Of a stretch of 64,000 nt of DNA, positions 1 to 64,000 are shown piece after piece (position 1 is the first letter of the stretch; the number at the start of each line of letters is the position of its first letter). The notes under the pieces are model-generated. The model saw only the letters and a list, made by a program, of their open reading frames with translations. It made no database searches and had not been told where the DNA came from. Source of the stretch: an uncultured Pseudomonadota bacterium. Its GTDB lineage: Bacteria; Myxococcota_A; Bradymonadia; Bradymonadales; Bradymonadaceae. The translations under genes were made by a program, and so were the position numbers. The stretch is taken from contig CATLTV010000003.1 in NCBI GenBank assembly GCA_950059285.1, forward strand, positions 1 through 64,000. Reading direction: 5' to 3'.

Positions 1-2
1 AT

Positions 3-26
3 CCACTTTCTATGGAGCTTGAATAA
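3..26 (+). CDS. possible 3' end of an upstream CDS (partial)
   Basis: An open frame enters from the left edge and ends at a TAA at 24-26, two bases before the thiolase ATG at 28. The GGAG that would serve as ribosome binding site for the thiolase (14-17) lies inside it. Tight stop-to-start spacing is typical of an operon, and thiolases often follow a FadB-type hydroxyacyl-CoA dehydrogenase, but only eight codons are visible, so neither the existence nor the identity of this gene can be proven here. Confidence 0.25.
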   Translation, partial: PLSMELE

Positions 27-27
27 C

Positions 28-1461
28 ATGGAAACTCGTGAAGTCGTCATCGTCTCCTACGCACGTACAGCATTCACTCGTGCTCACAAGGGAGAGTTTC
101 GCAACACCCGTCCAGATACACTCGCTGCTGAAGCGATCAAGGCAGCTCTCAAGCGCGCCAAGGGCCTCAAGCCCGAAGACGTCGATGATGTTGTCCTTGG
201 CTGCGCCATGCCTGAAGGCGAGCAGGGTAACAACGTCGCTCGCGTCGCAGCACTCATGGCTGGACTCCCTGACACCGTTCCTGGCTTGACCGTCAACCGC
301 TTCTGCTCCTCGGGCCTTCAGACCATCGCTCAGGCTGCTGCTCGCATCATGATCGGTGAAGCCGATGTCATCATCGCTGGTGGTACTGAGTCCATGACCA
401 TGGTCCCCATGGGCGGAAACAAGTTCAGCGCCAACCCCGAGGTCATGTATGGACACCCAGAAGTCTACACCCCCATGGGCACAACCGCTGAAAACGTCGC
501 GCGCAAGTTCGAAGTTTCTCGTGAGCGTCAGGACGCTTTTGCTGCTGATAGCCAGGGCAAAGCTGAAGCTGCCGTCAAACGTGGCTTCTTCCGCGGCGAG
601 ATCATCCCTGTCAAAACCAAGATCGTGAACGCTGACGGCACCGAAAGCGAAATCACTGTCAAGGCAGACGGCACACCTCGTCCTGGTACAACCGCTGAAG
701 GTCTTGGCAAACTTCGCCCTGCCTTCAACCCCAAAGGTACAGTCACCGCTGGTAACGCTTCTCCTCTCACCGATGGCGCCGCTGCTGTCGTCGTGATGAG
801 TAAGGAAAAAGCCGACGAGCTTGGTCTTGACCCCATGGGTTACTACCGTGGCTTCCAGGTTGCTGGTGTCCCACCAGAAATCATGGGCATCGGTCCTGTC
901 CCTGCAATCCGTAAACTCCTTGAAAAGTACGACCTCAAGATCGAAGACATCGACATGTTCGAAATCAACGAGGCTTTCGCTGCTCAGGCATCCTACTGCA
1001 AGGAAGAGCTCGGAATCGCTGATGAGAAGATCAACCCCAACGGTGGCGCGATCTCCCTGGGTCACCCCCTCGGCGTCTCTGGTACACGTATGGCTGGTAC
1101 ACTCCTCCGCTCCTTGCGCGACACACGTGGCAAGTATGGCGTAGTCTCCATGTGTATCGGTGGCGGCATGGGCGCTGCTGGCCTCTTCGAGGTCAAGCCT
1201 CTTAGCTACTACAAAACCATCGATGGCGTGAAATACGACCGCGCTATCCTTGACTTCGCTGAAGGCGCAACCGAAGGCGCTGGCGATGGCCGCATCTCCA
1301 AAGGCGACGCTGCTCAGCTCCTTGAACTCGTCAAGGACGGCAACGCCTACACCGATGTCGAGAAAGCTACCGTCAAATACGTCCGCGAAAACTACAAGTG
1401 GACTGACGCTGCTGATGAATGGTTCCGCACCGAAATTCGCAAGTGGGCTGCTACCAAGTAA
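28..1461 (+). CDS. thiolase (acetyl-CoA C-acyltransferase) with C-terminal extension
   Basis: Thiolase of fatty-acid beta-oxidation or acetoacetyl-CoA metabolism, acting in the cytosol. The nucleophile motif NRFCSSG is near residue 93; NEAFA, GGAISLGHPLG and the second cysteine motif CIGGGMGAAG follow in the usual order. Ordinary thiolases end near this last motif (about 390-400 residues), but this protein continues for roughly 88 residues with DGRISKGDA, YTDVEKAT and a Trp-rich end (KWTDAADEW, IRKWAA). That tail looks like a separate small folded domain. The start at ATG 28 is chosen over the longer TTG frame at 19 because GGAG lies about ten bases upstream. A long hairpin follows the stop. 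The thiolase assignment is firm; the substrate chain length and the role of the tail are unknown. Confidence 0.95.
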   Translation: METREVVIVSYARTAFTRAHKGEFRNTRPDTLAAEAIKAALKRAKGLKPEDVDDVVLGCAMPEGEQGNNVARVAALMAGLPDTVPGLTVNRFCSSGLQTIAQAAARIMIGEADVIIAGGTESMTMVPMGGNKFSANPEVMYGHPEVYTPMGTTAENVARKFEVSRERQDAFAADSQGKAEAAVKRGFFRGEIIPVKTKIVNADGTESEITVKADGTPRPGTTAEGLGKLRPAFNPKGTVTAGNASPLTDGAAAVVVMSKEKADELGLDPMGYYRGFQVAGVPPEIMGIGPVPAIRKLLEKYDLKIEDIDMFEINEAFAAQASYCKEELGIADEKINPNGGAISLGHPLGVSGTRMAGTLLRSLRDTRGKYGVVSMCIGGGMGAAGLFEVKPLSYYKTIDGVKYDRAILDFAEGATEGAGDGRISKGDAAQLLELVKDGNAYTDVEKATVKYVRENYKWTDAADEWFRTEIRKWAATK

Positions 1462-1485
1462 CCTCATTTGACGAGACTTCAGGTC

Positions 1486-1529
1486 AAGAGCAAGGGGCGC
1501 TGGTGAAATCACCAGCGCCCCTTGCTCTT
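1486..1529. terminator. long perfect hairpin H1 (20-bp arms, AAAT loop)
   Basis: Arms 1486-1505 and 1510-1529 are exact reverse complements, with the G-rich core CAAGGGGCGC. A T-rich run follows. It lies 24 bases after the thiolase stop, so a rho-independent terminator is likely. It is the shortest member of a family of long intergenic hairpins in this window. Confidence 0.85.
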
Positions 1530-1675
1530 TTCTTTCCCCACTGCTCAAACACTGCAAACTTGCAGTTTGTCCGCAAACTTGCTTTACTGCTCACCATCAT
1601 GAAAGCCTCGCTTGCAACATCATGCAACACGCTCTCAACCACTTCGTTTAGAACTCATAGATAGCAAGGAATCAT

Positions 1676-3580
1676 ATGAACCTCACAGATAACTCCTGGC
1701 GCTTTGCCTACCAGTTTGGCCTCAAAAGCATCTCCATTCTCCTGCTCGCTGCATCCATCACAGCATGTGGCTCTGATGGCGACGACGATGGCGTCGCTGA
1801 TGATGAAGACAACTGCATCAACGTCTCAAACGAAGACCAAGCTGACACCGATGGCGATGGTGTCGGTGATGCCTGCGATGTCTGCCCCACCATGGCAGAC
1901 GCAGATCAGGCTGACACCGATGGCGATGGCGTCGGCGACGTCTGTGACATCTGCATCGATGTCGCTGACCCCGATCAGGCTGATGATGATAGCGATGGCA
2001 TCGGTAACGTCTGTGATAACTGCCCTGCTGATGCAAACGGAGATCAGGCAAACTCCGATGGCGACTCACACGGCGATGTCTGTGATAACTGCCCCATGAC
2101 CGCCAATGAGGATCAGGCAAACTCCGATGATGATTCACACGGCGATGCCTGTGATAACTGTGCCATGGACGCCAACGAAGATCAGGTAAACTCCGATGGC
2201 GACTCACACGGCGATGTCTGCGATAACTGCCCACTGACTGACAACGAAGATCAGGCCGATAATGACAGCGGTGAAAGCGATGGCGTCGGTGATGTCTGTG
2301 ATAACTGTAAACCTGCTGTCAACCCTGGTCAGGAAGACCTCGACAGCGATGGCATCGGCGATGCCTGTGACTCCTGTTTCCCAGGCGGTCCTGGTCGTGA
2401 TGATATCAACTACACAAACGCCACCTTCCAGGACGAGATCGACAATGCTGTCGCTCAGGACGTCTACACCGACCTCGCCATTGCCGACTTCGATCAGGAT
2501 GGCAAGGATGACTTCGTGGTCGTGGATAGTCTCAACCGCAAACTCAACGTCTATCGTGCCACACCTGACAGCGCCACAAAGTTCAGCGAAAGCTTCATGA
2601 CAGTCACCGTCGCAAGTGGTGGACGACGCTTTGATGTCGGCGACTTTGATAACGACTCCTACCCCGATGTCGTCACCTCAAACAGCGTCGATGGTGCCAT
2701 CTTCTTCAACACAGGTACAGGCGGAGAGCGCAAGTTCATTACTGCTGGCGCAGGACTTAAAGTTCTTGAGGTTGGTCTCGCTCCTCGCGATGTCATCACT
2801 GGTGACTTCAACGCGGATGGCATCTCCGACATCGCCTTCCTCTCGGGCAGTCAAAACCTCTTCTTCTTCTTTGGTGGCGAAGGCGACATCGTGGACAGTG
2901 GTGAGAACGGCAAGGTCGAACTCCCCTCAGCTTTCAGAGTTGCGACTGGTGGCAAAGTCATCACCACAGGAAACTTTGACTCTAGCCCGGGTGAAGATCT
3001 TGCCATCCTCTCTGAAGATGGAAAGGTGATGTTTATCAACAACATTCAACCTACCATCGAAGGTGCAGCACTGACCGCGCTGAGCCATGACTCTGCGTCC
3101 TACGACCTCCCCAATGATGTCGACTACGACTTCATCGATGCTGGCTCCATTGAACAAAACTCCATCGATGATATCTTTGTCCTCTACTCTGGCGATGCTG
3201 CCGCATCACAGGCATCCGAGCTGGTTGTAGCCAAAAACGATGGAGGATCATTCTCCCAGTACTGGTTCTCCAACACACTCCCCACGACCACCACGCTCTA
3301 TGTCAACGACCTCGCCGCAGATGGTTACGCAGATATCTTCCTTGGATCGGCATTCCTTCGCCACTCCTACAACGGTGCGATGCCTCCTTACCTGAACACC
3401 TCGGCAGAGGACTCCAACAGGTTCCGCATCTCCGAGAAGGTGGAAGGAACACAAGCTGACATCGGTTACTTCCAGGGCAACTTTGTCCCAAGCCTCGTGG
3501 TCATTGGTAAAGGCGATATCAGCTTCCAGAACGATGGCGGTGCCCTCGTTGTCCTTGAAGCATCCTGCTCATCAGACTAG
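1676..3580 (+). CDS. lipoprotein with thrombospondin type 3 repeats and FG-GAP/VCBS repeats
   Basis: A 634-residue surface lipoprotein. A hydrophobic signal ends in SITAC, giving a lipidated Cys31. Residues about 33-240 are repeated Asp/Cys units of the form DxDGDGVGDxCDxCP, which in thrombospondin type 3 repeats bind calcium in a wire-like stack. Residues about 260-600 carry DFDQDGKDD, DFDNDSYPD and DFNADGISD, the FG-GAP/VCBS signature of an integrin-like beta-propeller. A Cys pair at the C-terminus may form a disulfide. AAGGA precedes the ATG. Probably an outer-membrane or surface adhesin-like protein; the ligand is unknown. The stop TAG is shared with the left end of a mobile element. Confidence 0.9.
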   Translation: MNLTDNSWRFAYQFGLKSISILLLAASITACGSDGDDDGVADDEDNCINVSNEDQADTDGDGVGDACDVCPTMADADQADTDGDGVGDVCDICIDVADPDQADDDSDGIGNVCDNCPADANGDQANSDGDSHGDVCDNCPMTANEDQANSDDDSHGDACDNCAMDANEDQVNSDGDSHGDVCDNCPLTDNEDQADNDSGESDGVGDVCDNCKPAVNPGQEDLDSDGIGDACDSCFPGGPGRDDINYTNATFQDEIDNAVAQDVYTDLAIADFDQDGKDDFVVVDSLNRKLNVYRATPDSATKFSESFMTVTVASGGRRFDVGDFDNDSYPDVVTSNSVDGAIFFNTGTGGERKFITAGAGLKVLEVGLAPRDVITGDFNADGISDIAFLSGSQNLFFFFGGEGDIVDSGENGKVELPSAFRVATGGKVITTGNFDSSPGEDLAILSEDGKVMFINNIQPTIEGAALTALSHDSASYDLPNDVDYDFIDAGSIEQNSIDDIFVLYSGDAAASQASELVVAKNDGGSFSQYWFSNTLPTTTTLYVNDLAADGYADIFLGSAFLRHSYNGAMPPYLNTSAEDSNRFRISEKVEGTQADIGYFQGNFVPSLVVIGKGDISFQNDGGALVVLEASCSSD

Positions 3581-3741
3581 AGCGTTATAAAGAAAGAAAT
3601 GGAAGAAGAAAAGCGAAGGAGAACGCGCGGAGTTCGAGGAACAAAAACCAAGAATAGTAGCCATGTTACATTCTGGTTTTGTGACACTGAAATCCTCGCT
3701 TTCCACGAGCTTTTCATTCCAGATTCTTCTTTATAACGCTC
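3580..3741. mobile_element. MITE family A, copy 1 (162 bp, 15-bp TIR)
   Basis: Perfect 15-bp terminal inverted repeats beginning GAGCGTTATAAAG (3580-3594 and 3727-3741) enclose AG-rich non-coding sequence with no transposase. A diverged copy of the same length lies at 57387-57549. The left flank is TA (3578-3579); the right flank is CA (3742-3743), probably a mutated TA. A TA target suggests mobilisation by a Tc1/mariner or IS630-type transposase (inference). Confidence 0.8.
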
Positions 3742-3897
3742 CAGGTTCTGTTGACATAGGCGGACCGAGCAGAGCGACGGCACGGAGGAATGAGGGGGAG
3801 AGAGGCAATGAAGGGCGATCGGGATCGCCTGAAGATGCCTCTCTTCTACTCTTTTCTTCGGGGCAAGCTCCGCGACGGGAGCTTAGGTCAACAGAAC
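3581..3897. other. intergenic stretch filled by two MITEs
   Basis: The whole gap between the lipoprotein stop and the DUF4132 stop is made of the two small elements listed separately. No other gene or terminator is seen here, so the two convergent genes end inside element termini. Confidence 0.8.
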
Positions 3898-3898
3898 C
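3744..3898. mobile_element. MITE family B, copy 1 (155 bp, 12-bp TIR)
   Basis: Terminal repeats GGTTCTGTTGAC (3744-3755) and its complement (3887-3898) bound a 155-bp element. It is nearly identical to an inverted copy at 42792-42946. It directly abuts family A across a shared dinucleotide and is followed by TA (3899-3900). There is no coding capacity for a transposase. Confidence 0.85.
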
Positions 3899-6800
3899 TA
3901 GACCAGAATATCGTGAAGCTCCTTGAAGAACTCACTCAACTGTCGTAAGTCGGCGTATTTCCAGTTCAACGTGTTAAGGTTTGCAGTGTGGTTGAACTTT
4001 ACACGGTCATCCCAATACGACATGAACACTAGCTCAGGTGCGCGTGCGCTGAATTTGTGAGGCGCATCAGAAGGATGATCCAGTTTTCGTCGGATCTTTC
4101 TGATCCCATGCGTGCGTCTTCGTTTCACAAACTCTTGCCAGGGACCGACGCTCATCAGCGCGTGGCGTGATTTCTGTTGAACCTGTGCCTCTTTGATAAA
4201 CGGCTCCATCAGGGGTTTGATGTCTTCATCATCTTTGATGACAAAATGCCTGCGCGTGAGCTGATCAAAGGGCTGGATGATCTCGAAGTCTGTGAGCATA
4301 TCAAGCCACCTGTCCATGTCTTCTTTGGGCAAGTCAAGGGGATGCACCAGGCCGATTTGAGCGTCCTTCGCGATCGTGACAGGTTCATAGTTGAGATCAA
4401 TAGGTTGACCTTCTGCATCCACGATGAATGCAGTGTGAAGCATGTCTGTATTGGTTGTTGTGGAGGATGGGGGGACAAACATTCCCCATACAAGTTTGGA
4501 TGCAATCAACGACACAAAGGGGTGTTCCATGATGTGTTGTTGCCATGATGTGGCTTCCCAGCGACGAAACGTGGAGATCGCATACTCCAGACGACGTGAG
4601 ATAAATTGTGCCTGTCGTGTGCATTGTTGCTGGATACGCTTCCAACGAAGTTGTGATGCTTCGTCTGTCAGCTCCACACTTGCGGGCAGATGTAAGTCAA
4701 GCTCATGATCGATGGAGACCTTGAGGGTCTGACCATTGGGGAACGTGATACAGTTTGCCTTGATCATTTTTGGGGCTGGCATGTGCCTGTCTACCAGGGG
4801 TTCGATATCCTCTCTGACATCCTGATTGATCTTGATGAGGGCTTTGTGTGCCAACTCCTTGGCTTCGCTTCGACCACTTGTGTAGATGCTCCAGAGCGCT
4901 TCAATAAAGTAGGCGTTGGCCTTGGAGCTTATAGACTTGAGGATCTGCTCTGCGACGCGATAGTGAGCCTGCTTGCAGATGAGGTCATCAATCATTTTGG
5001 GTAAGGTGTCTGCAACCTCTGCACCTCCGAACCACATCAGGGGTTTGAGGACCCATTCCTCTTGAACCGGGTGATTTGCCTTGTGCCAGGCGTTGAACAG
5101 ATCCCAGACAAAGGTGCCCAACGTCGCTTCATCAGCGATGTCTTCCAGTGTCTTGAGTCCTATGTAAGGTTGCTCCATGGAAGAGAATTTGAGCATTAAT
5201 CCTATGTTATCATAGATCTCAATGGGCAGGATCTTGGAGGGGTCTTCCTTGAGCAGAATCGGCGTGAACGTGCTGGGCTGCCAGAACGCTGGAAGTTTGG
5301 GCATGATCTCGGGGTAGTGCTGTGAAGGATCATCCATTTCAGGGAGGATATCCTGTACTTCCTCACCATAGCGTTCCACGATTTCATGAAATAAATCAGG
5401 ATCTTTGCTCTGTACAAGGTGCATCATCTCAGCATAATTTGTGCGTTCTTTTTTTGAGGATGAGGTTGCATAGAAGTAGATCGCTCCTTTTGCAGCGAGC
5501 TCGGGTTGTGCTTCGATCCAGGCGAGCGCCTCTGGTCTTGATTTCTTTAGAGAGAGCCAACGGGCATACTCCTTGGCAAGCCCTGGCCAGGTGATGGCAA
5601 GGAGTCGACAGGTTCTGTTAAAGTCGTTGATCGTGGGAGGGGAGAGCAGGTAGAGCTTGATGAGGTTAAAGTCTCCCTCAAGGTATGGGAGCATGTGATA
5701 GAGTTGCTGAGGATCCACAGCTGAAATGAACTTCTTGTGTGCTGTCAAGAACTCGATTTGTGAGGGGATGTCATAGTCACGCAGGAGGTAGTTGTACTCA
5801 TAGCTTCCTGGCTTTAGCCCCCTATATGCTTCGAAGAGCTCATCAGGGGTTGCCTGCACTGCATTTTCATTCCATCCCTGGATGTCTTTAATACGTTGAT
5901 CGTCAAGACCGATGGTGAAGTGATCATCAAGCATTTGAAGTGATTTCAGGGGCTTGAATTTTTTTGTGTTGGCCTTCTTCTTGGCGTTTCTTAGCCATGG
6001 CGGCAGGCTCAAGATTTGAGGGAGGTCGAAATTGGGCTCTGTGCTTTGAGTGACAGGTTCCTCGGCGACTGGGTTGAGTCTGGCGATCTGCTCTGTGTGA
6101 ATGGTTTGTAAGGCTTTGTGGATACGATGATTGCTGTTGTTCTCTGCGGTTTCCTTCAACACATTGGCGACATATTTTTCACTGATTTCAGCATGGTCAA
6201 TGAGGAATGCTTTCTCTGTGTCAAACTGTCTGACTGAGCCCGTTGGGATGTTGTCAAAGTAGATGTTATGGTATGTGCAGTCAAAGCGCTGAGCAAAGGC
6301 TTGTGCGACCTCCGCACATGGGATCATGCTTAGAGCACCAGCGACCTCTTCTGTGTAATGGTCAAGATACAGTGTGATGAACAGGTCACGCACAGCGTCG
6401 CCGTGAATGGTGAGTGCATCAAACGGAAAAGAGTACATGCTGGTCATCACCTTGAATACGTCGAGGTCCTTGTATCTCTTGGTGTTGAGCTTCTCATACC
6501 ATGTCTCCAGGTGAGCGATGTCAGCGCCTGTGGTGAGTACGCTAAAATAGCGTGCGATCTCATGATCGGAGAGCACATAGTCGTTGGTGAGATGGAATTC
6601 GGGGAGTTCGTCAATGACGCTATTTGCCCAGTCGGTGCGCTCAGGGAACAGGATCGCCAGCCTTAGCCTTGCCCTGTGGTCTCTGGTTTCCCAGTAGGAT
6701 TCAGCTTCGCCAAGCAGGGTAGTATAATCTTCCTCCGAAATCGTGCAGAGGTGACGTCGCATGGTCATCATGGTCGAGATCGATTTCTTAAATACATGCC

Positions 6801-7170
6801 TGATATCATAGATGAATTTGTCCGTTATCTTGGTTTGGAAGACAGCTTCATCCACATGACACAGGGCATAAAGAGAGAGGCTCATACCTTGCGCTAACCA
6901 CTCCTGATCAAACTTCTTGATGCCGCGTGGCCTCTTGAGGCTTGAGCATAGCATCTCTTTGTACTCTTGTGTGTGTTGTTCAGGAGACTTGTTGGGAGCG
7001 GATTGAATTTCAAGGGGTTTTATTGATTTTGGTTTTTGGGGGCTAAAGCGCCAGTGAGAGAGTTTGCGCTTATTCTTGGAGGTCCAACAAATCTTCATAC
7101 GTCTCAACCATTGGTGGTGTGGTGAAATGGCAGTGCCAGGCGGTTTACATGATGTGGAGATATATAACAT
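3898..7170 (-). CDS. DUF4132 (MolR/YehI-like) protein, first copy
   Basis: A 1090-residue cytoplasmic protein. The last third has the DUF4132 pattern: a charged helix, HPFVSLIASKLVWGMF, then DLNYEPV, IGLVHPLDLP and IIQPFDQLTRR, the conserved HP..L and QPF.QL motifs. The N-terminal 700 residues are helical, HEAT-like and of unknown function. DUF4132 proteins such as E. coli YehI/MolR have no firmly established biochemical role. A second family member is at 27865-30774. The start is supported by GAGGG six bases before the ATG; an internal ATG 24 codons on is possible. The stop codon TAG is completed by the end of the adjacent MITE. No WGR domain is visible. Confidence 0.8.
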   Translation of the reverse strand: MLYISTSCKPPGTAISPHHQWLRRMKICWTSKNKRKLSHWRFSPQKPKSIKPLEIQSAPNKSPEQHTQEYKEMLCSSLKRPRGIKKFDQEWLAQGMSLSLYALCHVDEAVFQTKITDKFIYDIRHVFKKSISTMMTMRRHLCTISEEDYTTLLGEAESYWETRDHRARLRLAILFPERTDWANSVIDELPEFHLTNDYVLSDHEIARYFSVLTTGADIAHLETWYEKLNTKRYKDLDVFKVMTSMYSFPFDALTIHGDAVRDLFITLYLDHYTEEVAGALSMIPCAEVAQAFAQRFDCTYHNIYFDNIPTGSVRQFDTEKAFLIDHAEISEKYVANVLKETAENNSNHRIHKALQTIHTEQIARLNPVAEEPVTQSTEPNFDLPQILSLPPWLRNAKKKANTKKFKPLKSLQMLDDHFTIGLDDQRIKDIQGWNENAVQATPDELFEAYRGLKPGSYEYNYLLRDYDIPSQIEFLTAHKKFISAVDPQQLYHMLPYLEGDFNLIKLYLLSPPTINDFNRTCRLLAITWPGLAKEYARWLSLKKSRPEALAWIEAQPELAAKGAIYFYATSSSKKERTNYAEMMHLVQSKDPDLFHEIVERYGEEVQDILPEMDDPSQHYPEIMPKLPAFWQPSTFTPILLKEDPSKILPIEIYDNIGLMLKFSSMEQPYIGLKTLEDIADEATLGTFVWDLFNAWHKANHPVQEEWVLKPLMWFGGAEVADTLPKMIDDLICKQAHYRVAEQILKSISSKANAYFIEALWSIYTSGRSEAKELAHKALIKINQDVREDIEPLVDRHMPAPKMIKANCITFPNGQTLKVSIDHELDLHLPASVELTDEASQLRWKRIQQQCTRQAQFISRRLEYAISTFRRWEATSWQQHIMEHPFVSLIASKLVWGMFVPPSSTTTNTDMLHTAFIVDAEGQPIDLNYEPVTIAKDAQIGLVHPLDLPKEDMDRWLDMLTDFEIIQPFDQLTRRHFVIKDDEDIKPLMEPFIKEAQVQQKSRHALMSVGPWQEFVKRRRTHGIRKIRRKLDHPSDAPHKFSARAPELVFMSYWDDRVKFNHTANLNTLNWKYADLRQLSEFFKELHDILV

Positions 7171-7266
7171 GTGATGCCCTCAATCTTCTATTGATTATTT
7201 GGTGCTTAGATTCGTCTGTATAGATGTAGCGTTCGCCATCATTCCTCAAGCAAGGAGATTTACACG

Positions 7267-7875
7267 ATGACAGAGACAGCGCTTACCATGAGTACGACAA
7301 CGAAGGGGCATTCCTCTGGAGGGGAGCTGGTCGAACAGAGCAGACTAACATCACAGCAGCAGCAATCATTGCAGCGTGCAGTGAAGCGTTTGGATGCGTT
7401 GGCGCACCTGATGGACGATCGCTTTGAGATCCCAATTATCAGGGTCAGGATTGGTCTGGACCCAATCATCGGAATGATTCCAGGTGGTGGTGACTGGGTT
7501 GTCTGGCTGGTGGGGATTTATATTTTTTGGGAAGCGGTCAAGTTGGGCGCACCGATGCACGTGTTGATGAGGATGGCGACCAACATTGGTGTGGATTTAT
7601 TGGGTGGTTATGCGCCTGTAGCGGGAGACATCTTTGATGTCTTCTACCGCTCTAACAAGCGTAACGTGGAGTTGTTAAGAGGTTATCTTGGAGCAAAGCC
7701 CGAGCTTGATGCGCAGTTGCCAAGTGTGTTGCCCACACGCGTGGAGAATGCGCTGGTCAAGGGTGGTAAAAACAAGGCTGTGCGATATGGATTTGCTGCG
7801 TTAGCGAGCGTGCTGTTGTTGTTGCTGGCGAGCGGTCCGACGCTGTTGATTTACTGGTTGATTCAGAGCTGGTGA
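7267..7875 (+). CDS. DUF4112 family membrane protein
   Basis: 202 residues. The central region matches the DUF4112 signature: LIDDRFEIP-like start (LMDDRFEIP), RIGLDPIIGMIPGGGDW, then GAPMHVLMRMATNIGVDLLGG, PVAGDIFDVFYRSN and NVELL. Two hydrophobic stretches flank the GLD/IPGGGD region, and a third (about residues 178-198) ends the protein, so it should sit in the inner membrane. The biochemical function of the family is not known. The gene is preceded by AAGGAG and followed by a 33-bp hairpin whose arm includes its stop codon. It is divergent from the DUF4132 gene and convergent with the J-domain gene. Confidence 0.85.
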   Translation: MTETALTMSTTTKGHSSGGELVEQSRLTSQQQQSLQRAVKRLDALAHLMDDRFEIPIIRVRIGLDPIIGMIPGGGDWVVWLVGIYIFWEAVKLGAPMHVLMRMATNIGVDLLGGYAPVAGDIFDVFYRSNKRNVELLRGYLGAKPELDAQLPSVLPTRVENALVKGGKNKAVRYGFAALASVLLLLLASGPTLLIYWLIQSW

Positions 7876-7940
7876 AGAAAAAAGAAGAGGGGCGGCCTGT
7901 TGCGAAAGCAACAGGCCGCCCCTCTTCTTTTTTCTTCACC
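7871..7940. terminator. long perfect hairpin H2 (33-bp arms, GAAA loop)
   Basis: Arms 7871-7903 and 7908-7940 are perfectly complementary around a GAAA tetraloop. The left arm begins inside the last sense codon and contains the TGA stop (7873-7875) of the DUF4112 gene. The core is GAAGAGGGGCGGC. It sits between convergent genes and has A-runs and T-runs on both sides, so it could terminate from either direction. Confidence 0.9.
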
Positions 7941-7948
7941 AAGTGGTG

Positions 7949-8344
7949 TTAGTATTTGCCGTTTTTCCAATAAGATTCAATCGCTTGGTAGGCACGCGTC
8001 AGCTCCTGAGAGAGCTCCGTGGAGAGCTGCTGCATGTCATCATCATGTGCAAACTTATCGGGGTGATATTTGCGCATGAGTTTGCGGTAAGAGGCTTTTA
8101 CGGTGGCCATATCTGCGCCGTATTCGACTTCAAGGTTGGCGTAGTAATCGCGCAGAGTTTTATCTGTGCCAGACTTTGGGGGTTGAACGTGATCGGAGGG
8201 TGAGCCGATTGTTTCAAAGCCTTCAGGGAACTTATCTTCGAAAATTTTACCGATGCCGCCGCGGTCTTCAACTTCCTTGATGGCATCGAGGACGGAGTTC
8301 AAGTTCGCTCGCGCGGCGCGTTTGAGGCGTTCTTTGAGGTCCAT
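7949..8344 (-). CDS. small J-domain (DnaJ-like) protein
   Basis: 131 residues. The N-terminal 25 residues (LKRAARANLNSVLDA) resemble the membrane-proximal helix of PspA-type proteins. Residues about 65-128 form a J domain with DYYANLEVEYGA, a lysine-rich helix II and the HPDKF motif that stimulates Hsp70 ATPase. No Gly/Phe or zinc region is present, so this is a type III J-protein that recruits DnaK to a specific client, possibly at the membrane. AAGGAG lies 11 bases upstream of the ATG. The client is unknown. Confidence 0.85.
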   Translation of the reverse strand: MDLKERLKRAARANLNSVLDAIKEVEDRGGIGKIFEDKFPEGFETIGSPSDHVQPPKSGTDKTLRDYYANLEVEYGADMATVKASYRKLMRKYHPDKFAHDDDMQQLSTELSQELTRAYQAIESYWKNGKY

Positions 8345-8442
8345 GTTGTATCAATCTCCTTGTAAGTAGAGCATGAGAGGAGTGTCTCAGGCGTACAGGC
8401 AGAATGTAGACGCGTTGTGAGTGAACTACAAGAGAGATGAGC

Positions 8443-9573
8443 TTATTCGTGATCGTGTTGGTCGAGGCTCTTTTCTTCCTGAATGGTGGTGACGCTTGTT
8501 TCATCGCCGCGATCGCTCAGGAATACGTTGATATACTGGTCATCACGCTTGAACATGACGACCTTGGTGTCGAGACCTTGGAGATCGGGGACCTGTTCAA
8601 AGAGTTTCTTCATGGGGTCTTGATTCTGGGTGATTTCCCAGCCACGTCGGCCAAGTGCTTCAGTGTAGAAGGATTCAAGTTCTTCGGTGGAGCTTTGCGC
8701 GCTGTACTGGTTTGTTGTGAAGGGATCGTTGTTTTTGTCGATGCCTTCGATGCGGAAAGTGCGAGAGCAGCCCACACAGGCAGGGACGTTGGTGTCCACG
8801 GCAGCGCCAGGTCCATCATAGTCAGGCTTGATTTTACGTGCGTCAAAGTCCTTGTCTGCCCAGGTTGCGGTGGTGCTGGTGGTGCCATCATCTTCGCGAG
8901 TGAGGTCCATGAAGCGGAAGCCTTGTGTGTTGTGCATGACATCCACGACACCTTCTTCATTGCGTTCCCAGACTTCATTGACGTTCATGTGCGTGACCTT
9001 GGTGCCCTTATCTTTGGGCACGATACCGCTCATGGAGATGTAGTCATCATGGTTCAGGATGGGGATGATCTCACCGTTGAGCACTTTACTTGCGAGCTCT
9101 CCACGACGTTGAACATCCTCGGGTTTCATGTTGTCGAAGAAGGCGGATGAGTCTTTGGAGGGATCAGCGAGGTCACTAAGCGCCTGGACGTGTTCTTCTG
9201 TGAAGCTGTGAAGGAGCCCCTGTTCGGAGAGGCTTTGTGTGTGCACTTCTTCATTGATGCCACGCTCCACGAACTTTTGCTGAAGGTGATGGAGCTCCAC
9301 GCGAGGTTGTGTATTGCGTTCGTTTTTGGCGCCAAAGTAGATGACATTGCCATTGTAGTTAAATGGGCGGGCGGGGATGCCTTCATCGTACATGAGCTGT
9401 GAGAATGCATGATCAGAGCGAGCGGCACGCGGGAAGATATCCACAATGTCGGCCTGTGCAGAGCTCACACCGTCCTCGGGAGAGGGACCTGTGAGCAAGA
9501 CAACGCTGGCGATAATGAGGATGCTGGCTCCAGCCAGCCCAAGTTTTCCGAGGTTGATGAGTACAGTTTTCAT
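8443..9573 (-). CDS. unknown membrane-anchored protein of the Tad-like cluster
   Basis: 376 residues. One N-terminal hydrophobic segment (about residues 8-28) acts as signal anchor, and the rest is hydrophilic and probably periplasmic. A CVGC pair (VPACVGCSR) lies near residue 270 and could bind metal or form a disulfide. The C-terminus is acidic and His-rich (DQHDHE). I do not recognise the family. It is last in a four-gene minus-strand cluster with TadE/TadG-like genes, 29 bases after the preceding stop, so it probably acts with them. GAGAG precedes the ATG. Confidence 0.75.
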   Translation of the reverse strand: MKTVLINLGKLGLAGASILIIASVVLLTGPSPEDGVSSAQADIVDIFPRAARSDHAFSQLMYDEGIPARPFNYNGNVIYFGAKNERNTQPRVELHHLQQKFVERGINEEVHTQSLSEQGLLHSFTEEHVQALSDLADPSKDSSAFFDNMKPEDVQRRGELASKVLNGEIIPILNHDDYISMSGIVPKDKGTKVTHMNVNEVWERNEEGVVDVMHNTQGFRFMDLTREDDGTTSTTATWADKDFDARKIKPDYDGPGAAVDTNVPACVGCSRTFRIEGIDKNNDPFTTNQYSAQSSTEELESFYTEALGRRGWEITQNQDPMKKLFEQVPDLQGLDTKVVMFKRDDQYINVFLSDRGDETSVTTIQEEKSLDQHDHE

Positions 9574-9602
9574 CGTGATCTCTCAATGGGATTGAGTGGT
9601 GA

Positions 9603-10547
9603 TTAGCAGTTCGAGCCGTCACCACCAGTAGCGGCAGCTTCTTTGTAGCAGTCCATCTTGTCGTGGAAGACTTCTGCATCATCGTTGGCCGTGGGGCAGG
9701 AGTCTGGATCGTTTTTGCAAGCTTCTGTCTGGTTTGCGATCTCTTCATCAGAAGGCACCGAGGGGTAGTCCCCTGTGATGATTTGAGGTGTCATCTTGAA
9801 GGGAAGGATCGCCTTGCGGTAAGCCTTGCTCGCATCGCTGTTGGGGTGTGCGTTCATGTCAAGCTTGGCGATGGCCATGGCAAACGTGCGGTTGGTGGGT
9901 TTTGTTGGGAATGGGAGCTTGTACTCGGCAGAGAACTCGCGTGAAATCCCGCTGTACGTTTTGTTGCGTGTGACACGGGTGTCTGCGGTAGAGCCATAAC
10001 GGATACCGCCTGAAATACCTGGGCGAGCGCCACCAAGAGTCAAAATACCAGAGAGCACACCTTCCACACTACCACCACCAGAGGGCATACCAGGCAAATC
10101 GCTGACGGACACTGCGGAGCAGTATTCCTCATTGGGCTCCATGATGCGTTGTGGGTTCCACTCGGGAGTTTTACCTACTTCAAAGAGCGTGTTGGCGATC
10201 TTGGTCTTGATGTAAGAGTCGATGTACATACCACCAGGAGTATCTGCGGCAAGGCTACCAATCGCAGCACCAAATCCTTGATCAAAGGAGAAGTTTCCGC
10301 CAGCCACATCGCTGATCATGGCGGTGGCGGGGGAGAGCTGGCTGATCGGGCTTGATGTCTGTGATGGGAGTGATGCGGCCCATGCCTTGCGGTTGGACTC
10401 GGCGTTGACCTCAAGAGCATCCTGATGCATGTGGTGAATGGTCAAGATGCCAGACATGACCATGATCATGATGGGAAGACCCAGGATAAACTCGGTCAAG
10501 CTGGTGGCCTGTTCATCTTTATGAAAGCGTACAAAGAGGTGTTTCAT
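9603..10547 (-). CDS. TadE-like minor pseudopilin
   Basis: 314 residues. The N-terminus has the TadE-like layout: a short charged lead, EQATSLTEFILGLPIM and a single hydrophobic helix (about residues 20-42), then a periplasmic domain ending in a Cys-containing tail. The conserved Glu in LTEF matches the Glu of the prepilin processing region. Its ATG overlaps the stop of the upstream TadG-like gene by four bases (ATGA), which implies translational coupling. Longer than classical TadE (about 150-200 residues). Role: minor pilin of a Tad/Flp-type fibre or secretion system (inference from family and context). Confidence 0.75.
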   Translation of the reverse strand: MKHLFVRFHKDEQATSLTEFILGLPIMIMVMSGILTIHHMHQDALEVNAESNRKAWAASLPSQTSSPISQLSPATAMISDVAGGNFSFDQGFGAAIGSLAADTPGGMYIDSYIKTKIANTLFEVGKTPEWNPQRIMEPNEEYCSAVSVSDLPGMPSGGGSVEGVLSGILTLGGARPGISGGIRYGSTADTRVTRNKTYSGISREFSAEYKLPFPTKPTNRTFAMAIAKLDMNAHPNSDASKAYRKAILPFKMTPQIITGDYPSVPSDEEIANQTEACKNDPDSCPTANDDAEVFHDKMDCYKEAAATGGDGSNC

Positions 10548-12085
10548 TTGACGACTCCTTCCATGTTATCAGAGTTAAACCCTTTGGATGATGCGGCAAA
10601 GAACACCATATCGTGGATCATGGATTCAAGGCTTGTGTTATCCTGGAGCAAGCCAATAAGACCCGAGAGTACGAGGAATGGAACCATGTCCATGCCCATC
10701 TCGGAGAGTCCCACAGGATCGCCATCGCCCTGATAGACGACGCTGCTTCCAAGTGTTTCGCCAGGCAGAACCACAGGGCGCAAACGCGCTGTCCATGCAG
10801 GGTTCCACATTTCGGGGCGACCCATCGCATTCTCTGCCTGTGATGAGTTGCTTGGGTTCAATGATGGGAGTGATGCGCCAAAGACAAGGTTTAACAAGCT
10901 CTGCTGTTTGTAGACAATTTCGGAGCGCGCGATGGCCATCTGGCCATCATTGCCCGTGAGCTGCTTGGTCAGGTCGTTGTAATCCTGGCTCATGTAGTTG
11001 TATTTCTGTCGTCCGCCTTCATCGCTGTTTCTACCAGCGCGCGCCTTGTAACCGATGGAGATCATGGATGTGGACTGAAGCCACTCATCACCAGGGTTGG
11101 TGCTGGAGCCTGAACTAAACGGGTTGTAGAACTGTGGTGCGCCCTTGATGCGGTAATCAAAGACATCGTTGCTCAACATACCATGCGCAGCAAGACAGGG
11201 GAGTGTTGTGACGACGTTCAATGCATAGAAGCCAAGTGTACGCCCCTTGCGGCTGATGCCCCCACTCTTTGCGTAGTGCTCTGCAAAGGTCATCAGGTGA
11301 TCAAGCGAGAAGACATAGCTGTAGCAGTACACAGGGTAGGCTGTGATGAAGGAACCTTCCTTGTCACGTCGACCCACGGGCAAGCCATCAATGGAGCTTG
11401 AGTGTGCAGGGATGTAGGATGAGAGGCTTCCTCCAAAGATGAAGTCAATCCCCTGAATGACCTGCGTGACCTTGTCCAAAACCTCGGCCACATCGCCAGG
11501 TGGTGGCCATGTCGCGGCGAAGGTGCCATTGTTACGACTTGCACGCAATACAGCGTCGATCCATGCCCACCATGGCGTGATGGTGATCAGGTAATCTTGA
11601 TATTTTTCAAGCGCCTGAACCTCTGCCTTGGTGGTTTTGGTCAGGTGCCAGAGGTTGGTCGCTGCAAACTCGATGGCCTCGACGGTCACCTGAATACCAC
11701 CCACGACTGCGTTGTAACATGCCGAGAAGTTTGTGCCCCAACTGGATGCACAGCTCGCGGCGTAGGATGCCTCGGCTTCAACCAACGCCAGTGCTGCGGC
11801 GTTGTATGTCACGGCTGTGCCGTAGAGCACCCTCTTGTTGGTGTTTGCCACGCTGATCATGTTCATTGAGCGTGCCTTGACCACGCTGGCGCTAAACGCA
11901 GACGTATCTGCGGCGACCTGGCTGCTCATCTTATCGTTGGCCGCCACCCCCGCGTCATACACCACGAGCGCTGTCATAAAGCAGATCAGGATACCTGCCA
12001 GAACCATGATCAACACCGCGCCGCCCTCATCATTGTGAAGTCGCGCTAACCGTGTTGTCAGGTTGTTTTTATGCTGGAGAGTCAT
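10544..12085 (-). CDS. TadG-like protein
   Basis: 513 residues. It starts with a basic lead, EGGAVLIMVLAGILICFMTALVVYD (a single TM helix), then AANDKMSSQVAADTSAFSASV, the pattern of TadG-type proteins in which the N-terminal helix is followed by QNAADAAALA-like sequence. The remaining 430 residues are predicted extracytoplasmic and carry several Cys. No von Willebrand MIDAS motif is obvious. It lies between two TadE-like genes in the same direction, 38 bases after the upstream stop and overlapping the downstream start. Function: tip or anchor component of a Tad-type pilus (inference). Confidence 0.75.
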   Translation of the reverse strand: MTLQHKNNLTTRLARLHNDEGGAVLIMVLAGILICFMTALVVYDAGVAANDKMSSQVAADTSAFSASVVKARSMNMISVANTNKRVLYGTAVTYNAAALALVEAEASYAASCASSWGTNFSACYNAVVGGIQVTVEAIEFAATNLWHLTKTTKAEVQALEKYQDYLITITPWWAWIDAVLRASRNNGTFAATWPPPGDVAEVLDKVTQVIQGIDFIFGGSLSSYIPAHSSSIDGLPVGRRDKEGSFITAYPVYCYSYVFSLDHLMTFAEHYAKSGGISRKGRTLGFYALNVVTTLPCLAAHGMLSNDVFDYRIKGAPQFYNPFSSGSSTNPGDEWLQSTSMISIGYKARAGRNSDEGGRQKYNYMSQDYNDLTKQLTGNDGQMAIARSEIVYKQQSLLNLVFGASLPSLNPSNSSQAENAMGRPEMWNPAWTARLRPVVLPGETLGSSVVYQGDGDPVGLSEMGMDMVPFLVLSGLIGLLQDNTSLESMIHDMVFFAASSKGFNSDNMEGVVK

Positions 12086-12123
12086 TGTTATCTCTTCTGC
12101 TGTGAAGGGTTGCCGCCAGACAC

Positions 12124-13131
12124 TTAGTCCAGAGGGGAGCGGGGGTTTGGGTTCATCTGTACAGGCATCTTGTAGCTTCGTGTGATCGTCGAGAAATATC
12201 CTGCGCGATCCCCCACCGTATCAGGGTCGCCAAAAATGTGTGCGACCACGGGCATCGTGGCCATATGGCGGTAGGAGATTGTGGTGGTGACCATCTGCAC
12301 ACCTCCCTCACTGCTCACGCTCATGCTGTCCACCGAGGTGCCACAGTATGCTGCTGTCAGCTTGGGGATGCCTCGAAAGAAGGCAGGCAACACATCAAAC
12401 CCACGCGCCACATTCAGGTTGCGGTCATAACCTTGTGAAATCGCAAGCAGTGAAACCGCCTCGTCGCGGTGACCTGCTGCCTTCAAGCCATTGATGAGCT
12501 TCTCCAGTGATTCGGAGCTTGATGCGTCATTGCACGATGCTGCGAAACCTGCAGGTGTAACAGGGGCCACCACGCTCGCGGCTGCCACGCGTACCTTGTC
12601 TTGCACAACGTCGTTGTTAACACCATTGCGGCTCACGTTTGCTTCGGGCAACCAGACGGCGGATGTACGGCCTGCCTCAAACGCGGCAAGCGTCGTTAAC
12701 AACCCTGCAATCATGTTTTGAGAAAGCTGCATCGAACCCAACATCACCAGAATATACACGGGGATCACGATCAATGTCTCGGTCATCACCGCGCCTCGCG
12801 CAGCAGCAGGTACCTTGTGCACCTTCACCGCCTTTCGCGTGCGCTCAACCTTCATCATCTGACGGCCTCCCGCCCAGATGACCCCCCAGATCAACGCTGA
12901 TAATGCGCTCAGGGTGAACAAATCAACCCGCATCTGACCTAGCATGAAACCATCCTGTACTGCGCTCCAGGCAAGGCCAAACGAACGCTCGGGTAGTCCC
13001 ATCAACAAGATCAGTGCTGCACTTGTCATCACTCCCACAAGGTGCCCCAGACACATCACAAATGTCGCGGTCACTCTGCCCCTTGACGTCCCCTCTCGCC
13101 TTGATGCTTTGTTCTGCTGTGCTCCACTCAT
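12124..13131 (-). CDS. TadE-like protein with extra N-terminal membrane segments
   Basis: About 335 residues from the ATG at 13131; a GTG four codons earlier (13143) keeps the frame open, but the GAGAG upstream of the ATG favours the shorter form. Two hydrophobic segments come first (MCLGHLVGVMTSAALILLMG and a second near residue 60). A TadE-like segment follows: ARGAVMTETLIVIPVYILVM, with the usual TE before the helix. The C-terminal 200 residues are periplasmic. It is the first gene of the four-gene cluster. The double N-terminal membrane region before the TadE segment is unusual and may be a fusion. Confidence 0.7.
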   Translation of the reverse strand: MSGAQQNKASRREGTSRGRVTATFVMCLGHLVGVMTSAALILLMGLPERSFGLAWSAVQDGFMLGQMRVDLFTLSALSALIWGVIWAGGRQMMKVERTRKAVKVHKVPAAARGAVMTETLIVIPVYILVMLGSMQLSQNMIAGLLTTLAAFEAGRTSAVWLPEANVSRNGVNNDVVQDKVRVAAASVVAPVTPAGFAASCNDASSSESLEKLINGLKAAGHRDEAVSLLAISQGYDRNLNVARGFDVLPAFFRGIPKLTAAYCGTSVDSMSVSSEGGVQMVTTTISYRHMATMPVVAHIFGDPDTVGDRAGYFSTITRSYKMPVQMNPNPRSPLD

Positions 13132-13186
13132 TTTATCTCTCACTTGTGTCTGGTCTTATCCCTGTCCGTGACTTCCTGTGATATCC

Positions 13187-13202
13187 TGCAAGAAAAATTC
13201 CT
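13187..13202 (-). promoter_or_regulatory. possible sigma-54-like promoter of the Tad-type cluster
   Basis: Read on the minus strand, this site gives GG, ten bases, then GC, with a perfect TTGCA at the -12 position and a poor -24 element (AGGAAT). It lies about 55 bases upstream of the first Tad-like gene. GG-N10-GC spacing is the sigma-54 hallmark, but one weak match is not strong evidence. Confidence 0.2.
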
Positions 13203-13383
13203 ACCTTGCCAGGACCTGTGAACACAGAATGGGTGATGATACCATGAAATTCCTTGTGTTATCAAGGTATATGGGGCTTTACGTGTAGTTTGTAGTCGCT
13301 TCAAATGCTCACACTTTTAAATATTCTACTGTGACTTCTTGTCGCATTTTTTTAGGGTCTCCAGTCTCGATCCCCCATGTGTA

Positions 13384-14937
13384 TTAACCCCGTCTCAGGA
13401 CGATCATCCTGTCGCCATGACGCAAAATCTCATCATGCGCTGGACTTAACTCCAGCGCTCCCTGCCTGCGATAGCCTACAAGAATACCTTGCGCCTCCCG
13501 AAACAAGGTCTGGGATAGCTCGCTGAATGCCTTGTCCTCCTGCGCCTTCGGGAGTGGTAACTCGATCAGGTGCGACCCCTTGCCTGGTGAAAATAGATCG
13601 CCAAATACATCGCTCACCCCAGGGAACTGCACCGCTTGCGATAACATTGTACCTGTATACGCTCCACTCACGATCACTTCATCACATCCTGCGTTCTTCA
13701 CATGGTAGATGTTCTCCTCATTCATCAACTCCACGATCGTGTGAATCTTGCCATTGATTTGCTCAATCGCCAACACCGTCAGGATGCTCCTCGCATCGGC
13801 GTCCTGCTCACGCATACCTTCCTTGAGCTCAGGCAAAATCACCGCCACTCCAGCATGTTTGACGCGTGCCATCTCCAGGCCCCTCGCCGTCGTGGGATCT
13901 TCCTCCAGGTAATGCACATGTGAATGCAATAGCCTTGGATAGGTGCTCGTGTTGTACAACACCACCACCCTCGGGTCCTTGTCTGACTTCAACAGATCCT
14001 CAACCAGTCGACGGCCTGTCTCGTTCCAACCACAAATCACCACGTGATCTCGTAAACTCGCTATATCCATTCCTTCTGCCTCGCTTTTGCGTGTGCGCTC
14101 AATAATAACGCTTGATAGTAAGCCTGTTAATAACGCGTAAAAACTCAATCCAATGAACATGATGATCGCGGCGACAACTTTGCCTCCCACCGTCTGGGGA
14201 GAGATGTCTCCATACCCCACCGTGGTCAACGTCACCACACACCACCAGAGCCCATCCCCCAATGTCTCAAATCCAGGGTTGGTGCCCTTCTCAAAGACCA
14301 TCACGCCAAGCGTGCCAAACAGCAGCGAGAACAACAGGTAAACCACCACGATCATGTTCTCTGCTGACCGCCTCTGCACCTCGCTTGAAATGCTGCTTGC
14401 GCGCTGATGCATGATCCTTCCAATACGAAGAATCCTCAACAACCTGAACAGTTTGAGCAGTCTGACCGCTTTCCCGATTCTGAAAATCCTCAAAATAGGG
14501 AAGATCGCCAGTAGATCGATCCAGTGCGTCTTGATGAAGTACCACTTCCTCGGTGCCACCCACATCTTGAGCACGTACTCCAACAAAAAGAACAGTGAGA
14601 AACTGACATCAAGCCAGAAGAACCAGCCTGTTTCTCCTGCCTTGATGCCTGTAAGCCAACTGCTCGACTTGTCCGTGACCTCCGAGGGCAATGAGAGCTC
14701 AAACACCAGGAGTAAGATCGACAGCACGATCACCAGAAAGATGAACAACTCTGTTCTCGGGGCGTAGAGGAACTCCATTAACCTCTTCTTTCCCTTTGAA
14801 AAACGACCAAGCTCCTCGTGTGATACGCCAAGCTCTTCGCTCAGATCTTTCTGGCGTAAACTTTCAATCTCTTCATCGCTAAACTCACCCTCCCGACCAA
14901 GGTTCTGCCGCTCGGACGTCTCTTCCTTGCTCTCCAT
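13384..14937 (-). CDS. voltage-gated-type K+ channel with RCK domain (copy 1)
   Basis: About 517 residues. An N-terminal cytoplasmic acidic region is followed by six membrane helices. S4 is Arg-rich (RIFRIGKAVRLLKLFRLLRILR), and the pore has TVTLTTVGYGD-type sequence with the selectivity filter TVGYGD near residue 240. After S6 comes an RCK/TrkA-N domain with HVVICGWNETGRRLVEDL, a nucleotide-binding Gly-x-Asn/Gly motif, then a TrkA-C-like end. Inner-membrane K+ conductance, gated by voltage and ligand (family knowledge). The start at 14937 is chosen because AGAGGAG lies six bases upstream; the longer frame from GTG 14961 would bury that site. It is paralogous to the gene at 15065-16747. Confidence 0.9.
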   Translation of the reverse strand: MESKEETSERQNLGREGEFSDEEIESLRQKDLSEELGVSHEELGRFSKGKKRLMEFLYAPRTELFIFLVIVLSILLLVFELSLPSEVTDKSSSWLTGIKAGETGWFFWLDVSFSLFFLLEYVLKMWVAPRKWYFIKTHWIDLLAIFPILRIFRIGKAVRLLKLFRLLRILRIGRIMHQRASSISSEVQRRSAENMIVVVYLLFSLLFGTLGVMVFEKGTNPGFETLGDGLWWCVVTLTTVGYGDISPQTVGGKVVAAIIMFIGLSFYALLTGLLSSVIIERTRKSEAEGMDIASLRDHVVICGWNETGRRLVEDLLKSDKDPRVVVLYNTSTYPRLLHSHVHYLEEDPTTARGLEMARVKHAGVAVILPELKEGMREQDADARSILTVLAIEQINGKIHTIVELMNEENIYHVKNAGCDEVIVSGAYTGTMLSQAVQFPGVSDVFGDLFSPGKGSHLIELPLPKAQEDKAFSELSQTLFREAQGILVGYRRQGALELSPAHDEILRHGDRMIVLRRG

Positions 14938-15064
14938 GGTTGACTCCTCTACATCGATCACATCAAGGTTTAATATCTCTTACCTTGATTGAAGATCGGT
15001 GCAAAAAAATCAAGCTACATTCACATGTTCCCCCTGATCTTTTTGATGTGCCTCACATGCTAAC

Positions 15065-16747
15065 TCATGCTGCCAGGCGCCGACGATGAATTTTCATGAG
15101 GGGCTTTTTGGTCTGTTGATTGGCCAGAATGAGAAGCCTGTCTCCTCGCTGTAGGGTGGTATTTTCCTCGGGTGAAATGTGCCAGTTATGATGCCTTTTG
15201 TAGCCCAGTAATATACCCTGACCTGTGTGGAGTAGGTGTGCTGATATGGTCATAAATGACTGATCTTCAAGGCTTAAGTCCTGGGTTGTGATGGCGCGAT
15301 CTTTCATTTGCGTCGCCTTGTCCCTCCCAAAGAGTTGCCCAAAGAGGTCACTCCCACCAGGTTGCAAAACCGAATGTGAGAGCAGGGAGCTTGTGTAAGC
15401 CCCTCTGACAATCACCTCATCACACCCCGCGTTCTTGACGTGGTAGATGTTCTCCTCATTGATCAGCTCCACAATCGTGTGAATCTTGCTGTTGAGCTGC
15501 TCAATCGCCAACACCGTCAGGATGCTTCTTGCATCCATACTCTGTGGATCATCACCCTCTCCAGCGAGCACCACCACGACCTTGCTCTGCTCCACGTTGG
15601 CAAGCTTCAGTGAGTGTGCCAACGTGGGTTCCTCATCCAGGTAGTACACGCGAGAGTCAAACACCTGCGATGGACCAGCTTGATCGCCCTTGAGGACTAT
15701 AATCGCCTTCAAGTCTGCCGAGGTGATCAGATCCTCGACCATCCTCTTGCCCACCTCGTTCCAGCCACAAATCACAATATGTCCACTGATCGCTTCGATA
15801 TCTATCATGCCATGATTGGCTCGCCTTGTGCGCTCCATGATGACGCTGGAGAGCAAGCCTGTCAGCAAGGCATAGAAGCTCAGTCCTGTGAACATGGTGA
15901 CAGTAGCCACCACCTTGCCCCCGACGGTCATGGGCGTCATATCGCCATAGCCTACGGTGGTGAGTGTGACCACACACCACCAGAGGCCATCTCCAAGTGT
16001 CTGGAAGCTTGGGTTAATTCCTTTTTCGAAGACGAGGATTCCCATTGAGCCAAACATTAATGCAAAGACGAGATACACCACCACGGCGAGGTTTTCGAGG
16101 TAGTGTCGCTGCATATCGTTGGAGAGGACCCCTGCTTTCTGTCGTACCAGACGTGCGACACGAAGCAGACGAAGCAGGCGCACCAGGCGTAGAAGCCTGA
16201 CTGCGCTGCCAATACGAAATACTCTCAGAATAGGGAGGATCGCCAGCAGGTCGATCCAGTGTGTCTTGATGAAGTACCACTTCCTTGGTGCGATCCATAA
16301 TTTGAGTCCGTATTCAATGACAAAGAAGATCGAAAATGAAAGGTCAATCCAGTAAAAGGTCTGTTGTGTCAGTGGGGTTGCGGTCACTTCCATGGGAAGC
16401 GAAAGCTCCACCACGAGCAGCGCGACCGAGGCGAGTATCATCACTATGATGACAACCTCAGCGAGCGTGGAGTAGAGGATGGCGTAGAGCTTCTGTTTGA
16501 CGCGTGAGATCTTGCCAAGCTCGGCCTGGCTGATTCCCAGCTCCTGTTCAAGCTCCTCTTCCCAGAACTCTGCATCAAACTCATCGTCAACCAGTGTTAA
16601 CATGGGTTGTGTAGACACATCGGTAGGTGTGCGCGTGTCCTGTTCCCTGGGTAGGTGTGTGGTTTTCTTGGGTAGACCCATAATCCGTTGGCCTGTATAT
16701 GCTGGTTGCTGACGCTGTGAATCACGTACCCCTACATTACTGGCCAT
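15065..16747 (-). CDS. voltage-gated-type K+ channel with RCK domain (copy 2)
   Basis: 560 residues, same architecture as the downstream neighbour: an N-terminal tail, S1-S6 with an Arg-rich S4 (RVFRIGSAVRLLRLVRLLRLLR), filter TVGYGD near residue 265, then RCK sequence HIVICGWNEVGKRMVEDL. Long stretches such as the THWIDLLAI and GLSFYALLTGLLSSVI blocks are nearly identical in both, so they arose by tandem duplication; the tails differ most. No clear ribosome binding site precedes ATG 16747, and ATGs at 16681 or near 16603 are alternatives. It ends about 128 bases before the start of copy 1, same direction, probably co-transcribed. Confidence 0.88.
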   Translation of the reverse strand: MASNVGVRDSQRQQPAYTGQRIMGLPKKTTHLPREQDTRTPTDVSTQPMLTLVDDEFDAEFWEEELEQELGISQAELGKISRVKQKLYAILYSTLAEVVIIVMILASVALLVVELSLPMEVTATPLTQQTFYWIDLSFSIFFVIEYGLKLWIAPRKWYFIKTHWIDLLAILPILRVFRIGSAVRLLRLVRLLRLLRVARLVRQKAGVLSNDMQRHYLENLAVVVYLVFALMFGSMGILVFEKGINPSFQTLGDGLWWCVVTLTTVGYGDMTPMTVGGKVVATVTMFTGLSFYALLTGLLSSVIMERTRRANHGMIDIEAISGHIVICGWNEVGKRMVEDLITSADLKAIIVLKGDQAGPSQVFDSRVYYLDEEPTLAHSLKLANVEQSKVVVVLAGEGDDPQSMDARSILTVLAIEQLNSKIHTIVELINEENIYHVKNAGCDEVIVRGAYTSSLLSHSVLQPGGSDLFGQLFGRDKATQMKDRAITTQDLSLEDQSFMTISAHLLHTGQGILLGYKRHHNWHISPEENTTLQRGDRLLILANQQTKKPLMKIHRRRLAA

Positions 16748-16840
16748 CGGATCAAGACGATAAATATATTAGCACTTGTATTGTTTTGATACCTATCCTC
16801 TGTGGATCGTGCTCACCTGTTGAAAACGTAAGGAGTGAAA

Positions 16841-17581
16841 ATGAAGTGTGTTGTGTTTGGTGCGACGGGTTACACGGGCAAAGCCCTTGTGGAGATTGCC
16901 TGCAAACAAAAAATTGAGGTCGTGGCGCATATCCGACCTGGCTCCTCAAGCCTTGATGATATGCAGGCACATTTTCAACAGCTTGGTGCCAGTGTGGAGG
17001 TTGTGCCATGGGAGCTTGAGCCTCTTGTTGAGCTGCTCTCACGACATCAGCCTGACGCGGTCTTCTGTCTGGTGGGCACAACAAAGAGCAGGATGAAGGC
17101 GCTTGAAAAACAGGGCAAGGACGCAGAAAACGCAAGTTATATGGCGGTGGACTATGGCTTGACGAAGCTCCTTGTGGATGCCTCTGTGGAGGCTGTGCAA
17201 CGCGCTGATACCATGTCTGCGCCCACGTTCGTGTACCTCTCGTCGATGGGAATTTCGACGGACAAGGCGCCTGTGGGAAATGCTTATATGACAGCGCGTT
17301 ACAAGGCCGAGCAAGCGGTGCTTCACAGCGAACTCCCTTACATTATCGCGCGCCCCGCATTCATCTCGGGCTCGGATCGTGAGGAGTCTCGCCCGATGGA
17401 GCGTGTTGGTGCTGTGCTCAGTGATGCTGTCCTTCATGGGCTTGGCGCGCTGGGTGCGAAAAAGCTTGAGAAGACATACAGATCCACGACATCAACGGAG
17501 CTTGCCACACGGTTGTTGGAGCTTGCTTGTGAAGAGCAAGGTTCAAGGATTGTGGAGGCTGCTGATCTCAAGATGGATTGA
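16841..17581 (+). CDS. NAD(P)-binding NmrA/SDR-like protein
   Basis: About 246 residues. The Rossmann motif is VVFGATGYTGKALVEIA at the very N-terminus, followed by a segment ending in FCLVGTTKSR. It has YLSSMG, then a Tyr-x-x-x-Lys-like AYMTARYKAEQAV and IARPAFISG, as in atypical short-chain dehydrogenases of the NmrA/NAD(P)H-binding group. Cytosolic oxidoreductase or redox sensor; substrate unknown. ATG 16841 is five bases after AAGGAG; a GTG two codons earlier is less likely. It is divergent from the K+ channel gene. Confidence 0.8.
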   Translation: MKCVVFGATGYTGKALVEIACKQKIEVVAHIRPGSSSLDDMQAHFQQLGASVEVVPWELEPLVELLSRHQPDAVFCLVGTTKSRMKALEKQGKDAENASYMAVDYGLTKLLVDASVEAVQRADTMSAPTFVYLSSMGISTDKAPVGNAYMTARYKAEQAVLHSELPYIIARPAFISGSDREESRPMERVGAVLSDAVLHGLGALGAKKLEKTYRSTTSTELATRLLELACEEQGSRIVEAADLKMD

Positions 17582-17719
17582 TCTTACCCCTTTCTCTTGC
17601 AAGTTCTGCTATGTTATGACTCTGTCACAGAGCATTGCTCCAGATGCTTGCTCGATGTGGTGTTGCAATTTGTTGATATTGCTTTGTTTTTGTCATTGCG
17701 TTCTGCTGCTGAGGAGAGA

Positions 17720-19309
17720 ATGGCTCGCTTGCCTGCACTGAGGTTAAGACATGTCTGGTTTGTGTTGCCCCTGGCGCTGACGGCGCTGGCGTTTGGTCTT
17801 TTGCCTCTGCGCTCATGGGACTACTGGTGGCACATTACGGCGGGGCGCTGGAGTAGCTGGTCTGGTGAAATCCTCACACAAAACATGTTCCTGTACACCT
17901 TGCCTACAGAGCACGCCTCGCTGTCACAGCCCTGGCTCTCACAGTCGATCCTGTATCATCTCTTTGAGTGGTGCGGGCTGACGGGCTCGCTGCTCTTTCG
18001 TAATATTCTGGTGTGCGCGATCGTGTTGAACGTGATGTTGGTGATGCGCAAGGAGAAGGTTTCTCCCGTGCAAACCTCACTGACATTGCTCGCCGCGCTT
18101 CCCCTGATGGTTGCGACGATGACGTTGCGCACGCACCTCTTTGTGTGGCCATTGTTTGTGTTTTTGCTGGTGTTGATGCGCTGGCTTCGACGCTCTCAGG
18201 CAGATCAGTGGTGGTTGCTTCTCACGCTGCCTGTCACGCTTCTCTGGGCGCAACTCCATGGCTCATTTCTTATGCCCTGTGTGCTGCTCTTTATGTGGGG
18301 AGTGGCTCGTCTGACCGATGTCAAGAAGCGCTGGAAGACCTCTCCAAAGCCATCATCTTTGATCAGTCTTGGTGTGCTTGCTGTGGTGTGCGCAATGCTC
18401 GCTGCTGCGCTTCATCCTGCTGGTTTTGTTGGTGTTTATGCGTATTTGTATGATGTGTCTTCCGATCCTGTTGTCAGGCAAACCGTCACGGAGTGGATGC
18501 CCACGGTGCCTTCACGACAACCTCTTGTGGCGCCACTGTTGTACCTCTGGTTGATTGTGGGTGCGTGGTTCTTTATTCAGCGAAGAAGAGTCGTCGATCG
18601 CTTTGATCTTGTTGTGTTTTTTGGTTTTGGTGCGCTCGCCGTTTTTCAGACGCGTGGTGTGTTATGGTTTGCTTTGGCGGCTCCGTTGACCCTGACCCCG
18701 TACTTGCCTGGCGCGATTGAAGATATCGTGGATGAGAGTGAAGTTCCTGCGGCCTTGCAAGTGATTCACGCGATGTTGATTGTGATGCTTGGGTTGATGG
18801 CTGTGCTTCCTCAACCTGGTTTGAAGACACATGCGGTGCTCGCATCGCTGACTTCGGCCACGCCCGTGCGTCGATCGCAACCCTGGCGAGGACTGGTCAC
18901 GGAGGATACGCCGCTTGAGGCGATGGCGTGGTTGGTGGAGCATCCCGAGCATCGTCGCCTCTTTCATGATCAACGCTGGGCAGGGTTGATTTTGTGGAGT
19001 TTGATGGAGCGCGACAAGCCCACGCAGATGGTTTTTGTGGACCAACGTATTGAGCTGCCCAAGGAACAGATCTGGGGGCTGCATGACAGCATCAGTATGG
19101 CCAGAAGTGCGTGGCGTCTTCAGCTTGAGGCGCATGATGTGACTGCGATCCTCGTGGACCCCACCACACAGGCACCTCTGTTCAAGACGCTTGAGCAGGA
19201 CACAACCTGGACACGCGTGACCCATGATGACCATCACTCCCTGTTTGTGCTCTTGCCCAAGGAGGAGGATGAGGATGATGGCGATGATCGTGTGGTGGAG
19301 GCAGAGTGA
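17720..19309 (+). CDS. GT-C-like polytopic membrane protein
   Basis: About 529 residues with around ten hydrophobic segments. The first loop has SWDYWWHITAGRWSSWSG and later QPWLSQSILYHLFE, matching a family of bacterial membrane proteins with a DxxWHxxxGRW loop that are GT-C-like (lipid-linked sugar glycosyltransferases). The C-terminal 120 residues are soluble and end in an acidic tail. GAGGAGAG just before ATG 17720 sets the start; the open frame extends 41 codons further upstream without a site. The downstream gene begins inside its stop (GTGA). Activity and acceptor are unknown; the family label is moderately secure. Confidence 0.7.
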   Translation: MARLPALRLRHVWFVLPLALTALAFGLLPLRSWDYWWHITAGRWSSWSGEILTQNMFLYTLPTEHASLSQPWLSQSILYHLFEWCGLTGSLLFRNILVCAIVLNVMLVMRKEKVSPVQTSLTLLAALPLMVATMTLRTHLFVWPLFVFLLVLMRWLRRSQADQWWLLLTLPVTLLWAQLHGSFLMPCVLLFMWGVARLTDVKKRWKTSPKPSSLISLGVLAVVCAMLAAALHPAGFVGVYAYLYDVSSDPVVRQTVTEWMPTVPSRQPLVAPLLYLWLIVGAWFFIQRRRVVDRFDLVVFFGFGALAVFQTRGVLWFALAAPLTLTPYLPGAIEDIVDESEVPAALQVIHAMLIVMLGLMAVLPQPGLKTHAVLASLTSATPVRRSQPWRGLVTEDTPLEAMAWLVEHPEHRRLFHDQRWAGLILWSLMERDKPTQMVFVDQRIELPKEQIWGLHDSISMARSAWRLQLEAHDVTAILVDPTTQAPLFKTLEQDTTWTRVTHDDHHSLFVLLPKEEDEDDGDDRVVEAE

Positions 19310-20439
19310 GTTTGCCCAGGCGCAATCAGGCTCCAGAGCCGCTGGAACCGCTGCATCGCGTGGATTATATTCCGCTGGTAGCGTGGGCGCTGGGGTTTGT
19401 GGTGTTTTCTGTATTTCGTGCGCAACACCTTATTGTTCCACAAGATATGAGCGCCTATCTGGCGGGGGCGGATGTGGCCTCAAGGGGGCTTGATCCTTAC
19501 GCTGACATTGGGGAGTCTGCATTATATCAGGGGTTTCCGTATCTTTATTACCCTGCCTATACATTGCTCCTGAAGATCCTTGGACTGATGCCTGTGTGGT
19601 GTGTCCTGTTGTTTGATGGGGTTTTGCGTGGTGTGCTGGGTGTGTACATCGTCAGGGTGTTTGCACGAGCCACGCGCGCGCCCTTGCCATGGAACGCGCT
19701 GGTGCTGGGGTTGCTCTGTCTGAATTCCTTTGTGACAGACCTCTTTGTGGGCAATCTTGCACTGTTTATGTGTGCCATCTTTGCGAAGGTTCTGGCAGAT
19801 GTGCTCTGGGGAGAACCTCTGTCAGGGCGTTTGAAAAGTGATTCAATTCTGATGGGTTATGGTGGTGCGTTTGGTTACGTGCTCATGGGAGCGTTGCTTG
19901 TATTGAAGCCATTTTGGGTTGTGCCTGCTGTGTTTGTGCTGATGTGGCGCAGGCGTTGGCTTGAGCTGTTGAACCTTGTGGTGGGGGTGGTGTGTGTGTT
20001 GCTTGTGGGAGTGCTTGTGTATGGCGAGCAACTTCATCTATGGCAGCAGAAAATCGAAGCGATCAGAGGGTTTTGGGATGCGTTTGATCTTGGCTCTGTG
20101 AGTCCGACCCTATGGGTGATTGCAGCTCTTGCGTGGGGGTTGATGGCTGTAAAGCTCATATGGAAGAGGCATCCTGAAGCGTGGTTGTGGGCGTGCGCAG
20201 GAGTTATCGTGTGGCCACGGATAGGGATGTATTCTTATCTGATTGTGATTCCATTGCTTTTTTGGTTGATGAGACGCCATGGAAAAGGTGTTGGTTTGGT
20301 GGCGATACTCCCGTTTTCGTTGCTTCCAGGAATGATCTGGCCAGATGCGATCGTGTTCAGGATGGGCCTTACATTTTGTGCTGTGTTGGGGCTGGCTTCG
20401 GTGTGGCTTCTGGATGATGCTGAAGTGCTCTCTGAATAA
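19306..20439 (+). CDS. GT87-like (DUF2029) membrane glycosyltransferase
   Basis: 377 residues, GTG start overlapping the previous stop by four bases, which implies translational coupling. About nine membrane helices. The first periplasmic loop has PQDMSAYLAGADVASRGLDPY followed by FPYLYYPAYTLLL, the D-x-x-x-Y...G.DPY and YPP-like layout of the GT87 family, which uses polyprenyl-phosphate mannose. It probably adds a sugar to an envelope glycan or glycoprotein with the preceding GT-C-like protein. The donor and acceptor are inferred from the family only. Confidence 0.75.
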   Translation: MSLPRRNQAPEPLEPLHRVDYIPLVAWALGFVVFSVFRAQHLIVPQDMSAYLAGADVASRGLDPYADIGESALYQGFPYLYYPAYTLLLKILGLMPVWCVLLFDGVLRGVLGVYIVRVFARATRAPLPWNALVLGLLCLNSFVTDLFVGNLALFMCAIFAKVLADVLWGEPLSGRLKSDSILMGYGGAFGYVLMGALLVLKPFWVVPAVFVLMWRRRWLELLNLVVGVVCVLLVGVLVYGEQLHLWQQKIEAIRGFWDAFDLGSVSPTLWVIAALAWGLMAVKLIWKRHPEAWLWACAGVIVWPRIGMYSYLIVIPLLFWLMRRHGKGVGLVAILPFSLLPGMIWPDAIVFRMGLTFCAVLGLASVWLLDDAEVLSE

Positions 20440-20771
20440 GAGTGGTGTGCTAAATCACAAGAAAACGGGGCATGTTACGATATATTTTGTAGGGGTTCGG
20501 CGTGTTGATGCGTGCAAAAGTTTTCCACAGGCTGTGGAAAACCGACATAACGCTGATATTACGATCGTTTGTACCTTTGTCTTTTGACTGCAATGTGGTT
20601 ACCTTAAGAGATAAGGAACACAGGTTAACCCCTTACAAGGACGTGGGATTGTTTGTGTTTGGATGATTTTATTGGAGCGCTCACGGAAGAACACCTCCTG
20701 ACTTGATGAAGGTTGTCATCGCAGATTGGTTCGCATGTGTTGTGCGGCCGTATTTAGTCGAAGGATGTCTT
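20440..20771. other. 332-bp intergenic region with inverted repeat
   Basis: No gene is seen. It holds a 10-bp inverted repeat (20520-20542; GTTTTCCACA, three bases, then its complement), giving two head-to-head sites resembling TTWTNCACA DnaA boxes, and a TTGACT at 20584-20589 with no convincing -10. The rest shows nothing recognisable. Confidence 0.5.
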
Positions 20772-21968
20772 ATGAGTAGCACACAGACCTCACTGACTCG
20801 AAAAATGGTCCTCTTGCAGGAGGATGTTCAGAAGCAGCTTGCGCAAGGTATCAAGCCAAGCTTCGGGATGTTGCGTGGTTTGCTTGGGGCGAGGCGAATT
20901 TTGATCTTGCCTCAGCTCAAGAAGCAACACGAGGTGCTCTTGCCAGGGACAGAGCCCGAGCAGGCCCGTGCGACGGTGTTGATTGAGATTGCGCTTGTGG
21001 ATGCCGAGTACGGCGAGCAGCTCTCGTCGCGCTGGATTGGCCAGGCGGTGGATGAGCCGATGATTGCAACAGACAGGGCTGTGACAAAGGCGATGGAAGA
21101 CTTTTTGATGAAGACTTTCCTGATCTTGCCCGAGTCTGATTTTGAGCAGGATGTGAGTGATGTTGTGGTTGAGCGTGAGCAGTCTGCAATTCGCAGGCAG
21201 CCCCAGGGGGCTGCGCTCCGAGCTCCTCGTGCGCAGCCGATAAAGACTGCGGTTGCTGTATCATCAGACAGCTCCAACACTGCACATACGATGACAACCT
21301 CTGATGATGTGGTGAGGCCGTTGTCCGAACATCCTCCCACGCGAGAGTCGCTTGAGCGCGGTGAGGCATCGCAGCTTGATTTGCTGGCGATGACGGAGGC
21401 AGTCAAGGTTGAAGCTGCCAATGAGGATGCACCATCGGAGCCATTGCCTCCATTGACCAAGGAGTGGAAGACCGCCAACGCGCTCTGGAGAGCACTCGTC
21501 AACGAGGTTGCGGGCGCCGAGGTCATGGATGCGTTTGAGGATGCCATTGAGCGTCAGCATGATGTGGATAGTTGGAGGCGTTTGACTCCTCAGCAGATTC
21601 GTTCTCAGTGTCAGCAGCTCAAGAAGAGGAGCGCGTTGGCTTCGGATGTGCGTATGATGAGTGATCGTGAGGAGTTTGTGTTATCAAAGTTGCCTTTTAT
21701 TCCTGAAGGCAGCTCATTGAACCGTCTTGAGGAAGAGCTTGAGCGTCTGAGTTTGCAGGTTGTGGATCGTCAGACATCGGAAGCTTTCTTTGCGCTGTAC
21801 CTTGAAAAGATGAATGCCGATGCACTCTCGGAAGTGCCTGGAAAAGCAGCGATTGCGCTCGCAAGGAAGATGCGCCGCCTGAAGAATATTGAACGCGAGG
21901 AGTTCATTCTTGCGGCGCTGGCGGACGCACATCCATCCACGGAGGGAGACTCCACGAGCGCTGCATAA
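20772..21968 (+). CDS. ERF-like ssDNA-annealing protein (tentative)
   Basis: About 398 residues. Residues 1-125 contain TVLIEIALVDAEYGEQL, SRWIGQAVDEP and TDRAVTKAMEDFLMKTFLI, which fit the ERF/Rad52-like core (G.a.D..DKA..KA.T...K..L.k.FlI). ERF proteins anneal single-stranded DNA in recombination and are best known from phages. The middle (about 130-240) is Ser/Thr/Glu-rich and disordered; the C-terminal part is helical and of unknown family. The start at 20772 is preceded by GAAGGA; the frame is open from 20703 but without a site. No other phage genes lie nearby. The ERF label rests on a short pattern and could be wrong. Confidence 0.5.
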   Translation: MSSTQTSLTRKMVLLQEDVQKQLAQGIKPSFGMLRGLLGARRILILPQLKKQHEVLLPGTEPEQARATVLIEIALVDAEYGEQLSSRWIGQAVDEPMIATDRAVTKAMEDFLMKTFLILPESDFEQDVSDVVVEREQSAIRRQPQGAALRAPRAQPIKTAVAVSSDSSNTAHTMTTSDDVVRPLSEHPPTRESLERGEASQLDLLAMTEAVKVEAANEDAPSEPLPPLTKEWKTANALWRALVNEVAGAEVMDAFEDAIERQHDVDSWRRLTPQQIRSQCQQLKKRSALASDVRMMSDREEFVLSKLPFIPEGSSLNRLEEELERLSLQVVDRQTSEAFFALYLEKMNADALSEVPGKAAIALARKMRRLKNIEREEFILAALADAHPSTEGDSTSAA

Positions 21969-22191
21969 TATATGCGCTGTCGAGGGCTTTGATGGCAGGT
22001 TAGTGATTGGTTTTCCACACAAATACACATCCCTGTGTGTTGACAGAAATAGGCAAGCTTTGAGCAGAACCTGCCATTGGCGCGGCTCCGTTGCGTTCTA
22101 AATTTGTGTATGTAGTTGGTAGCACGTGGCGACAGTGAATTCGCCAAGGCTATGGAATATTTATACAAATTATGAATACAAGGAGAAGATG

Positions 22192-23058
22192 ATGAGCTTG
22201 AAAGAAACATATACACTCTCAAACGACGTGAAGATTCCAAAGCTTGGTCTTGGTACGTGGATGATTCCCAATGACAAGGCAGGTGATGCAGTAAAGCAGG
22301 CCGTGGAGATCGGTTACCGTCATATTGATACAGCACAGGCTTACCAGAATGAGGCAGGCGTAGGAGAAGGTGTACGCACCTGTGGCGTGCCCCGTGAGGA
22401 GCTTTTTGTAACCACCAAGCTTGCTGCTGAGGTCAAGTCTTACGATGAGGCGGTCAAGGCGATTGATGGTTCCCTTGAAGCGATGGGCCTTGAGTATATT
22501 GACCTGATGTTGATTCACAGCCCACAGCCATGGAAGCAATTTGGTGAAGAGGATCGCTTTATCGAGGGAAACCGCGAAGCTTGGCGAGCGCTTGAAGAGG
22601 CATATAAAGCAGGGAAACTGCGTGCGATCGGCGTGTCCAACTTTAAGAAAGTTGATCTTGAGAACCTCATTGAAGGAAGTACCATCAAACCCATGGTCAA
22701 CCAGATTCTTGCGCATATCAGTAACACTCCCGAGGATTTGATTGCATATACTCAGGATGAGCAAGGAATGCTTGTGGAGGCGTACTCTCCAATCGCTCAC
22801 GGTGAGTTGATGAAGAATGAGGAGGTCAAGAAAATGGCGAGCAAGTATGACGTCTCCATTCCTCAACTTGCGATTCGCTATACACTTCAGCTTGGTTTGT
22901 TGCCCTTGCCCAAGACATCCAATCCAGATCACATGAAGAGCAATGCAGCCGTGGACTTTACGATCAGTGAAGAAGACATGACCACCCTGCGCAACCTTCC
23001 TCAGATTGAAGATTATGGTGACGCAAGCGTCATGCCTGTCTTTGGTGGTAAGATGTAA
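22192..23058 (+). CDS. aldo/keto reductase (YvgN / 2,5-diketogluconate reductase-like)
   Basis: About 288 residues, a TIM-barrel NADPH-dependent reductase. It has the AKR tetrad: Asp and Tyr in DTAQAYQNE, Lys in VTTKLAAE and His in LMLIHSP. Also GLGTWMIP near the N-terminus, GVSNFKK and LPLPKTSNPDH for NADP binding. It reduces small aldehydes or alpha-dicarbonyls (family knowledge). AAGGAG is six bases before the second of two adjacent ATGs (22192); the first is at 22189. A 33-bp hairpin follows the stop. Confidence 0.9.
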   Translation: MSLKETYTLSNDVKIPKLGLGTWMIPNDKAGDAVKQAVEIGYRHIDTAQAYQNEAGVGEGVRTCGVPREELFVTTKLAAEVKSYDEAVKAIDGSLEAMGLEYIDLMLIHSPQPWKQFGEEDRFIEGNREAWRALEEAYKAGKLRAIGVSNFKKVDLENLIEGSTIKPMVNQILAHISNTPEDLIAYTQDEQGMLVEAYSPIAHGELMKNEEVKKMASKYDVSIPQLAIRYTLQLGLLPLPKTSNPDHMKSNAAVDFTISEEDMTTLRNLPQIEDYGDASVMPVFGGKM

Positions 23059-23065
23059 TCAGGAA

Positions 23066-23133
23066 GTCAAATCGCAGTAAAAAAAGCGAGGAGCGTATAA
23101 ATACGCTCCTCGCTTTTTTTACTGCGATTTGAC
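23066..23133. terminator. long perfect hairpin H3 (33-bp arms)
   Basis: Arms 23066-23098 and 23101-23133 pair perfectly, with an effective TAAA loop. The right arm contains the stop and last four sense codons of the minus-strand DUF362 gene (stop 23119-23121). A seven-base A tract and its T partner lie inside the stem. It separates convergent genes and can act in both directions. Confidence 0.9.
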
Positions 23134-24654
23134 CTGTACGTTTTTGTAATCGGGGAGGTTTTGTTCGGGGCGAGCGTGGCCGCGATGGGCTTCACCAGGG
23201 TTTTGGTAGGGTTTGCCGAACATGCGGTCGATGGCCATGCGGATGCGAGATGAGAAGTAGCAGTTGTTGAAGGTGATGATTTCGCCAGGATCGAGGTAGG
23301 GGTTTTTGAGTTTGCCAAGTTTGACAAGGAGCAGGACCTGTTCAGCCACGGAGACAGGGCAACCTGCGACGCGAAACGCCTGATTTTTGCGTTCCTTGAA
23401 CATCTTCCATTCAACGCCGACCATCTTGGAGAAGATATTGTCGGCCTTGGCTTTATAGACGCTCTTTTGTGATCGATCGGTGTACTGGCTTGTGAACTCG
23501 TGTGGTGTTCCTGCGATGTCACCCTTGAAGGTGGCGCAGTCGCCGATCAGGACGACACGCTCATCGGGTTTTGCCTCGATGGTGCCTTTATAATCGCCAA
23601 AGACGAGGTGAGTCTTTGGCATTTTTGTGTCTGTTCTTGAGTCGAAAAGCCTCATGATTTCAATGGCTTCTTCCATTGCACCAGGGCAGCCGCCCCAGCA
23701 GTAGTCGTAGTCTTTGCTGGGTGGAGCACCAGCATATGCTTTGATGTTGGTGCCTTCAAAGTAGTCTTCCACACGCACGAGGCCGACGCTAAAGCCGTTT
23801 GCTTTGTGTTGTGCCTGTGCGAGTGTGAGGTCACCGACGATGTTGATCTCATCGAGGCTTGCGGGGCCAAAGCCGCGTTCATGACACATACGGATATGGG
23901 GGACGCTCAAGGGGTCAATGCCGATGATATGGCAGCAGACGACATCAAATGCGACCTGGTTATTGCCCATGATGACCATGCCCATATCAAAGGGGATGGG
24001 AGTGAGCATGCGGCCTTCGCCAGCGGTGATGGCATCGATGGCGATGAACTGAGGTTGGACGATGTACTGGAGGTCTGCGACCTTTTCATTGAGGGAGTGG
24101 TCGTGGTCGATGAGTCGGTGGGGGTCATCCTGGATGCCGATATAGTTTTTAAGGCTGAAGGTGACAGTGGTCCAGGGGTGAGCCTTGAACTTGGGGCAAT
24201 TGACAAAGAAGTCGGCGTTGGCGATGGGCTCGGGCGTGAAGATGGAGTCGCGCAGGCGTTCGTCGTGATAGAGGGGGATTTCGACCTGAGTTTCTTCTTC
24301 AAAGTGGTAGTGTTTGAGGCCATTGATACGCTTGAACATGGGGTAATATCCAGCGCCTTCAAAAGCGTAGCGGGTGGGCATGGTGATGCCGCAGCGTTCG
24401 CCGACAGCGAGCTCCTGGAGGGTGTCAGGGTCAGCAGCTTTTTTAAGCGCGCGCAGGACGCCTTCGAGGAATTCAGGGCGAGTGTAGGCGTGGGGGAAGT
24501 GATTACCCGAGGCGACGACGTTGGGTTTGACGAGGGTTTTTCCGTGGGGTTTGAGCTGCAAAGTGTCGAGCCCTTCAAGGATGATTTGCTCGATATGGTC
24601 GGTGTTGTATTCCGGGCAGTTGCGGAGGATCACGGTGGGTTTGGGGTTGGACAT
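23119..24654 (-). CDS. DUF362 domain protein
   Basis: About 511 residues. The DUF362 pattern runs through the first 290 residues: GKTLVKPNVV, ELAVGERCG, ADFFVNCPKFKAHPWTTVTFSLKNYIG and FIAIDAITAGEGRMLTP. A later CWGGCPGAMEEAIE and NQAFRVAGCPVS supply several Cys and might bind an iron-sulfur centre or metal. DUF362 proteins are often annotated as iron-sulfur or ferredoxin-like proteins, with no settled function. The start at 24654 fits the conserved beginning (MSNPKP); the frame extends upstream without support. The last codons form one arm of hairpin H3. Confidence 0.75.
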   Translation of the reverse strand: MSNPKPTVILRNCPEYNTDHIEQIILEGLDTLQLKPHGKTLVKPNVVASGNHFPHAYTRPEFLEGVLRALKKAADPDTLQELAVGERCGITMPTRYAFEGAGYYPMFKRINGLKHYHFEEETQVEIPLYHDERLRDSIFTPEPIANADFFVNCPKFKAHPWTTVTFSLKNYIGIQDDPHRLIDHDHSLNEKVADLQYIVQPQFIAIDAITAGEGRMLTPIPFDMGMVIMGNNQVAFDVVCCHIIGIDPLSVPHIRMCHERGFGPASLDEINIVGDLTLAQAQHKANGFSVGLVRVEDYFEGTNIKAYAGAPPSKDYDYCWGGCPGAMEEAIEIMRLFDSRTDTKMPKTHLVFGDYKGTIEAKPDERVVLIGDCATFKGDIAGTPHEFTSQYTDRSQKSVYKAKADNIFSKMVGVEWKMFKERKNQAFRVAGCPVSVAEQVLLLVKLGKLKNPYLDPGEIITFNNCYFSSRIRMAIDRMFGKPYQNPGEAHRGHARPEQNLPDYKNVQVKSQ

Positions 24655-24813
24655 GGTCTGTCTCTTGAAGCAATGGGGAGGTGATTGGACCAGAGCGTGA
24701 TGGTTCATATGTATCAGGATGCAGTGAAGCAGTAAAACATGCAAATTGAATACGTTTCAGGGTGGAGTTTGCGATCAATAAGAAATGAAGTCTTGACTTT
24801 ATAGTCTGTTCTC

Positions 24814-24860
24814 CGTAGTTCTTTAATCGCCTATAGCCTATAGGCGATTAAAGAACTACG
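24814..24860. promoter_or_regulatory. 22-bp perfect inverted repeat ahead of arsR (probable operator)
   Basis: Arms 24814-24835 and 24839-24860 are perfect reverse complements with a GCC spacer. The ribosome binding site AAGGAG begins at the next base (24861) and the arsR ATG is at 24873. ArsR-family repressors bind imperfect dyads that overlap their own promoters, so this is the likely operator. In RNA it would be a stable hairpin right next to the ribosome binding site, which could also affect translation. Confidence 0.65.
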
Positions 24861-24872
24861 AAGGAGTCCAAG

Positions 24873-25202
24873 ATGAGTGAAGAGAAGGCGTGTTGTCCTG
24901 CGCCCCGGGATGTGATTGAGGCAAAGAGTGAGGAGGAGGCAAACGAGATATTTGCAGGGTTTGCCAAGGCATTGGGGCATCCCACACGGGTGGCAATTTT
25001 GAAGATGTTGATTGAGCGTAAGAGCTGTGTTTGTGGCGAGATTGTGGATGAGTTACCGATTGCGCAGTCCACGGTGTCCAAGCATCTGGCGCAGTTGAAG
25101 AAGGCGGGGCTTTTGCGGGGTGAGATTGATGGTCCACGGGTGTGTTATTGCATTGAGCCTGGTGCATTGAGTTTATTTAAAAAGATGTGCGAAGACCTGT
25201 AG
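24873..25202 (+). CDS. arsR: ArsR-family metalloregulator
   Basis: 109 residues, a winged-helix repressor. The core runs [17 protein letters not shown], then [31 protein letters not shown] and a wing with RVCYCIEP. The arsenite site ELCVCDL of classical ArsR is represented by SCVCGEI, with further Cys at residues 7-8 and in VCYC, so As(III) or a related soft metal is the likely ligand. It is first in a three-gene arsenic operon and is preceded by a perfect dyad. Confidence 0.9.
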
Positions 25203-25242
25203 TTATCTTCCTTTATTTGTATGCGTTTTAGAGGGTGAGATT

Positions 25243-26277
25243 ATGGGTTGTTTTGAGAAATATCTTTCGATATGGGTCGCGCTGGCGATGATATGTGGTG
25301 TGGTGGGGGGGATGGTCGCACCGGATGTATTTGGTGTGATCGCAGAGCTTGAGTTTGCGAGGGTGAACCTTGTGATTGGAGTGCTCATCTGGCTGATGGT
25401 GTACCCGATGATGCTGAAGGTTGATCTGTCGAGTTTGAGGGGAGTGGGGGATGCGCCAAAAGGGCTTGCGTTGACGTTGGTTGTGAACTGGTTGATCAAG
25501 CCTTTTACGATGGCAGCACTGAGCGTGTTCTTTTTTGAGTATGTGTTTGCGGGCTTTGTGTCTGCGGATGAGGCGCAGCAGTATATTGCAGGGATGATCT
25601 TATTAGGGGTTGCGCCATGTACTGCGATGGTCTTTGTGTGGAGTCATCTGACCCGAGGGGACGCGAGCTATACGTTGGTGCAGGTTTCTGTAAATGATCT
25701 TGTGTTGGTGGTGGCGTTTGTGCCCATTGTCAGTTTGTTACTGGGTGTCACTGAGTTACAGATTCCATGGGGCACGTTGTTGGTGTCTGTGGTGGCGTTT
25801 GTTGTGGTGCCATTGATCGCGGGTGTTGCGACACAGACGTATTTATCAAAGCGGGGAGGTGCAGAGGCTGTGGAGCGTTTGTCGAGTCGTCTCAAGCCAA
25901 CCTCCGTGATGGGTTTGTTGTTGACGATTGTGATTCTGTTTGGGTTGCAGTCCGAGACGATCACAAGCCAGCCTGGTCATGTGGTGTTAATCGCGGTGCC
26001 GTTATTGATTCAGAGCTATGGTATTTTCTTTTTATCATATGGGTTTGCGTATGTGTTGAAGTTGCCGTTTAGAATTGCTGCACCTGCGGCGATGATTGGG
26101 ACTTCAAACTTTTTTGAGCTGGCGGTGGCGGTGGCGATCAGTCTGTTTGGGCTGCATTCAGGAGCAGCGCTGGCCACGGTAGTTGGTGTGTTGATTGAGG
26201 TGCCCGTGATGTTATCGCTTGTGGCATTTGCCAATCGTACACAGGGGTGGTTTTCGTCTGATTTTTCAGTGAAGTGA
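25243..26277 (+). CDS. acr3: ACR3-family arsenite efflux permease
   Basis: 344 residues, about ten membrane helices. ACR3 hallmarks: [44 protein letters not shown] with the essential Cys in helix 4, and [25 protein letters not shown]. It exports As(III) from the cytosol in exchange for protons. GAGGGTGA precedes the ATG, 40 bases after arsR; the arsC fusion starts nine bases after its stop. Confidence 0.93.
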
Positions 26278-26285
26278 GGTGAGTT

Positions 26286-27158
26286 ATGTCCAGGTTAGAT
26301 GCACGTTCGATCGTATTTCTTTGTGTAGCAAACTCTGCGCGGTCGCAGATTGCAGAGGGGTTTGCGCGAGAGCTTTTGGGTGATGATGTCAAGGTTCAGT
26401 CAGCAGGATCAAGTCCAACACAGGTGAATCCGTTGGCGATCGAGGTGATGAAGGAGGTGGGTATAGGCCTTGAGCAGCACAAGTCGACCTCGATTGATTC
26501 GATTGATTTTGAAGGTGTTGATCTTGTGATCACGCTCTGTGCGGATGAGGTGTGTCCTGTGTTACCTGCTGGTGTGGAGAGGATGCACTGGCCTGTACAG
26601 GATCCTGTGAGTTCAGATGGTGGTGTGAGCAGGGAAGAGCAGGTCAAGCGTTTCAGGAGTGCACGCGAGAATATCAGGGCACGCCTTGAGGTGTTGGCAG
26701 CCTTGAGGGATATGCCTGATGGCCCTGAGGCTCAGGAGTTTCATGTCAGTATACGTGTGCCGAGCTTGTCGGAGGCAGCGAGGTTTTATGGGTGGTTGCT
26801 CAATGTGCCTCCCAAGGAGTGGACACACCGTTATGTGACGTTTGTCAGTGAGCCTTTGCGTACTAACTTTGTGATTTTGGTGGACGATGGCAAGCCACTG
26901 CATCAGGACACGTTGTATCATCTGGGCATTGATGTGGGGAGCAGGGAGGCGGTGATGGCGACGCATCATCAGGCGTTGGCGGCAGGGTGGCACATTGAAA
27001 AGCCTGCGCGTACAACCTGGAGGGGGACGCCCTTGCATGAGCTTTGGCTCAAGGACCCTGGTGGGAACCTGATCGAAGTGTATGCGAGGCTGACAGAGGC
27101 AGAGCTTGCGGATATGCCAGCAGACAGGGAGCCATGGCTCCTGGTTCCTTTGGTCTGA
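26286..27158 (+). CDS. arsC: arsenate reductase (LMW-PTP fold) fused to VOC/glyoxalase domain
   Basis: 290 residues. Residues 1-140 form a thioredoxin-linked ArsC: nucleophile loop C13-VANSAR-S (CX5R), resolving Cys85 and Cys90 in LCADEVCP, and WPVQDP for the acid Asp. Residues about 152-285 are a vicinal-oxygen-chelate domain: His153 in [16 protein letters not shown], then [13 protein letters not shown] with the final Glu. This half resembles ArsI/CadI, but the paired Cys that ArsI needs to bind trivalent organoarsenicals are missing (the loop reads TTWRGTP). The reductase would make As(III) for ACR3 to export. The role of the VOC half is unknown; it might act on another arsenic or thiol species. 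Confidence 0.9.
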
Positions 27159-27337
27159 AGTGCGCTGGGAAAAAATCGTGCCAACTCAAATTCGGTCAGG
27201 CGTTCAATGTGCTCTAAAGTGATCGTTTAAGCAATGATTGACGTATAGTCACAAGGATTCTGGGCGTTTAAGATAAGTGTACTGACATCACGAGGTGTGA
27301 GTGAGGAGAGCGAGACTTATTTTAAGCAGGAGCGGCC

Positions 27338-27724
27338 ATGAAGGCGCACAGAATGTTGAAGTTATTGGCGAGTCGTTATGCGGTGTTGGAAGGCCCGGTG
27401 AGGAGGCAGTTGGACGCGCAGACGTTGTTAAAGATGGTGGAGCACCTGGATGAGGAATCATCGCGGGTGTATCTGGAGCGTTTTGTGAGCAAGTGGCGAG
27501 TGGATCTGATGGAGTTGAGCGCCGCCGAGTATGAGCGTGCTGTGGAAGGCGTGGCGGTGGCTCCACCAAGGGTTGGTTTGATTCGCAGGCGTCCGATGAC
27601 GGATTTGGAGCGACTGGTGCAGGATGAGTTAAGCCAGGATGTGGTGGTGCGCGAGCAGCAGGATACTGGCTCCGAGGTGTTGGTGACGTTTGAGGATCAG
27701 GATGGCCACGTGCATGCGCTGTAA
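27338..27724 (+). CDS. small hypothetical protein
   Basis: 128 residues, not recognised. It is helical and charged in the first 65 residues, then has a basic RRRP linker, then an acidic end (TFEDQDGHVHAL). No signal peptide or membrane segment. AGGAG is well placed before the ATG. It lies about 180 bases after the arsenic operon and is followed by the longest non-repetitive perfect hairpin (H4), then by the second DUF4132 gene. Confidence 0.7.
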   Translation: MKAHRMLKLLASRYAVLEGPVRRQLDAQTLLKMVEHLDEESSRVYLERFVSKWRVDLMELSAAEYERAVEGVAVAPPRVGLIRRRPMTDLERLVQDELSQDVVVREQQDTGSEVLVTFEDQDGHVHAL

Positions 27725-27761
27725 TCGTTGCATGTGTGATTGAGTTTTGGGGGAAAGGTAT

Positions 27762-27834
27762 GCAAAAACCATATGAGCCTGGGCAGGCGAGAAATCTTCG
27801 ATTTCTCGCCTGCCCAGGCTCATATGGTTTTTGC
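27762..27834. terminator. long perfect hairpin H4 (35-bp arms, TTC loop)
   Basis: Arms 27762-27796 and 27800-27834 are perfect complements with a 3-nt loop. Its core (GGGCAGGCGAG) departs from the usual AAGGGGCG. It lies between two plus-strand genes, 37 bases after the upstream stop. There is no clean U-tract beyond the stem; the TTTTT is inside the arm. Confidence 0.85.
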
Positions 27835-27864
27835 GGGCAGTGTCTTTTGATATGAGGTGTTGAG

Positions 27865-30774
27865 ATGAACGTAAGTGATGATTTTTGGTCTGGTTTTCAG
27901 CGTCGAGATGTACCTGGTCAGGGGGATGCGTTTGATGTGCCCGTGGAGGAGTGGAGTCGGTCGGTGCAGTCGTGTTTGGAGCGTGGGCAGACCAGTGATT
28001 TTGACGCGCAGGCATGCATTGAGTTGTGCGTGAAGATCTTTGGGCAGATGCCTTCGCAGTACCGTCGATCTTACGCTGTGAATCAGGCGTTTTATCAGGT
28101 GTATTATTCCGATGTGCAATGCGATGAGCAGGAGGCGCTCTTCTGGCTGGAGGTGTTTTTAAGAGAGGAGTTTTACCACTACCTGGATGGTGCGCTTGCA
28201 TGGGAGGAAAAAGATGTGAGGGCGTACTGTGCAGAGATCCTTGAGGCGTTGGAGGCAGGTCACAGGCGCACTCTTGATGAGACAAGGCAGGGCATCAATG
28301 CGTTATTTTCAGCGCATATGAGATCGACTTATCCAAGCGAGCGCTCCTTTGGCATGGATATGGGCGTGATCCCGTGGAGTCTTGCGGCGGTGTATCGCCC
28401 AAGAGAGGTGGTGGATCTTTTGTTCTCTCTGGACATTGGTTTTATGACCATGGCGGGTTGGTTCAGGTATACTGGAAGCACAGAGGGGGATGAGGAGTAT
28501 ACCATCAATGCGTTGAGGCAGAGGTATTCGCTTGAAGAGTTCAAGGATGAGTGGACGAGTTATGGGACGGTGATGTTCTCTTCGGTGTTGATGAGGTGTC
28601 CTGATGAGGAGTATGTGCGTGCGTGTTTGCCACAGTTCAACAAGTATCACATGTATTCCGATGAAGCGCGCTGCATCCCTTTGATTTTTAAGGATAAGGA
28701 TGAGGTGGTTGACATCTTCAAGTCGATGAATGTGCCGTTGGATGCGAGCAAGGTGCATGTGTTTTATGCGCGTTATGGGAGGGAAGGTTTTGAGGATTTA
28801 AGCGCGTTGATCATGCGACGGGAGAACAAGAAGCGTCGTGTGGAGTTGTTGAAGGCGTTGTGGCCCGTGTGCGCAAGTGAGCTGGCAGAGCTGATGCTGA
28901 CATGTGAGCAAGACATCAAGACCCGTGAGGTGGCGCAGGCATGGCTGTACAATCAGGGAGCGGATGCGACGCTTGGGTTGATGGAGCTTGTGGGGCGTCG
29001 TGGCAAGAAGAAGGTCGAGGCGCTTGCGGTGTTACGTGAGCTTGTAAGTCGGGGTCATGGTGATGAGATCCGAGGTTTGTTGGGCGAAGTTTCAACGTCA
29101 AAGATTAAGGCTGAGATCGAAGCAGAAGTGCTTGCATTTGAGTCCACGGAAGGTGATTTAAAAGAGGTTGATACGGATGAGTTGCCCGACTTTTTATCCG
29201 AGGTTGTGGAGCGTTATGATGCCTCGCGTGAGAAGGGGGCGTTCAAGGCAGAGCTTGAGAGTTTTCTGACGATTGAGAACCTGCCTGCGTTGATATTCAA
29301 GGATGGTGAGGGGGTATTACACCGAGACCATCAGCTCGCCTTGTTATGGGCGGTGTCCCGCGCGTACTGGATGGACTGGCGTCAGACGCATGGTGCGAAC
29401 ATCCCAAAAATGAAGCAAACCAGCACGGCATTAATGGCGTTGCTTGATGGTGATGTCATCAGGGATGCGTTTGATCATGATTCGCTCTCGGCGTGTATGC
29501 GTCATGTGATTGAGTGTTGGTGGGGGTCTGGTTTTGAGCACAGGCAAGGGTGGTGCATCTGGCTGTTTGGTCTTGGGGGGCAGGACCAGGATGTGTTCTG
29601 GATGGAAGAGAAGTTGAGGAATGCCGCGAAGTGGTTTCCAAAGGCGTACTTCCGAACTTATGTCAGGGCGGTGCTGGACAACTTTGTGATGATCAATACG
29701 CCGACAAGTTTGATGATCTTTGATGTGTTGCAGGAGGGGAGATGCAAGGAGAAGATTCGCAAGGAAGCGGCGACACACAGGCGTGAGTTGTGTGAGTTAC
29801 GAGGATGGACAGAGCAAAATTGGCGAGATCGTACGGTGCCTTATGGGGGGTTAGATGACAATGGTACGCGGGTGTATGATTATGGTGAGAGGACGTTCAA
29901 GCTGAAGTTTCGCGGCGCGTTTGATGTGTTTTTTGAGGATGAAAAAGGGAAGCAGTACAAGAGCTTGCCCGCATCACGAAAGACCGATGATGTGAACAAG
30001 GTGGGGGAGGCGCGGGCGGATTACAAGGTAATCAAGAAGCAATTGACCACGATCATTGCGCAGCAGACGCAGCGCTTTGAGGATGCAGTGCGTGAGCAGC
30101 ACGCGTGGAAGGTGGAGGACTGGGTGCATTATGTGGGAGAGCATCCGTTGTTGAGGCATTTTGCGCGCAAGCTTGTGTGGTGCATCAAAAAGGAGGGGTG
30201 GATTGAGGAGGTGGAGAAGAGCTTTATCTGGTCGGAGGATGGGAGCGCGATGAGCGCTGATTATGAGGAGATCGACCTGAGTGTGTATGAGGATTCTCCA
30301 TATCGAATTTATTTGATGCATCCTGTCGACATGACGCCAGAGCAGAAGGCTGTATGGATTGACGTGTTGGGCGAGTTTGAGGTGATCCAGCCAGTGGAGC
30401 AGCTTGAGCGCAAGGTGTTGACGGATTACAGAGGTTTGACGAGGGATATATTAAAGCGGATGAAGGAGGAGAATGGGTATGCGTATTACCAAAACTTTTA
30501 CAAGTACAAGTTACCGTTGAAGTTTTACCTCTCCAATGGATGGTTCAAGCGGTTTAACATGAGCTTTGGTGGGTTGTCGGTGATGTTGGTGTCAGATGAG
30601 GCGGGGGTGATGTTATTGAAGAAGTTTGAGGGCAAGGAGGAGCTCTTTTTAAATGGGCTTTATGCGTTTGAGGGAGATGAGTTGGATCCTGACAAATTTA
30701 TGGAGTCGAAGAACGTACCGATGTGGTTTTATTCGGAATTTTTCGTTTCACTGTGCTCGTGTTTGAATATGTAG
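27865..30774 (+). CDS. DUF4132 (MolR/YehI-like) protein, second copy
   Basis: 969 residues. The C-terminal 280 residues carry the DUF4132 motifs: HPLLRHFARKLVWCI, IYLMHPVDMTPE and FEVIQPVEQLERK, aligned to HPFVSLIASKLVWGM, GLVHPLDLP and IIQPFDQLTRR in the first copy. The N-terminal two thirds are HEAT-like and helical, and share little obvious sequence with the first copy. Cytosolic, function unknown. GAGGTG precedes the ATG. The two copies are 20 kb apart and in opposite directions, so this is an old duplication or two independent family members. Confidence 0.8.
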   Translation: MNVSDDFWSGFQRRDVPGQGDAFDVPVEEWSRSVQSCLERGQTSDFDAQACIELCVKIFGQMPSQYRRSYAVNQAFYQVYYSDVQCDEQEALFWLEVFLREEFYHYLDGALAWEEKDVRAYCAEILEALEAGHRRTLDETRQGINALFSAHMRSTYPSERSFGMDMGVIPWSLAAVYRPREVVDLLFSLDIGFMTMAGWFRYTGSTEGDEEYTINALRQRYSLEEFKDEWTSYGTVMFSSVLMRCPDEEYVRACLPQFNKYHMYSDEARCIPLIFKDKDEVVDIFKSMNVPLDASKVHVFYARYGREGFEDLSALIMRRENKKRRVELLKALWPVCASELAELMLTCEQDIKTREVAQAWLYNQGADATLGLMELVGRRGKKKVEALAVLRELVSRGHGDEIRGLLGEVSTSKIKAEIEAEVLAFESTEGDLKEVDTDELPDFLSEVVERYDASREKGAFKAELESFLTIENLPALIFKDGEGVLHRDHQLALLWAVSRAYWMDWRQTHGANIPKMKQTSTALMALLDGDVIRDAFDHDSLSACMRHVIECWWGSGFEHRQGWCIWLFGLGGQDQDVFWMEEKLRNAAKWFPKAYFRTYVRAVLDNFVMINTPTSLMIFDVLQEGRCKEKIRKEAATHRRELCELRGWTEQNWRDRTVPYGGLDDNGTRVYDYGERTFKLKFRGAFDVFFEDEKGKQYKSLPASRKTDDVNKVGEARADYKVIKKQLTTIIAQQTQRFEDAVREQHAWKVEDWVHYVGEHPLLRHFARKLVWCIKKEGWIEEVEKSFIWSEDGSAMSADYEEIDLSVYEDSPYRIYLMHPVDMTPEQKAVWIDVLGEFEVIQPVEQLERKVLTDYRGLTRDILKRMKEENGYAYYQNFYKYKLPLKFYLSNGWFKRFNMSFGGLSVMLVSDEAGVMLLKKFEGKEELFLNGLYAFEGDELDPDKFMESKNVPMWFYSEFFVSLCSCLNM

Positions 30775-30957
30775 ATCTGAAATGGGGGTTGTGTTTTTTA
30801 GAATTGGGCCGATGAGAGAAAAGAATGGTAGGAGCCACCATAAATTGATGCGTAGTTGGTGCGTATCATGCTATGGTGGCGGGAGCCGTTCCATTCATAA
30901 GGTGTGTGTTAGTTTTACGATCTATTGATTTTTTAGTTATTAAGGAGAGCATGAGCC

Positions 30958-33900
30958 ATGCTCAAGCCCAATCTTCCCAGCCTCAAACCAGGAGATCTTG
31001 TCGCAGGGCGTTTTCGCGTCGTGGAGATGGTGGGTTCTGGTGGTTTTTCGGTGGTTTATAGAGCGCGTCAGGAGGAGATGAATCGCTTTGTCGCGCTCAA
31101 GGTGTTGAAGCCCAGAGCTGCGACGGATGCACGCGTGGTGGAGAGGTTTCGTCGAGAGGCGCTCTATGCCAGTCACCTGTCGCACCCGAACACAATTACG
31201 TTGTTTGACTATGGCCACACGGATGAGGGGCTATTTTACATCGCGATGGAGTTTCTTGTAGGGATGGACCTGAGCGTGGTGGTGCAGCGCGGCGAGCCGA
31301 TGAATCTTGGGCGTGTCTGGAAGATCCTGGTGCAGTGTTGTCGGTCGTTGGCCGAGGCGCACAGGTTGGGTTTGGTGCACCGAGACTTGAAGCCAGAGAA
31401 CATCTTTTTGGTGCAGCGAGAGGAGGGTGGTGAGTCGGTCAAGGTGTTGGACTTTGGTGTGTCGAAAGCGATTTCCACGTTTGGCAATGCAGGTCCTGCG
31501 ACGATGGCTCCGTTGACACAGGAGGGGACAGTCTTTGGTACGCCATTGTACATGGCTCCCGAGCAGGCGATGGCCGAGCAGATCTCACCTGCAGTTGACG
31601 TGTATGCGTTGGGCCACATTGCATTTGAGATGGTGACAGGTCGGGCAGCATACTGGGACTGTAACAACCCGATGGATGTGATGTTACGTCAGGTCAATGA
31701 TCCACCACTTGCATTACCAGCACCATGGAACAAGACGCCCTTCTCAAAGTTAATTACACGATGCACACAGAAGAATCCAAAGAAGCGTATTGCCGATGCG
31801 AGTAAGTTGTTGGAATACCTCATGGATGATCGTTTTCTTGAGTACATGGACCCAGGTGAACGACCTGTATCCACGCGCTCCATGCCAGCGATTCCCACAA
31901 GTATTGCAGGTCAGTTTGCGCAACCCGTGGCGCGCGCCGAGGATGTCAAGGTTGAGGAGATGTATCGCTGGGAGCTCAAGGTGTTGGAAGACGCCTTTGA
32001 GCAGGTGAGGCATGCCCGTGAGCCGAGGATGGTGGTGTTGAGGGGGCGTCCAGGCACGGGGCGAAGCAATCTTTTGCGCGCGTTTTTGCGCAAGGCCAAG
32101 TCACAGCACAATGTAAGCGTGATTCACAGGCAGACCGCAGGTGGGCATATCCCCGCAGATGCAGGGCTTGAAGCCGATATTGCCATCGCCGCAGGGCTTG
32201 ATTTGAAGTCACGAGGATTCGACGAAGTCAAGCGTCTGATGAAGGACATGTATGGTTCACAACTTCCCGAGGACATGAACGCCGAGCGCGAGCTGACCAG
32301 TGGCCCATTGAATACGCTCGTGAGTATGCGCGATGCGTTTCTCTCACGCATTGCGGTGCCATTTCGAGAGAAAGCGGTGCGTGGCACTGTGGTGTGGGGT
32401 GTTGAAAACCTGGAGCGCGCTGACACACTTACGGTGTCGTTTTTGGACAGGTTTTACAAGGATTTGCAGGTCAGGCATGTGCCTATCTTGATCGTGGTGA
32501 CAGTAAGCCCCGACGATTTGATTCGTCGTCCAGGCATGTCACGCTACGGTGAGCGCCTGTTGGCCGCCACTCGCCCTTATGGGCGTCAGCTCTCGATTTT
32601 ACCTCCTGGAGAGCGCAAGAACGCAGGTCAGGGTGACGTCGAATATCCTGGTCAAAACACCGTAGAGGAGCTCGCCGTGAGCGGCTCTTATCTTGGCGAG
32701 ATGCCCTCCAACAACGAGACATTTCTTGATGAAGTTGCGCAGCATGAGCGCGCCTCGATTGAGGTCGGCGCAAAGACTCAGCCCTTCAGGGTTGAGGACG
32801 TCTTTGCCTCTGCGCTTGAGCAGGAAGAGAGCAGCGTGGCTCAGGTCACCACATCTGCGAATCCATCAGAGGATGATACCTTTGACCGCGTGCTTGGTTA
32901 CCTTGCTCAGTGTGGCAATGAGATCCCTTACGGGTTGTGGCGTAGCGTCAACGAGCAGGTGCTTGGGGAACGTCTTGGCAAGGTATCACCGCTGATTATG
33001 GATCAGGCCGAGCGCTTTGGGATTATCCACCAGACAAGCGACCGCGTGCTGTTCACCAAGCACTCCTATGCACACTCCCTGCGAGAAAACTTCGTCAAAC
33101 TCGATGGTGCTCGCGAGATTCAGAGCAAGTTTGCAAACATCTTGATGGATTTCTATCCATCACCAAACCGCGAGCAGCTCAAGCTGATTGTGGAGCATCT
33201 GATCGGGAGTGGTCGTCACTCCGAGGCGATTCAGATGTTACGCGACGAAGGTCAGCGCGCGTTTCGTACGCTTGATTTTGACGCTGCACGTGAATACTTC
33301 CTTAAAATTCAGCAGCTTATTGATGGCCTTGAGATCTCCTCTCCCATTGATCTTGACGGCGATGGCGTGGTGGAATCCATTGATATTGAGAGGCCACGGC
33401 TGTGGATTCGCCTGGCCGAAATCCACGGCGCATTGCACGAGTATGGCGCAGCCGAAGATGCGATCAATCGAGCGCTCAAGGAGCTTCCCGAGCGCGATGA
33501 TGCGTTGGAAGGGCGTGGATACAAGTTGCTTGGTGACTTGAACTCCAACCAGAATCGCTATGATGAGGCATTGCGTCACTATGAGCGTGCCCAGCAATCG
33601 TTGTTAAGAAGTGGCGCAGCCAACGCCTACGTTGCTGTGACAGGTGAGATGGGCCACTGTGCGTTGATGCAGGGCCGTCCATCTCTGGCGCGCGACTTGT
33701 TAAAGCAGGCGCTGGACAATGCGATCAAGCTCAAGGATGCGATGTTGTTGGCGAGGTTGGAAAAGTACCTCGGTCAGGCATTGACGACGCTGGGGCAGTT
33801 TGCAGAAGCAAGCAACAGGCTAGAGAGTTCAATGGCGCGCTTTGAGGCGATGCACCGCGATGTGGATGTGGTGGAGTGTCTTGAGGAGCTTGGACGTGCA

Positions 33901-34746
33901 GCGTATGCGTCCACACAATTTGACCGCTCGCGTGACTATTATACGCAAGCGATCGTGTTATCGGCGAGCGCTCACGTCAAATCAGGGAGGTCCCCGCACC
34001 TTGGCCTTGCCAGGGCGTTGGCCGCGCTGGGGAACCTTGACCAGGCGCAGGTACACTTGGTTGAGGCGTTGAACACCAGCATGGCCGTGAGTGATCCGTT
34101 CCGTGCTGCCGAGGTAAACCTGTACATGGGAGATTTGTATCTTGCCATGGAGCAGGCCGAGCCAGCCAACGCGCACTTTAACGAGGTGATCAAGATCAGC
34201 AAGGAGATTGGTCACACAAGGTTATGGCTTGATGCGTTGATTCGTCTTGCCTATGTGAGCTTTGAGCTTGATCAGGCAAATCAGACGTATGAGCTTCTGA
34301 CCAAGGCAGGCGAGATGGCGCAGGCGATTGGTGACCGTGACGCGGAGTTCCAGATCAGGACGCACATCATCTTCTTCCAACTCATGGAGCATAACTTCGA
34401 TGTCAGAGGTGATACGTTCTCGTCGTTGTTGGATGTGAGTAAGAAGTTAAAGTTGTCGCGCACACCAGTATTGTGTTGGCTGTTTCGTGCCGATGTCTCC
34501 GCTGCACGCAAGCAGTGGGCTGTGGCCAGAGATGAATTGCGACAGGCATACATGCATGCAGGGCAACTCGGGGATTATTCGCTCTTCATCCTCATCGCTC
34601 GCCGCGATTATTTGTTGCAGCAGCGCTTAGGGAACCTGGGTGATCCTCATGTGGGATCGGGCTGGGCAATTGGAGCGTTGATACCTCCCGAGATTGGAGC
34701 AAGACGTGGCGCATTGGCAGGAGAGTACACTCTCAGGCGAATGTGA
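30958..34746 (+). CDS. giant Ser/Thr protein kinase with AAA-type ATPase and TPR modules
   Basis: 1262 residues. Residues about 12-285 form a Hanks-type kinase with Gly-rich loop GSGGFSVVYRA, Lys in VALKVLKP, HRDLKPENIF, DFGVSK and TPLYMAPEQ. A P-loop GRPGTGRSN lies near residue 362 and starts a STAND/AAA-like ATPase region. Residues about 730-1230 contain repeated TPR helices. This PknK-like layout is common in Myxococcota and couples kinase activity to protein-protein sensing. It has no membrane segment. AAGGAG lies ten bases upstream of the ATG; an overlapping out-of-frame ATG is closer. Two cyclic-nucleotide-binding genes follow within 80-base gaps. Confidence 0.9.
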   Translation: MLKPNLPSLKPGDLVAGRFRVVEMVGSGGFSVVYRARQEEMNRFVALKVLKPRAATDARVVERFRREALYASHLSHPNTITLFDYGHTDEGLFYIAMEFLVGMDLSVVVQRGEPMNLGRVWKILVQCCRSLAEAHRLGLVHRDLKPENIFLVQREEGGESVKVLDFGVSKAISTFGNAGPATMAPLTQEGTVFGTPLYMAPEQAMAEQISPAVDVYALGHIAFEMVTGRAAYWDCNNPMDVMLRQVNDPPLALPAPWNKTPFSKLITRCTQKNPKKRIADASKLLEYLMDDRFLEYMDPGERPVSTRSMPAIPTSIAGQFAQPVARAEDVKVEEMYRWELKVLEDAFEQVRHAREPRMVVLRGRPGTGRSNLLRAFLRKAKSQHNVSVIHRQTAGGHIPADAGLEADIAIAAGLDLKSRGFDEVKRLMKDMYGSQLPEDMNAERELTSGPLNTLVSMRDAFLSRIAVPFREKAVRGTVVWGVENLERADTLTVSFLDRFYKDLQVRHVPILIVVTVSPDDLIRRPGMSRYGERLLAATRPYGRQLSILPPGERKNAGQGDVEYPGQNTVEELAVSGSYLGEMPSNNETFLDEVAQHERASIEVGAKTQPFRVEDVFASALEQEESSVAQVTTSANPSEDDTFDRVLGYLAQCGNEIPYGLWRSVNEQVLGERLGKVSPLIMDQAERFGIIHQTSDRVLFTKHSYAHSLRENFVKLDGAREIQSKFANILMDFYPSPNREQLKLIVEHLIGSGRHSEAIQMLRDEGQRAFRTLDFDAAREYFLKIQQLIDGLEISSPIDLDGDGVVESIDIERPRLWIRLAEIHGALHEYGAAEDAINRALKELPERDDALEGRGYKLLGDLNSNQNRYDEALRHYERAQQSLLRSGAANAYVAVTGEMGHCALMQGRPSLARDLLKQALDNAIKLKDAMLLARLEKYLGQALTTLGQFAEASNRLESSMARFEAMHRDVDVVECLEELGRAAYASTQFDRSRDYYTQAIVLSASAHVKSGRSPHLGLARALAALGNLDQAQVHLVEALNTSMAVSDPFRAAEVNLYMGDLYLAMEQAEPANAHFNEVIKISKEIGHTRLWLDALIRLAYVSFELDQANQTYELLTKAGEMAQAIGDRDAEFQIRTHIIFFQLMEHNFDVRGDTFSSLLDVSKKLKLSRTPVLCWLFRADVSAARKQWAVARDELRQAYMHAGQLGDYSLFILIARRDYLLQQRLGNLGDPHVGSGWAIGALIPPEIGARRGALAGEYTLRRM

Positions 34747-34812
34747 TTATGTTTGTGATGTCTTGTTTATAGCGTCGCGAAGCATTCGTTGCACTGAAAT
34801 GAACCGTGGTTT

Positions 34813-35577
34813 ATGATGGTGCACGATCAACATAGAAAAACGCAAATGCGCAGCCAAGAGGTCTTGAGAGGTATGAGCGATAAGAGCGAGGTGGAGCTCC
34901 CGGAGATTCAGGTTTCTACAGAACTTGGTCTTGAGGAGACAAGCAAAGGGGCGTTGGATCTCAACGATGGGATTGATGATGATGAGCATCCTGGCATTCC
35001 ATTGGCCGAGGAGGATCTTCATCTTGGACGCACCATGTCCCTGAGTCAGGAGCTCTTTCTTGAGGTCGAGCTATTGTTTGGCGCAAGCCCTATCTTTGAT
35101 GGTCTTGATCAGGAAGAAATCCGAGAGCTTATCAACGTGGCAGATAAGAGACCTCTGTCCGCAGGCGATGTGCTGTTCTCACAAGGTGAGATTGCACAGG
35201 CGCTTTATATTATCCAGTCAGGAGAAGTTCAGGTCAGAGCATCCGCGCCCACAGGCGAGGATATTGTGCTCGCCATGTTAGGCGCGTCCACTGTGGTGGG
35301 TGAGCTTGCGTTGCTTGATGGTGGCCCTCGTTCTGCCACTGTGGAGGCACTGAGTGATTGCGATATTTACCAGCTCAAGCGCGAAGAGTTTGATCGCTTG
35401 CGTGAAGCCATGAGTCCTGCGGCATACAAGGTCATCCTGAACATCACACGCACCGTGGAAGCAAGACGACGTCAGACTGAAGCGCGCATCGCCGAGGTCT
35501 TTGAAGACCCCGAGCAGCACATTGAGCTGTTTGCAAACCAGGTTCACGATATGTTGGCGCGCTTGCGTAAGGCATAG
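34813..35577 (+). CDS. cyclic-nucleotide-binding domain protein
   Basis: 254 residues. After a 75-residue acidic N-terminus lies a CNB domain (about 95-215): LSAGDVLFSQGEIAQALYII, SGEVQV and the phosphate-binding cassette VGELALLDGGPRSATV, with the Glu and Arg expected to hold cAMP or cGMP. No HTH follows; the C-terminus is a charged helix. It probably transmits a cyclic nucleotide signal by protein contact. The start is uncertain: 34813 has no good site, and internal ATGs near 34846 and 34873 are possible. Confidence 0.85.
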   Translation: MMVHDQHRKTQMRSQEVLRGMSDKSEVELPEIQVSTELGLEETSKGALDLNDGIDDDEHPGIPLAEEDLHLGRTMSLSQELFLEVELLFGASPIFDGLDQEEIRELINVADKRPLSAGDVLFSQGEIAQALYIIQSGEVQVRASAPTGEDIVLAMLGASTVVGELALLDGGPRSATVEALSDCDIYQLKREEFDRLREAMSPAAYKVILNITRTVEARRRQTEARIAEVFEDPEQHIELFANQVHDMLARLRKA

Positions 35578-35655
35578 GCCGCCAATAACTCAGGTCAATC
35601 TTTTCACTAACAGAACCTCGCATATGTCGAGCTTGAGTAAGGTGTAGTTGTAATC

Positions 35656-36177
35656 ATGGATAACCAAGAAATTATCAAGGCGCTGTCTTCTCACGCCTTC
35701 TTCCAGCGCTGGAGTCCTGGCGCTATTGAGCGTCTGGTAGAGGGCTGCGCCCTCAAGGTGATCAATGTCGGAGAGGCGTTGTGGAGTGTCGGCGAACCTG
35801 GTGATTGCGCGTATATCCTCCTTTCTGGTCGTGTCGAGCGCGTGCGAAGCGCTCGCCCAGATGAGCAGCTCAAAAAAGAGCAATTCATTAATCCAGGTAG
35901 CTTGCTGGCCCTTGAAAACTTGCTTGATGGCTGGCCCCACACCAGCACGGCAACCCCCATGGAACGCACCACTGTCCTGAAACTCCCCAGAGATTATTTT
36001 GAGCTGCTCTTTGAGCAACAGGACCCCGTTGCGTTTTTCCTGATTGACGCAATCAGTCAACGTGTGGTCGAACAGATGCGCGACGCAAACAGTCGCCTTC
36101 ACAGCGTCTTTGGCCAGCCTGCCGAAACCTTGATGGTGCTCCGCCGCCGCCTTCATGAGCGTGAGCAAAAGATTTAA
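35656..36177 (+). CDS. CNB-like protein with degenerate ligand pocket
   Basis: 173 residues, almost all one CNB-type beta-barrel: INVGEALWSVGEPGDCAYILLSGRVERV, then SLLALENLLDGWPHTSTATPM where GE..L....R.A is expected. The phosphate-binding Glu and Arg are not in place, so it may not bind a cyclic nucleotide. It ends in a helix-rich tail. It is 78 bases after the intact CNB gene, same direction; the pair likely works together with the upstream kinase (inference). Confidence 0.75.
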   Translation: MDNQEIIKALSSHAFFQRWSPGAIERLVEGCALKVINVGEALWSVGEPGDCAYILLSGRVERVRSARPDEQLKKEQFINPGSLLALENLLDGWPHTSTATPMERTTVLKLPRDYFELLFEQQDPVAFFLIDAISQRVVEQMRDANSRLHSVFGQPAETLMVLRRRLHEREQKI

Positions 36178-36235
36178 AATATATCGAAGTTAATAGCTTA
36201 TCTTTCTGAATTTAAAGGGATTTATGGTGCCTTAT

Positions 36236-36312
36236 GGCATTGTTTCCTGAGCGTAAATGGGCGGTGTTTCCTGACAGGAAACACCGCCCATTTACGCTCA
36301 GGAAACAATGCC
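36236..36312. terminator. long perfect hairpin H5 (38-bp arms, 1-nt centre)
   Basis: Arms 36236-36273 and 36275-36312 are fully complementary around a single A, the longest in the window. TGTTTCCTG occurs twice in each arm, so the element is also an internal repeat. It is followed after one base by TTGTTTTT. It sits between the CNB-like gene and the GyrI-like gene. Confidence 0.88.
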
Positions 36313-36408
36313 TTGTTTTTGGAGTACAATCTTAGCACGGACTGTCAAGCTCGTCGGTCAGGTCTCCTGTAGTGTGCAATCTCAATCAATACAGAAAGGA
36401 GATTCACC

Positions 36409-36876
36409 ATGGAAAAGACAGTTCAATTACCACAATCCCTCCAACTTTTTGGCCTTGGCATTGATACCTGCGTGATGCACGCCTCTCGCGATATGCAGAT
36501 GCTCTGGTCCAGAGTTCAGGGCTGCAAGGCGCTGGCGCATGTGTCAACGCTCTGGTCTGTGTACTATAATTATGGTGAGGGCTTTACCTCATATAGAGCA
36601 TTTGTGGGGGCCTGTGATCTGGAGCAAGCTCCAGGGTTGGAGCGCCTTGAGCTTGATTTGCAAGGGCGAGCGTATCAATGTTGGACGCCAGCCCCCTCAC
36701 CTCAGGGGGTTCAGCAGGTGTGGCAAGATGTGTGGAAAGCGTTTCCAATGGGGAGGGGGTGTCAGGATGCCTGCGACCTTGAACGTTGGGTCAAGGATGA
36801 CAGGGATATTGCTGATGTGCGCGTATGGGTTCAGGTACCTCATGACCATGTATCTCAGAAAGGAGTCGTCAAGTGA
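36409..36876 (+). CDS. stand-alone GyrI-like effector-binding protein
   Basis: 155 residues. The pattern WSVYYNYGEGFTSYRAFVGA, LDLQGRAYQCW, VWQDVWKAF, CDLERWV and VRVWVQV fits the SHS2-based GyrI-like/effector-binding fold that binds hydrophobic drug-like ligands. No DNA-binding part is present. AAAGGAG precedes the ATG. The next gene, an AraC regulator with a similar domain, starts in its stop codon (GTGA), so the two proteins are made together. It may be a ligand sink or partner of that regulator. Confidence 0.65.
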   Translation: MEKTVQLPQSLQLFGLGIDTCVMHASRDMQMLWSRVQGCKALAHVSTLWSVYYNYGEGFTSYRAFVGACDLEQAPGLERLELDLQGRAYQCWTPAPSPQGVQQVWQDVWKAFPMGRGCQDACDLERWVKDDRDIADVRVWVQVPHDHVSQKGVVK

Positions 36877-37739
36877 GCGATGTGAAGTTATCGACATTGA
36901 ATGATTACAGGGCGCGGATAGGTCGTGTGATCTATTGGCTTGAGGGGCATCTTGACGAGGAGATTGAGCCCGCAGAGCTTGCCAGGATTGCGTCATTTTC
37001 GATGTATCACTTTCACAGGATCTTTCGCGCGATGACGGGGGACTCCGTGATGGGTTATGTGCGGCGGCTCAGGTTGGAGCGCGCAGCACACAAGTTAAGG
37101 CATTCGGAAGATGGCGTGTTGGAGGTTGCCCTTGAGAGTGGTTACTCCTCTCATGAAGGTTTCACGCGCGCGTTCCATCGCCAGTTTGGTGCTGCTCCAA
37201 GCACATTTCGTCAGGGTGTGGGGCCTCGTATGCGCGATGCGTTTGAGCGTCTGCATCTGATGGAATCTCTTGATGTATCAGTCAGGACGATTGAGGCTCA
37301 AGCGTTTGTGTGTAAGCGGCATATTCGGCCATACCACGAGGCAGGAGATGCCTGGCAGGATGTGTGGTGTGAAATGCAGAAAGTAAACCCACGCTTTGTG
37401 GCAAATATGCAATGTGTGGGGCGTTACTATGGTGATCCTGACATCACTCCCGAGGATAAATTACGTTTTGATGTCGGCGTGTTATATGAACCAGGTATGG
37501 TTGTTCCCGAGGGCTTTCGTAAGGAGGTGCTCACCGAGAAGATGTGGGCGGTGATTCTTCACCGAGGATCGTATGACACGATTTTAGATGCTTACTTGCA
37601 GCTCGTGGGGCACTGGTTTCCACAGTCAGGTTACGAGGTAGGTTTTGGGCCGTGTGTGGAGCGCTATATCAATCTCCCATCGGGCGTGTCTTCGGAGGAT
37701 GAACTTTTGACCGAAGTGTGGGCTCCTGTGGCACAGTGA
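36873..37739 (+). CDS. AraC-family regulator with GyrI-like sensor domain
   Basis: 288 residues with a GTG start overlapping the upstream stop. Residues 10-115 carry two HTH motifs (ELARIASFSMYHFHRIF and VALESGYSSHEGFTRAFHRQFG, the AraC signature). Residues about 128-285 are a GyrI-like effector domain, as in Rob/SbmC-type regulators. It controls transcription in response to a small hydrophobic molecule (family knowledge). Targets unknown. A convergent hairpin (H6) lies just after the stop. Confidence 0.9.
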   Translation: MSDVKLSTLNDYRARIGRVIYWLEGHLDEEIEPAELARIASFSMYHFHRIFRAMTGDSVMGYVRRLRLERAAHKLRHSEDGVLEVALESGYSSHEGFTRAFHRQFGAAPSTFRQGVGPRMRDAFERLHLMESLDVSVRTIEAQAFVCKRHIRPYHEAGDAWQDVWCEMQKVNPRFVANMQCVGRYYGDPDITPEDKLRFDVGVLYEPGMVVPEGFRKEVLTEKMWAVILHRGSYDTILDAYLQLVGHWFPQSGYEVGFGPCVERYINLPSGVSSEDELLTEVWAPVAQ

Positions 37740-37742
37740 ACA

Positions 37743-37811
37743 GAGCCCAGGACGCGAAGAGGGGCGGCAAATTACGCAGTAATTTGCCGCCCCTCTTCGC
37801 GTCCTGGGCTC
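37743..37811. terminator. long perfect hairpin H6 (33-bp arms, GCA loop)
   Basis: Arms 37743-37775 and 37779-37811 are exact complements. The core GAAGAGGGGCGGC is identical to that of H2 over 13 bases. It begins three bases after the AraC stop and faces the end of the OmpA-type gene, so it is a two-way terminator. Confidence 0.9.
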
Positions 37812-37828
37812 GGTGATGAGGTCAAGGT

Positions 37829-40800
37829 TTACTTGACCTTCACCGAGGTTGTGGCTTCAACAGGCTTGTTGTTGAGCTCAATAATTTTGAACTCCACGCG
37901 ACGGTTGTCAGCGCGACAATCCTTGATCGCCTTCTTCCTTGAGCGCTTGCCAAGCTGCTTGTCAGGGATGTCGGTGCAGAGAGGCTTCTCTTCGCCGTAA
38001 CCTTCGCTCTGAAGTCGGTCAGCATCAACGCCTTGCTCCACGAGATACTCGCGGACGGCCTTGGCGCGACGTTTGGAGAGGTCAAGGTTGTACTCATCCT
38101 TGCCCATGTCATCGGTGTGACCATCGATCCTGATCTTGGTGATCTGAGGATTCTGCTTGAGGACCACAGCGACGGTGTTGAGGAGTTTGTAGGAGACCTT
38201 CTTGATGGTGTCCTTGTTGGTATCAAAGAAGACCTTCTCAAGGATTTTGATCTCGGTTGTGGTGAGGACCACGGTTTGTTTTCCATCAGGGCAACCGTCG
38301 TCGTCATCGACGCCGTTGTAGGTTTCTGGCTCCTCGGGGCACTTATCAAGAGGATCGATGATGCCATCCTTGTCAGTGTCTTTCTCGGGGCAGCCATCCT
38401 CATCATTGACGCCGTTGTACAGCTCGGGCTCCATGGGACACTGGTCATCAACATCAAGGATCTTGTCCTGATCGTTGTCAGGATCAGGGCAGCCGTCTTC
38501 ATCCTCAAAGTTATCGAAGTCTTCTTTTTCAAGCGGGCACTGGTCATTGATATCGAGGATGGTGTCCTGATCATTGTCGGGATCGGGGCAGCCATCTTCG
38601 TCCTCAAACTGGTCGATATCTTCAGGGTCCATGGGGCACTGGTCATCGACATCAAGGATGGTGTCTTGATCGTTGTCAGGATCAGGGCAGCCGTCTTCAT
38701 CTTCAAACTGATCAATATCTTCAGGTTCGCTTGGGCACTGGTCCACATCGTCGAGGATGCCATCGCCATCAAGGTCTTTGATGGGCTCGGGCTCTTCAGG
38801 TGGAGCAGGTGCGTAGTTCAGACCAAGCAAGATACGGAAGTCGGGTGAGCCGACGCCGCTTGTGACGCCAGCGCCAGCACCAGCAGATGCAAACAGTGAG
38901 GATGTGAAGCCATACTCAAGCGCACCAAGCAGTTCGATAGGACGGCTCTTGTTAAGCTCGCTTGGGTCAACGCCGCTGATCTGGTTGGCTTCTTCAAAGG
39001 ACATGTGACCAAAGACAGAGCCAAGGACATCGAGGCGTTCCACAGGTGTTGCAATGCGAGCGCCAAGGCCCCAACGGAAGATATCACTGCCGTTGAAGTT
39101 TGAGACGTCTTCCGTGTTGCGCAGGAGCTGATAGGCAAGGTTGGCGGAGATGTGTACGCCGCCCTCTGCCTTGCTTCGCCAGTCTGCGACCAGGCGAGGC
39201 TCGACGCGAACCTTGCCATCGGAGTTGAATGAGCCTTCATCGCCTACAGGAATGTAGACGGGTACAAGCGCGGCAAGACCAAAGCCGCCCGCATCTTCAT
39301 GAGAGAAGATGGAGAGCTTTGGTATCACGCGCATATCTGCGAAGCTAAATCCGTCGACCTGTTCATTGGGGCGACCAAAGTCCACGAGGTCATCGCCGTT
39401 TTGGTAGAGCACCAGAGGTGCGACGAGGCCAAGTTCGGCGCGATTAAAGAGGCCAATCGAGGCGTTGAGTTCAGCCTTGATCTGGTTGCGAATCACCTTA
39501 TCTGCGTTGGAGCCATCGGGGTTTGAGAACTGGATCGGATCATTGACCCAGTGTGATACAAAACCAAAACTTGGCTTGAGGTGAGGCAACGTGGAGGATG
39601 TCGCGATGTTGAGGATGTTTAAAGGCTGGGAGGTCAGCGGCTCAAAGTGTTCGACCTGAAACGCGGTCTTTGAGGTGTCGCTTTGAGCCTGTGCGGTGCT
39701 CTGCATGGCCACGGTTGTGGCCACCAGAGCACCGACTTGAGCTACTTTAGACGCTTTGGAGAGCTGTTTTTTTTTTCGGTTTGCTCGGAAAAGTCCGATG
39801 CCGAAAATTGCCAGGAAACCAAGCAGAAGTGGGAGTTTATCACCACCCTGATGCGAGGAGCCAGGCGCCACAACGGCACACGCACCACCGCGCACGATGC
39901 GGTTATCGGTAGCGGCGACAGCGTTGATAATCACAGGTGTGGATGTGCCTGTTTTTCCATTCAGGTCGGCGTTTGCTTCAATGGTGTGCTCGCCTTCTGC
40001 GATGGGCTCGTCAGGAGTAAAGCTCCAGTTTCCGCCCTCATCTGCGACGGTGGTGCCGATGGTTTCGCCGTCGATCACGATGACCACGGTTGCGCCAGGT
40101 TCTGTTGTACCTGTGATGGTTGGCGTGGTGTCTGTGTCGGCGTTGTTGGATGGAGAGTCAATGGTGATGGTGATGGTGTCACCACCGTTTCCGTTGTTTC
40201 CGTTGTTTCCGTTGTTTCCGCCATCATTGATGATGGTGAATGTGGTCTGATCCGAGGCTGTGCCCTGTGTTGCTGTGACGGAGTTTTCGCCAATGGGAAG
40301 CTCCGAGCCAGGAGTAAAGCTCCAGTTGCCATCTGCGTCTGCGGTGACTTCAGTGGCGGCGCCGCCGTTGATGCTGACAGAGACAGTGGAGTTGGGCTTT
40401 GCTGTACCAGAGATTTCAGGCTGACGCTCTGCGGTCATGCTTCCATCAGCAGGAGTGGTGATGGTGACCATGTCATTGGAGACAGTGAATGTGGTGGAGT
40501 CCATGGCATCGGTGCCAGGGATTGTGACCACGATGGTGTGCTCACCTTCACCAAGAGATTCGCCAGGAGTGTAGCTCCATGTGCCATCTTCGCCGACTTC
40601 CACAGAGATAGGGGCGCCACCATCGATGACGATCTCTACAGTCGTGCCAGGTGTTGCCTGACCAGTAATCGTGGGCGTGTCATCCTGAGTAATCTCACCA
40701 TTTGCAGGTGTGATGATTTCCACGCCGCTGTCGACCACTTCAAAGGTCACGGAGTCCATGGCGGTGGAGTCTTCAACAGTAGCAGTGACGGTGACTTCTC

Positions 40801-42622
40801 CCGAGGCGAGGTCAGAGGATGGGGTATAAGACCAGTTGCCCTGAGCATCTGATGTGGTGGTGAAGGTCATGCCATTGATGGTGATGACGATGGTCTGGTT
40901 TGGTGTCGCTGTGCCCGAAATTGTGGGGCGCTTTTGCAGCGTCTTGTCGCCTTCTTCAGGAGCAACGATGTTGATCTCGCGAGGGACAAACTCCACGACA
41001 GTGACGGTGGTATCTGCGCCCGGTGAGTTGATATCACCATCGGAGATCGATGTGCTGGGGACGTTGAGTGTGGCGGTGATGTAAGAGATCACGGCCTGGT
41101 TTTCAATCATATCGCCTTCCATGAGGTCGTCATCGATGCGAACCCTGAAGGTGACTGTGTAGGTGCTGTTTTGACCCACGGTGCCTGCGGTGGAGCCTGT
41201 TGCTCCCGTGCCGAGGTTGACCGTGATTGAGTTTGTGATGGAGTCAAAGAACCAGAGGTCGCCATCCTGAGCATCAGAGTATGACACGCCGTTGACCTGA
41301 CCGCTGTTGTTCACATAGGTGGTGCCAGCAGGGATGATATCCTCGAGGGTCACGTTTGTCGCATCATCACCACCTTCGTTTGTGACGGTGATGGTGTAGA
41401 GAAGTTCATCGCCAACGGTGACTGGAGAACCGTTGATATCTTCAGCTGTCTTGGTGACGACCATTTCAGGTGCGTAGAGCACGGTGCCGAATGTGACCAC
41501 GCCAGGGAAGTAGTTATCGCCCGATGTGTCGAGTTTGAGCACGGCGTTGGTGGAGTTGTTGGCAAGGAGGTTCACCACTTCAACGAGCTTGAGATCAAAG
41601 CCAAGGTTGTTGAAGTAAGAGGGGCTACGTTGCGTGATGGAAGAACCAAGACGTGTGATACGTGCGTTAAAGAAGTTGTCCTGCTCGTTGGCTGTGTCGG
41701 AGATAGCGACGCCATTGAGACGGAAGCTGTCTCCGCCTGCGCCCTGGTCACCTTCGTAAGCGATGGCGCCCACGCGTGTGATCACGTTACCTGAAGCAGG
41801 AGAGCGGAACCCCGAGAGGTTGATGTTCACAGAACCGCTCATGTTCTGGTCAAGTACAAGACCAAAGCCATCGTACACCACGAGGTTGCGCAAGGGCTGA
41901 GAAGGGTCTTCATAGACGATGACAAGGCCCCAGCCGCCAAAGCGGTTCTGACCCGTACCTGTCTGCACGTTGGCGACGGTGTAGGAACCGTTTCCTGTGC
42001 TTGGGACCTGGTTTGTGACTTCAGACAGACACTGGTACACCTGGCCTGTGAGGGCATCATTACCCACGCCTGTGGCGTCATCACATGTGGACGCTGTCAC
42101 GGTGATGTAGCCATTGGTCAGCGGAGAGCGAAGACGAACGGTGTTCTTGAGGCTGCTGTCTGGTGCTGCTGCACCTGTGCCGTTGGAGCCCGTGCGTGTA
42201 CGGCCACCCCAGTAAAGTCCTGCCCACAACACGCGTGCGTTTTGTGGGAGGTTGACCAGCGCGGTGCTGGAGTTGAACGTGGTCGCGTCGTTATCTGTGT
42301 CGACATAGACCATGTCATGTGAGTTGTTGTTGGCGGCATCGCCTGTGGAGGTGACGCCTATCTGGACATCAGAGCATCCAGCGCTACCTGCTGGGCAGGT
42401 CAGGACGCTGTTACCTGTCAGGACGATGTCTCCTGGTGTGCTTCGTGAAAAGCGTGAGGAGAAGTCGCGCACGATCTGGGCTGAGGCTGTCGAGGACAGG
42501 CTCAAGGCGAGCATGAACAGGAATGCCTGAAGTAAGAACTTCTTGCGCTGTGTGTTGGTTAACTTTCGTTGCATACGTTTTTTGGGGGTTAAGTGGTTGG
42601 TTTTACTTTGTGAACGGATCAT
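37829..42622 (-). CDS. surface protein with MYXO-CTERM tail fused in frame to OmpA-type TSP3 protein
   Basis: 1597 residues. Signal peptide ends ASA|Q near residue 48. Residues about 50-380 are an extracellular beta-rich domain; a DUF11-like repeat follows near 387, then four or five Ig-like (Big) repeats, ending near 905. Next come C (GGACAVV, near 914), a hydrophobic helix (about 927-945) and RANRKKK, the Cys-TM-basic layout of a MYXO-CTERM sorting tail. Immediately afterwards a second signal-like stretch ends AQAQ, then an outer-membrane barrel, five TSP3 repeats (about 1310-1480) and an OmpA peptidoglycan-binding domain (GHTDDMGKDEYNLDLSKRRA). The two halves are joined at an A10 run (39767-39776). 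Start at ATG 42622 or 42574; neither has a clear site. Confidence 0.9.
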   Translation of the reverse strand: MIRSQSKTNHLTPKKRMQRKLTNTQRKKFLLQAFLFMLALSLSSTASAQIVRDFSSRFSRSTPGDIVLTGNSVLTCPAGSAGCSDVQIGVTSTGDAANNNSHDMVYVDTDNDATTFNSSTALVNLPQNARVLWAGLYWGGRTRTGSNGTGAAAPDSSLKNTVRLRSPLTNGYITVTASTCDDATGVGNDALTGQVYQCLSEVTNQVPSTGNGSYTVANVQTGTGQNRFGGWGLVIVYEDPSQPLRNLVVYDGFGLVLDQNMSGSVNINLSGFRSPASGNVITRVGAIAYEGDQGAGGDSFRLNGVAISDTANEQDNFFNARITRLGSSITQRSPSYFNNLGFDLKLVEVVNLLANNSTNAVLKLDTSGDNYFPGVVTFGTVLYAPEMVVTKTAEDINGSPVTVGDELLYTITVTNEGGDDATNVTLEDIIPAGTTYVNNSGQVNGVSYSDAQDGDLWFFDSITNSITVNLGTGATGSTAGTVGQNSTYTVTFRVRIDDDLMEGDMIENQAVISYITATLNVPSTSISDGDINSPGADTTVTVVEFVPREINIVAPEEGDKTLQKRPTISGTATPNQTIVITINGMTFTTTSDAQGNWSYTPSSDLASGEVTVTATVEDSTAMDSVTFEVVDSGVEIITPANGEITQDDTPTITGQATPGTTVEIVIDGGAPISVEVGEDGTWSYTPGESLGEGEHTIVVTIPGTDAMDSTTFTVSNDMVTITTPADGSMTAERQPEISGTAKPNSTVSVSINGGAATEVTADADGNWSFTPGSELPIGENSVTATQGTASDQTTFTIINDGGNNGNNGNNGNGGDTITITIDSPSNNADTDTTPTITGTTEPGATVVIVIDGETIGTTVADEGGNWSFTPDEPIAEGEHTIEANADLNGKTGTSTPVIINAVAATDNRIVRGGACAVVAPGSSHQGGDKLPLLLGFLAIFGIGLFRANRKKKQLSKASKVAQVGALVATTVAMQSTAQAQSDTSKTAFQVEHFEPLTSQPLNILNIATSSTLPHLKPSFGFVSHWVNDPIQFSNPDGSNADKVIRNQIKAELNASIGLFNRAELGLVAPLVLYQNGDDLVDFGRPNEQVDGFSFADMRVIPKLSIFSHEDAGGFGLAALVPVYIPVGDEGSFNSDGKVRVEPRLVADWRSKAEGGVHISANLAYQLLRNTEDVSNFNGSDIFRWGLGARIATPVERLDVLGSVFGHMSFEEANQISGVDPSELNKSRPIELLGALEYGFTSSLFASAGAGAGVTSGVGSPDFRILLGLNYAPAPPEEPEPIKDLDGDGILDDVDQCPSEPEDIDQFEDEDGCPDPDNDQDTILDVDDQCPMDPEDIDQFEDEDGCPDPDNDQDTILDINDQCPLEKEDFDNFEDEDGCPDPDNDQDKILDVDDQCPMEPELYNGVNDEDGCPEKDTDKDGIIDPLDKCPEEPETYNGVDDDDGCPDGKQTVVLTTTEIKILEKVFFDTNKDTIKKVSYKLLNTVAVVLKQNPQITKIRIDGHTDDMGKDEYNLDLSKRRAKAVREYLVEQGVDADRLQSEGYGEEKPLCTDIPDKQLGKRSRKKAIKDCRADNRRVEFKIIELNNKPVEATTSVKVK
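39767..39776 (-). other. A10 homopolymer at protein-fusion junction (possible slippage site)
   Basis: The minus strand reads CGA then ten A then CAG, encoding R949-KKK-Q953. One A fewer or one more leads to a stop within 12 codons (TAG or TAA), which would end the protein as a free MYXO-CTERM product. Runs of nine or more A are known sites of RNA polymerase slippage. Confidence 0.6.
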
Positions 42623-42791
42623 TATATACAGGCTTTCCTGTGGAGGATGTACCTGTGGTTTATTCCATGATGTGACCTCTTCTCCTGAGCTACGAAAAGT
42701 CAGGCAAGGTCACATAACTTGTAGCAAGTTCCTGGAGCGAGGGTGTGTCTAAAGTGTACATGCTTGAATATTCAAGGGCGGTAATGCTTTA

Positions 42792-42946
42792 GGTTCTGTT
42801 GACATAAGCTCCCATCGCGGAGCTTGCCCCGAAGAAAAGAGGAGAAGAGAAGCATCTTCAGGCGATCCCGATCGCCCTTCATTGCCTCTCTCCCCCTCAT
42901 TCCTCCGTGCCGTCGCTCTGCTCGGTCCGCCTACGTCAACAGAACC
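42792..42946. mobile_element. MITE family B, copy 2 (155 bp, inverted)
   Basis: Same length and about 96% identical by eye to the copy at 3744-3898, but in the opposite orientation. It is flanked on both sides by TA (42790-42791 and 42947-42948), which shows the target duplication clearly. The near identity implies recent movement. Confidence 0.88.
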
Positions 42947-43127
42947 TAGAGTGAATCCACATAAGGGTCTGCTTATTGCTTTTTATAGAAAGAATCAAGT
43001 GATTCTGAAGGAATATGTCGATTTGTTTCTCTGGGGATTTGGTCGGAGTTTAGTGATGATAGCGAACTTGCATGACGCAATGGCATGTTCACGAGGTAAC
43101 GCGGGTTTATCCTGAACTCGCGATGAA

Positions 43128-43191
43128 ACAGAAGCAAAGAAGGGGGCGACCTGTTGCGCCAGCAACAGGTCGCCCCCTTCTTTGCTTCTGT
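43128..43191. terminator. long perfect hairpin H7 (30-bp arms, GCCA loop)
   Basis: Arms 43128-43157 and 43162-43191 pair perfectly; the core AAGAAGGGGGCGACCTGTTGC matches the family, and its CCTGTTGC end is also in H2. Unlike the others it lies between divergent genes, so no intact gene on either side needs a terminator there. Confidence 0.8.
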
Positions 43192-43303
43192 GGCTTGTCA
43201 AATGATGTGAAATCAGCCACTTTAAGTAGAACATATAAGACGTAAATCCTCTGGGGAGTAATCTTCAGGGCTGTTTGTGATGATGCTTTGGTAGGAGAAG
43301 AGT

Positions 43304-44317
43304 ATGAATATTGGTGTGATTGGTGGTGGTTCCTGGGGCACAGCGCTCGCGAAGTTGCTCGCTGACAAGGGTTATGCCGTACAAATCTGGTGTTATGATG
43401 AAAGTCTGGATGAGACGATTAACACGACCCACGAGAACAACATTTACCTGCCCGACATTCAGCTCCCTGATAACCTTGTGGCTACCTCTGACCTGGAAGA
43501 GGTCGTGACCAACAAGGACATGATCGTCTCCGTGTCTCCAAGCCACGTGGTGCGTCAGGTCGTGGGTGAAGTGGGCAACAAAATCGCGGACTGCACACCC
43601 ATTGTGAGCGCCAGCAAAGGAATTGAGAACGATAGCCTGATGCTCGTCTCGGATATCCTTGAAGATGTGCTCCCCTCAAGGCTACATCCTTATCTGAGCT
43701 ACCTCTCTGGCCCAAGCTTTGCCCGTGAGGTCGCCAAGCAAAACCCCACCGCCGTCACCATTGCGTCCTACAACCCCAACCTTGCTCGCCATGTGCAAGA
43801 AACCTTCAGCACAAACCGTTTCCGTTGCTACACCACGCAGGATGTCTACGGCGTCGAGATTGGTGGCGCGGTCAAGAACGTGATCGCCATCGCTGCTGGC
43901 GCTGTACAGGCGATGGACCTTGGTCATAACTCCACCGCAGGCATGATCACACGTGGCCTCCACGAGATCACAAAGATCGGCATCAAGCTTGGCGCAAACC
44001 CTCTTACGCTCTCGGGACTTGCAGGTATGGGAGATCTCGTCCTCACCTGCACAGGTGGCCTCTCTCGTAACCGACGCGTGGGCATGAAGCTTGGTCAGGG
44101 CATGACGTTGCAACAAATCCTCGACGAGATGAAGATGGTCGCTGAAGGCGTCAAAACCTCACGTAGTGTGCACCAACTCTCCGAAAAACTTGGCCTTGAA
44201 CTCCCTCTGTGTCATGAGGTCTACCAGGTCGTTCATGAAAACAAACCCGCGATGCAGGCCGTTGAAGATATCATGTCTCGTGACCTGAAGCCCGAGCTCA
44301 TGGGACTTTACGGTTGA
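43304..44317 (+). CDS. gpsA: NAD(P)+-dependent glycerol-3-phosphate dehydrogenase
   Basis: 337 residues, full length. Rossmann motif IGVIGGGSWGTALAKLLA at the N-terminus; VSVSPSHVVRQV, SASKGIE, LSGPSFAREVA, GGAVKNVIAIAAGA with the catalytic Lys, and NSTAGMITRGLHEI complete the GpsA signature. It makes sn-glycerol-3-phosphate from DHAP for phospholipid synthesis. AGGAG precedes the ATG. The next gene starts four bases after the stop. Confidence 0.97.
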   Translation: MNIGVIGGGSWGTALAKLLADKGYAVQIWCYDESLDETINTTHENNIYLPDIQLPDNLVATSDLEEVVTNKDMIVSVSPSHVVRQVVGEVGNKIADCTPIVSASKGIENDSLMLVSDILEDVLPSRLHPYLSYLSGPSFAREVAKQNPTAVTIASYNPNLARHVQETFSTNRFRCYTTQDVYGVEIGGAVKNVIAIAAGAVQAMDLGHNSTAGMITRGLHEITKIGIKLGANPLTLSGLAGMGDLVLTCTGGLSRNRRVGMKLGQGMTLQQILDEMKMVAEGVKTSRSVHQLSEKLGLELPLCHEVYQVVHENKPAMQAVEDIMSRDLKPELMGLYG

Positions 44318-44321
44318 TCTT

Positions 44322-45647
44322 ATGCCCAAACGCAAACGCTGGTCTCTGGACCGCAAATGTCCACACCTTCAACATGTTGAGCACGAGCAGGAGCTTGTGC
44401 TCAACCCAGGCATATGCTCTCACCTCACGGGGCCTGATGGCATCGACTTTTACCTGAGTTATGATGTCTATCAACCTCGACACGATTTGTTGTGTGCAGA
44501 GTGTTTTAAAAATATAGATTTCTCACATGTTTATGTTGTGTGTCCTGAGTGTTGGAAACACGCCTTCAACGCACATGAACTCGAAGAGTGCGCGGGAAAG
44601 CCCGCGCACTTCAAGCCGCCCAGGGAGCACATCACCACCTTTGATGAGCCCACGATGCTCGATCATGTCCAGCGCTCCGATGTTGTCGCCATGGATATCC
44701 AGTCTCAGGGAGAGCACGTTTCCCTCTGGTGTCTGCATCACAATGGCCGCGTCCAACGCCATGATGTGAGCAAACCACAACACTCCTCTGACAACACCTT
44801 TACCGTGGAGCTTCCTGGAGAACCTCTTTCTCTGGTGCTCTCGCCATCAGGTCGTTACGCCTGTGTGGTTCAAACCTATGACTCGTTGCTTCATCTGTAT
44901 GAGACCTCCACGGGAGCCCTCATCAAGACGTTGTTACGCGGCGATTATCACGTGCAACATTCCGTATTTCCTGCTCAATTTGTGATGTATGAAGGGCGTG
45001 AATTGCTCGTGTGTGGTTCAAGTTGGAACAGAGTCAATGTCTACGATCCTGCTCAGGATTGCGTATGTTTGACCACACCTCCTGTGATCGAAAACACCAA
45101 TGATGACGATGACGATGAGAACGATGGGATCGATTACTTCTATGGCAGGCTCTATGCCTCGCCAGGGAGTCAGTGGTTGGTGAGCTCGGGATGGTGCTGG
45201 CATCCAGTCGGGGTGATGAACGCATGGAGTTTGCCTGCGTGGTTAGAGGGCGAGCCAAGACACAATGAAACACATAATCAAGATCCTTACTTTTTGGTCT
45301 CTGATGACTGGGACCGCATCGCGACGTTTATCGAAGATGCCTACTTTGTGGTGTGGGGGATCTGGCATGACAGCAGCGTGATCCGCGACGGTGTTATGAT
45401 TTTGGACACCACATCATGGCAGGTGACAAAGATCATTCCTCTGGGTGAGATGACCTGTCAGGCGCTCTCCTGGACGGGTACTCACCTCGCTGTCCTCGAT
45501 CAGGAAGGCAAGGTGTGGTTCATCGATATTGATTCGGGAGCGGTTGTGGGGTGCTACGATGAGTTCGTTGTGGTGCAGATTTACGCTCATCTGATGATCG
45601 TGCAACATCATGATATGCTTGGTGTTGTGCGTGCGGATAATGTCTGA
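44322..45647 (+). CDS. unknown zinc-ribbon and beta-propeller-like protein
   Basis: 441 residues, not recognised. The first 100 residues have CxxC-type pairs (LLCAECFK and VVCPECWK), likely a zinc ribbon. The rest is beta-rich with WD-like strands (SPSGRYACVVQTYDSLLHLYE, VWGIWHD, LSWTGTHLAVLDQEGKVWFID), suggesting a seven-blade propeller. An acidic DDDDDEND stretch lies between blades. It probably shares a transcript with gpsA. Inside the CDS is a perfect 10-bp hairpin with AAAG loop (44587-44610), encoding GKPA. Confidence 0.65.
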   Translation: MPKRKRWSLDRKCPHLQHVEHEQELVLNPGICSHLTGPDGIDFYLSYDVYQPRHDLLCAECFKNIDFSHVYVVCPECWKHAFNAHELEECAGKPAHFKPPREHITTFDEPTMLDHVQRSDVVAMDIQSQGEHVSLWCLHHNGRVQRHDVSKPQHSSDNTFTVELPGEPLSLVLSPSGRYACVVQTYDSLLHLYETSTGALIKTLLRGDYHVQHSVFPAQFVMYEGRELLVCGSSWNRVNVYDPAQDCVCLTTPPVIENTNDDDDDENDGIDYFYGRLYASPGSQWLVSSGWCWHPVGVMNAWSLPAWLEGEPRHNETHNQDPYFLVSDDWDRIATFIEDAYFVVWGIWHDSSVIRDGVMILDTTSWQVTKIIPLGEMTCQALSWTGTHLAVLDQEGKVWFIDIDSGAVVGCYDEFVVVQIYAHLMIVQHHDMLGVVRADNV

Positions 45648-45815
45648 AAGACTTCGTCCTTGACATCAACGCATTGGTTCGTAGAGTTGCCTCCGTGCGC
45701 GCTCATGGTGTGTATGTACAATCATTGAGCGCCAATCCAATATCAAGTATGGCGTGGGGAAATTTGACCACATTCTCGTTGAAACTTCATGAGAACCAAG
45801 GAGCTAGAATACGTT

Positions 45816-47705
45816 ATGGCCGAGTATAAATTTGAAGCAGAAGTCAGCCAGGTTTTGAGCCTGGTGATCAACTCTCTCTACTCCAACAAGGAGATCTTCC
45901 TCAGAGAGCTTGTATCAAACTCCTCCGATGCAATTGATAAGGCTCGCTTCAGAGCGATCTCCGAAAAAGACCTCCTCGGGGAGGACACCTCCTTTCATGT
46001 GAGGTTGATTCCTGATGAAGCCAACAAGACCCTCACCATTGAAGATAATGGCGTGGGCATGAGCAAAGAAGAGCTCGTGGAGAACCTGGGCACAATCGCT
46101 CACTCTGGCTCAAAGGCATTCGTGGAGCAGCTCAAGGCTGCTGCCGAAGCAAGCGATCAAGATGTTGATCTTATTGGTCAATTTGGTGTGGGCTTCTACA
46201 GCTCCTTCCTCGTCGCAGACAAGGTTGAGGTCATCACGCGTGCTGCTGGCAGCGATGAGTCCTGGCGCTGGATCAGTGAGGCCAAAGATGGCTACGTGAT
46301 CGAGCCTGCCGAGCGTGAAGGTCGCGGTACATCCGTGGTGCTGCACCTTAAAGAAGAGCAAGAAAAATACCTCCAGCCATGGGCCTTGCGCGAGCTTGTC
46401 GCACGTTACGCAGATTATGTGAGCCACCCCATTGAACTCCCCGCACCTCCTGCGGATGAAGACGAGGAATCCTCCGACGACACACCTGCATTTGAGCAGA
46501 TCAACAAGGCAAGCGCGCTCTGGCGTCGTCCCTCAAGCGAGGTCACCGAGGAGCAATACCACGAGTTCTACAAGCACCTCACCCATGACTGGGAAAACCC
46601 ACTTGCCTACAACCACTTCAAGGTGGAAGGCACCAAGCTCTTTACAGGCCTGTTGTTTGTGCCTGGTCAACCTCCGTTCGATATGTTCACACCTGACGCA
46701 AAGCATGGCATTCGCCTTTACGTCAAGCGCGTGTTCATCATGGAAGACTGCAAGGAACTCCTCCCTCAGTGGCTCAGGTTTGTGCGCGGTGTCGTGGACT
46801 CTGATGACCTCCCTCTGAACGTCTCCCGTGAGCTTCTTCAAGACTCTCGCACAGTCAGCACCATCGAAAAGCAGGTCATCAAGAAGAGCCTCTCCATGCT
46901 TGAAGACCTCGCCAAAGGCAGCGAGGAAGACTACCTCAAGTTCTGGGATATGTTCGGTCGTGTCCTCAAGGAAGGTCTTCACTTTGCTCCCGAGCATGCC
47001 GATAAAATCGCCAAGCTCGTACGCTACAAGAGCTCCAAGTCCAACGATGAGTGGACCAGTCTCGCCAGCTATGTCGAGCGCATGCCCGAAGATCAGAGCG
47101 TCATCTACTACGCACAGGGCGCAAGCCAGATGCTCCTTGAGAACTCTCCTCACCTCGAAGGTCTCAAGAAACGCGGTTATGAGATCCTTTACATGACCGA
47201 TGGCATCGATGAATGGGCCATGCACGGCTTGAAAGAGTTTGATGGCAAACGACTTGTCTCAGCACTCAGCGAAGAACTTGAACTCGACAACGACAACGAG
47301 GATGAAGAAACCAAGAAAGAGCGCGAAGAAGAGATGAAGGTCCTCACCGAGCGCTTCACTGAGGTGCTTGATTCTCGCGTCAAAGAAGTTCGCGTCAGTG
47401 AGCGTCTTGAGGATTCCCCTGTCTGTCTTGTCGTGCCTGAAGGCGGCATGCACGCGCACATCGAGCGCATGCTCCGCGCACAGGATCAGGACGTGCCTCA
47501 CACCAAGCGTATCCTTGAGGTCAACCCCAAGCATGCCTTGATCAAGAACCTCAAAAGCCTCGCAGAAAAAGATGAGTCCGCCAATGTACAGGAGTGGATC
47601 GAGCTCCTTTACGACCAGGCCCTCATCGCAGAAGGCAGCCCGCTTGATAACCCCGCGCTCTTTGCCAAGCGCGTGACATCTCTGATGGAAGGTGCACTTA
47701 AATAA
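45816..47705 (+). CDS. htpG: Hsp90-family chaperone HtpG
   Basis: 629 residues from ATG 45816, chosen because conserved Hsp90 sequence starts there and AAGGAG is upstream; an in-frame ATG at 45789 has no site. The GHKL ATPase has LVSNSSDAIDKAR, DNGVGM, GTIAHSGS and GQFGVGFYS. The middle domain includes SRELLQDSR with the catalytic Arg region. An acidic linker (DEDEESSDD) separates the N-terminal and middle domains. No CIRCE or clear heat-shock promoter is seen upstream. A 36-bp hairpin follows the stop. Confidence 0.97.
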   Translation: MAEYKFEAEVSQVLSLVINSLYSNKEIFLRELVSNSSDAIDKARFRAISEKDLLGEDTSFHVRLIPDEANKTLTIEDNGVGMSKEELVENLGTIAHSGSKAFVEQLKAAAEASDQDVDLIGQFGVGFYSSFLVADKVEVITRAAGSDESWRWISEAKDGYVIEPAEREGRGTSVVLHLKEEQEKYLQPWALRELVARYADYVSHPIELPAPPADEDEESSDDTPAFEQINKASALWRRPSSEVTEEQYHEFYKHLTHDWENPLAYNHFKVEGTKLFTGLLFVPGQPPFDMFTPDAKHGIRLYVKRVFIMEDCKELLPQWLRFVRGVVDSDDLPLNVSRELLQDSRTVSTIEKQVIKKSLSMLEDLAKGSEEDYLKFWDMFGRVLKEGLHFAPEHADKIAKLVRYKSSKSNDEWTSLASYVERMPEDQSVIYYAQGASQMLLENSPHLEGLKKRGYEILYMTDGIDEWAMHGLKEFDGKRLVSALSEELELDNDNEDEETKKEREEEMKVLTERFTEVLDSRVKEVRVSERLEDSPVCLVVPEGGMHAHIERMLRAQDQDVPHTKRILEVNPKHALIKNLKSLAEKDESANVQEWIELLYDQALIAEGSPLDNPALFAKRVTSLMEGALK

Positions 47706-47712
47706 GTGCACT

Positions 47713-47787
47713 GACAGGAAGTCAAACGCCAAAAGGGGCGAGATTTGCGCAGCAAATCTCGCCCCTTTTGGCGTTTGACTTCCTGTC
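47713..47787. terminator. long perfect hairpin H8 (36-bp arms, GCA loop)
   Basis: Arms 47713-47748 and 47752-47787 are perfect complements. The core is AAAAGGGGCGAG. The outer arm begins GACAGGAAGTCAAACGC, similar to the outer arm of H3. It lies seven bases after the htpG stop. Confidence 0.9.
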
Positions 47788-47890
47788 TCCTGTTACCATG
47801 TTCCTTGCACACAATTGTTGGCATCGTATTTTCCATAAAATTGAAATGGTTACATGATGCTCTGTTCTCTTTTTAAGGATGAAAAATAGT

Positions 47891-48820
47891 ATGCAATACC
47901 GTCAAGTTGGTAAGAGTGGTCTGAGAGTCAGTGAGATCTCCATCGGAGGTTGGCTTACATTTGGTAGCAGCGTCCACGATGAAACTGCACATGATATCCT
48001 TGAGCTTGCGCTTGAGCATGGCATTAACTTCATCGACGTCGCTGACATCTACGCCAAGGGCGAAAGTGAGCGCGTTGTAGGTGAGTTCATCAAGGACAAG
48101 GATCGCAGCAAGCTCGTCATCTCCTCCAAAACCTACTGGCCCATGAGCGAGGACGTGAACGATAAGGGCCTCTCCAGAAAACACATCATGGAGAGCGTTG
48201 AGAAATCCTTGAAGCGTCTCAACACCGACTATCTCGATATCTACTTCTGCCACAGATACGACGAAAACACGCCCCTTGATGAAACCGTGCGTGCCATGGA
48301 AGATCTCGTGCGCCAGGGCAAGATCCTCTACTGGGGCACCAGCATGTGGAGCGATGATCAGCTCAAGCAAGCTCACGAACTGGCAGGCAAATACAATGCT
48401 TACGCGCCCACCGTTGAACAACCTCGCTACAACCTCATTCACCGTGAGATTGAATCAGGCGTGCTCCCCATGAGCGAAAACCTCGGTATGGGCCTCGTCG
48501 TCTGGAGCCCACTTGCGCAAGGTTTGCTCACAGGCAAATACAACGATGGCATCCCTGAAGGTAGTCGCGCAGCAACCTCTGACTGGCTCAAGCAAGACCT
48601 CACCGAGGAGAACCTCAAGGCCACCAAAGAGTTCTGCAACATTGCCAAATCTCTTGAAGTCAAACCTTCACAGCTTGCGCTCGCATGGTGTCTCACCAAG
48701 GACACTGTCAGCAGCGTTATCACAGGTGCTAGCAGCAAAGCTCAACTAGCTGAGAACGTTGAAGCTACCAAAATCGACCTCGACGATGAGGTGATTGCTA
48801 AACTCAATAGCTTGTTTTAA
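47891..48820 (+). CDS. KCNAB-like aldo/keto reductase (AKR6-type)
   Basis: About 309 residues. Begins MQYRQVGKSGLRVSEI; the AKR tetrad is Asp and Tyr in FIDVADIYAKG, Lys in ISSKTYW and His in FCHRYD. The segment YNLIHREIE, the SPLAQGLLTGKY motif and LAWCLTKDTVSSVITGAS are typical of the K+-channel beta-subunit/YghZ group. NADPH-dependent. ATG 47891 fits the family start; ATG 47879 immediately abuts AAGG and would add four residues. Eukaryotic relatives bind Kv channels, and two Kv-type channels lie 31 kb upstream, but linkage is not shown. Confidence 0.9.
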   Translation: MQYRQVGKSGLRVSEISIGGWLTFGSSVHDETAHDILELALEHGINFIDVADIYAKGESERVVGEFIKDKDRSKLVISSKTYWPMSEDVNDKGLSRKHIMESVEKSLKRLNTDYLDIYFCHRYDENTPLDETVRAMEDLVRQGKILYWGTSMWSDDQLKQAHELAGKYNAYAPTVEQPRYNLIHREIESGVLPMSENLGMGLVVWSPLAQGLLTGKYNDGIPEGSRAATSDWLKQDLTEENLKATKEFCNIAKSLEVKPSQLALAWCLTKDTVSSVITGASSKAQLAENVEATKIDLDDEVIAKLNSLF

Positions 48821-48838
48821 GCTGAACGCCTTGATTCC

Positions 48839-48913
48839 AGAGGCAAAAAAGAAGGCAGGGGGCGGTCTTTTGGCATGCCAAAAGACCGCCCCCTGCCTTC
48901 TTTTTTTGCCTCT
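48839..48913. terminator. long hairpin H9 (36/37-nt arms, one bulged T)
   Basis: Arms 48839-48874 and 48877-48913 pair along their whole length except one extra T in the right T-run. The core is GGCAGGGGGCGG. It ends 25 bases before the ATG of the BRCT gene, so the ribosome binding site of that gene follows almost directly. Confidence 0.88.
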
Positions 48914-48938
48914 TCTATAGTCTTCACAAAGGTGTTCA

Positions 48939-49922
48939 ATGAGCGTGCGTAAAATCAGTGCAGAGGGTCAGGTCTTTGCCATGGCTGGAAGGCTCACCAA
49001 GTTCAAGTCATACAATACGATCTTGCGAAAAGTTGCCGCGAATAACGCAACCATGGAGAGGAGCATCTCTGAAAAAGTGACCGTGTTAGTCGCAGGTGTC
49101 AGACCAGGAAGTAAAGCCACGCAGGCCATGACACGTGGCGCTCTGATTATCACAGAGGCTCAGTTTGTGGAGCTTCTTGAACATGGCGAAGTGGAGATTC
49201 AAACCCGCGAGGTTGAGAAAGACCTCAACCTTGAGAAGGTGATCGGCGAGCTCAGGAGCATCCTCTCTCAACCCGCGCTCTCCTCGGCCTGGACCGCGAT
49301 TGTGGAGATGCTTGAAAAATGTGATGAAGACAGGCTCCCCGAAGTCGTCGCTTACCTTTCTCATCAACTTACAGACTGGGGCCGAGATGTGCGCTGGAAA
49401 ATCAAGAAAGATCATGCCTTGTTTAAAGACTTTGCGCCCGCTTACTGGACCACGTCAAACCCTACGACACAGCTCTGCGTCGCTCCCCCCATCTGGATGC
49501 TTGAGGCGCTCCGTGGCGATATGAGTGAACGCCATAAGCTCGCCAGAGCCCTCAATCTGGAAGGCTTAAAACTCAATGGTGGTTTGGGGAAGAAGCTCCT
49601 TGAACATGAGGGCTGGCAAGATATTCGCGCCCTGGTGTTGGGCATACAGAACAGATTCTCCAAAGGCTTTTATACATATTTGGCTCAGAGTGATATAATG
49701 CAAACAATTGAAGAACTCTGGGTTTATCAATATACACCATCGGAAATTTTCATGGGGGTAGAACTCAATGAGGACAGCTTTCCCATGCTCAAACGTGTGG
49801 TCTGTAACGTGTCCTACCCACACGATAAAAACAAAGCATCACGTGAGGCGTTCCTGACAAAGATGCGAGATGAGACCCCCTGGATCTCCAGTGAGGTCAA
49901 GATTGAACCGTGGCTTTTTTAG
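48939..49922 (+). CDS. BRCT-domain protein, tandem copy 1
   Basis: 327 residues. Residues about 12-85 look like a BRCT domain: VFAMAGRLTKFKSY, a helix ending in IS-EKVTVLVAGVRPGSKATQAM, then ALIITEAQFVELL, matching the G..v.TG, lv.G...gsK..kA and ii.E..F pattern of NAD-ligase-like BRCT modules. The remaining 240 residues are helical and Trp-rich with no recognised domain. Such domains usually bind phosphopeptides or DNA ends. AAAGG precedes the ATG. It is paralogous to the next gene. Confidence 0.7.
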   Translation: MSVRKISAEGQVFAMAGRLTKFKSYNTILRKVAANNATMERSISEKVTVLVAGVRPGSKATQAMTRGALIITEAQFVELLEHGEVEIQTREVEKDLNLEKVIGELRSILSQPALSSAWTAIVEMLEKCDEDRLPEVVAYLSHQLTDWGRDVRWKIKKDHALFKDFAPAYWTTSNPTTQLCVAPPIWMLEALRGDMSERHKLARALNLEGLKLNGGLGKKLLEHEGWQDIRALVLGIQNRFSKGFYTYLAQSDIMQTIEELWVYQYTPSEIFMGVELNEDSFPMLKRVVCNVSYPHDKNKASREAFLTKMRDETPWISSEVKIEPWLF

Positions 49923-50028
49923 GTGCTCGGTAATAGGGTTTTATGTTCATGTGTGTTTGGGTGTAATGTGTTGATTTTAAATGTAAAAGTGCCCAGTTTT
50001 TTGTCTTTTTTATAACAACGAGGTACTT

Positions 50029-51012
50029 ATGAGCGTGCTGAAAATTAAAGCCCATCGTCAGGTCTTTTCCACAGGGGGAAGGCTCACCAAATTCAAGTCG
50101 CACAAAGCTATGTTGCGTAAAGTCGCTGCAAATCATGCGAAGCTGGAGAAGGACTTCTCTGACAAGGTGACTGTGTTTGTTGCGGGTGTTCGAGCTGGTA
50201 GCAAAATCATTCCAGCGATGACACATGGCGTAGTGGTAATCACTGAAGATCAGTTTGTTGAACTGCTTGAGCAGGGAGAGATTGAGATACAAACCCGCGA
50301 GGTCGAGAAAAACCTCGATCTTGAGTCCATGATTGGCGATCTCAGAAGTCTTCTCTCTCAACCTGCGACGACTGCGGCTTGGACCACGCTTGTGGGAATG
50401 CTTGAAAAATGCGACGAGGACAGACTCCCCGAAGTCGTCGCTTACCTTTCTCATCAGCTTGCAGATTGGGGCCAGGATGTGCGCTGGAAAATCCGAAAGA
50501 ATAACGCCCTGATCAAGGAGTTCGTGCCACCTCAATGGACCAGATCAACCCCCGCGACGCAGCTTTGTGTCGCTCCTCCTCTCTGGCTAATTGAGGCCCT
50601 TCGCGGCCAGGTAAGTGAGCGCCACAAACTCGTCAGAGCCCTCAATCTGGAAGGTCTACAGCTTGATGGCGACCTCGGCTTAACGCTCATTCAACATGAA
50701 GGCTGGCACGATATTCGTGCCCTGGTGCTCGGCGGTACAAACACGTTCTCCAGGGAGTTTTATACATATTTGGCTCAAAGTGATATGATGCAAACACTTG
50801 AAGAACTTTGGGTTTGTCAGTACACGCCAGCGGAAACCTTTGCTGGTGAAAATCTTAACGAGGATAGTTTTCCCATGCTCAGACGTGTGGTTGTTGATGC
50901 ACCTTACCACGATTATCCTGACGAGGACGCACGCACAGAGTTTCTGACAACTGTGAAAGATGAGACCCCTTGGATCTCCAGTGCTGTAAATGTTGATCCA
51001 TGGCCTTCTTAG
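50029..51012 (+). CDS. BRCT-domain protein, tandem copy 2
   Basis: 327 residues, same length as copy 1 and closely similar throughout (for example CDEDRLPEVVAYLSHQL and ETPWISS in both). The BRCT-like N-terminus reads VFSTGGRLTKFKSH, then TVFVAGVRAGSKIIPAMTHG and VVITEDQFVELL. GAGGT precedes the ATG. About 106 bases separate the copies. The stop TAG is half target duplication and half mobile element: its G is the first base of the following MITE. Function unknown. Confidence 0.7.
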   Translation: MSVLKIKAHRQVFSTGGRLTKFKSHKAMLRKVAANHAKLEKDFSDKVTVFVAGVRAGSKIIPAMTHGVVVITEDQFVELLEQGEIEIQTREVEKNLDLESMIGDLRSLLSQPATTAAWTTLVGMLEKCDEDRLPEVVAYLSHQLADWGQDVRWKIRKNNALIKEFVPPQWTRSTPATQLCVAPPLWLIEALRGQVSERHKLVRALNLEGLQLDGDLGLTLIQHEGWHDIRALVLGGTNTFSREFYTYLAQSDMMQTLEELWVCQYTPAETFAGENLNEDSFPMLRRVVVDAPYHDYPDEDARTEFLTTVKDETPWISSAVNVDPWPS

Positions 51013-51170
51013 AACTTGTTTCAAAGCCCTCCCATCGGATGATTGTAAGAGTTGCCCAATCTCTGCGTCGAAGAGCCACTCGCGGTGACGCTGTCACAGC
51101 TTCGGGCCATTCTCCTTGAGCTGGAGCAACTCTCACTTCTCCTCCTCGGTCCTGGTTTTGAAACAAGTTC
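51012..51170. mobile_element. MITE family C (159 bp, 14-bp TIR, TTA target)
   Basis: Perfect 14-bp terminal repeats GAACTTGTTTCAAA (51012-51025 and 51157-51170) flanked by a TTA direct repeat on each side (51009-51011 and 51171-51173). The repeats and 3-bp TNA-type duplication fit IS5-family (IS1031/IS427 group) ends; no transposase is present. Deleting it and one TTA would give the upstream gene a TAA stop at the same position. Confidence 0.85.
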
Positions 51171-51218
51171 TTAAAACACATTCGTAATGATGCATAACCT
51201 TTTGGCAGGTAGGTAGGT

Positions 51219-52430
51219 ATGAATTTTGATATTTCCCCACAACTTAAAGCACAACTGGCAGCAATTCGAAGGTTTGTTGAAAGCGAGCTTTATCCGCTTG
51301 AACCAGCTCTCCTCAAGGAGGGGTTTAACGCCATCAAGCCTCGTCTGAACTCTTTACGTCAGGAGGTCAAAGAGCGAGGCTGGTGGTTGCCACATCTTCC
51401 TGAAGATCACCACGGAATGGGCCTGTCGCTGATGAACTTTGGCATGGTCAGCGAGGTGCTTGGTGGGTCAATCCTTGGGCATTACGTGTTTAACTGCCAG
51501 GCCCCCGATGCAGGCAACATGGAGATCTTGCTCGAGTTTGGTACAGATGCTCAAAAAGAACAGTTTCTTGAGCCACTCCTTCAGGGCTCTGTACGAAGCT
51601 GCTTTGCCATGACTGAGCCAGAGTTTGCTGGTTCAAATCCTGTGCGTCTTGGTGCGACCGCCACGCTTGATGGTGATGAATGGGTGATTTCCGGGCACAA
51701 ATGGTTCACCACAGCCGCAGATGGTGCGCAGTTCGCCATTGCGATGGTCGTGACCGAGGAAGGCGATGACATCAAACCACATGCCCGAGCCAGCCAGATC
51801 ATCGTGCCTCTCAACACGCCTGGTTTTGAGCTTGTTCAGAACCTCTCTATCATGGGTGAGCGAGGGGAAGATTATCTGAGCCACGCAGAGGTTCGCTTTA
51901 ATGATTGTCGTGTGCCCGTGTCCAACATGTTAGGCGAACGTGGCAAGGGCTTTTCGATTGCGCAGACGAGGCTTGGACCAGGGCGTATTCACCACTGCAT
52001 GAGGTGGATTGGTATTTGTGAACGCGCGCTTCATCTGACCTGTGCCTACGCAACGCAACGTCAGCTCACCTCCGATCAGACCCTCGCTGATCAGCAAATC
52101 ATTCAAAGCTGGCTCGCCGAGAGTCGCGCCGAAATTGACGCGGCTCGCTTGATGGTATTGCGCACCGCATGGCTGATTGATCATCAGGGCGCAAGAGCTG
52201 CACGTCAGGAGATCTCCACGATTAAATTTTATGTGGCAGGTGTCTTACAGCGCGTGCTCGACAGGGCATTGCAAGTACATGGCGGGCTTGGCATGACCGA
52301 TGATACACCCATCGCGTTCTGGTATCGCCATGAGCGCGCAGCGCGCATTTACGATGGGCCTGATGAGGTCCACAAACTCTCGCTCGCCAGGACGATGCTC
52401 AAGCCCTATCGATTTAGAAAAGATAAATAA
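51219..52430 (+). CDS. acyl-CoA dehydrogenase (ACAD10/11-like)
   Basis: 403 residues, full-length flavoenzyme. Motifs: CFAMTEPEFAGSNP, KWFTTAADGA, MGERGEDYLSHAEVRF, then LGPGRIHHCMRWIG and LQVHGGLGMTDDTPIAFWYRHERAARIYDGPDEVH, where the catalytic base region reads YDGPDEVHK. The R/GRIHHCMRWIG segment is typical of the ACAD10/11-like subgroup. It oxidises acyl-CoA at alpha-beta. AGGTAGGT precedes the ATG. It ends two bases before a convergent APH-type kinase gene, a pairing that mirrors the domain content of mammalian ACAD10/11. Confidence 0.93.
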   Translation: MNFDISPQLKAQLAAIRRFVESELYPLEPALLKEGFNAIKPRLNSLRQEVKERGWWLPHLPEDHHGMGLSLMNFGMVSEVLGGSILGHYVFNCQAPDAGNMEILLEFGTDAQKEQFLEPLLQGSVRSCFAMTEPEFAGSNPVRLGATATLDGDEWVISGHKWFTTAADGAQFAIAMVVTEEGDDIKPHARASQIIVPLNTPGFELVQNLSIMGERGEDYLSHAEVRFNDCRVPVSNMLGERGKGFSIAQTRLGPGRIHHCMRWIGICERALHLTCAYATQRQLTSDQTLADQQIIQSWLAESRAEIDAARLMVLRTAWLIDHQGARAARQEISTIKFYVAGVLQRVLDRALQVHGGLGMTDDTPIAFWYRHERAARIYDGPDEVHKLSLARTMLKPYRFRKDK

Positions 52431-52432
52431 TA

Positions 52433-53500
52433 TCAGTGAGATATTTTGCCTGATTGAATCGCTCGTTGTGAGGTCACAGCGAGCGTTTTTACTGCCAGAA
52501 TCAGGTGCGCAAACCGAGGATCTTTGCTAAGCCCCTGTTTGTAACGCGCATAGATTTGCTGGCCCACAACAGCGACTTTAAACAGTCCATAGATGTAGTA
52601 GAAGAGGATCTCTGACACATCGAGTCCAGAGAGCGCTGCATAGTGGTCGACAAGCTCCTGACGAGTGTCGTTGCCTGGGAGGGTGGTTGGCCCGAATCGG
52701 AGCTGTTGTAAGGCTTCAGGATCGTTGGGCTCAACCCAGTAGGCCAGCGATGTGCCCAGATCCATGAGTGGATCGCCAATGGTGGCCATTTCCCAGTCCA
52801 ACACAGCGATCACACGGGTCAGATCATCGGGGTCAAGGATCAGGTTATCGTACTTGAAGTCGTTGTGAATAATGCTTGTGGATTGAGGTGATGGCATATG
52901 TTCAGCAAGCCATGTGGCGGCCGCATCAAGCTCAGGGATGTCATCTGTTTTGGCGCGTTGCCAGCGTCGCGTCCATCCCTCGACCTGACGTTGAATATAA
53001 CCTTCTGGCTTACCAAAGTCTGTGAGCTGTGTGGTCTCAAGGTCAAGGCCATGTATCTCGGCGAGCGTGTGCACAAAAGAATCACAGATGCCCCGCATGG
53101 TAGATTCATCAAGCGTCACACCTTTGGGTTTTGCGCCGCGTAGAATCGTGCCCTTGACATGTTCCATGAGATAGAAGGGCGTGCCAATCAACTCGGTGTC
53201 TTCGTGAAGAACAATGGGTTTGGGGACCTTGGGCCAGTGAGGATAGAGCTTGTGAATAATGGAGTATTCACGGCTCATGTCATGGCCAGACTTGATATTT
53301 GCACCAGGAGGAGGTCGTCTCAAGACGACCTCCTCCTGGTTGTTTTGATCTGAGATCAGGTAGGTGAGGTTGGAGTGACCCGAGCCAAACTGTTGCACTG
53401 AAAGGTGTTCAGCATCAGTAGGTTGCACGTGTGTGGAGAGGAACTCTGCGAGTGTATCAAGTGGTAGCTCTTCACCAGGGAGTGGGTCACGTAAACTCAT
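52433..53500 (-). CDS. APH-type phosphotransferase (ACAD10/11 kinase-domain-like)
   Basis: 355 residues. Kinase-like fold: QQFGSGHSNLTYLI, VVLRRPPPGA with the ATP Lys/Arg region, LMEHVKGTIL, catalytic loop IIHNDFKYDNLILD and AVLDWEMATIGDPLMDLG. These match the N-terminal phosphotransferase domain of ACAD10/11 and bacterial homologues. In mammals the combined protein phosphorylates and processes 4-hydroxyacyl-CoA (established for that family; inferred here). An 18-bp perfect inverted repeat lies inside the gene at 53303-53340. The gene ends two bases from the acyl-CoA dehydrogenase stop. Confidence 0.88.
   Translation of the reverse strand: MSLRDPLPGEELPLDTLAEFLSTHVQPTDAEHLSVQQFGSGHSNLTYLISDQNNQEEVVLRRPPPGANIKSGHDMSREYSIIHKLYPHWPKVPKPIVLHEDTELIGTPFYLMEHVKGTILRGAKPKGVTLDESTMRGICDSFVHTLAEIHGLDLETTQLTDFGKPEGYIQRQVEGWTRRWQRAKTDDIPELDAAATWLAEHMPSPQSTSIIHNDFKYDNLILDPDDLTRVIAVLDWEMATIGDPLMDLGTSLAYWVEPNDPEALQQLRFGPTTLPGNDTRQELVDHYAALSGLDVSEILFYYIYGLFKVAVVGQQIYARYKQGLSKDPRFAHLILAVKTLAVTSQRAIQSGKISH
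52460..52485 (+). terminator. rho-independent terminator for the acyl-CoA dehydrogenase gene
   Basis: Arms 52460-52471 and 52474-52485 form a 12-bp stem (one G-U pair) followed by TTTTT. It lies inside the 3' end of the convergent kinase gene and reads in the plus direction. It is of ordinary design, unlike the long hairpins. Confidence 0.65.
53303..53340. repeat. perfect 18-bp inverted repeat inside a CDS
   Basis: Arms 53303-53320 and 53323-53340 are perfect complements around CA. The minus strand encodes QEEVVLRRPPPG, the conserved substrate-side motif of the kinase. Whether the palindrome is selected or accidental is unclear. Confidence 0.8.
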
Positions 53501-53515
53501 TTTAAGTCCTTGAAT

Positions 53516-54895
53516 TTATTTGTCTTTGCATTTGATGATCTCAACTACTTTATCATAGGCAACGGTTTCTTGCTCACCTGTTTTGAGGTTTTTGATCCCG
53601 ATAAGATCCTGAGCAATCTCGTCTTTACCAAGCAAGATCACAAACGGAATATCGCGCTCATCCGCATACTTGAACTGCTTTTTATACTTATCAAGATCGG
53701 GATACAGGTCGACTTTGAGCCCGTCCTCACGCAGTTTCTGAGCAAGCTTGAGACAGGTTGGAAGCGCCTCCTGACTCCAGAGCGTGATGAGCACATCAAC
53801 AGGAGGTTTGACCTGCTGAAGTTGCTGACGCTCTTCAAGGAGTACAAGAATACGCTCAATGCCAAGCGAGAAGCCACATGCAGGTACGCTCTCCTTGCCA
53901 AACATACCGATCAGGCCATCGTAGCGACCTCCACCACCAAGGCTCCCCGAGAAATCACTGCTGCGAATCTCGAAGATGGGGCCTGTGTAGTAGGAGAGTC
54001 CACGCGCAAGATAAGGATCTAGCCTGAGCATGGTCGCTGCCGCGGTGTGTTGTCCAAGAGTAAACAGCTCGCCGAGGTCCTTGAGCGCCTGTTGACCTGA
54101 TTCGAGGTGGCCGATTTTTTCTCCAAGAGCGTTGAGTGCCGCGAGGTTGTCAGGCATCCCCTGGTCGTCGACATCCACGGTGATATCAAGCATGGGGAGG
54201 AGCTTGTCGATGCTCTCCTGAGTGATGCCACGCTCAAGCAATTCCTTGGTCACGCCATCGATGCCGATCTTGTCGAGCTTGTCGATAGCGACAAGTGTAT
54301 CGGTCTCAAGAGAGACATCAATATCGGCGGCTTCAATGAACGCACGCAGGAGCATACGGTGATTGACCTGAATTGTCGCACCCGAAAAGTCGAGCTTTTT
54401 CAATACCATGGCGAGCGCGCTGGTGACCTCTGCCTCGCAGGTCATGGAGGAGGAGCCGACGATGTCGACATCGCATTGATAGAACTCTCTGTAGCGTCCT
54501 TTTTGAGGGCGATCTGCTCTCCAGACAGGGGAGATCTGATAGCGTTTGAAGTAGCGAGGGAGTTCATTTTTGTACTGTGCGTAGATGCGGGCAAGCGGGA
54601 CCGTGAGGTCATAGCGAAGCCCCATGTCCGCGAGGTCCGTGTCTTTGGGCTCGTCGAGGTTGAGGGCTTTTTCAAGCTTACGACCGCGCTGAAGCACCTT
54701 GAACATGAGTTGATCGCCTTCATCGCCGTACTTGCCAAGCAAGGTGTCAAGACGTTCGAAGCAAGGGGTGTCAAGCTCTTCAAAACCATGTGCTTTGTAG
54801 ACTTCTCGAATGATGTGAAAGACGTGTTGACGTTGACGCATTTCATTGGGGAGAAAGTCACGGAAGCCACTGGCTGGTTTTGTCGAGATACTCAT
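53516..54895 (-). CDS. hisS: histidyl-tRNA synthetase
   Basis: 459 residues, class II aminoacyl-tRNA synthetase. Motif 1 region FRDFLPNEM..., motif 2 RYFKRYQISPVWRADRPQKGRYREFYQCD, His-specific loops LARGLSYYTGPIFEIR and GGGGRYDGLIGMFG, motif 3 CGFSLGIERIL, and a C-terminal anticodon domain. The RYREFYQCDVDIVG form is the variant common in eukaryotes and Bacteroidetes-like bacteria rather than the classical RQRQFHQ form. AAGGA lies eight bases before the ATG. No T-box or other leader is seen. Preceded by the AmgK-like gene on the same strand. Confidence 0.96.
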   Translation of the reverse strand: MSISTKPASGFRDFLPNEMRQRQHVFHIIREVYKAHGFEELDTPCFERLDTLLGKYGDEGDQLMFKVLQRGRKLEKALNLDEPKDTDLADMGLRYDLTVPLARIYAQYKNELPRYFKRYQISPVWRADRPQKGRYREFYQCDVDIVGSSSMTCEAEVTSALAMVLKKLDFSGATIQVNHRMLLRAFIEAADIDVSLETDTLVAIDKLDKIGIDGVTKELLERGITQESIDKLLPMLDITVDVDDQGMPDNLAALNALGEKIGHLESGQQALKDLGELFTLGQHTAAATMLRLDPYLARGLSYYTGPIFEIRSSDFSGSLGGGGRYDGLIGMFGKESVPACGFSLGIERILVLLEERQQLQQVKPPVDVLITLWSQEALPTCLKLAQKLREDGLKVDLYPDLDKYKKQFKYADERDIPFVILLGKDEIAQDLIGIKNLKTGEQETVAYDKVVEIIKCKDK

Positions 54896-55056
54896 GAGAA
54901 TAGTCCTTCAATTGAGTTTTGAATGAAGAATAAAAAGATATACGTGTCCATTGAACCTGGAGCGCAGCAGGCTCACTATATGAACCGCGCTCTGGAGCAC
55001 AAGGTTAAGATGGTCTGGAAGGTGGAGAATTATTCCTTACACGAGGAACTTTTGTA

Positions 55057-56196
55057 TCACTCGTGATGCCAGGCAGGTTCGAATTCAGCAAGAATATCAG
55101 AGAGTTCCATGTAGATGTCGTCATCGAGCATCTCCAGCGCCTGTCGTACATAAGCAATGGATGGCTTGTAATACTGAAGGAAGCTGGAGTTATTTTTCAC
55201 ACGGTCGATATAGACAAAACGCCCCGCATCCTTGAGCTTTCGCTGGATGGTCTGGAGGTTGAACATACGTTGAACTTCGGCGGAGTCATCGCACCAGCTC
55301 AGCCCTGCGGCGACGCCCTGTCGAGCGTAGTGATCGACGAGTCGATGCACCGTGACGTAGGGCAGCTGGATGTAGGAGTCGCGAAGGAGCGCGACGAGGT
55401 CGTAGATGGCAGGACCGATGAGGGCATCCTGAAAGTCGATCAGGTAGAGCTTACCTGCCTTGTGCATAATGTTACGGGATTGATAATCGCGCAGTACAAG
55501 GGTTTGGGGAATTTCGAGGAGTTCCTCGGTGAGGTGATCAAAGATCCTGTCGAGCGTGGCCTTGTGTTCGCCAAGAACGTCTTCACCATACTGTGCCTGT
55601 AATCCCCACTCGGTGTAGTGTTCAAGCTCCCAGCGGAGGAGTTCACGGTCAAAGGAGCGCTTTGTTGCGATCGTCTCGGGGGGCGTGACCTCGTCGTAGT
55701 GATCCTGTTTGAAAGAGCGCTGAACATCAACCATGAGATTGATTGCACGGTGGTAGAGTTGTTCTGTGGGGATGCGCATATCTGCGGGAGATGCGTTGAA
55801 GTCCTCTTTGATATCAAGGTAGAGGTGTTCAAAGAGCTCGTCGCCAAGGTCTTCAAGGATGAGGATGCCAAGGTCCATGTCCACAAGGTCAATCTGTGGG
55901 ACAGGGAGCTTTAAAAAGGAGAGGTAACGGTGGACATCCACAAAGGGAAGTTCATCAGAGGAAGGAGCACCAGCGCTTGAACCCTCGTCGCTCTTGAGTT
56001 GAGCGAGTCTATCTTCGGGTAGGACCATGGCAATGCGCGTGTATTCATCACGAGGCCAACCCTGGTCTGTTTGAGGCAAATGAATGCGCCAGTAGATGCG
56101 CAAAGAGGCGTGTCCTCCGAGGTTATCAAGACGAGCCTCTTGAGCTATATTTTCGTCAAACAGAGAGGAGAGGGCCTTACGTATGCGAGCTTCCAT
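55057..56196 (-). CDS. AmgK-like sugar kinase (APH fold)
   Basis: About 379 residues. LDNLGGHASLRIYWRI, PFVDVHRYLSFLKLPVPQI, GILILEDLGDELFEHL, catalytic loop VLRDYQSRNIM and LIDFQDALIGPAIYDLVALLRD fit the AmgK/anomeric MurNAc-GlcNAc kinase group of the APH superfamily, which salvages cell-wall sugars. The usual H.D is here LRDYQSRN, with Asp and Asn kept but the His replaced. ATG 56196 is preferred to GTG 56217 because AAGG lies upstream of it. No MurU-like uridyltransferase gene adjoins it, so the substrate is uncertain. Confidence 0.75.
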   Translation of the reverse strand: MEARIRKALSSLFDENIAQEARLDNLGGHASLRIYWRIHLPQTDQGWPRDEYTRIAMVLPEDRLAQLKSDEGSSAGAPSSDELPFVDVHRYLSFLKLPVPQIDLVDMDLGILILEDLGDELFEHLYLDIKEDFNASPADMRIPTEQLYHRAINLMVDVQRSFKQDHYDEVTPPETIATKRSFDRELLRWELEHYTEWGLQAQYGEDVLGEHKATLDRIFDHLTEELLEIPQTLVLRDYQSRNIMHKAGKLYLIDFQDALIGPAIYDLVALLRDSYIQLPYVTVHRLVDHYARQGVAAGLSWCDDSAEVQRMFNLQTIQRKLKDAGRFVYIDRVKNNSSFLQYYKPSIAYVRQALEMLDDDIYMELSDILAEFEPAWHHE

Positions 56197-56340
56197 GATG
56201 AGTGATACCTTGGACACTATAATCGTGTTTTAAATTATATGAGTTGATATGCAGGGTTGATGATGATCAAAGCTGCATCGTAAAACAGAGCTGAGATCAG
56301 AGAATTATCGTCATTTTGGATAAATGGGCAAGGAGAGTGT

Positions 56341-57339
56341 GTGAATTTGGCGCAAGAGATGCAGCGAGGATTGAAACAGCGAGCACAGGGACGCGTGAGG
56401 GGGCGTTATGCACCGAGCCCAACAGGGGATTTGCACCTGGGCAACATACGTGCGGCGTTGTACGCCTGGCTTCACAGCAGATGCCTTGAAGGAGACTGCA
56501 TCTTGCGCATTGAGGATCTGGACCAGGGGCGTTGCAAGGATGGATACGAAGAGCAAATGTTGCAGGATTTACAATGGCTTGGCTTTACCTTTGATGAAGG
56601 TGTTGAGGAGGGCGGTGAGTTTGGACCTTATCGACAGAGCGAGCGCATCACCCTCTACGAGCAAGCCCTCGAACTCCTGAAGTCCCAGCAGCGTGTATAC
56701 CCCTGTTACTGCACTCGCCGCGAGATGCAAGCGCGAGCCAGTCGATCCGCCAGTGGAGAGTATGTGTATGATGGTCGCTGCAAGAGGTTGTCAGCAGAAG
56801 AGCTTGCCGAACTTGCTCGCACACGACGACCTGCGTGGAGGTTTTGTGTGGATCATGGTGAAGTCACAATCCAGGATGGGTTCAAGGGTGAACTTGTACA
56901 GGATGTAAGCCGCGAGGTGGGAGATTTTGTGGTGCGCCGACGAGATGGGATCTTTTCATATCAACTTGCTGTGGTTGTGGACGACATCTGCATGGGGGTG
57001 ACGGATATTGTGCGGGGCGAGGATCTTTATGAGAGCAGTCCACGTCAGGTGCTGTTGTACAGGGCATTTGGGACGACTGCCCCGAGGTTCTGGCACATTC
57101 CACTGGTGCTCAATCAGGAGGGGCACAAGTTGTCCAAGAGGGATCGTGCACATGGCGTGAGGGGCTGGGTGGATGAGCATGGAAGTCATGACCAAGGAAG
57201 GTTTTTTGGAGCGATTGTAGAGGCGATGGGATGGCAATGCGGGGAGTCCCTAACACTGGAGAATATATATCAGCATGCATGTGTGTCGGGCATGTGTGAC
57301 ACATGGCGTGAGGCAAAAGGTCGGTTGGAAAATAAGTGA
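56341..57339 (+). CDS. gluQ: glutamyl-Q tRNA(Asp) synthetase
   Basis: 332 residues, a truncated GluRS-like class I enzyme that lacks the anticodon-binding domain and glutamylates queuosine in tRNA-Asp. HIGH-like motif SPTGDLHLGNIRAAL, RIEDLDQGR, zinc ligands in CYCTRRE and YDGRC, and the KLSKRD loop in place of KMSKS. The GTG start is set by AAGGAG five bases upstream. Divergent from the AmgK-like gene. A family A MITE follows about 48 bases after the stop. Confidence 0.94.
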   Translation: MNLAQEMQRGLKQRAQGRVRGRYAPSPTGDLHLGNIRAALYAWLHSRCLEGDCILRIEDLDQGRCKDGYEEQMLQDLQWLGFTFDEGVEEGGEFGPYRQSERITLYEQALELLKSQQRVYPCYCTRREMQARASRSASGEYVYDGRCKRLSAEELAELARTRRPAWRFCVDHGEVTIQDGFKGELVQDVSREVGDFVVRRRDGIFSYQLAVVVDDICMGVTDIVRGEDLYESSPRQVLLYRAFGTTAPRFWHIPLVLNQEGHKLSKRDRAHGVRGWVDEHGSHDQGRFFGAIVEAMGWQCGESLTLENIYQHACVSGMCDTWREAKGRLENK

Positions 57340-57386
57340 TTCGCGCTTATGATTGGCGTTGTGTTTTACAGGTCGAGAGTCGTCTA

Positions 57387-57549
57387 GAGCGTGATGGAGA
57401 AGGAGCTATTGGAAGAAAAGCGAAGGAGAAAGGAGTGAAGTTCAAGGAGTGAAAACCAAGATATGTAGCTATGTTACCTTCTGTTTTTACGACACTGAAA
57501 TTCAGCCTTTACACAAGCTTTTCCCGACGGATCCTTCTTTATGACGCTC
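57387..57549. mobile_element. MITE family A, copy 2 (163 bp, diverged)
   Basis: Homologous along its whole length to the element at 3580-3741, same orientation, with many substitutions. Its terminal repeats match 15 of 18 bases. TA flanks both sides (57385-57386 and 57550-57551). Older than the family B copies, judging from divergence. Confidence 0.75.
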
Positions 57550-57598
57550 TAAATCAGGCAGTGTTCAATGTGATTGAGCAGTGAGGAAAGGAGATTTT

Positions 57599-57958
57599 AT
57601 GGATAAGAACGATACGATATTTGGGAAGATCTTGCGCGGCGAGCTGCCCAGTGAGCGCGTCTATGAAGATGATAAGGTGTTGGCATTTAAGGATATTAAC
57701 GCCGCAGCGCCCGTGCATATTCTGGTGATACCAAGGAAGCATCTGGTGAATTTGTTTGATGTGGAGATGGACAGCGAGGAGGACAAGGCGCTTGTGGGCC
57801 ATATCATGGCTGTAGCAGCGCAAGTGGCAAAAGAGCAAGGTCTTGAAGAGAGCGGATTTCGCCTCGTGCTAAACAATGGCGCAGGCGTGGGACAGACAGT
57901 ATTCCACATGCACGCACACATCATTGGAGGCCGAGATCTCTCGTGGCCTCCAGGTTGA
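57599..57958 (+). CDS. HIT-family nucleotide-binding hydrolase (HinT-like)
   Basis: 119 residues. Begins DTIFGKILRGELPSE, with FKDINAAAPVHILVIPRKH and the histidine triad HMHAHIIGG near the C-terminus. HinT-type enzymes hydrolyse purine phosphoramidates. AAGGAG lies about five bases before ATG 57599; an in-frame ATG at 57581 lacks support. A conventional terminator follows. Confidence 0.95.
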   Translation: MDKNDTIFGKILRGELPSERVYEDDKVLAFKDINAAAPVHILVIPRKHLVNLFDVEMDSEEDKALVGHIMAVAAQVAKEQGLEESGFRLVLNNGAGVGQTVFHMHAHIIGGRDLSWPPG

Positions 57959-57986
57959 GCAGGTGACATGATTTGAGAGGAGGAAG

Positions 57987-58020
57987 CTCGCTCGCTCGAT
58001 TATGAGCGCGCGAGTTTTTT
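57987..58020 (+). terminator. conventional rho-independent terminator
   Basis: An 11-bp stem (one mismatch) at 57987-57997 and 58004-58014 with a 6-nt loop, then six T. It ends the HIT gene and contrasts in size with the long hairpins. Confidence 0.75.
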
Positions 58021-58061
58021 GTTTTATGACAGGAAGATAGAGCACAGACAGGAGGATGGTG

Positions 58062-58925
58062 ATGGCGTTGAACAAGAGTGTCGTGGGCAAGGTTTATGAG
58101 GGCGAAGTGTATGACGTGACGGGGGATGCGATCCGTGCGTATGCAGAGGCGACAGGGGCGTTGTCCGAGTGGAGCAGTGGTTGGAGCAAAGGTGGCGAGG
58201 TGGCGATGCCGTTGTTTGCGGTGAGGCCACTGGTGACGGTCTTGTTTGGTGCGATTGAGGATGAGGAGGTTGGCATTGACCTCAAGAGGTTGTTGCATGG
58301 TGAGCAGCGCATGGAGTTTTTGGATGTCATCAAGGTGGGCGATCGACTTGAGCCGAGGGGAGAGATTGAGAGCATTGTGGAGCGCGGTTCAGGAGAAGTG
58401 CTGACGTTGGCGCAGTCCTTGTGGCGAGATGGAGAGGAGGTCGTGAGAGCGACGAGTGTGTTGTTTGTAAAGGGAGAAGAGTCAGGCAAGAAAGCGGGTA
58501 AGGCAAAGCGCCATGGAGAGCCCGTGGAGGAGGTTGTGGTCGCTGAGGGTGAGGTTGTTGTGGATGAGGATCAATCGGTGAGGTACGCGCAGGCATCGGG
58601 GGATATGAATCCGTTGCACACGGATGATGCGTTTGCGAAGAAGGCGGGATTGCCAGGAAAGATCTTGCAGGGATTGTGTACGATGGCGATGAGTTCGAAT
58701 GTGGTGATCAGGGAGTTATGCGGGGGAGAGATTGCAGGTTTAAAAGAGATGAGTGTGAGGTTTTCACGACCTGTGTTTATGGGTGACAGGCTTACGGTGC
58801 AGGTGTTGAAGGGGGAGGGTGACGAGCATGGTTTAAGAGTGCTGAATCAGGAAGGAAAGCAGGTATTAAGCCGAGGTCAGGTCAGAACGCATTTTGATCA
58901 GAAAAATCAGACAGGGCAGGAATGA
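58062..58925 (+). CDS. double-hotdog MaoC-like dehydratase
   Basis: About 287 residues with two hotdog domains. The N-terminal half is a FAS1-type MaoC_dehydrat_N-like domain; a basic linker (GKKAGKAKRHG) joins it to the C-terminal half, which has YAQASGDMNPLHTDDAFAKKAGLPGKILQG, the hydratase-2 motif with catalytic Asp and His. It should hydrate or dehydrate enoyl-CoA. AGGAGG lies six bases before ATG 58062; ATG 58056 directly abuts it. Fits the acyl-CoA theme of the thiolase and acyl-CoA dehydrogenase genes, though not adjacent. Confidence 0.88.
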   Translation: MALNKSVVGKVYEGEVYDVTGDAIRAYAEATGALSEWSSGWSKGGEVAMPLFAVRPLVTVLFGAIEDEEVGIDLKRLLHGEQRMEFLDVIKVGDRLEPRGEIESIVERGSGEVLTLAQSLWRDGEEVVRATSVLFVKGEESGKKAGKAKRHGEPVEEVVVAEGEVVVDEDQSVRYAQASGDMNPLHTDDAFAKKAGLPGKILQGLCTMAMSSNVVIRELCGGEIAGLKEMSVRFSRPVFMGDRLTVQVLKGEGDEHGLRVLNQEGKQVLSRGQVRTHFDQKNQTGQE

Positions 58926-59216
58926 AACAATGTGTCGAAGCATTATAATGTGTGAGTTGCTGTCTCTACTCGGCGAGTGCTCCTGTATCTAGATCACACG
59001 AAAAAGTTTAGGGTGTGAGGATCTTTTGTGGATCCAAAAGGAGGAGGGGTCGTTCATTCATCATAAGGCAGAGGTCGCTCAAGAAAAGTCAGTTGCTTGT
59101 CTTGAGAAAAAATCAACACCCGTTATACTTTACGAAGCCAACCAACAGGAGTGCCCCTGTGGCTTTGTGAAGGAAACAAAGTTTCAATGTAGTTCTAGAC
59201 AAAGAGGATAGAAATC

Positions 59217-60230
59217 ATGGCAATCACCCCCAGAACAATTTTTACAAGTCCTGCAACAGCGGCTGTTGCAGCGGCGTCGCTTTTTGCGATGACCGCAGCA
59301 GGGGTCGCATTGTTTTCGATGAGTTGTCCAAGCCAGCGAGCGTATGAGCGCCCCTGCCATTATGAAGAGTTTGCTCAGGAGGACCTGAATCCTTGTGATC
59401 AGGCTGCTGAGTTGAACAACCCCGCAGAGCATGCGCAGTGGAGCGAGTATCAGTGGTTCAACCACGCAAACTGCTTTGCACAGCTCAACGATTCGGAAAG
59501 TGCGATCAATGCAGCTTCACAGGGCATCAAGTACTACCCCTCAAGCGAGGCGCTCTTCAACCTCAAGGGGTATCACCTCATCAACCTCAAGAGGCACACA
59601 GAAGCCGTCAAGACCTTGAAGCTTGGTCTTAGCCGCATCGGCGATCCTGTGCATGGCACACTTGAGAACAACCTCGCCTGGTCAGGTCTCTGGGTTCCAC
59701 GTGAACTCGACCTCTACCAGGCTCGTGCGCTTTACAGGAACGCACTCTCCAAAGACTCCAAGAGCTGTGAGGTCATTCACACAGGTCTCTGGGTTGAGTA
59801 CGCTGTAGCAAAACAAAGCCAGGGTCTTGAGCGTGCACAGGCACTTCGCACATTCAGCGCACTTCGTGAGAACTATGCGCCTTGCCAGGGTCGTTACGAC
59901 GATGGCAACCGCGATCAGATGCTCGAAGTCCTCGGCGCTGTGGTTGCCTTTGAAGACATCGACCGCGAGCTTCGTGAAAACGCGCTCCTTGGTCATGTGC
60001 CAAACCTCGCCACCAAGCAACTCGCTCAGGGTGTGGGCAACGAGATCCGTCGCACCGAAAAAGGTAAGACCGTGCAGGAACTCTGCGCTGAGTCCATCCC
60101 TCTTGCGACCGCTCACCACACCTGCGTGGATATCGTCGAAGGTCTTGTCCGCGACGATCGTCGCAGAGAGCGCGCTGCTCATCACGGTCAGGTGAAGATT
60201 CGTCGTCACCGTCATCACCACCGTCACTAA
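59217..60230 (+). CDS. exported TPR protein with His/Arg-rich tail
   Basis: 337 residues. An N-terminal hydrophobic segment (about 12-36) ends in FSMSC, which may be a lipobox or simply a signal anchor. Residues 70-190 carry TPR-like helices (WFNHANCFAQLNDSESAINAASQGIKYYP, LFNLKGYHLINLKRHTEAVKTL). Eight or more Cys suggest disulfides. The last dozen residues are basic and His-rich (KIRRHRHHHRH), a possible metal site. GAGG precedes the ATG. About 290 bases upstream contain no clear gene. A 32-bp hairpin follows the stop. Confidence 0.75.
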   Translation: MAITPRTIFTSPATAAVAAASLFAMTAAGVALFSMSCPSQRAYERPCHYEEFAQEDLNPCDQAAELNNPAEHAQWSEYQWFNHANCFAQLNDSESAINAASQGIKYYPSSEALFNLKGYHLINLKRHTEAVKTLKLGLSRIGDPVHGTLENNLAWSGLWVPRELDLYQARALYRNALSKDSKSCEVIHTGLWVEYAVAKQSQGLERAQALRTFSALRENYAPCQGRYDDGNRDQMLEVLGAVVAFEDIDRELRENALLGHVPNLATKQLAQGVGNEIRRTEKGKTVQELCAESIPLATAHHTCVDIVEGLVRDDRRRERAAHHGQVKIRRHRHHHRH

Positions 60231-60236
60231 GTCATT

Positions 60237-60302
60237 GAGATAGAACGCAAAGAAGGGGCGAGCTTCACATGTGAAGCTCGCCCCTTCTTTGCGTTCTATC
60301 TC
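60237..60302. terminator. long perfect hairpin H10 (32-bp arms, AT centre)
   Basis: Arms 60237-60268 and 60271-60302 are perfect complements. The core GCAAAGAAGGGGCGAGC is nearly the same as in H7. It lies between convergent genes, six bases after the TPR-protein stop. Confidence 0.9.
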
Positions 60303-60337
60303 CTTATCACCATGGCGATGGAGAGTTCTTCTCTTCC

Positions 60338-61585
60338 CTATCCGAACAGAAGCCCACGCAGCATGTAGAGCAGGATGACGCACAACACCAACAACACCAA
60401 CGCCAGCATGGTCACCACACTCGCGGGGACCACCAACAACGGTTGCTTGGATGGTTTGAGCTTCACCTCTCGAGGTAGCTCAATGCCTTCAAAGTCATCG
60501 AGCTGCGCAGCCTGGCCTGGCTGTAATCGAAACGCTCCCGAGCCAAAAATATCGTGATCCTTCTCAAAGAGTGGGGGAACATATGCAGGAAGATCTCGGT
60601 GCTCACTCTGTAGAGTTCGCTGGATTGTCTCCAGGCGGCGACGTACAGCCATGGCATCATGGGGGCGATTTGAAGGCTCCTTGCTCATGAGCTCCTTGAC
60701 CAGCTCAACTAACGGCTCGGGCGTGTAAGATTGCACCAACGGGGTGATGTCGGGCACGGGCTCAAACTGATGCGCGTGCATAAGCTCAAGATCGTTCTTG
60801 CCTTGAAAGGGTGCCTGCCCCGTGAGTGCTGTGAATAGGAGTACGCCAAGGCTGTACAAGTCACTCTGTGGAGAGGGATCTTTCATGGCGACAAGTTCGG
60901 GCGCGATAATGCCTGGCGTGCCAGGGATCTGTCCGCCTCGTGTCAAATTCACGTTCCTTGTCAGTAACTTGGCGACGCCAAAGTCGAGGATCTTGATATG
61001 CAGGCGTTGATCATGACGCTCTTGAAGCATGATGTTATCAAACTTGAGATCGCGGTGAATGATACCAATGGCATGGGCTTCACCAAGTGCCTCACAGATC
61101 TGCATAAAGACTTCAATAATATCCACAAGCTTGAGTCGTGAGGATTTTAGCGCATCACGGAAAGTCTCGCCTTTGATAAACTCCATCACGAGAAACATCA
61201 GGCCCGTGGCATCCTGGCCCGCATCAATCAGCGCGACAATGTTGGGGTGTGAAATGGATGCGACAACCTCAACCTCCTGAGAGAAACGCTGGAGGAGGTC
61301 CACATCATTGGCAAGCGTGGGGCGAAGGATCTTGACGGCAATGCGTCGCGATACACTGAGCTGTGTCGCTTCAAAGATAATCCCCATTCCCCCTGTGCTC
61401 ATGATTGAGTTTAATTGGTAGCGCCCATCCAACACCCTTCCTACGAGCGCCCCTGGCGCATCAATAGGTTTGGTTGTGTGTATGGGAGGTGTGTTGCTGT
61501 ACATACCTCCTGGACGAGTGGACATGGTGTGTCTCGTACGCAGGGCTTGAAAGGGGGGAATGTTCAGGGTGTGGGAGTTACCCAT
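60338..61585 (-). CDS. tail-anchored Ser/Thr protein kinase
   Basis: 415 residues. Kinase domain about 33-305: GRYQLNSIMSTGGMGIIFEA, AVKILRP, HRDLKFDNIML, ILDFGVAKL and the activation end GTPGIIAPEL (usual Tyr-Met replaced by Ile-Ile). A linker is followed by one C-terminal membrane helix (about 388-410) and a short LRGLLFG end, so the kinase faces the cytosol from a tail anchor. No extracellular sensor domain. The start is uncertain between ATG 61585 and ATG 61525, neither with a good site. Likely signals from the inner membrane; substrates unknown. Confidence 0.9.
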   Translation of the reverse strand: MGNSHTLNIPPFQALRTRHTMSTRPGGMYSNTPPIHTTKPIDAPGALVGRVLDGRYQLNSIMSTGGMGIIFEATQLSVSRRIAVKILRPTLANDVDLLQRFSQEVEVVASISHPNIVALIDAGQDATGLMFLVMEFIKGETFRDALKSSRLKLVDIIEVFMQICEALGEAHAIGIIHRDLKFDNIMLQERHDQRLHIKILDFGVAKLLTRNVNLTRGGQIPGTPGIIAPELVAMKDPSPQSDLYSLGVLLFTALTGQAPFQGKNDLELMHAHQFEPVPDITPLVQSYTPEPLVELVKELMSKEPSNRPHDAMAVRRRLETIQRTLQSEHRDLPAYVPPLFEKDHDIFGSGAFRLQPGQAAQLDDFEGIELPREVKLKPSKQPLLVVPASVVTMLALVLLVLCVILLYMLRGLLFG

Positions 61586-61649
61586 CTGTCAGTTGTATCA
61601 AATGACAGGGTGGTCGGTCAAAGTTGTACCATGGCCAGGCATGAGAAAC

Positions 61650-62393
61650 TTACATAAAGATCTTCTTGTAAGCAGTTTTGGTGAGCTTCTTGGTCAGTGA
61701 GTTTGTCGTGGAGCGAAGCGTTGCTAGCGTGGAGCCATTGAGCCATGAGGTGAGGAAAGATGCCTTGTCTTGCTGCGTGACGACATGATAGCGGCATGTG
61801 CTTTGGGTTATTTTTCCAGTATTTAGCAGTGAGAGCGGAGGGTGTGTTTCCTCAAGGAAGATATGCTCGATATGATGTGTTGTGAGTGTGTTGAGTAACA
61901 GTTTGTCCATGGCGAGTTGGAGCGAATTTGCCCGTGGTGCGAGCATGCGAATGGGGTAGGGTGAATGGCTCTTGATGCGTGTGAGCTGATGTTCAACCTG
62001 AGATGGCGACTGGTCGATCAGTGCTGTGTGATCGGCGCTCTGGAAGATGGGGTAAATTCCAAAACCAGGGAGGTCGCGCAAGACATGGGAGGGGAGCTCG
62101 TCGATGGATCTCAGGACGAGGAGAGCATGCTGGTGGTGATCATGCAACAAATCGATCCAGCGCGTCAGGTCTGATGGTGAGGAGATTTGGAACATGAGCA
62201 GGAAGCAATCAGGGCTTGGTGCGTACCCAAGGTGCATGTGCAACGTGGTGACACAGGCGGTTGATTGTGCGGTGAGACGATCAAGCAGCCTGGGTAAATG
62301 AGCCCATTCAATAGATTCAGCAGGAAAAAGAAGTGATCTGGGCGGTAGCATGGTGAGACTGTTCAAGGTAAAAGATGTGCTTAAGATTCTCAC
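61650..62393 (-). CDS. hypothetical protein
   Basis: 247 residues, not recognised. Mixed alpha/beta, rich in His, Leu and Thr, no signal peptide or clear membrane helix. A basic C-terminus (LTKKLTKTAYKKIFM) ends the protein. An internal ATG at 62351 (MLPPRS) is a possible start. It is upstream of the kinase gene on the same strand with about 60 bases between them and might belong to the same unit. Confidence 0.6.
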   Translation of the reverse strand: MRILSTSFTLNSLTMLPPRSLLFPAESIEWAHLPRLLDRLTAQSTACVTTLHMHLGYAPSPDCFLLMFQISSPSDLTRWIDLLHDHHQHALLVLRSIDELPSHVLRDLPGFGIYPIFQSADHTALIDQSPSQVEHQLTRIKSHSPYPIRMLAPRANSLQLAMDKLLLNTLTTHHIEHIFLEETHPPLSLLNTGKITQSTCRYHVVTQQDKASFLTSWLNGSTLATLRSTTNSLTKKLTKTAYKKIFM

Positions 62394-62474
62394 TTGGATT
62401 TGGCGAGACCTTCTTCATAATACAAGAAGCGAAAAATTATTCTATCACAATTAGTTCTGGAGATGAGACACACC

Positions 62475-64000
62475 ATGGAAGATATGATCAATTACCAGCT
62501 CGACAATGGCATGAAGGTATTACTTATCCCGAGTAATAGCGCACCTGTTGTCGCATGCAACGTGTGGGTTGGAGTCGGTAGCGCCGATGAGACGCCAGAA
62601 GAGGCGGGCCTTGCACACGTACATGAGCACATGTTGTTCAAGGGGACCGAACGTCGAGGTGTTGGGCAGATCGCCCGTGAGGTTGAGAGCGCAGGTGGAC
62701 ATATCAACGCGTTCACATCGTTTGACCAGACCTGTTATTATGTGGTGATGAGCTCAAGATACCTTGAGACAGGTCTTGATATCCTCTCTGATGCGATTCG
62801 TCACTCCTCATTTGATGCCGAGGAACTTGCTCGCGAGCTTGAGGTTATTCAGGAGGAGCTCAAGCGTGGCAATGACTCGCCCTCACGCGTGGCGAGCTTG
62901 AAGTTGTTTGAGACAGCGTACAGTGAGCACCCTTATAGGTTGCCTGTGATTGGTACAAAAGAGAGCATTGACTCTTTCAAGCAAGAGAATGTGCTGGAGT
63001 TTTTCCACAAGCACTATGTGCCATCAAACATGACGCTCGTGTTGGCGGGTGACTTTGAGGAGGATCAGGCGCGCGCGCTGGTGGACCGTTTCTTTGCTGA
63101 TTTTGAAGGCGCGACATACCAGCCTGTTCAGCGTCCACAGGAGCCAGAACAACAGGAGATGCGCTTTGCGATCATGCAGGAAGCACGTCAGGACAACCAC
63201 CTTCGTGTGGGGTTCCATATTCCTGCTGCGACACATGATGACATCCCTGCGCTTGAGATGCTGGGTACGATTATGGGCCAGGGGGAGTCGAGCGTATTGC
63301 AAGAGCGCGTCTTGTTTGAGCAGGAGCTTGTGAATGGTATTTATGCAGGTTCGTACACACCTCGTGAGGCGGGTCTCTTTATGGTCTCCGCAGATTATCA
63401 GCTTGCGGGCGAAGAGAGTAACGGTCAGGCAGAGAGCCATGAGCATGTCATGGGTGCGATCATGGATGAGGTGTTCGCGTTTTGCTTCTCCGAGCCTACT
63501 GAGCAGCAGGTAGACAGGGCTCGTACGATCCTTGAGAGCCAGGCGATCTACAGCAAGCAAACCGTGGAGGGGCTTGCGATGAAGCTTGGTCAGTACGACC
63601 TCGTGACAGGCGATCCTCTCTTTGAAGACAAGTATTATGAGCGCCTTGGTCAGGTTGATGCTGCCGAGGTGATGGCTGTCGCCAAGAAGTATCTCAAGCC
63701 CGAGAATATGACCGTGGTTCTTTCATATACTGCGGACAATGAGGGCAGCCAGCCTGACTCGCTTGAGCAGGTTGTGCGTGGTTCATATCAGACATGTGCC
63801 AGCGCAGATGATGTGGAGGTTCCTGATACAGAACCGCTGACACCACCTGCGGAAACCTCTATTTTGGATGCTGCAAAAGCAAACAAATCCAGTCGCTTGC
63901 AGCTCAAGGCTGATGAGCATGGCTTTGTTGTGGAGCGTCTCAGTAGTGGTCCTGTGGTGTTGGTTCAGGAGAATCACAACGTGGCATTGTTCTCGGTCAG
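62475..64000 (+). CDS. M16-family zinc peptidase (partial, runs off the window)
   Basis: At least 508 residues are visible; the gene continues past 64000. The inverted zinc motif HVHEHMLFKGT (HxxEH) is near residue 50, with the distal Glu expected in the ELARELEVIQEELKR helix. It covers the first insulinase-like unit, an inactive-type second domain and the start of the next M16 module (LVQENHNVALFSV). Pitrilysin/insulinase family members degrade peptides in a closed chamber. ATG 62475 is used, with a purine-rich GGAGATGAGA upstream; ATG 62484 is an alternative. Confidence 0.92.
   Translation, partial: MEDMINYQLDNGMKVLLIPSNSAPVVACNVWVGVGSADETPEEAGLAHVHEHMLFKGTERRGVGQIAREVESAGGHINAFTSFDQTCYYVVMSSRYLETGLDILSDAIRHSSFDAEELARELEVIQEELKRGNDSPSRVASLKLFETAYSEHPYRLPVIGTKESIDSFKQENVLEFFHKHYVPSNMTLVLAGDFEEDQARALVDRFFADFEGATYQPVQRPQEPEQQEMRFAIMQEARQDNHLRVGFHIPAATHDDIPALEMLGTIMGQGESSVLQERVLFEQELVNGIYAGSYTPREAGLFMVSADYQLAGEESNGQAESHEHVMGAIMDEVFAFCFSEPTEQQVDRARTILESQAIYSKQTVEGLAMKLGQYDLVTGDPLFEDKYYERLGQVDAAEVMAVAKKYLKPENMTVVLSYTADNEGSQPDSLEQVVRGSYQTCASADDVEVPDTEPLTPPAETSILDAAKANKSSRLQLKADEHGFVVERLSSGPVVLVQENHNVALFSV

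Follow-up and report, generated by a model that had tools for sequence, protein, structure and literature searches.

Organization and distribution of the arsC-VOC fusion locus

The window, by which we mean the whole stretch of 64,000 nucleotides that was analyzed, contains three genes on the forward (+) strand in the order arsR, acr3 and an arsC-VOC fusion gene, with 40 bp between the first two and 8 bp between the last two. The first gene (24873-25202, +) encodes an ArsR-type repressor, as judged from matches to Pfam HTH_5 and, above cut-off, to NF033788, and its product contains a C-x-C motif (SCVCGE). The second, acr3 (25243-26277, +), encodes an arsenite efflux transporter scoring 391.7 bits with TIGR00832 (cut-off 282.8). 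The third (26286-27158, +) encodes a protein of 290 aa with Pfam and NCBIfam domain matches; GAGGTGAG lies 5' of the ATG start in this ORF. Two Pfam domains were detected above their curated cut-offs, LMWPc at residues 9-135 (2.6e-18) and Glyoxalase/VOC at residues 153-265 (2.7e-7). On this protein we delimit an ArsC domain of the LMW-phosphatase type (26310-26696, +; residues 9-137) and a Cys-less, ArsI-like VOC domain (26736-27146, +; residues 151-287); the domain limits leave a short linker between them (26697-26735, +; residues 138-150). A 128-aa ORF without Pfam or NCBIfam match is located 3' of the fusion gene (27338-27724), and positions 30958-34746 encode a protein of 1262 aa that looks like a Ser/Thr kinase with a large helical, TPR-like region after it, an architecture typical of Myxococcota.

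A whole-genome search showed that the fusion gene is present in a single copy. The ACR3 of the operon is the sole ACR3 of the genome, and the ArsC half of the fusion is its sole clear ArsC, two weak LMW-phosphatase matches being present elsewhere. No canonical ArsI above cut-off was detected in a model search of the source genome.

A scan of GTDB contigs yielded 113 relatives, 80 of which were kept. Nearly all are full-length fusions with 50-68% identity. Their sources are Myxococcota and Pseudomonadota, together with a small number of Bdellovibrionota or other MAGs, with the proviso that MAG taxon names are unreliable (for example 'Klebsiella pneumoniae' for locus L079 and 'Chloroflexi' for locus L065). 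In an even sample, a close VOC relative (E < 1e-50) was found in 18 of the 284 Myxococcota genomes, the genome of the window included, and all 18 are in a fusion-sized frame with ArsC; among the Pseudomonadota this was 1 of 398 genomes, not counting the seed genome. The fusion is also present on complete plasmids of Methylocella tundrae, which like Marinobacter sp. ATCH36 is a cultured environmental carrier, and the annotated plasmid records examined label members of the clade just 'VOC family protein'. The presence of full-length fusions in tens of independent genomes and in complete plasmid records led us to reject a chance ORF or a local misassembly. Together with the Pfam results, the relatives in many genomes bear out the sequence-only reading that an arsenate reductase is fused here to a VOC domain. 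Frames of at least 640 aa at loci L091, L095 and L096 were considered as ACR3-ArsC-VOC triple fusions and rejected, as they reflect GC-rich read-through over an out-of-frame upstream acr3.

Conservation of the ArsC and VOC halves

The ArsC half contains the full ArsC catalytic set, namely the C13-X5-R19 loop (C13-VANSA-R19), C85, C90 and D106 (D106-P107). The codons of its three Cys, correctly recognized before as those of thioredoxin-linked ArsC, are located at 26322-26324 (C13), 26538-26540 (C85) and 26553-26555 (C90), all on the + strand. In the alignment C13 is kept in 70 of 73 relatives, and R19, C85, C90 and D106 are found in most of them as well. The ArsC of B. subtilis was a match both by profile and by Foldseek on an AlphaFold model of the fusion protein (pLDDT 87.7, pTM 0.78), with a TM (target) of 0.87 for 1jl3. 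The score with TIGR02691 was 124.9 bits, below the cut-off of 174.3; this model is strict, for of 14 control genomes 10 gave a match and just 2 of these were above cut-off. The C-x4-C spacing is two residues shorter than that in the ArsC of B. subtilis or S. aureus. The C85-x4-C90 loop had been called unusually short, a view that we reject because this spacing is the rule in the fusion family and is also present in the stand-alone ArsC of Aquicella (TLCAEEICP) and Shewanella (TLCAEEVCP). By sequence and model, the N-terminal half is shown to be an ArsC of the thioredoxin-linked type with its catalytic set intact, and it is predicted to have reductase activity.

The best solved relative of the VOC half is TcArsI, the C-As lyase of Thermomonospora curvata (profile 1.3e-12; Foldseek TM (target) about 0.79 with the AlphaFold model). 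Residues H153, H212 and E264 (codons 26742-26744, 26919-26921 and 27075-27077, +) align with Q8, H65 and E117 of TcArsI, its metal ligands, and in agreement with the ligands suggested previously the triad is kept in all relatives that could be scored. Residues C98-C99 of TcArsI, its arsenic ligands, align with W245-R246 (27018-27023, +). W245 is present in 79 of 80 sequences, and 76 of the 80 have R or K at residue 246. The lack of the ArsI Cys pair, already inferred for the window, is thus confirmed: a vicinal Cys pair was absent from all members examined, W-[R/K] being the norm at this site. Around it R242, T243, T244, H251 and E252 are invariant, the last of these aligning with K105 of TcArsI.

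With NF041414, the curated ArsI/CadI model, the protein of the window scored 44.3 bits, below the cut-off of 116, and the canonical ArsI of locus L020 scored 129.5 bits, above it. ArsI_CadI_VOC matched all 68 aligned members, weakly; extradiol-dioxygenase models matched 19 of the 68, and Fos and glyoxalase I models 1-2 each (best ~4e-4). In a quick tree the VOC clade was separated from the CC-containing ArsI proteins with full support and long branches between them. Judged from these comparisons, the VOC half is ArsI-like by origin and fold and lies outside ArsI by the features tested. The two halves also differ in constraint: of the invariant columns of alignment A1, 33 lie in the VOC half and 2 in the ArsC half, and mean pairwise identity is 0.687 for the VOC half and 0.557 for the ArsC half, the VOC value being the higher one in 93% of 3000 pairs.

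Separability of the halves and gene neighborhoods

At several loci the ArsC half has decayed and the VOC half is intact. The ArsC-half Cys are lost at L067 (S, G, T), L069 (S, G, Y) and L079, and at L080 and L081 the ArsC half is a remnant of ~95 aa; a separate ArsC-like gene was found in the genomes of L067, L069, L080 and L081. ArsC-decayed and unfused members are scattered on the VOC tree, amounting to five changes including the unfused copy, with weak support within the clade. The clearest case of separability is the operon of L124, arsR-arsC-arsH-acr3 followed by the VOC gene with decayed ArsC half and an OsmC gene, in which arsH (TIGR02690) and acr3 score above cut-off. To judge from its predicted genes, the VOC is retained there in an operon that already provides for reducing arsenate, oxidizing MAs(III) and exporting arsenite.

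On a Sulfuriferula plasmid the VOC is encoded by a separate gene, located in an arsR-arsC-arsD-arsA-VOC-CBS-arsB transposon whose operon may resemble TnAtcArs. A search of plasmids for further unfused copies yielded Sulfuriferula only. An Aquincola transposon matches the Sulfuriferula one on both sides with 89-93% identity and lacks the VOC; in this pair of Tn3-family ars transposons an unfused VOC gene is present between arsA and CBS in one (L082:6980-7531) and absent from the other (L123:4996-5026). CBS genes do occur in TnAtcArs-like transposons (PMC2440759). In a tree of the ArsC half the stand-alone ArsC of Shewanella falls among the fused ones, which indicates that loss of the VOC or recurrent fusion takes place as well. 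At the level of sequence, these results show that the VOC is independent of the fused reductase.

The sequence-only reading had proposed that the VOC half receives a reduced arsenic species from ArsC or carries out a new reaction. Chemistry unlike that of ArsI is probably correct. A need of the VOC for a substrate supplied by ArsC is weakened, however, because the ArsC half has decayed in several lineages and the VOC is also found as an unfused gene accompanied by a separate arsC, and in tying the VOC to the ArsC product the proposal was too narrow. If there is any channelling, the direction from VOC to ArsC, in which arsenate would be released and then reduced, fits at least as well as that from ArsC to VOC.

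Flanks of 3 kb or more were available for 76 loci, of which 58 had at least one ars gene and 18 had no ars neighbor among the reference genes used; these counts, obtained by tblastn with a limited ars reference set, are lower bounds. The neighbors were ACR3 (49), ArsA (19), ArsD (14) and ArsJ with GAPDH (4), in addition to ArsR types, and at L042 the order is arsR-aquaporin-fusion. ArsI-like genes with the CC motif share a cluster with the fusion at L019-L023 and L059, the L020 copy being above the ArsI cut-off. The presence of a true ArsI in the same operon indicates that the VOC half is not redundant with ArsI.

An OsmC-family gene is located immediately 3' of the fusion at 12 loci (L019:5020-5475, L020, L021, L028, L039, L053, L054, L057, L069, L083, L098 and L124:4205-4645). 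It is a weak match to the NCBI model for OsmC-related (seleno)protein and a possible functional partner of the fusion. At Rhodobacteraceae loci (L053:4148-5011, L053:6280-7956 and L058:5931-6770) universal-stress, ZIP, CDF and VIT1 genes surround the fusion. In the Bacteriovoracaceae the VOC with ArsC remnant adjoins MBL-fold, Crp-type and Rieske genes (L080:2563-5477) or peroxiredoxin and rhodanese genes (L081:3593-5483), and no ars neighbors were detected at either locus with the reference set used. The ars-less loci L069, L080 and L081, which lie among OsmC, VIT1, rhodanese, Rieske, MBL-fold or peroxiredoxin genes, suggest a broader stress role.

Proposed function and comparison with known systems

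We propose, with a probability of roughly 40%, that the fusion is a two-domain arsenic-detoxification enzyme in which the VOC half would act on an arsenical and the ArsC half would reduce the arsenate set free. The triad and the strong constraint argue for metal dependence and enzymatic action of the VOC half, and the loss of the dithiolate residues that hold trivalent arsenicals argues for a substrate distinct from that of ArsI. Since the VOC is kept when ArsC decays, occurs beside a true ArsI and is found unfused, it probably has an arsenic-related activity of its own and not the dithiol chemistry of ArsI. There is good support for the view that the VOC half depends on a metal and acts on an arsenic-related substrate of its own, unlike ArsI. 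It may bind an arsenical that is anionic and probably pentavalent or organic (arsonate, arsinate or arsenate adduct). The basic or polar site (W-[R/K], R242, T243, T244, H251, E252) would suit an anionic substrate and a trivalent organoarsenical is less likely because the dithiol trap is lost, although the change from K105 in ArsI to E252 would not favor an anion at that spot. The VOC half might then cleave the arsenical using Fe(II)/O2 or another divalent metal, the arsenate released might be converted to arsenite by ArsC, whether fused or encoded separately, and ACR3 could export the resulting arsenite. That the VOC is fused to ArsC suggests that arsenate would be released and reduced in place. 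We tentatively consider the Cys-less clade, at somewhat under even odds, an unrecognized arsenic-detoxification enzyme for an organoarsenical, either pentavalent or a natural product, or for an arsenate adduct, beyond the reach of the known Ars proteins and fused to ArsC so as to have the freed arsenate reduced directly. A precedent is the ars-operon gene arsN, which occurs fused to arsC or arsD (PMC6205960) and for which the ArsN1 protein was later shown to acetylate arsinothricin (PMC6465285). A Nostoc ArsI active on As(V) and As(III) organics alike is described in PMC6205960.

The main rival, given the ars-less loci and the recurring OsmC, VIT1 and sulfur genes, is that the VOC handles a non-arsenic stress product. 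The VOC half would then perform general stress chemistry accompanying arsenic exposure, such as peroxide, sulfur or electrophile detoxification. The CDF, ZIP, universal-stress, rhodanese and peroxiredoxin neighbors agree with this, as do L069, L080 and L081 with their decayed ArsC halves, but ars genes at 58 of 76 loci, an arsenic-specific closest family and the unfused VOC inside an arsenic transposon make it rather unlikely. It is improbable that the VOC half has remained a C-As lyase for trivalent organoarsenicals, with a free thiol such as glutathione replacing the Cys pair: the Cys pair is missing throughout, the ArsI model score is far below cut-off, a true ArsI coexists in the same operon and the clade is fully separated from ArsI on long branches, even though ArsI is the closest solved relative in sequence and fold, the metal triad is at the ArsI positions and every aligned member matches ArsI_CadI_VOC weakly.

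A FosA- or glyoxalase-like thiol metalloenzyme that makes or breaks a glutathione-arsenic adduct arising from arsenate reduction could be envisaged from the fusion to a reductase, the H-H-E triad like that of Fos proteins, the few weak matches to Fos and glyoxalase I models and the OsmC-family gene directly downstream at 12 loci. We hold this to be equally doubtful, as extradiol-dioxygenase models match far more members than Fos or glyoxalase I models do, the match to ArsI is far better, and an ArsC half of the thioredoxin type does not need glutathione. Certain VOC proteins merely bind ligands, which is the basis for regarding the VOC half as a non-catalytic binding or dimerization module; its more than 30 invariant columns, which include the full metal triad and polar pocket-type residues, and its persistence once the ArsC partner is lost make this very unlikely.

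No description of an ArsC-VOC or ArsC-ArsI fusion was found in the open-access literature, and ArsC-VOC is a real and conserved fusion family that is apparently new to it. Its spread through the ars operons of many bacteria, with a clade conserved in Myxococcota, Pseudomonadota and Bdellovibrionota, probably marks an undescribed arsenic-detoxifying reaction. Genes of ars operons without an assigned role have repeatedly proved to be resistances to arsenicals not considered before (ArsI, ArsH, ArsN1). Finding the VOC substrate would bring a further reaction into the arsenic cycle and could reveal an environmental arsenical so far unknown; the decayed ArsC halves, the unfused copy and the transposon pair with and without the VOC are natural controls at hand.

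The ArsC fusions described in the parts of PMC6205960 and PMC6514093 available (ACR3-ArsC, ArsR-ArsC, AqpS-ArsC and ArsN with ArsC) likewise join ArsC to another arsenic-resistance function, but in none of those described there is the partner a VOC or ArsI-like domain. With the pI258 / B. subtilis-type ArsC (PDB 1jl3) the fusion shares the CX5R loop, two further Cys, the D-P motif and the fold (TM to target 0.87), whereas that type has C-x6-C between the resolving Cys and the fusion has C-x4-C and does not reach the strict cut-off of TIGR02691. Extradiol dioxygenases and Fos proteins have the VOC superfamily and the H-H-E metal triad in common with the VOC half but are without ars-operon context, and the VOC half matches them far more weakly than it does ArsI. 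With the ArsI/CadI C-As lyases (TcArsI, PDB 5c4p/5hcw; NF041414) it shares the VOC fold, the metal-ligand positions and the ars-operon context, and it differs from them by W-[R/K] in place of the Cys pair, E252 in place of K105, its separate clade and its fusion to ArsC.
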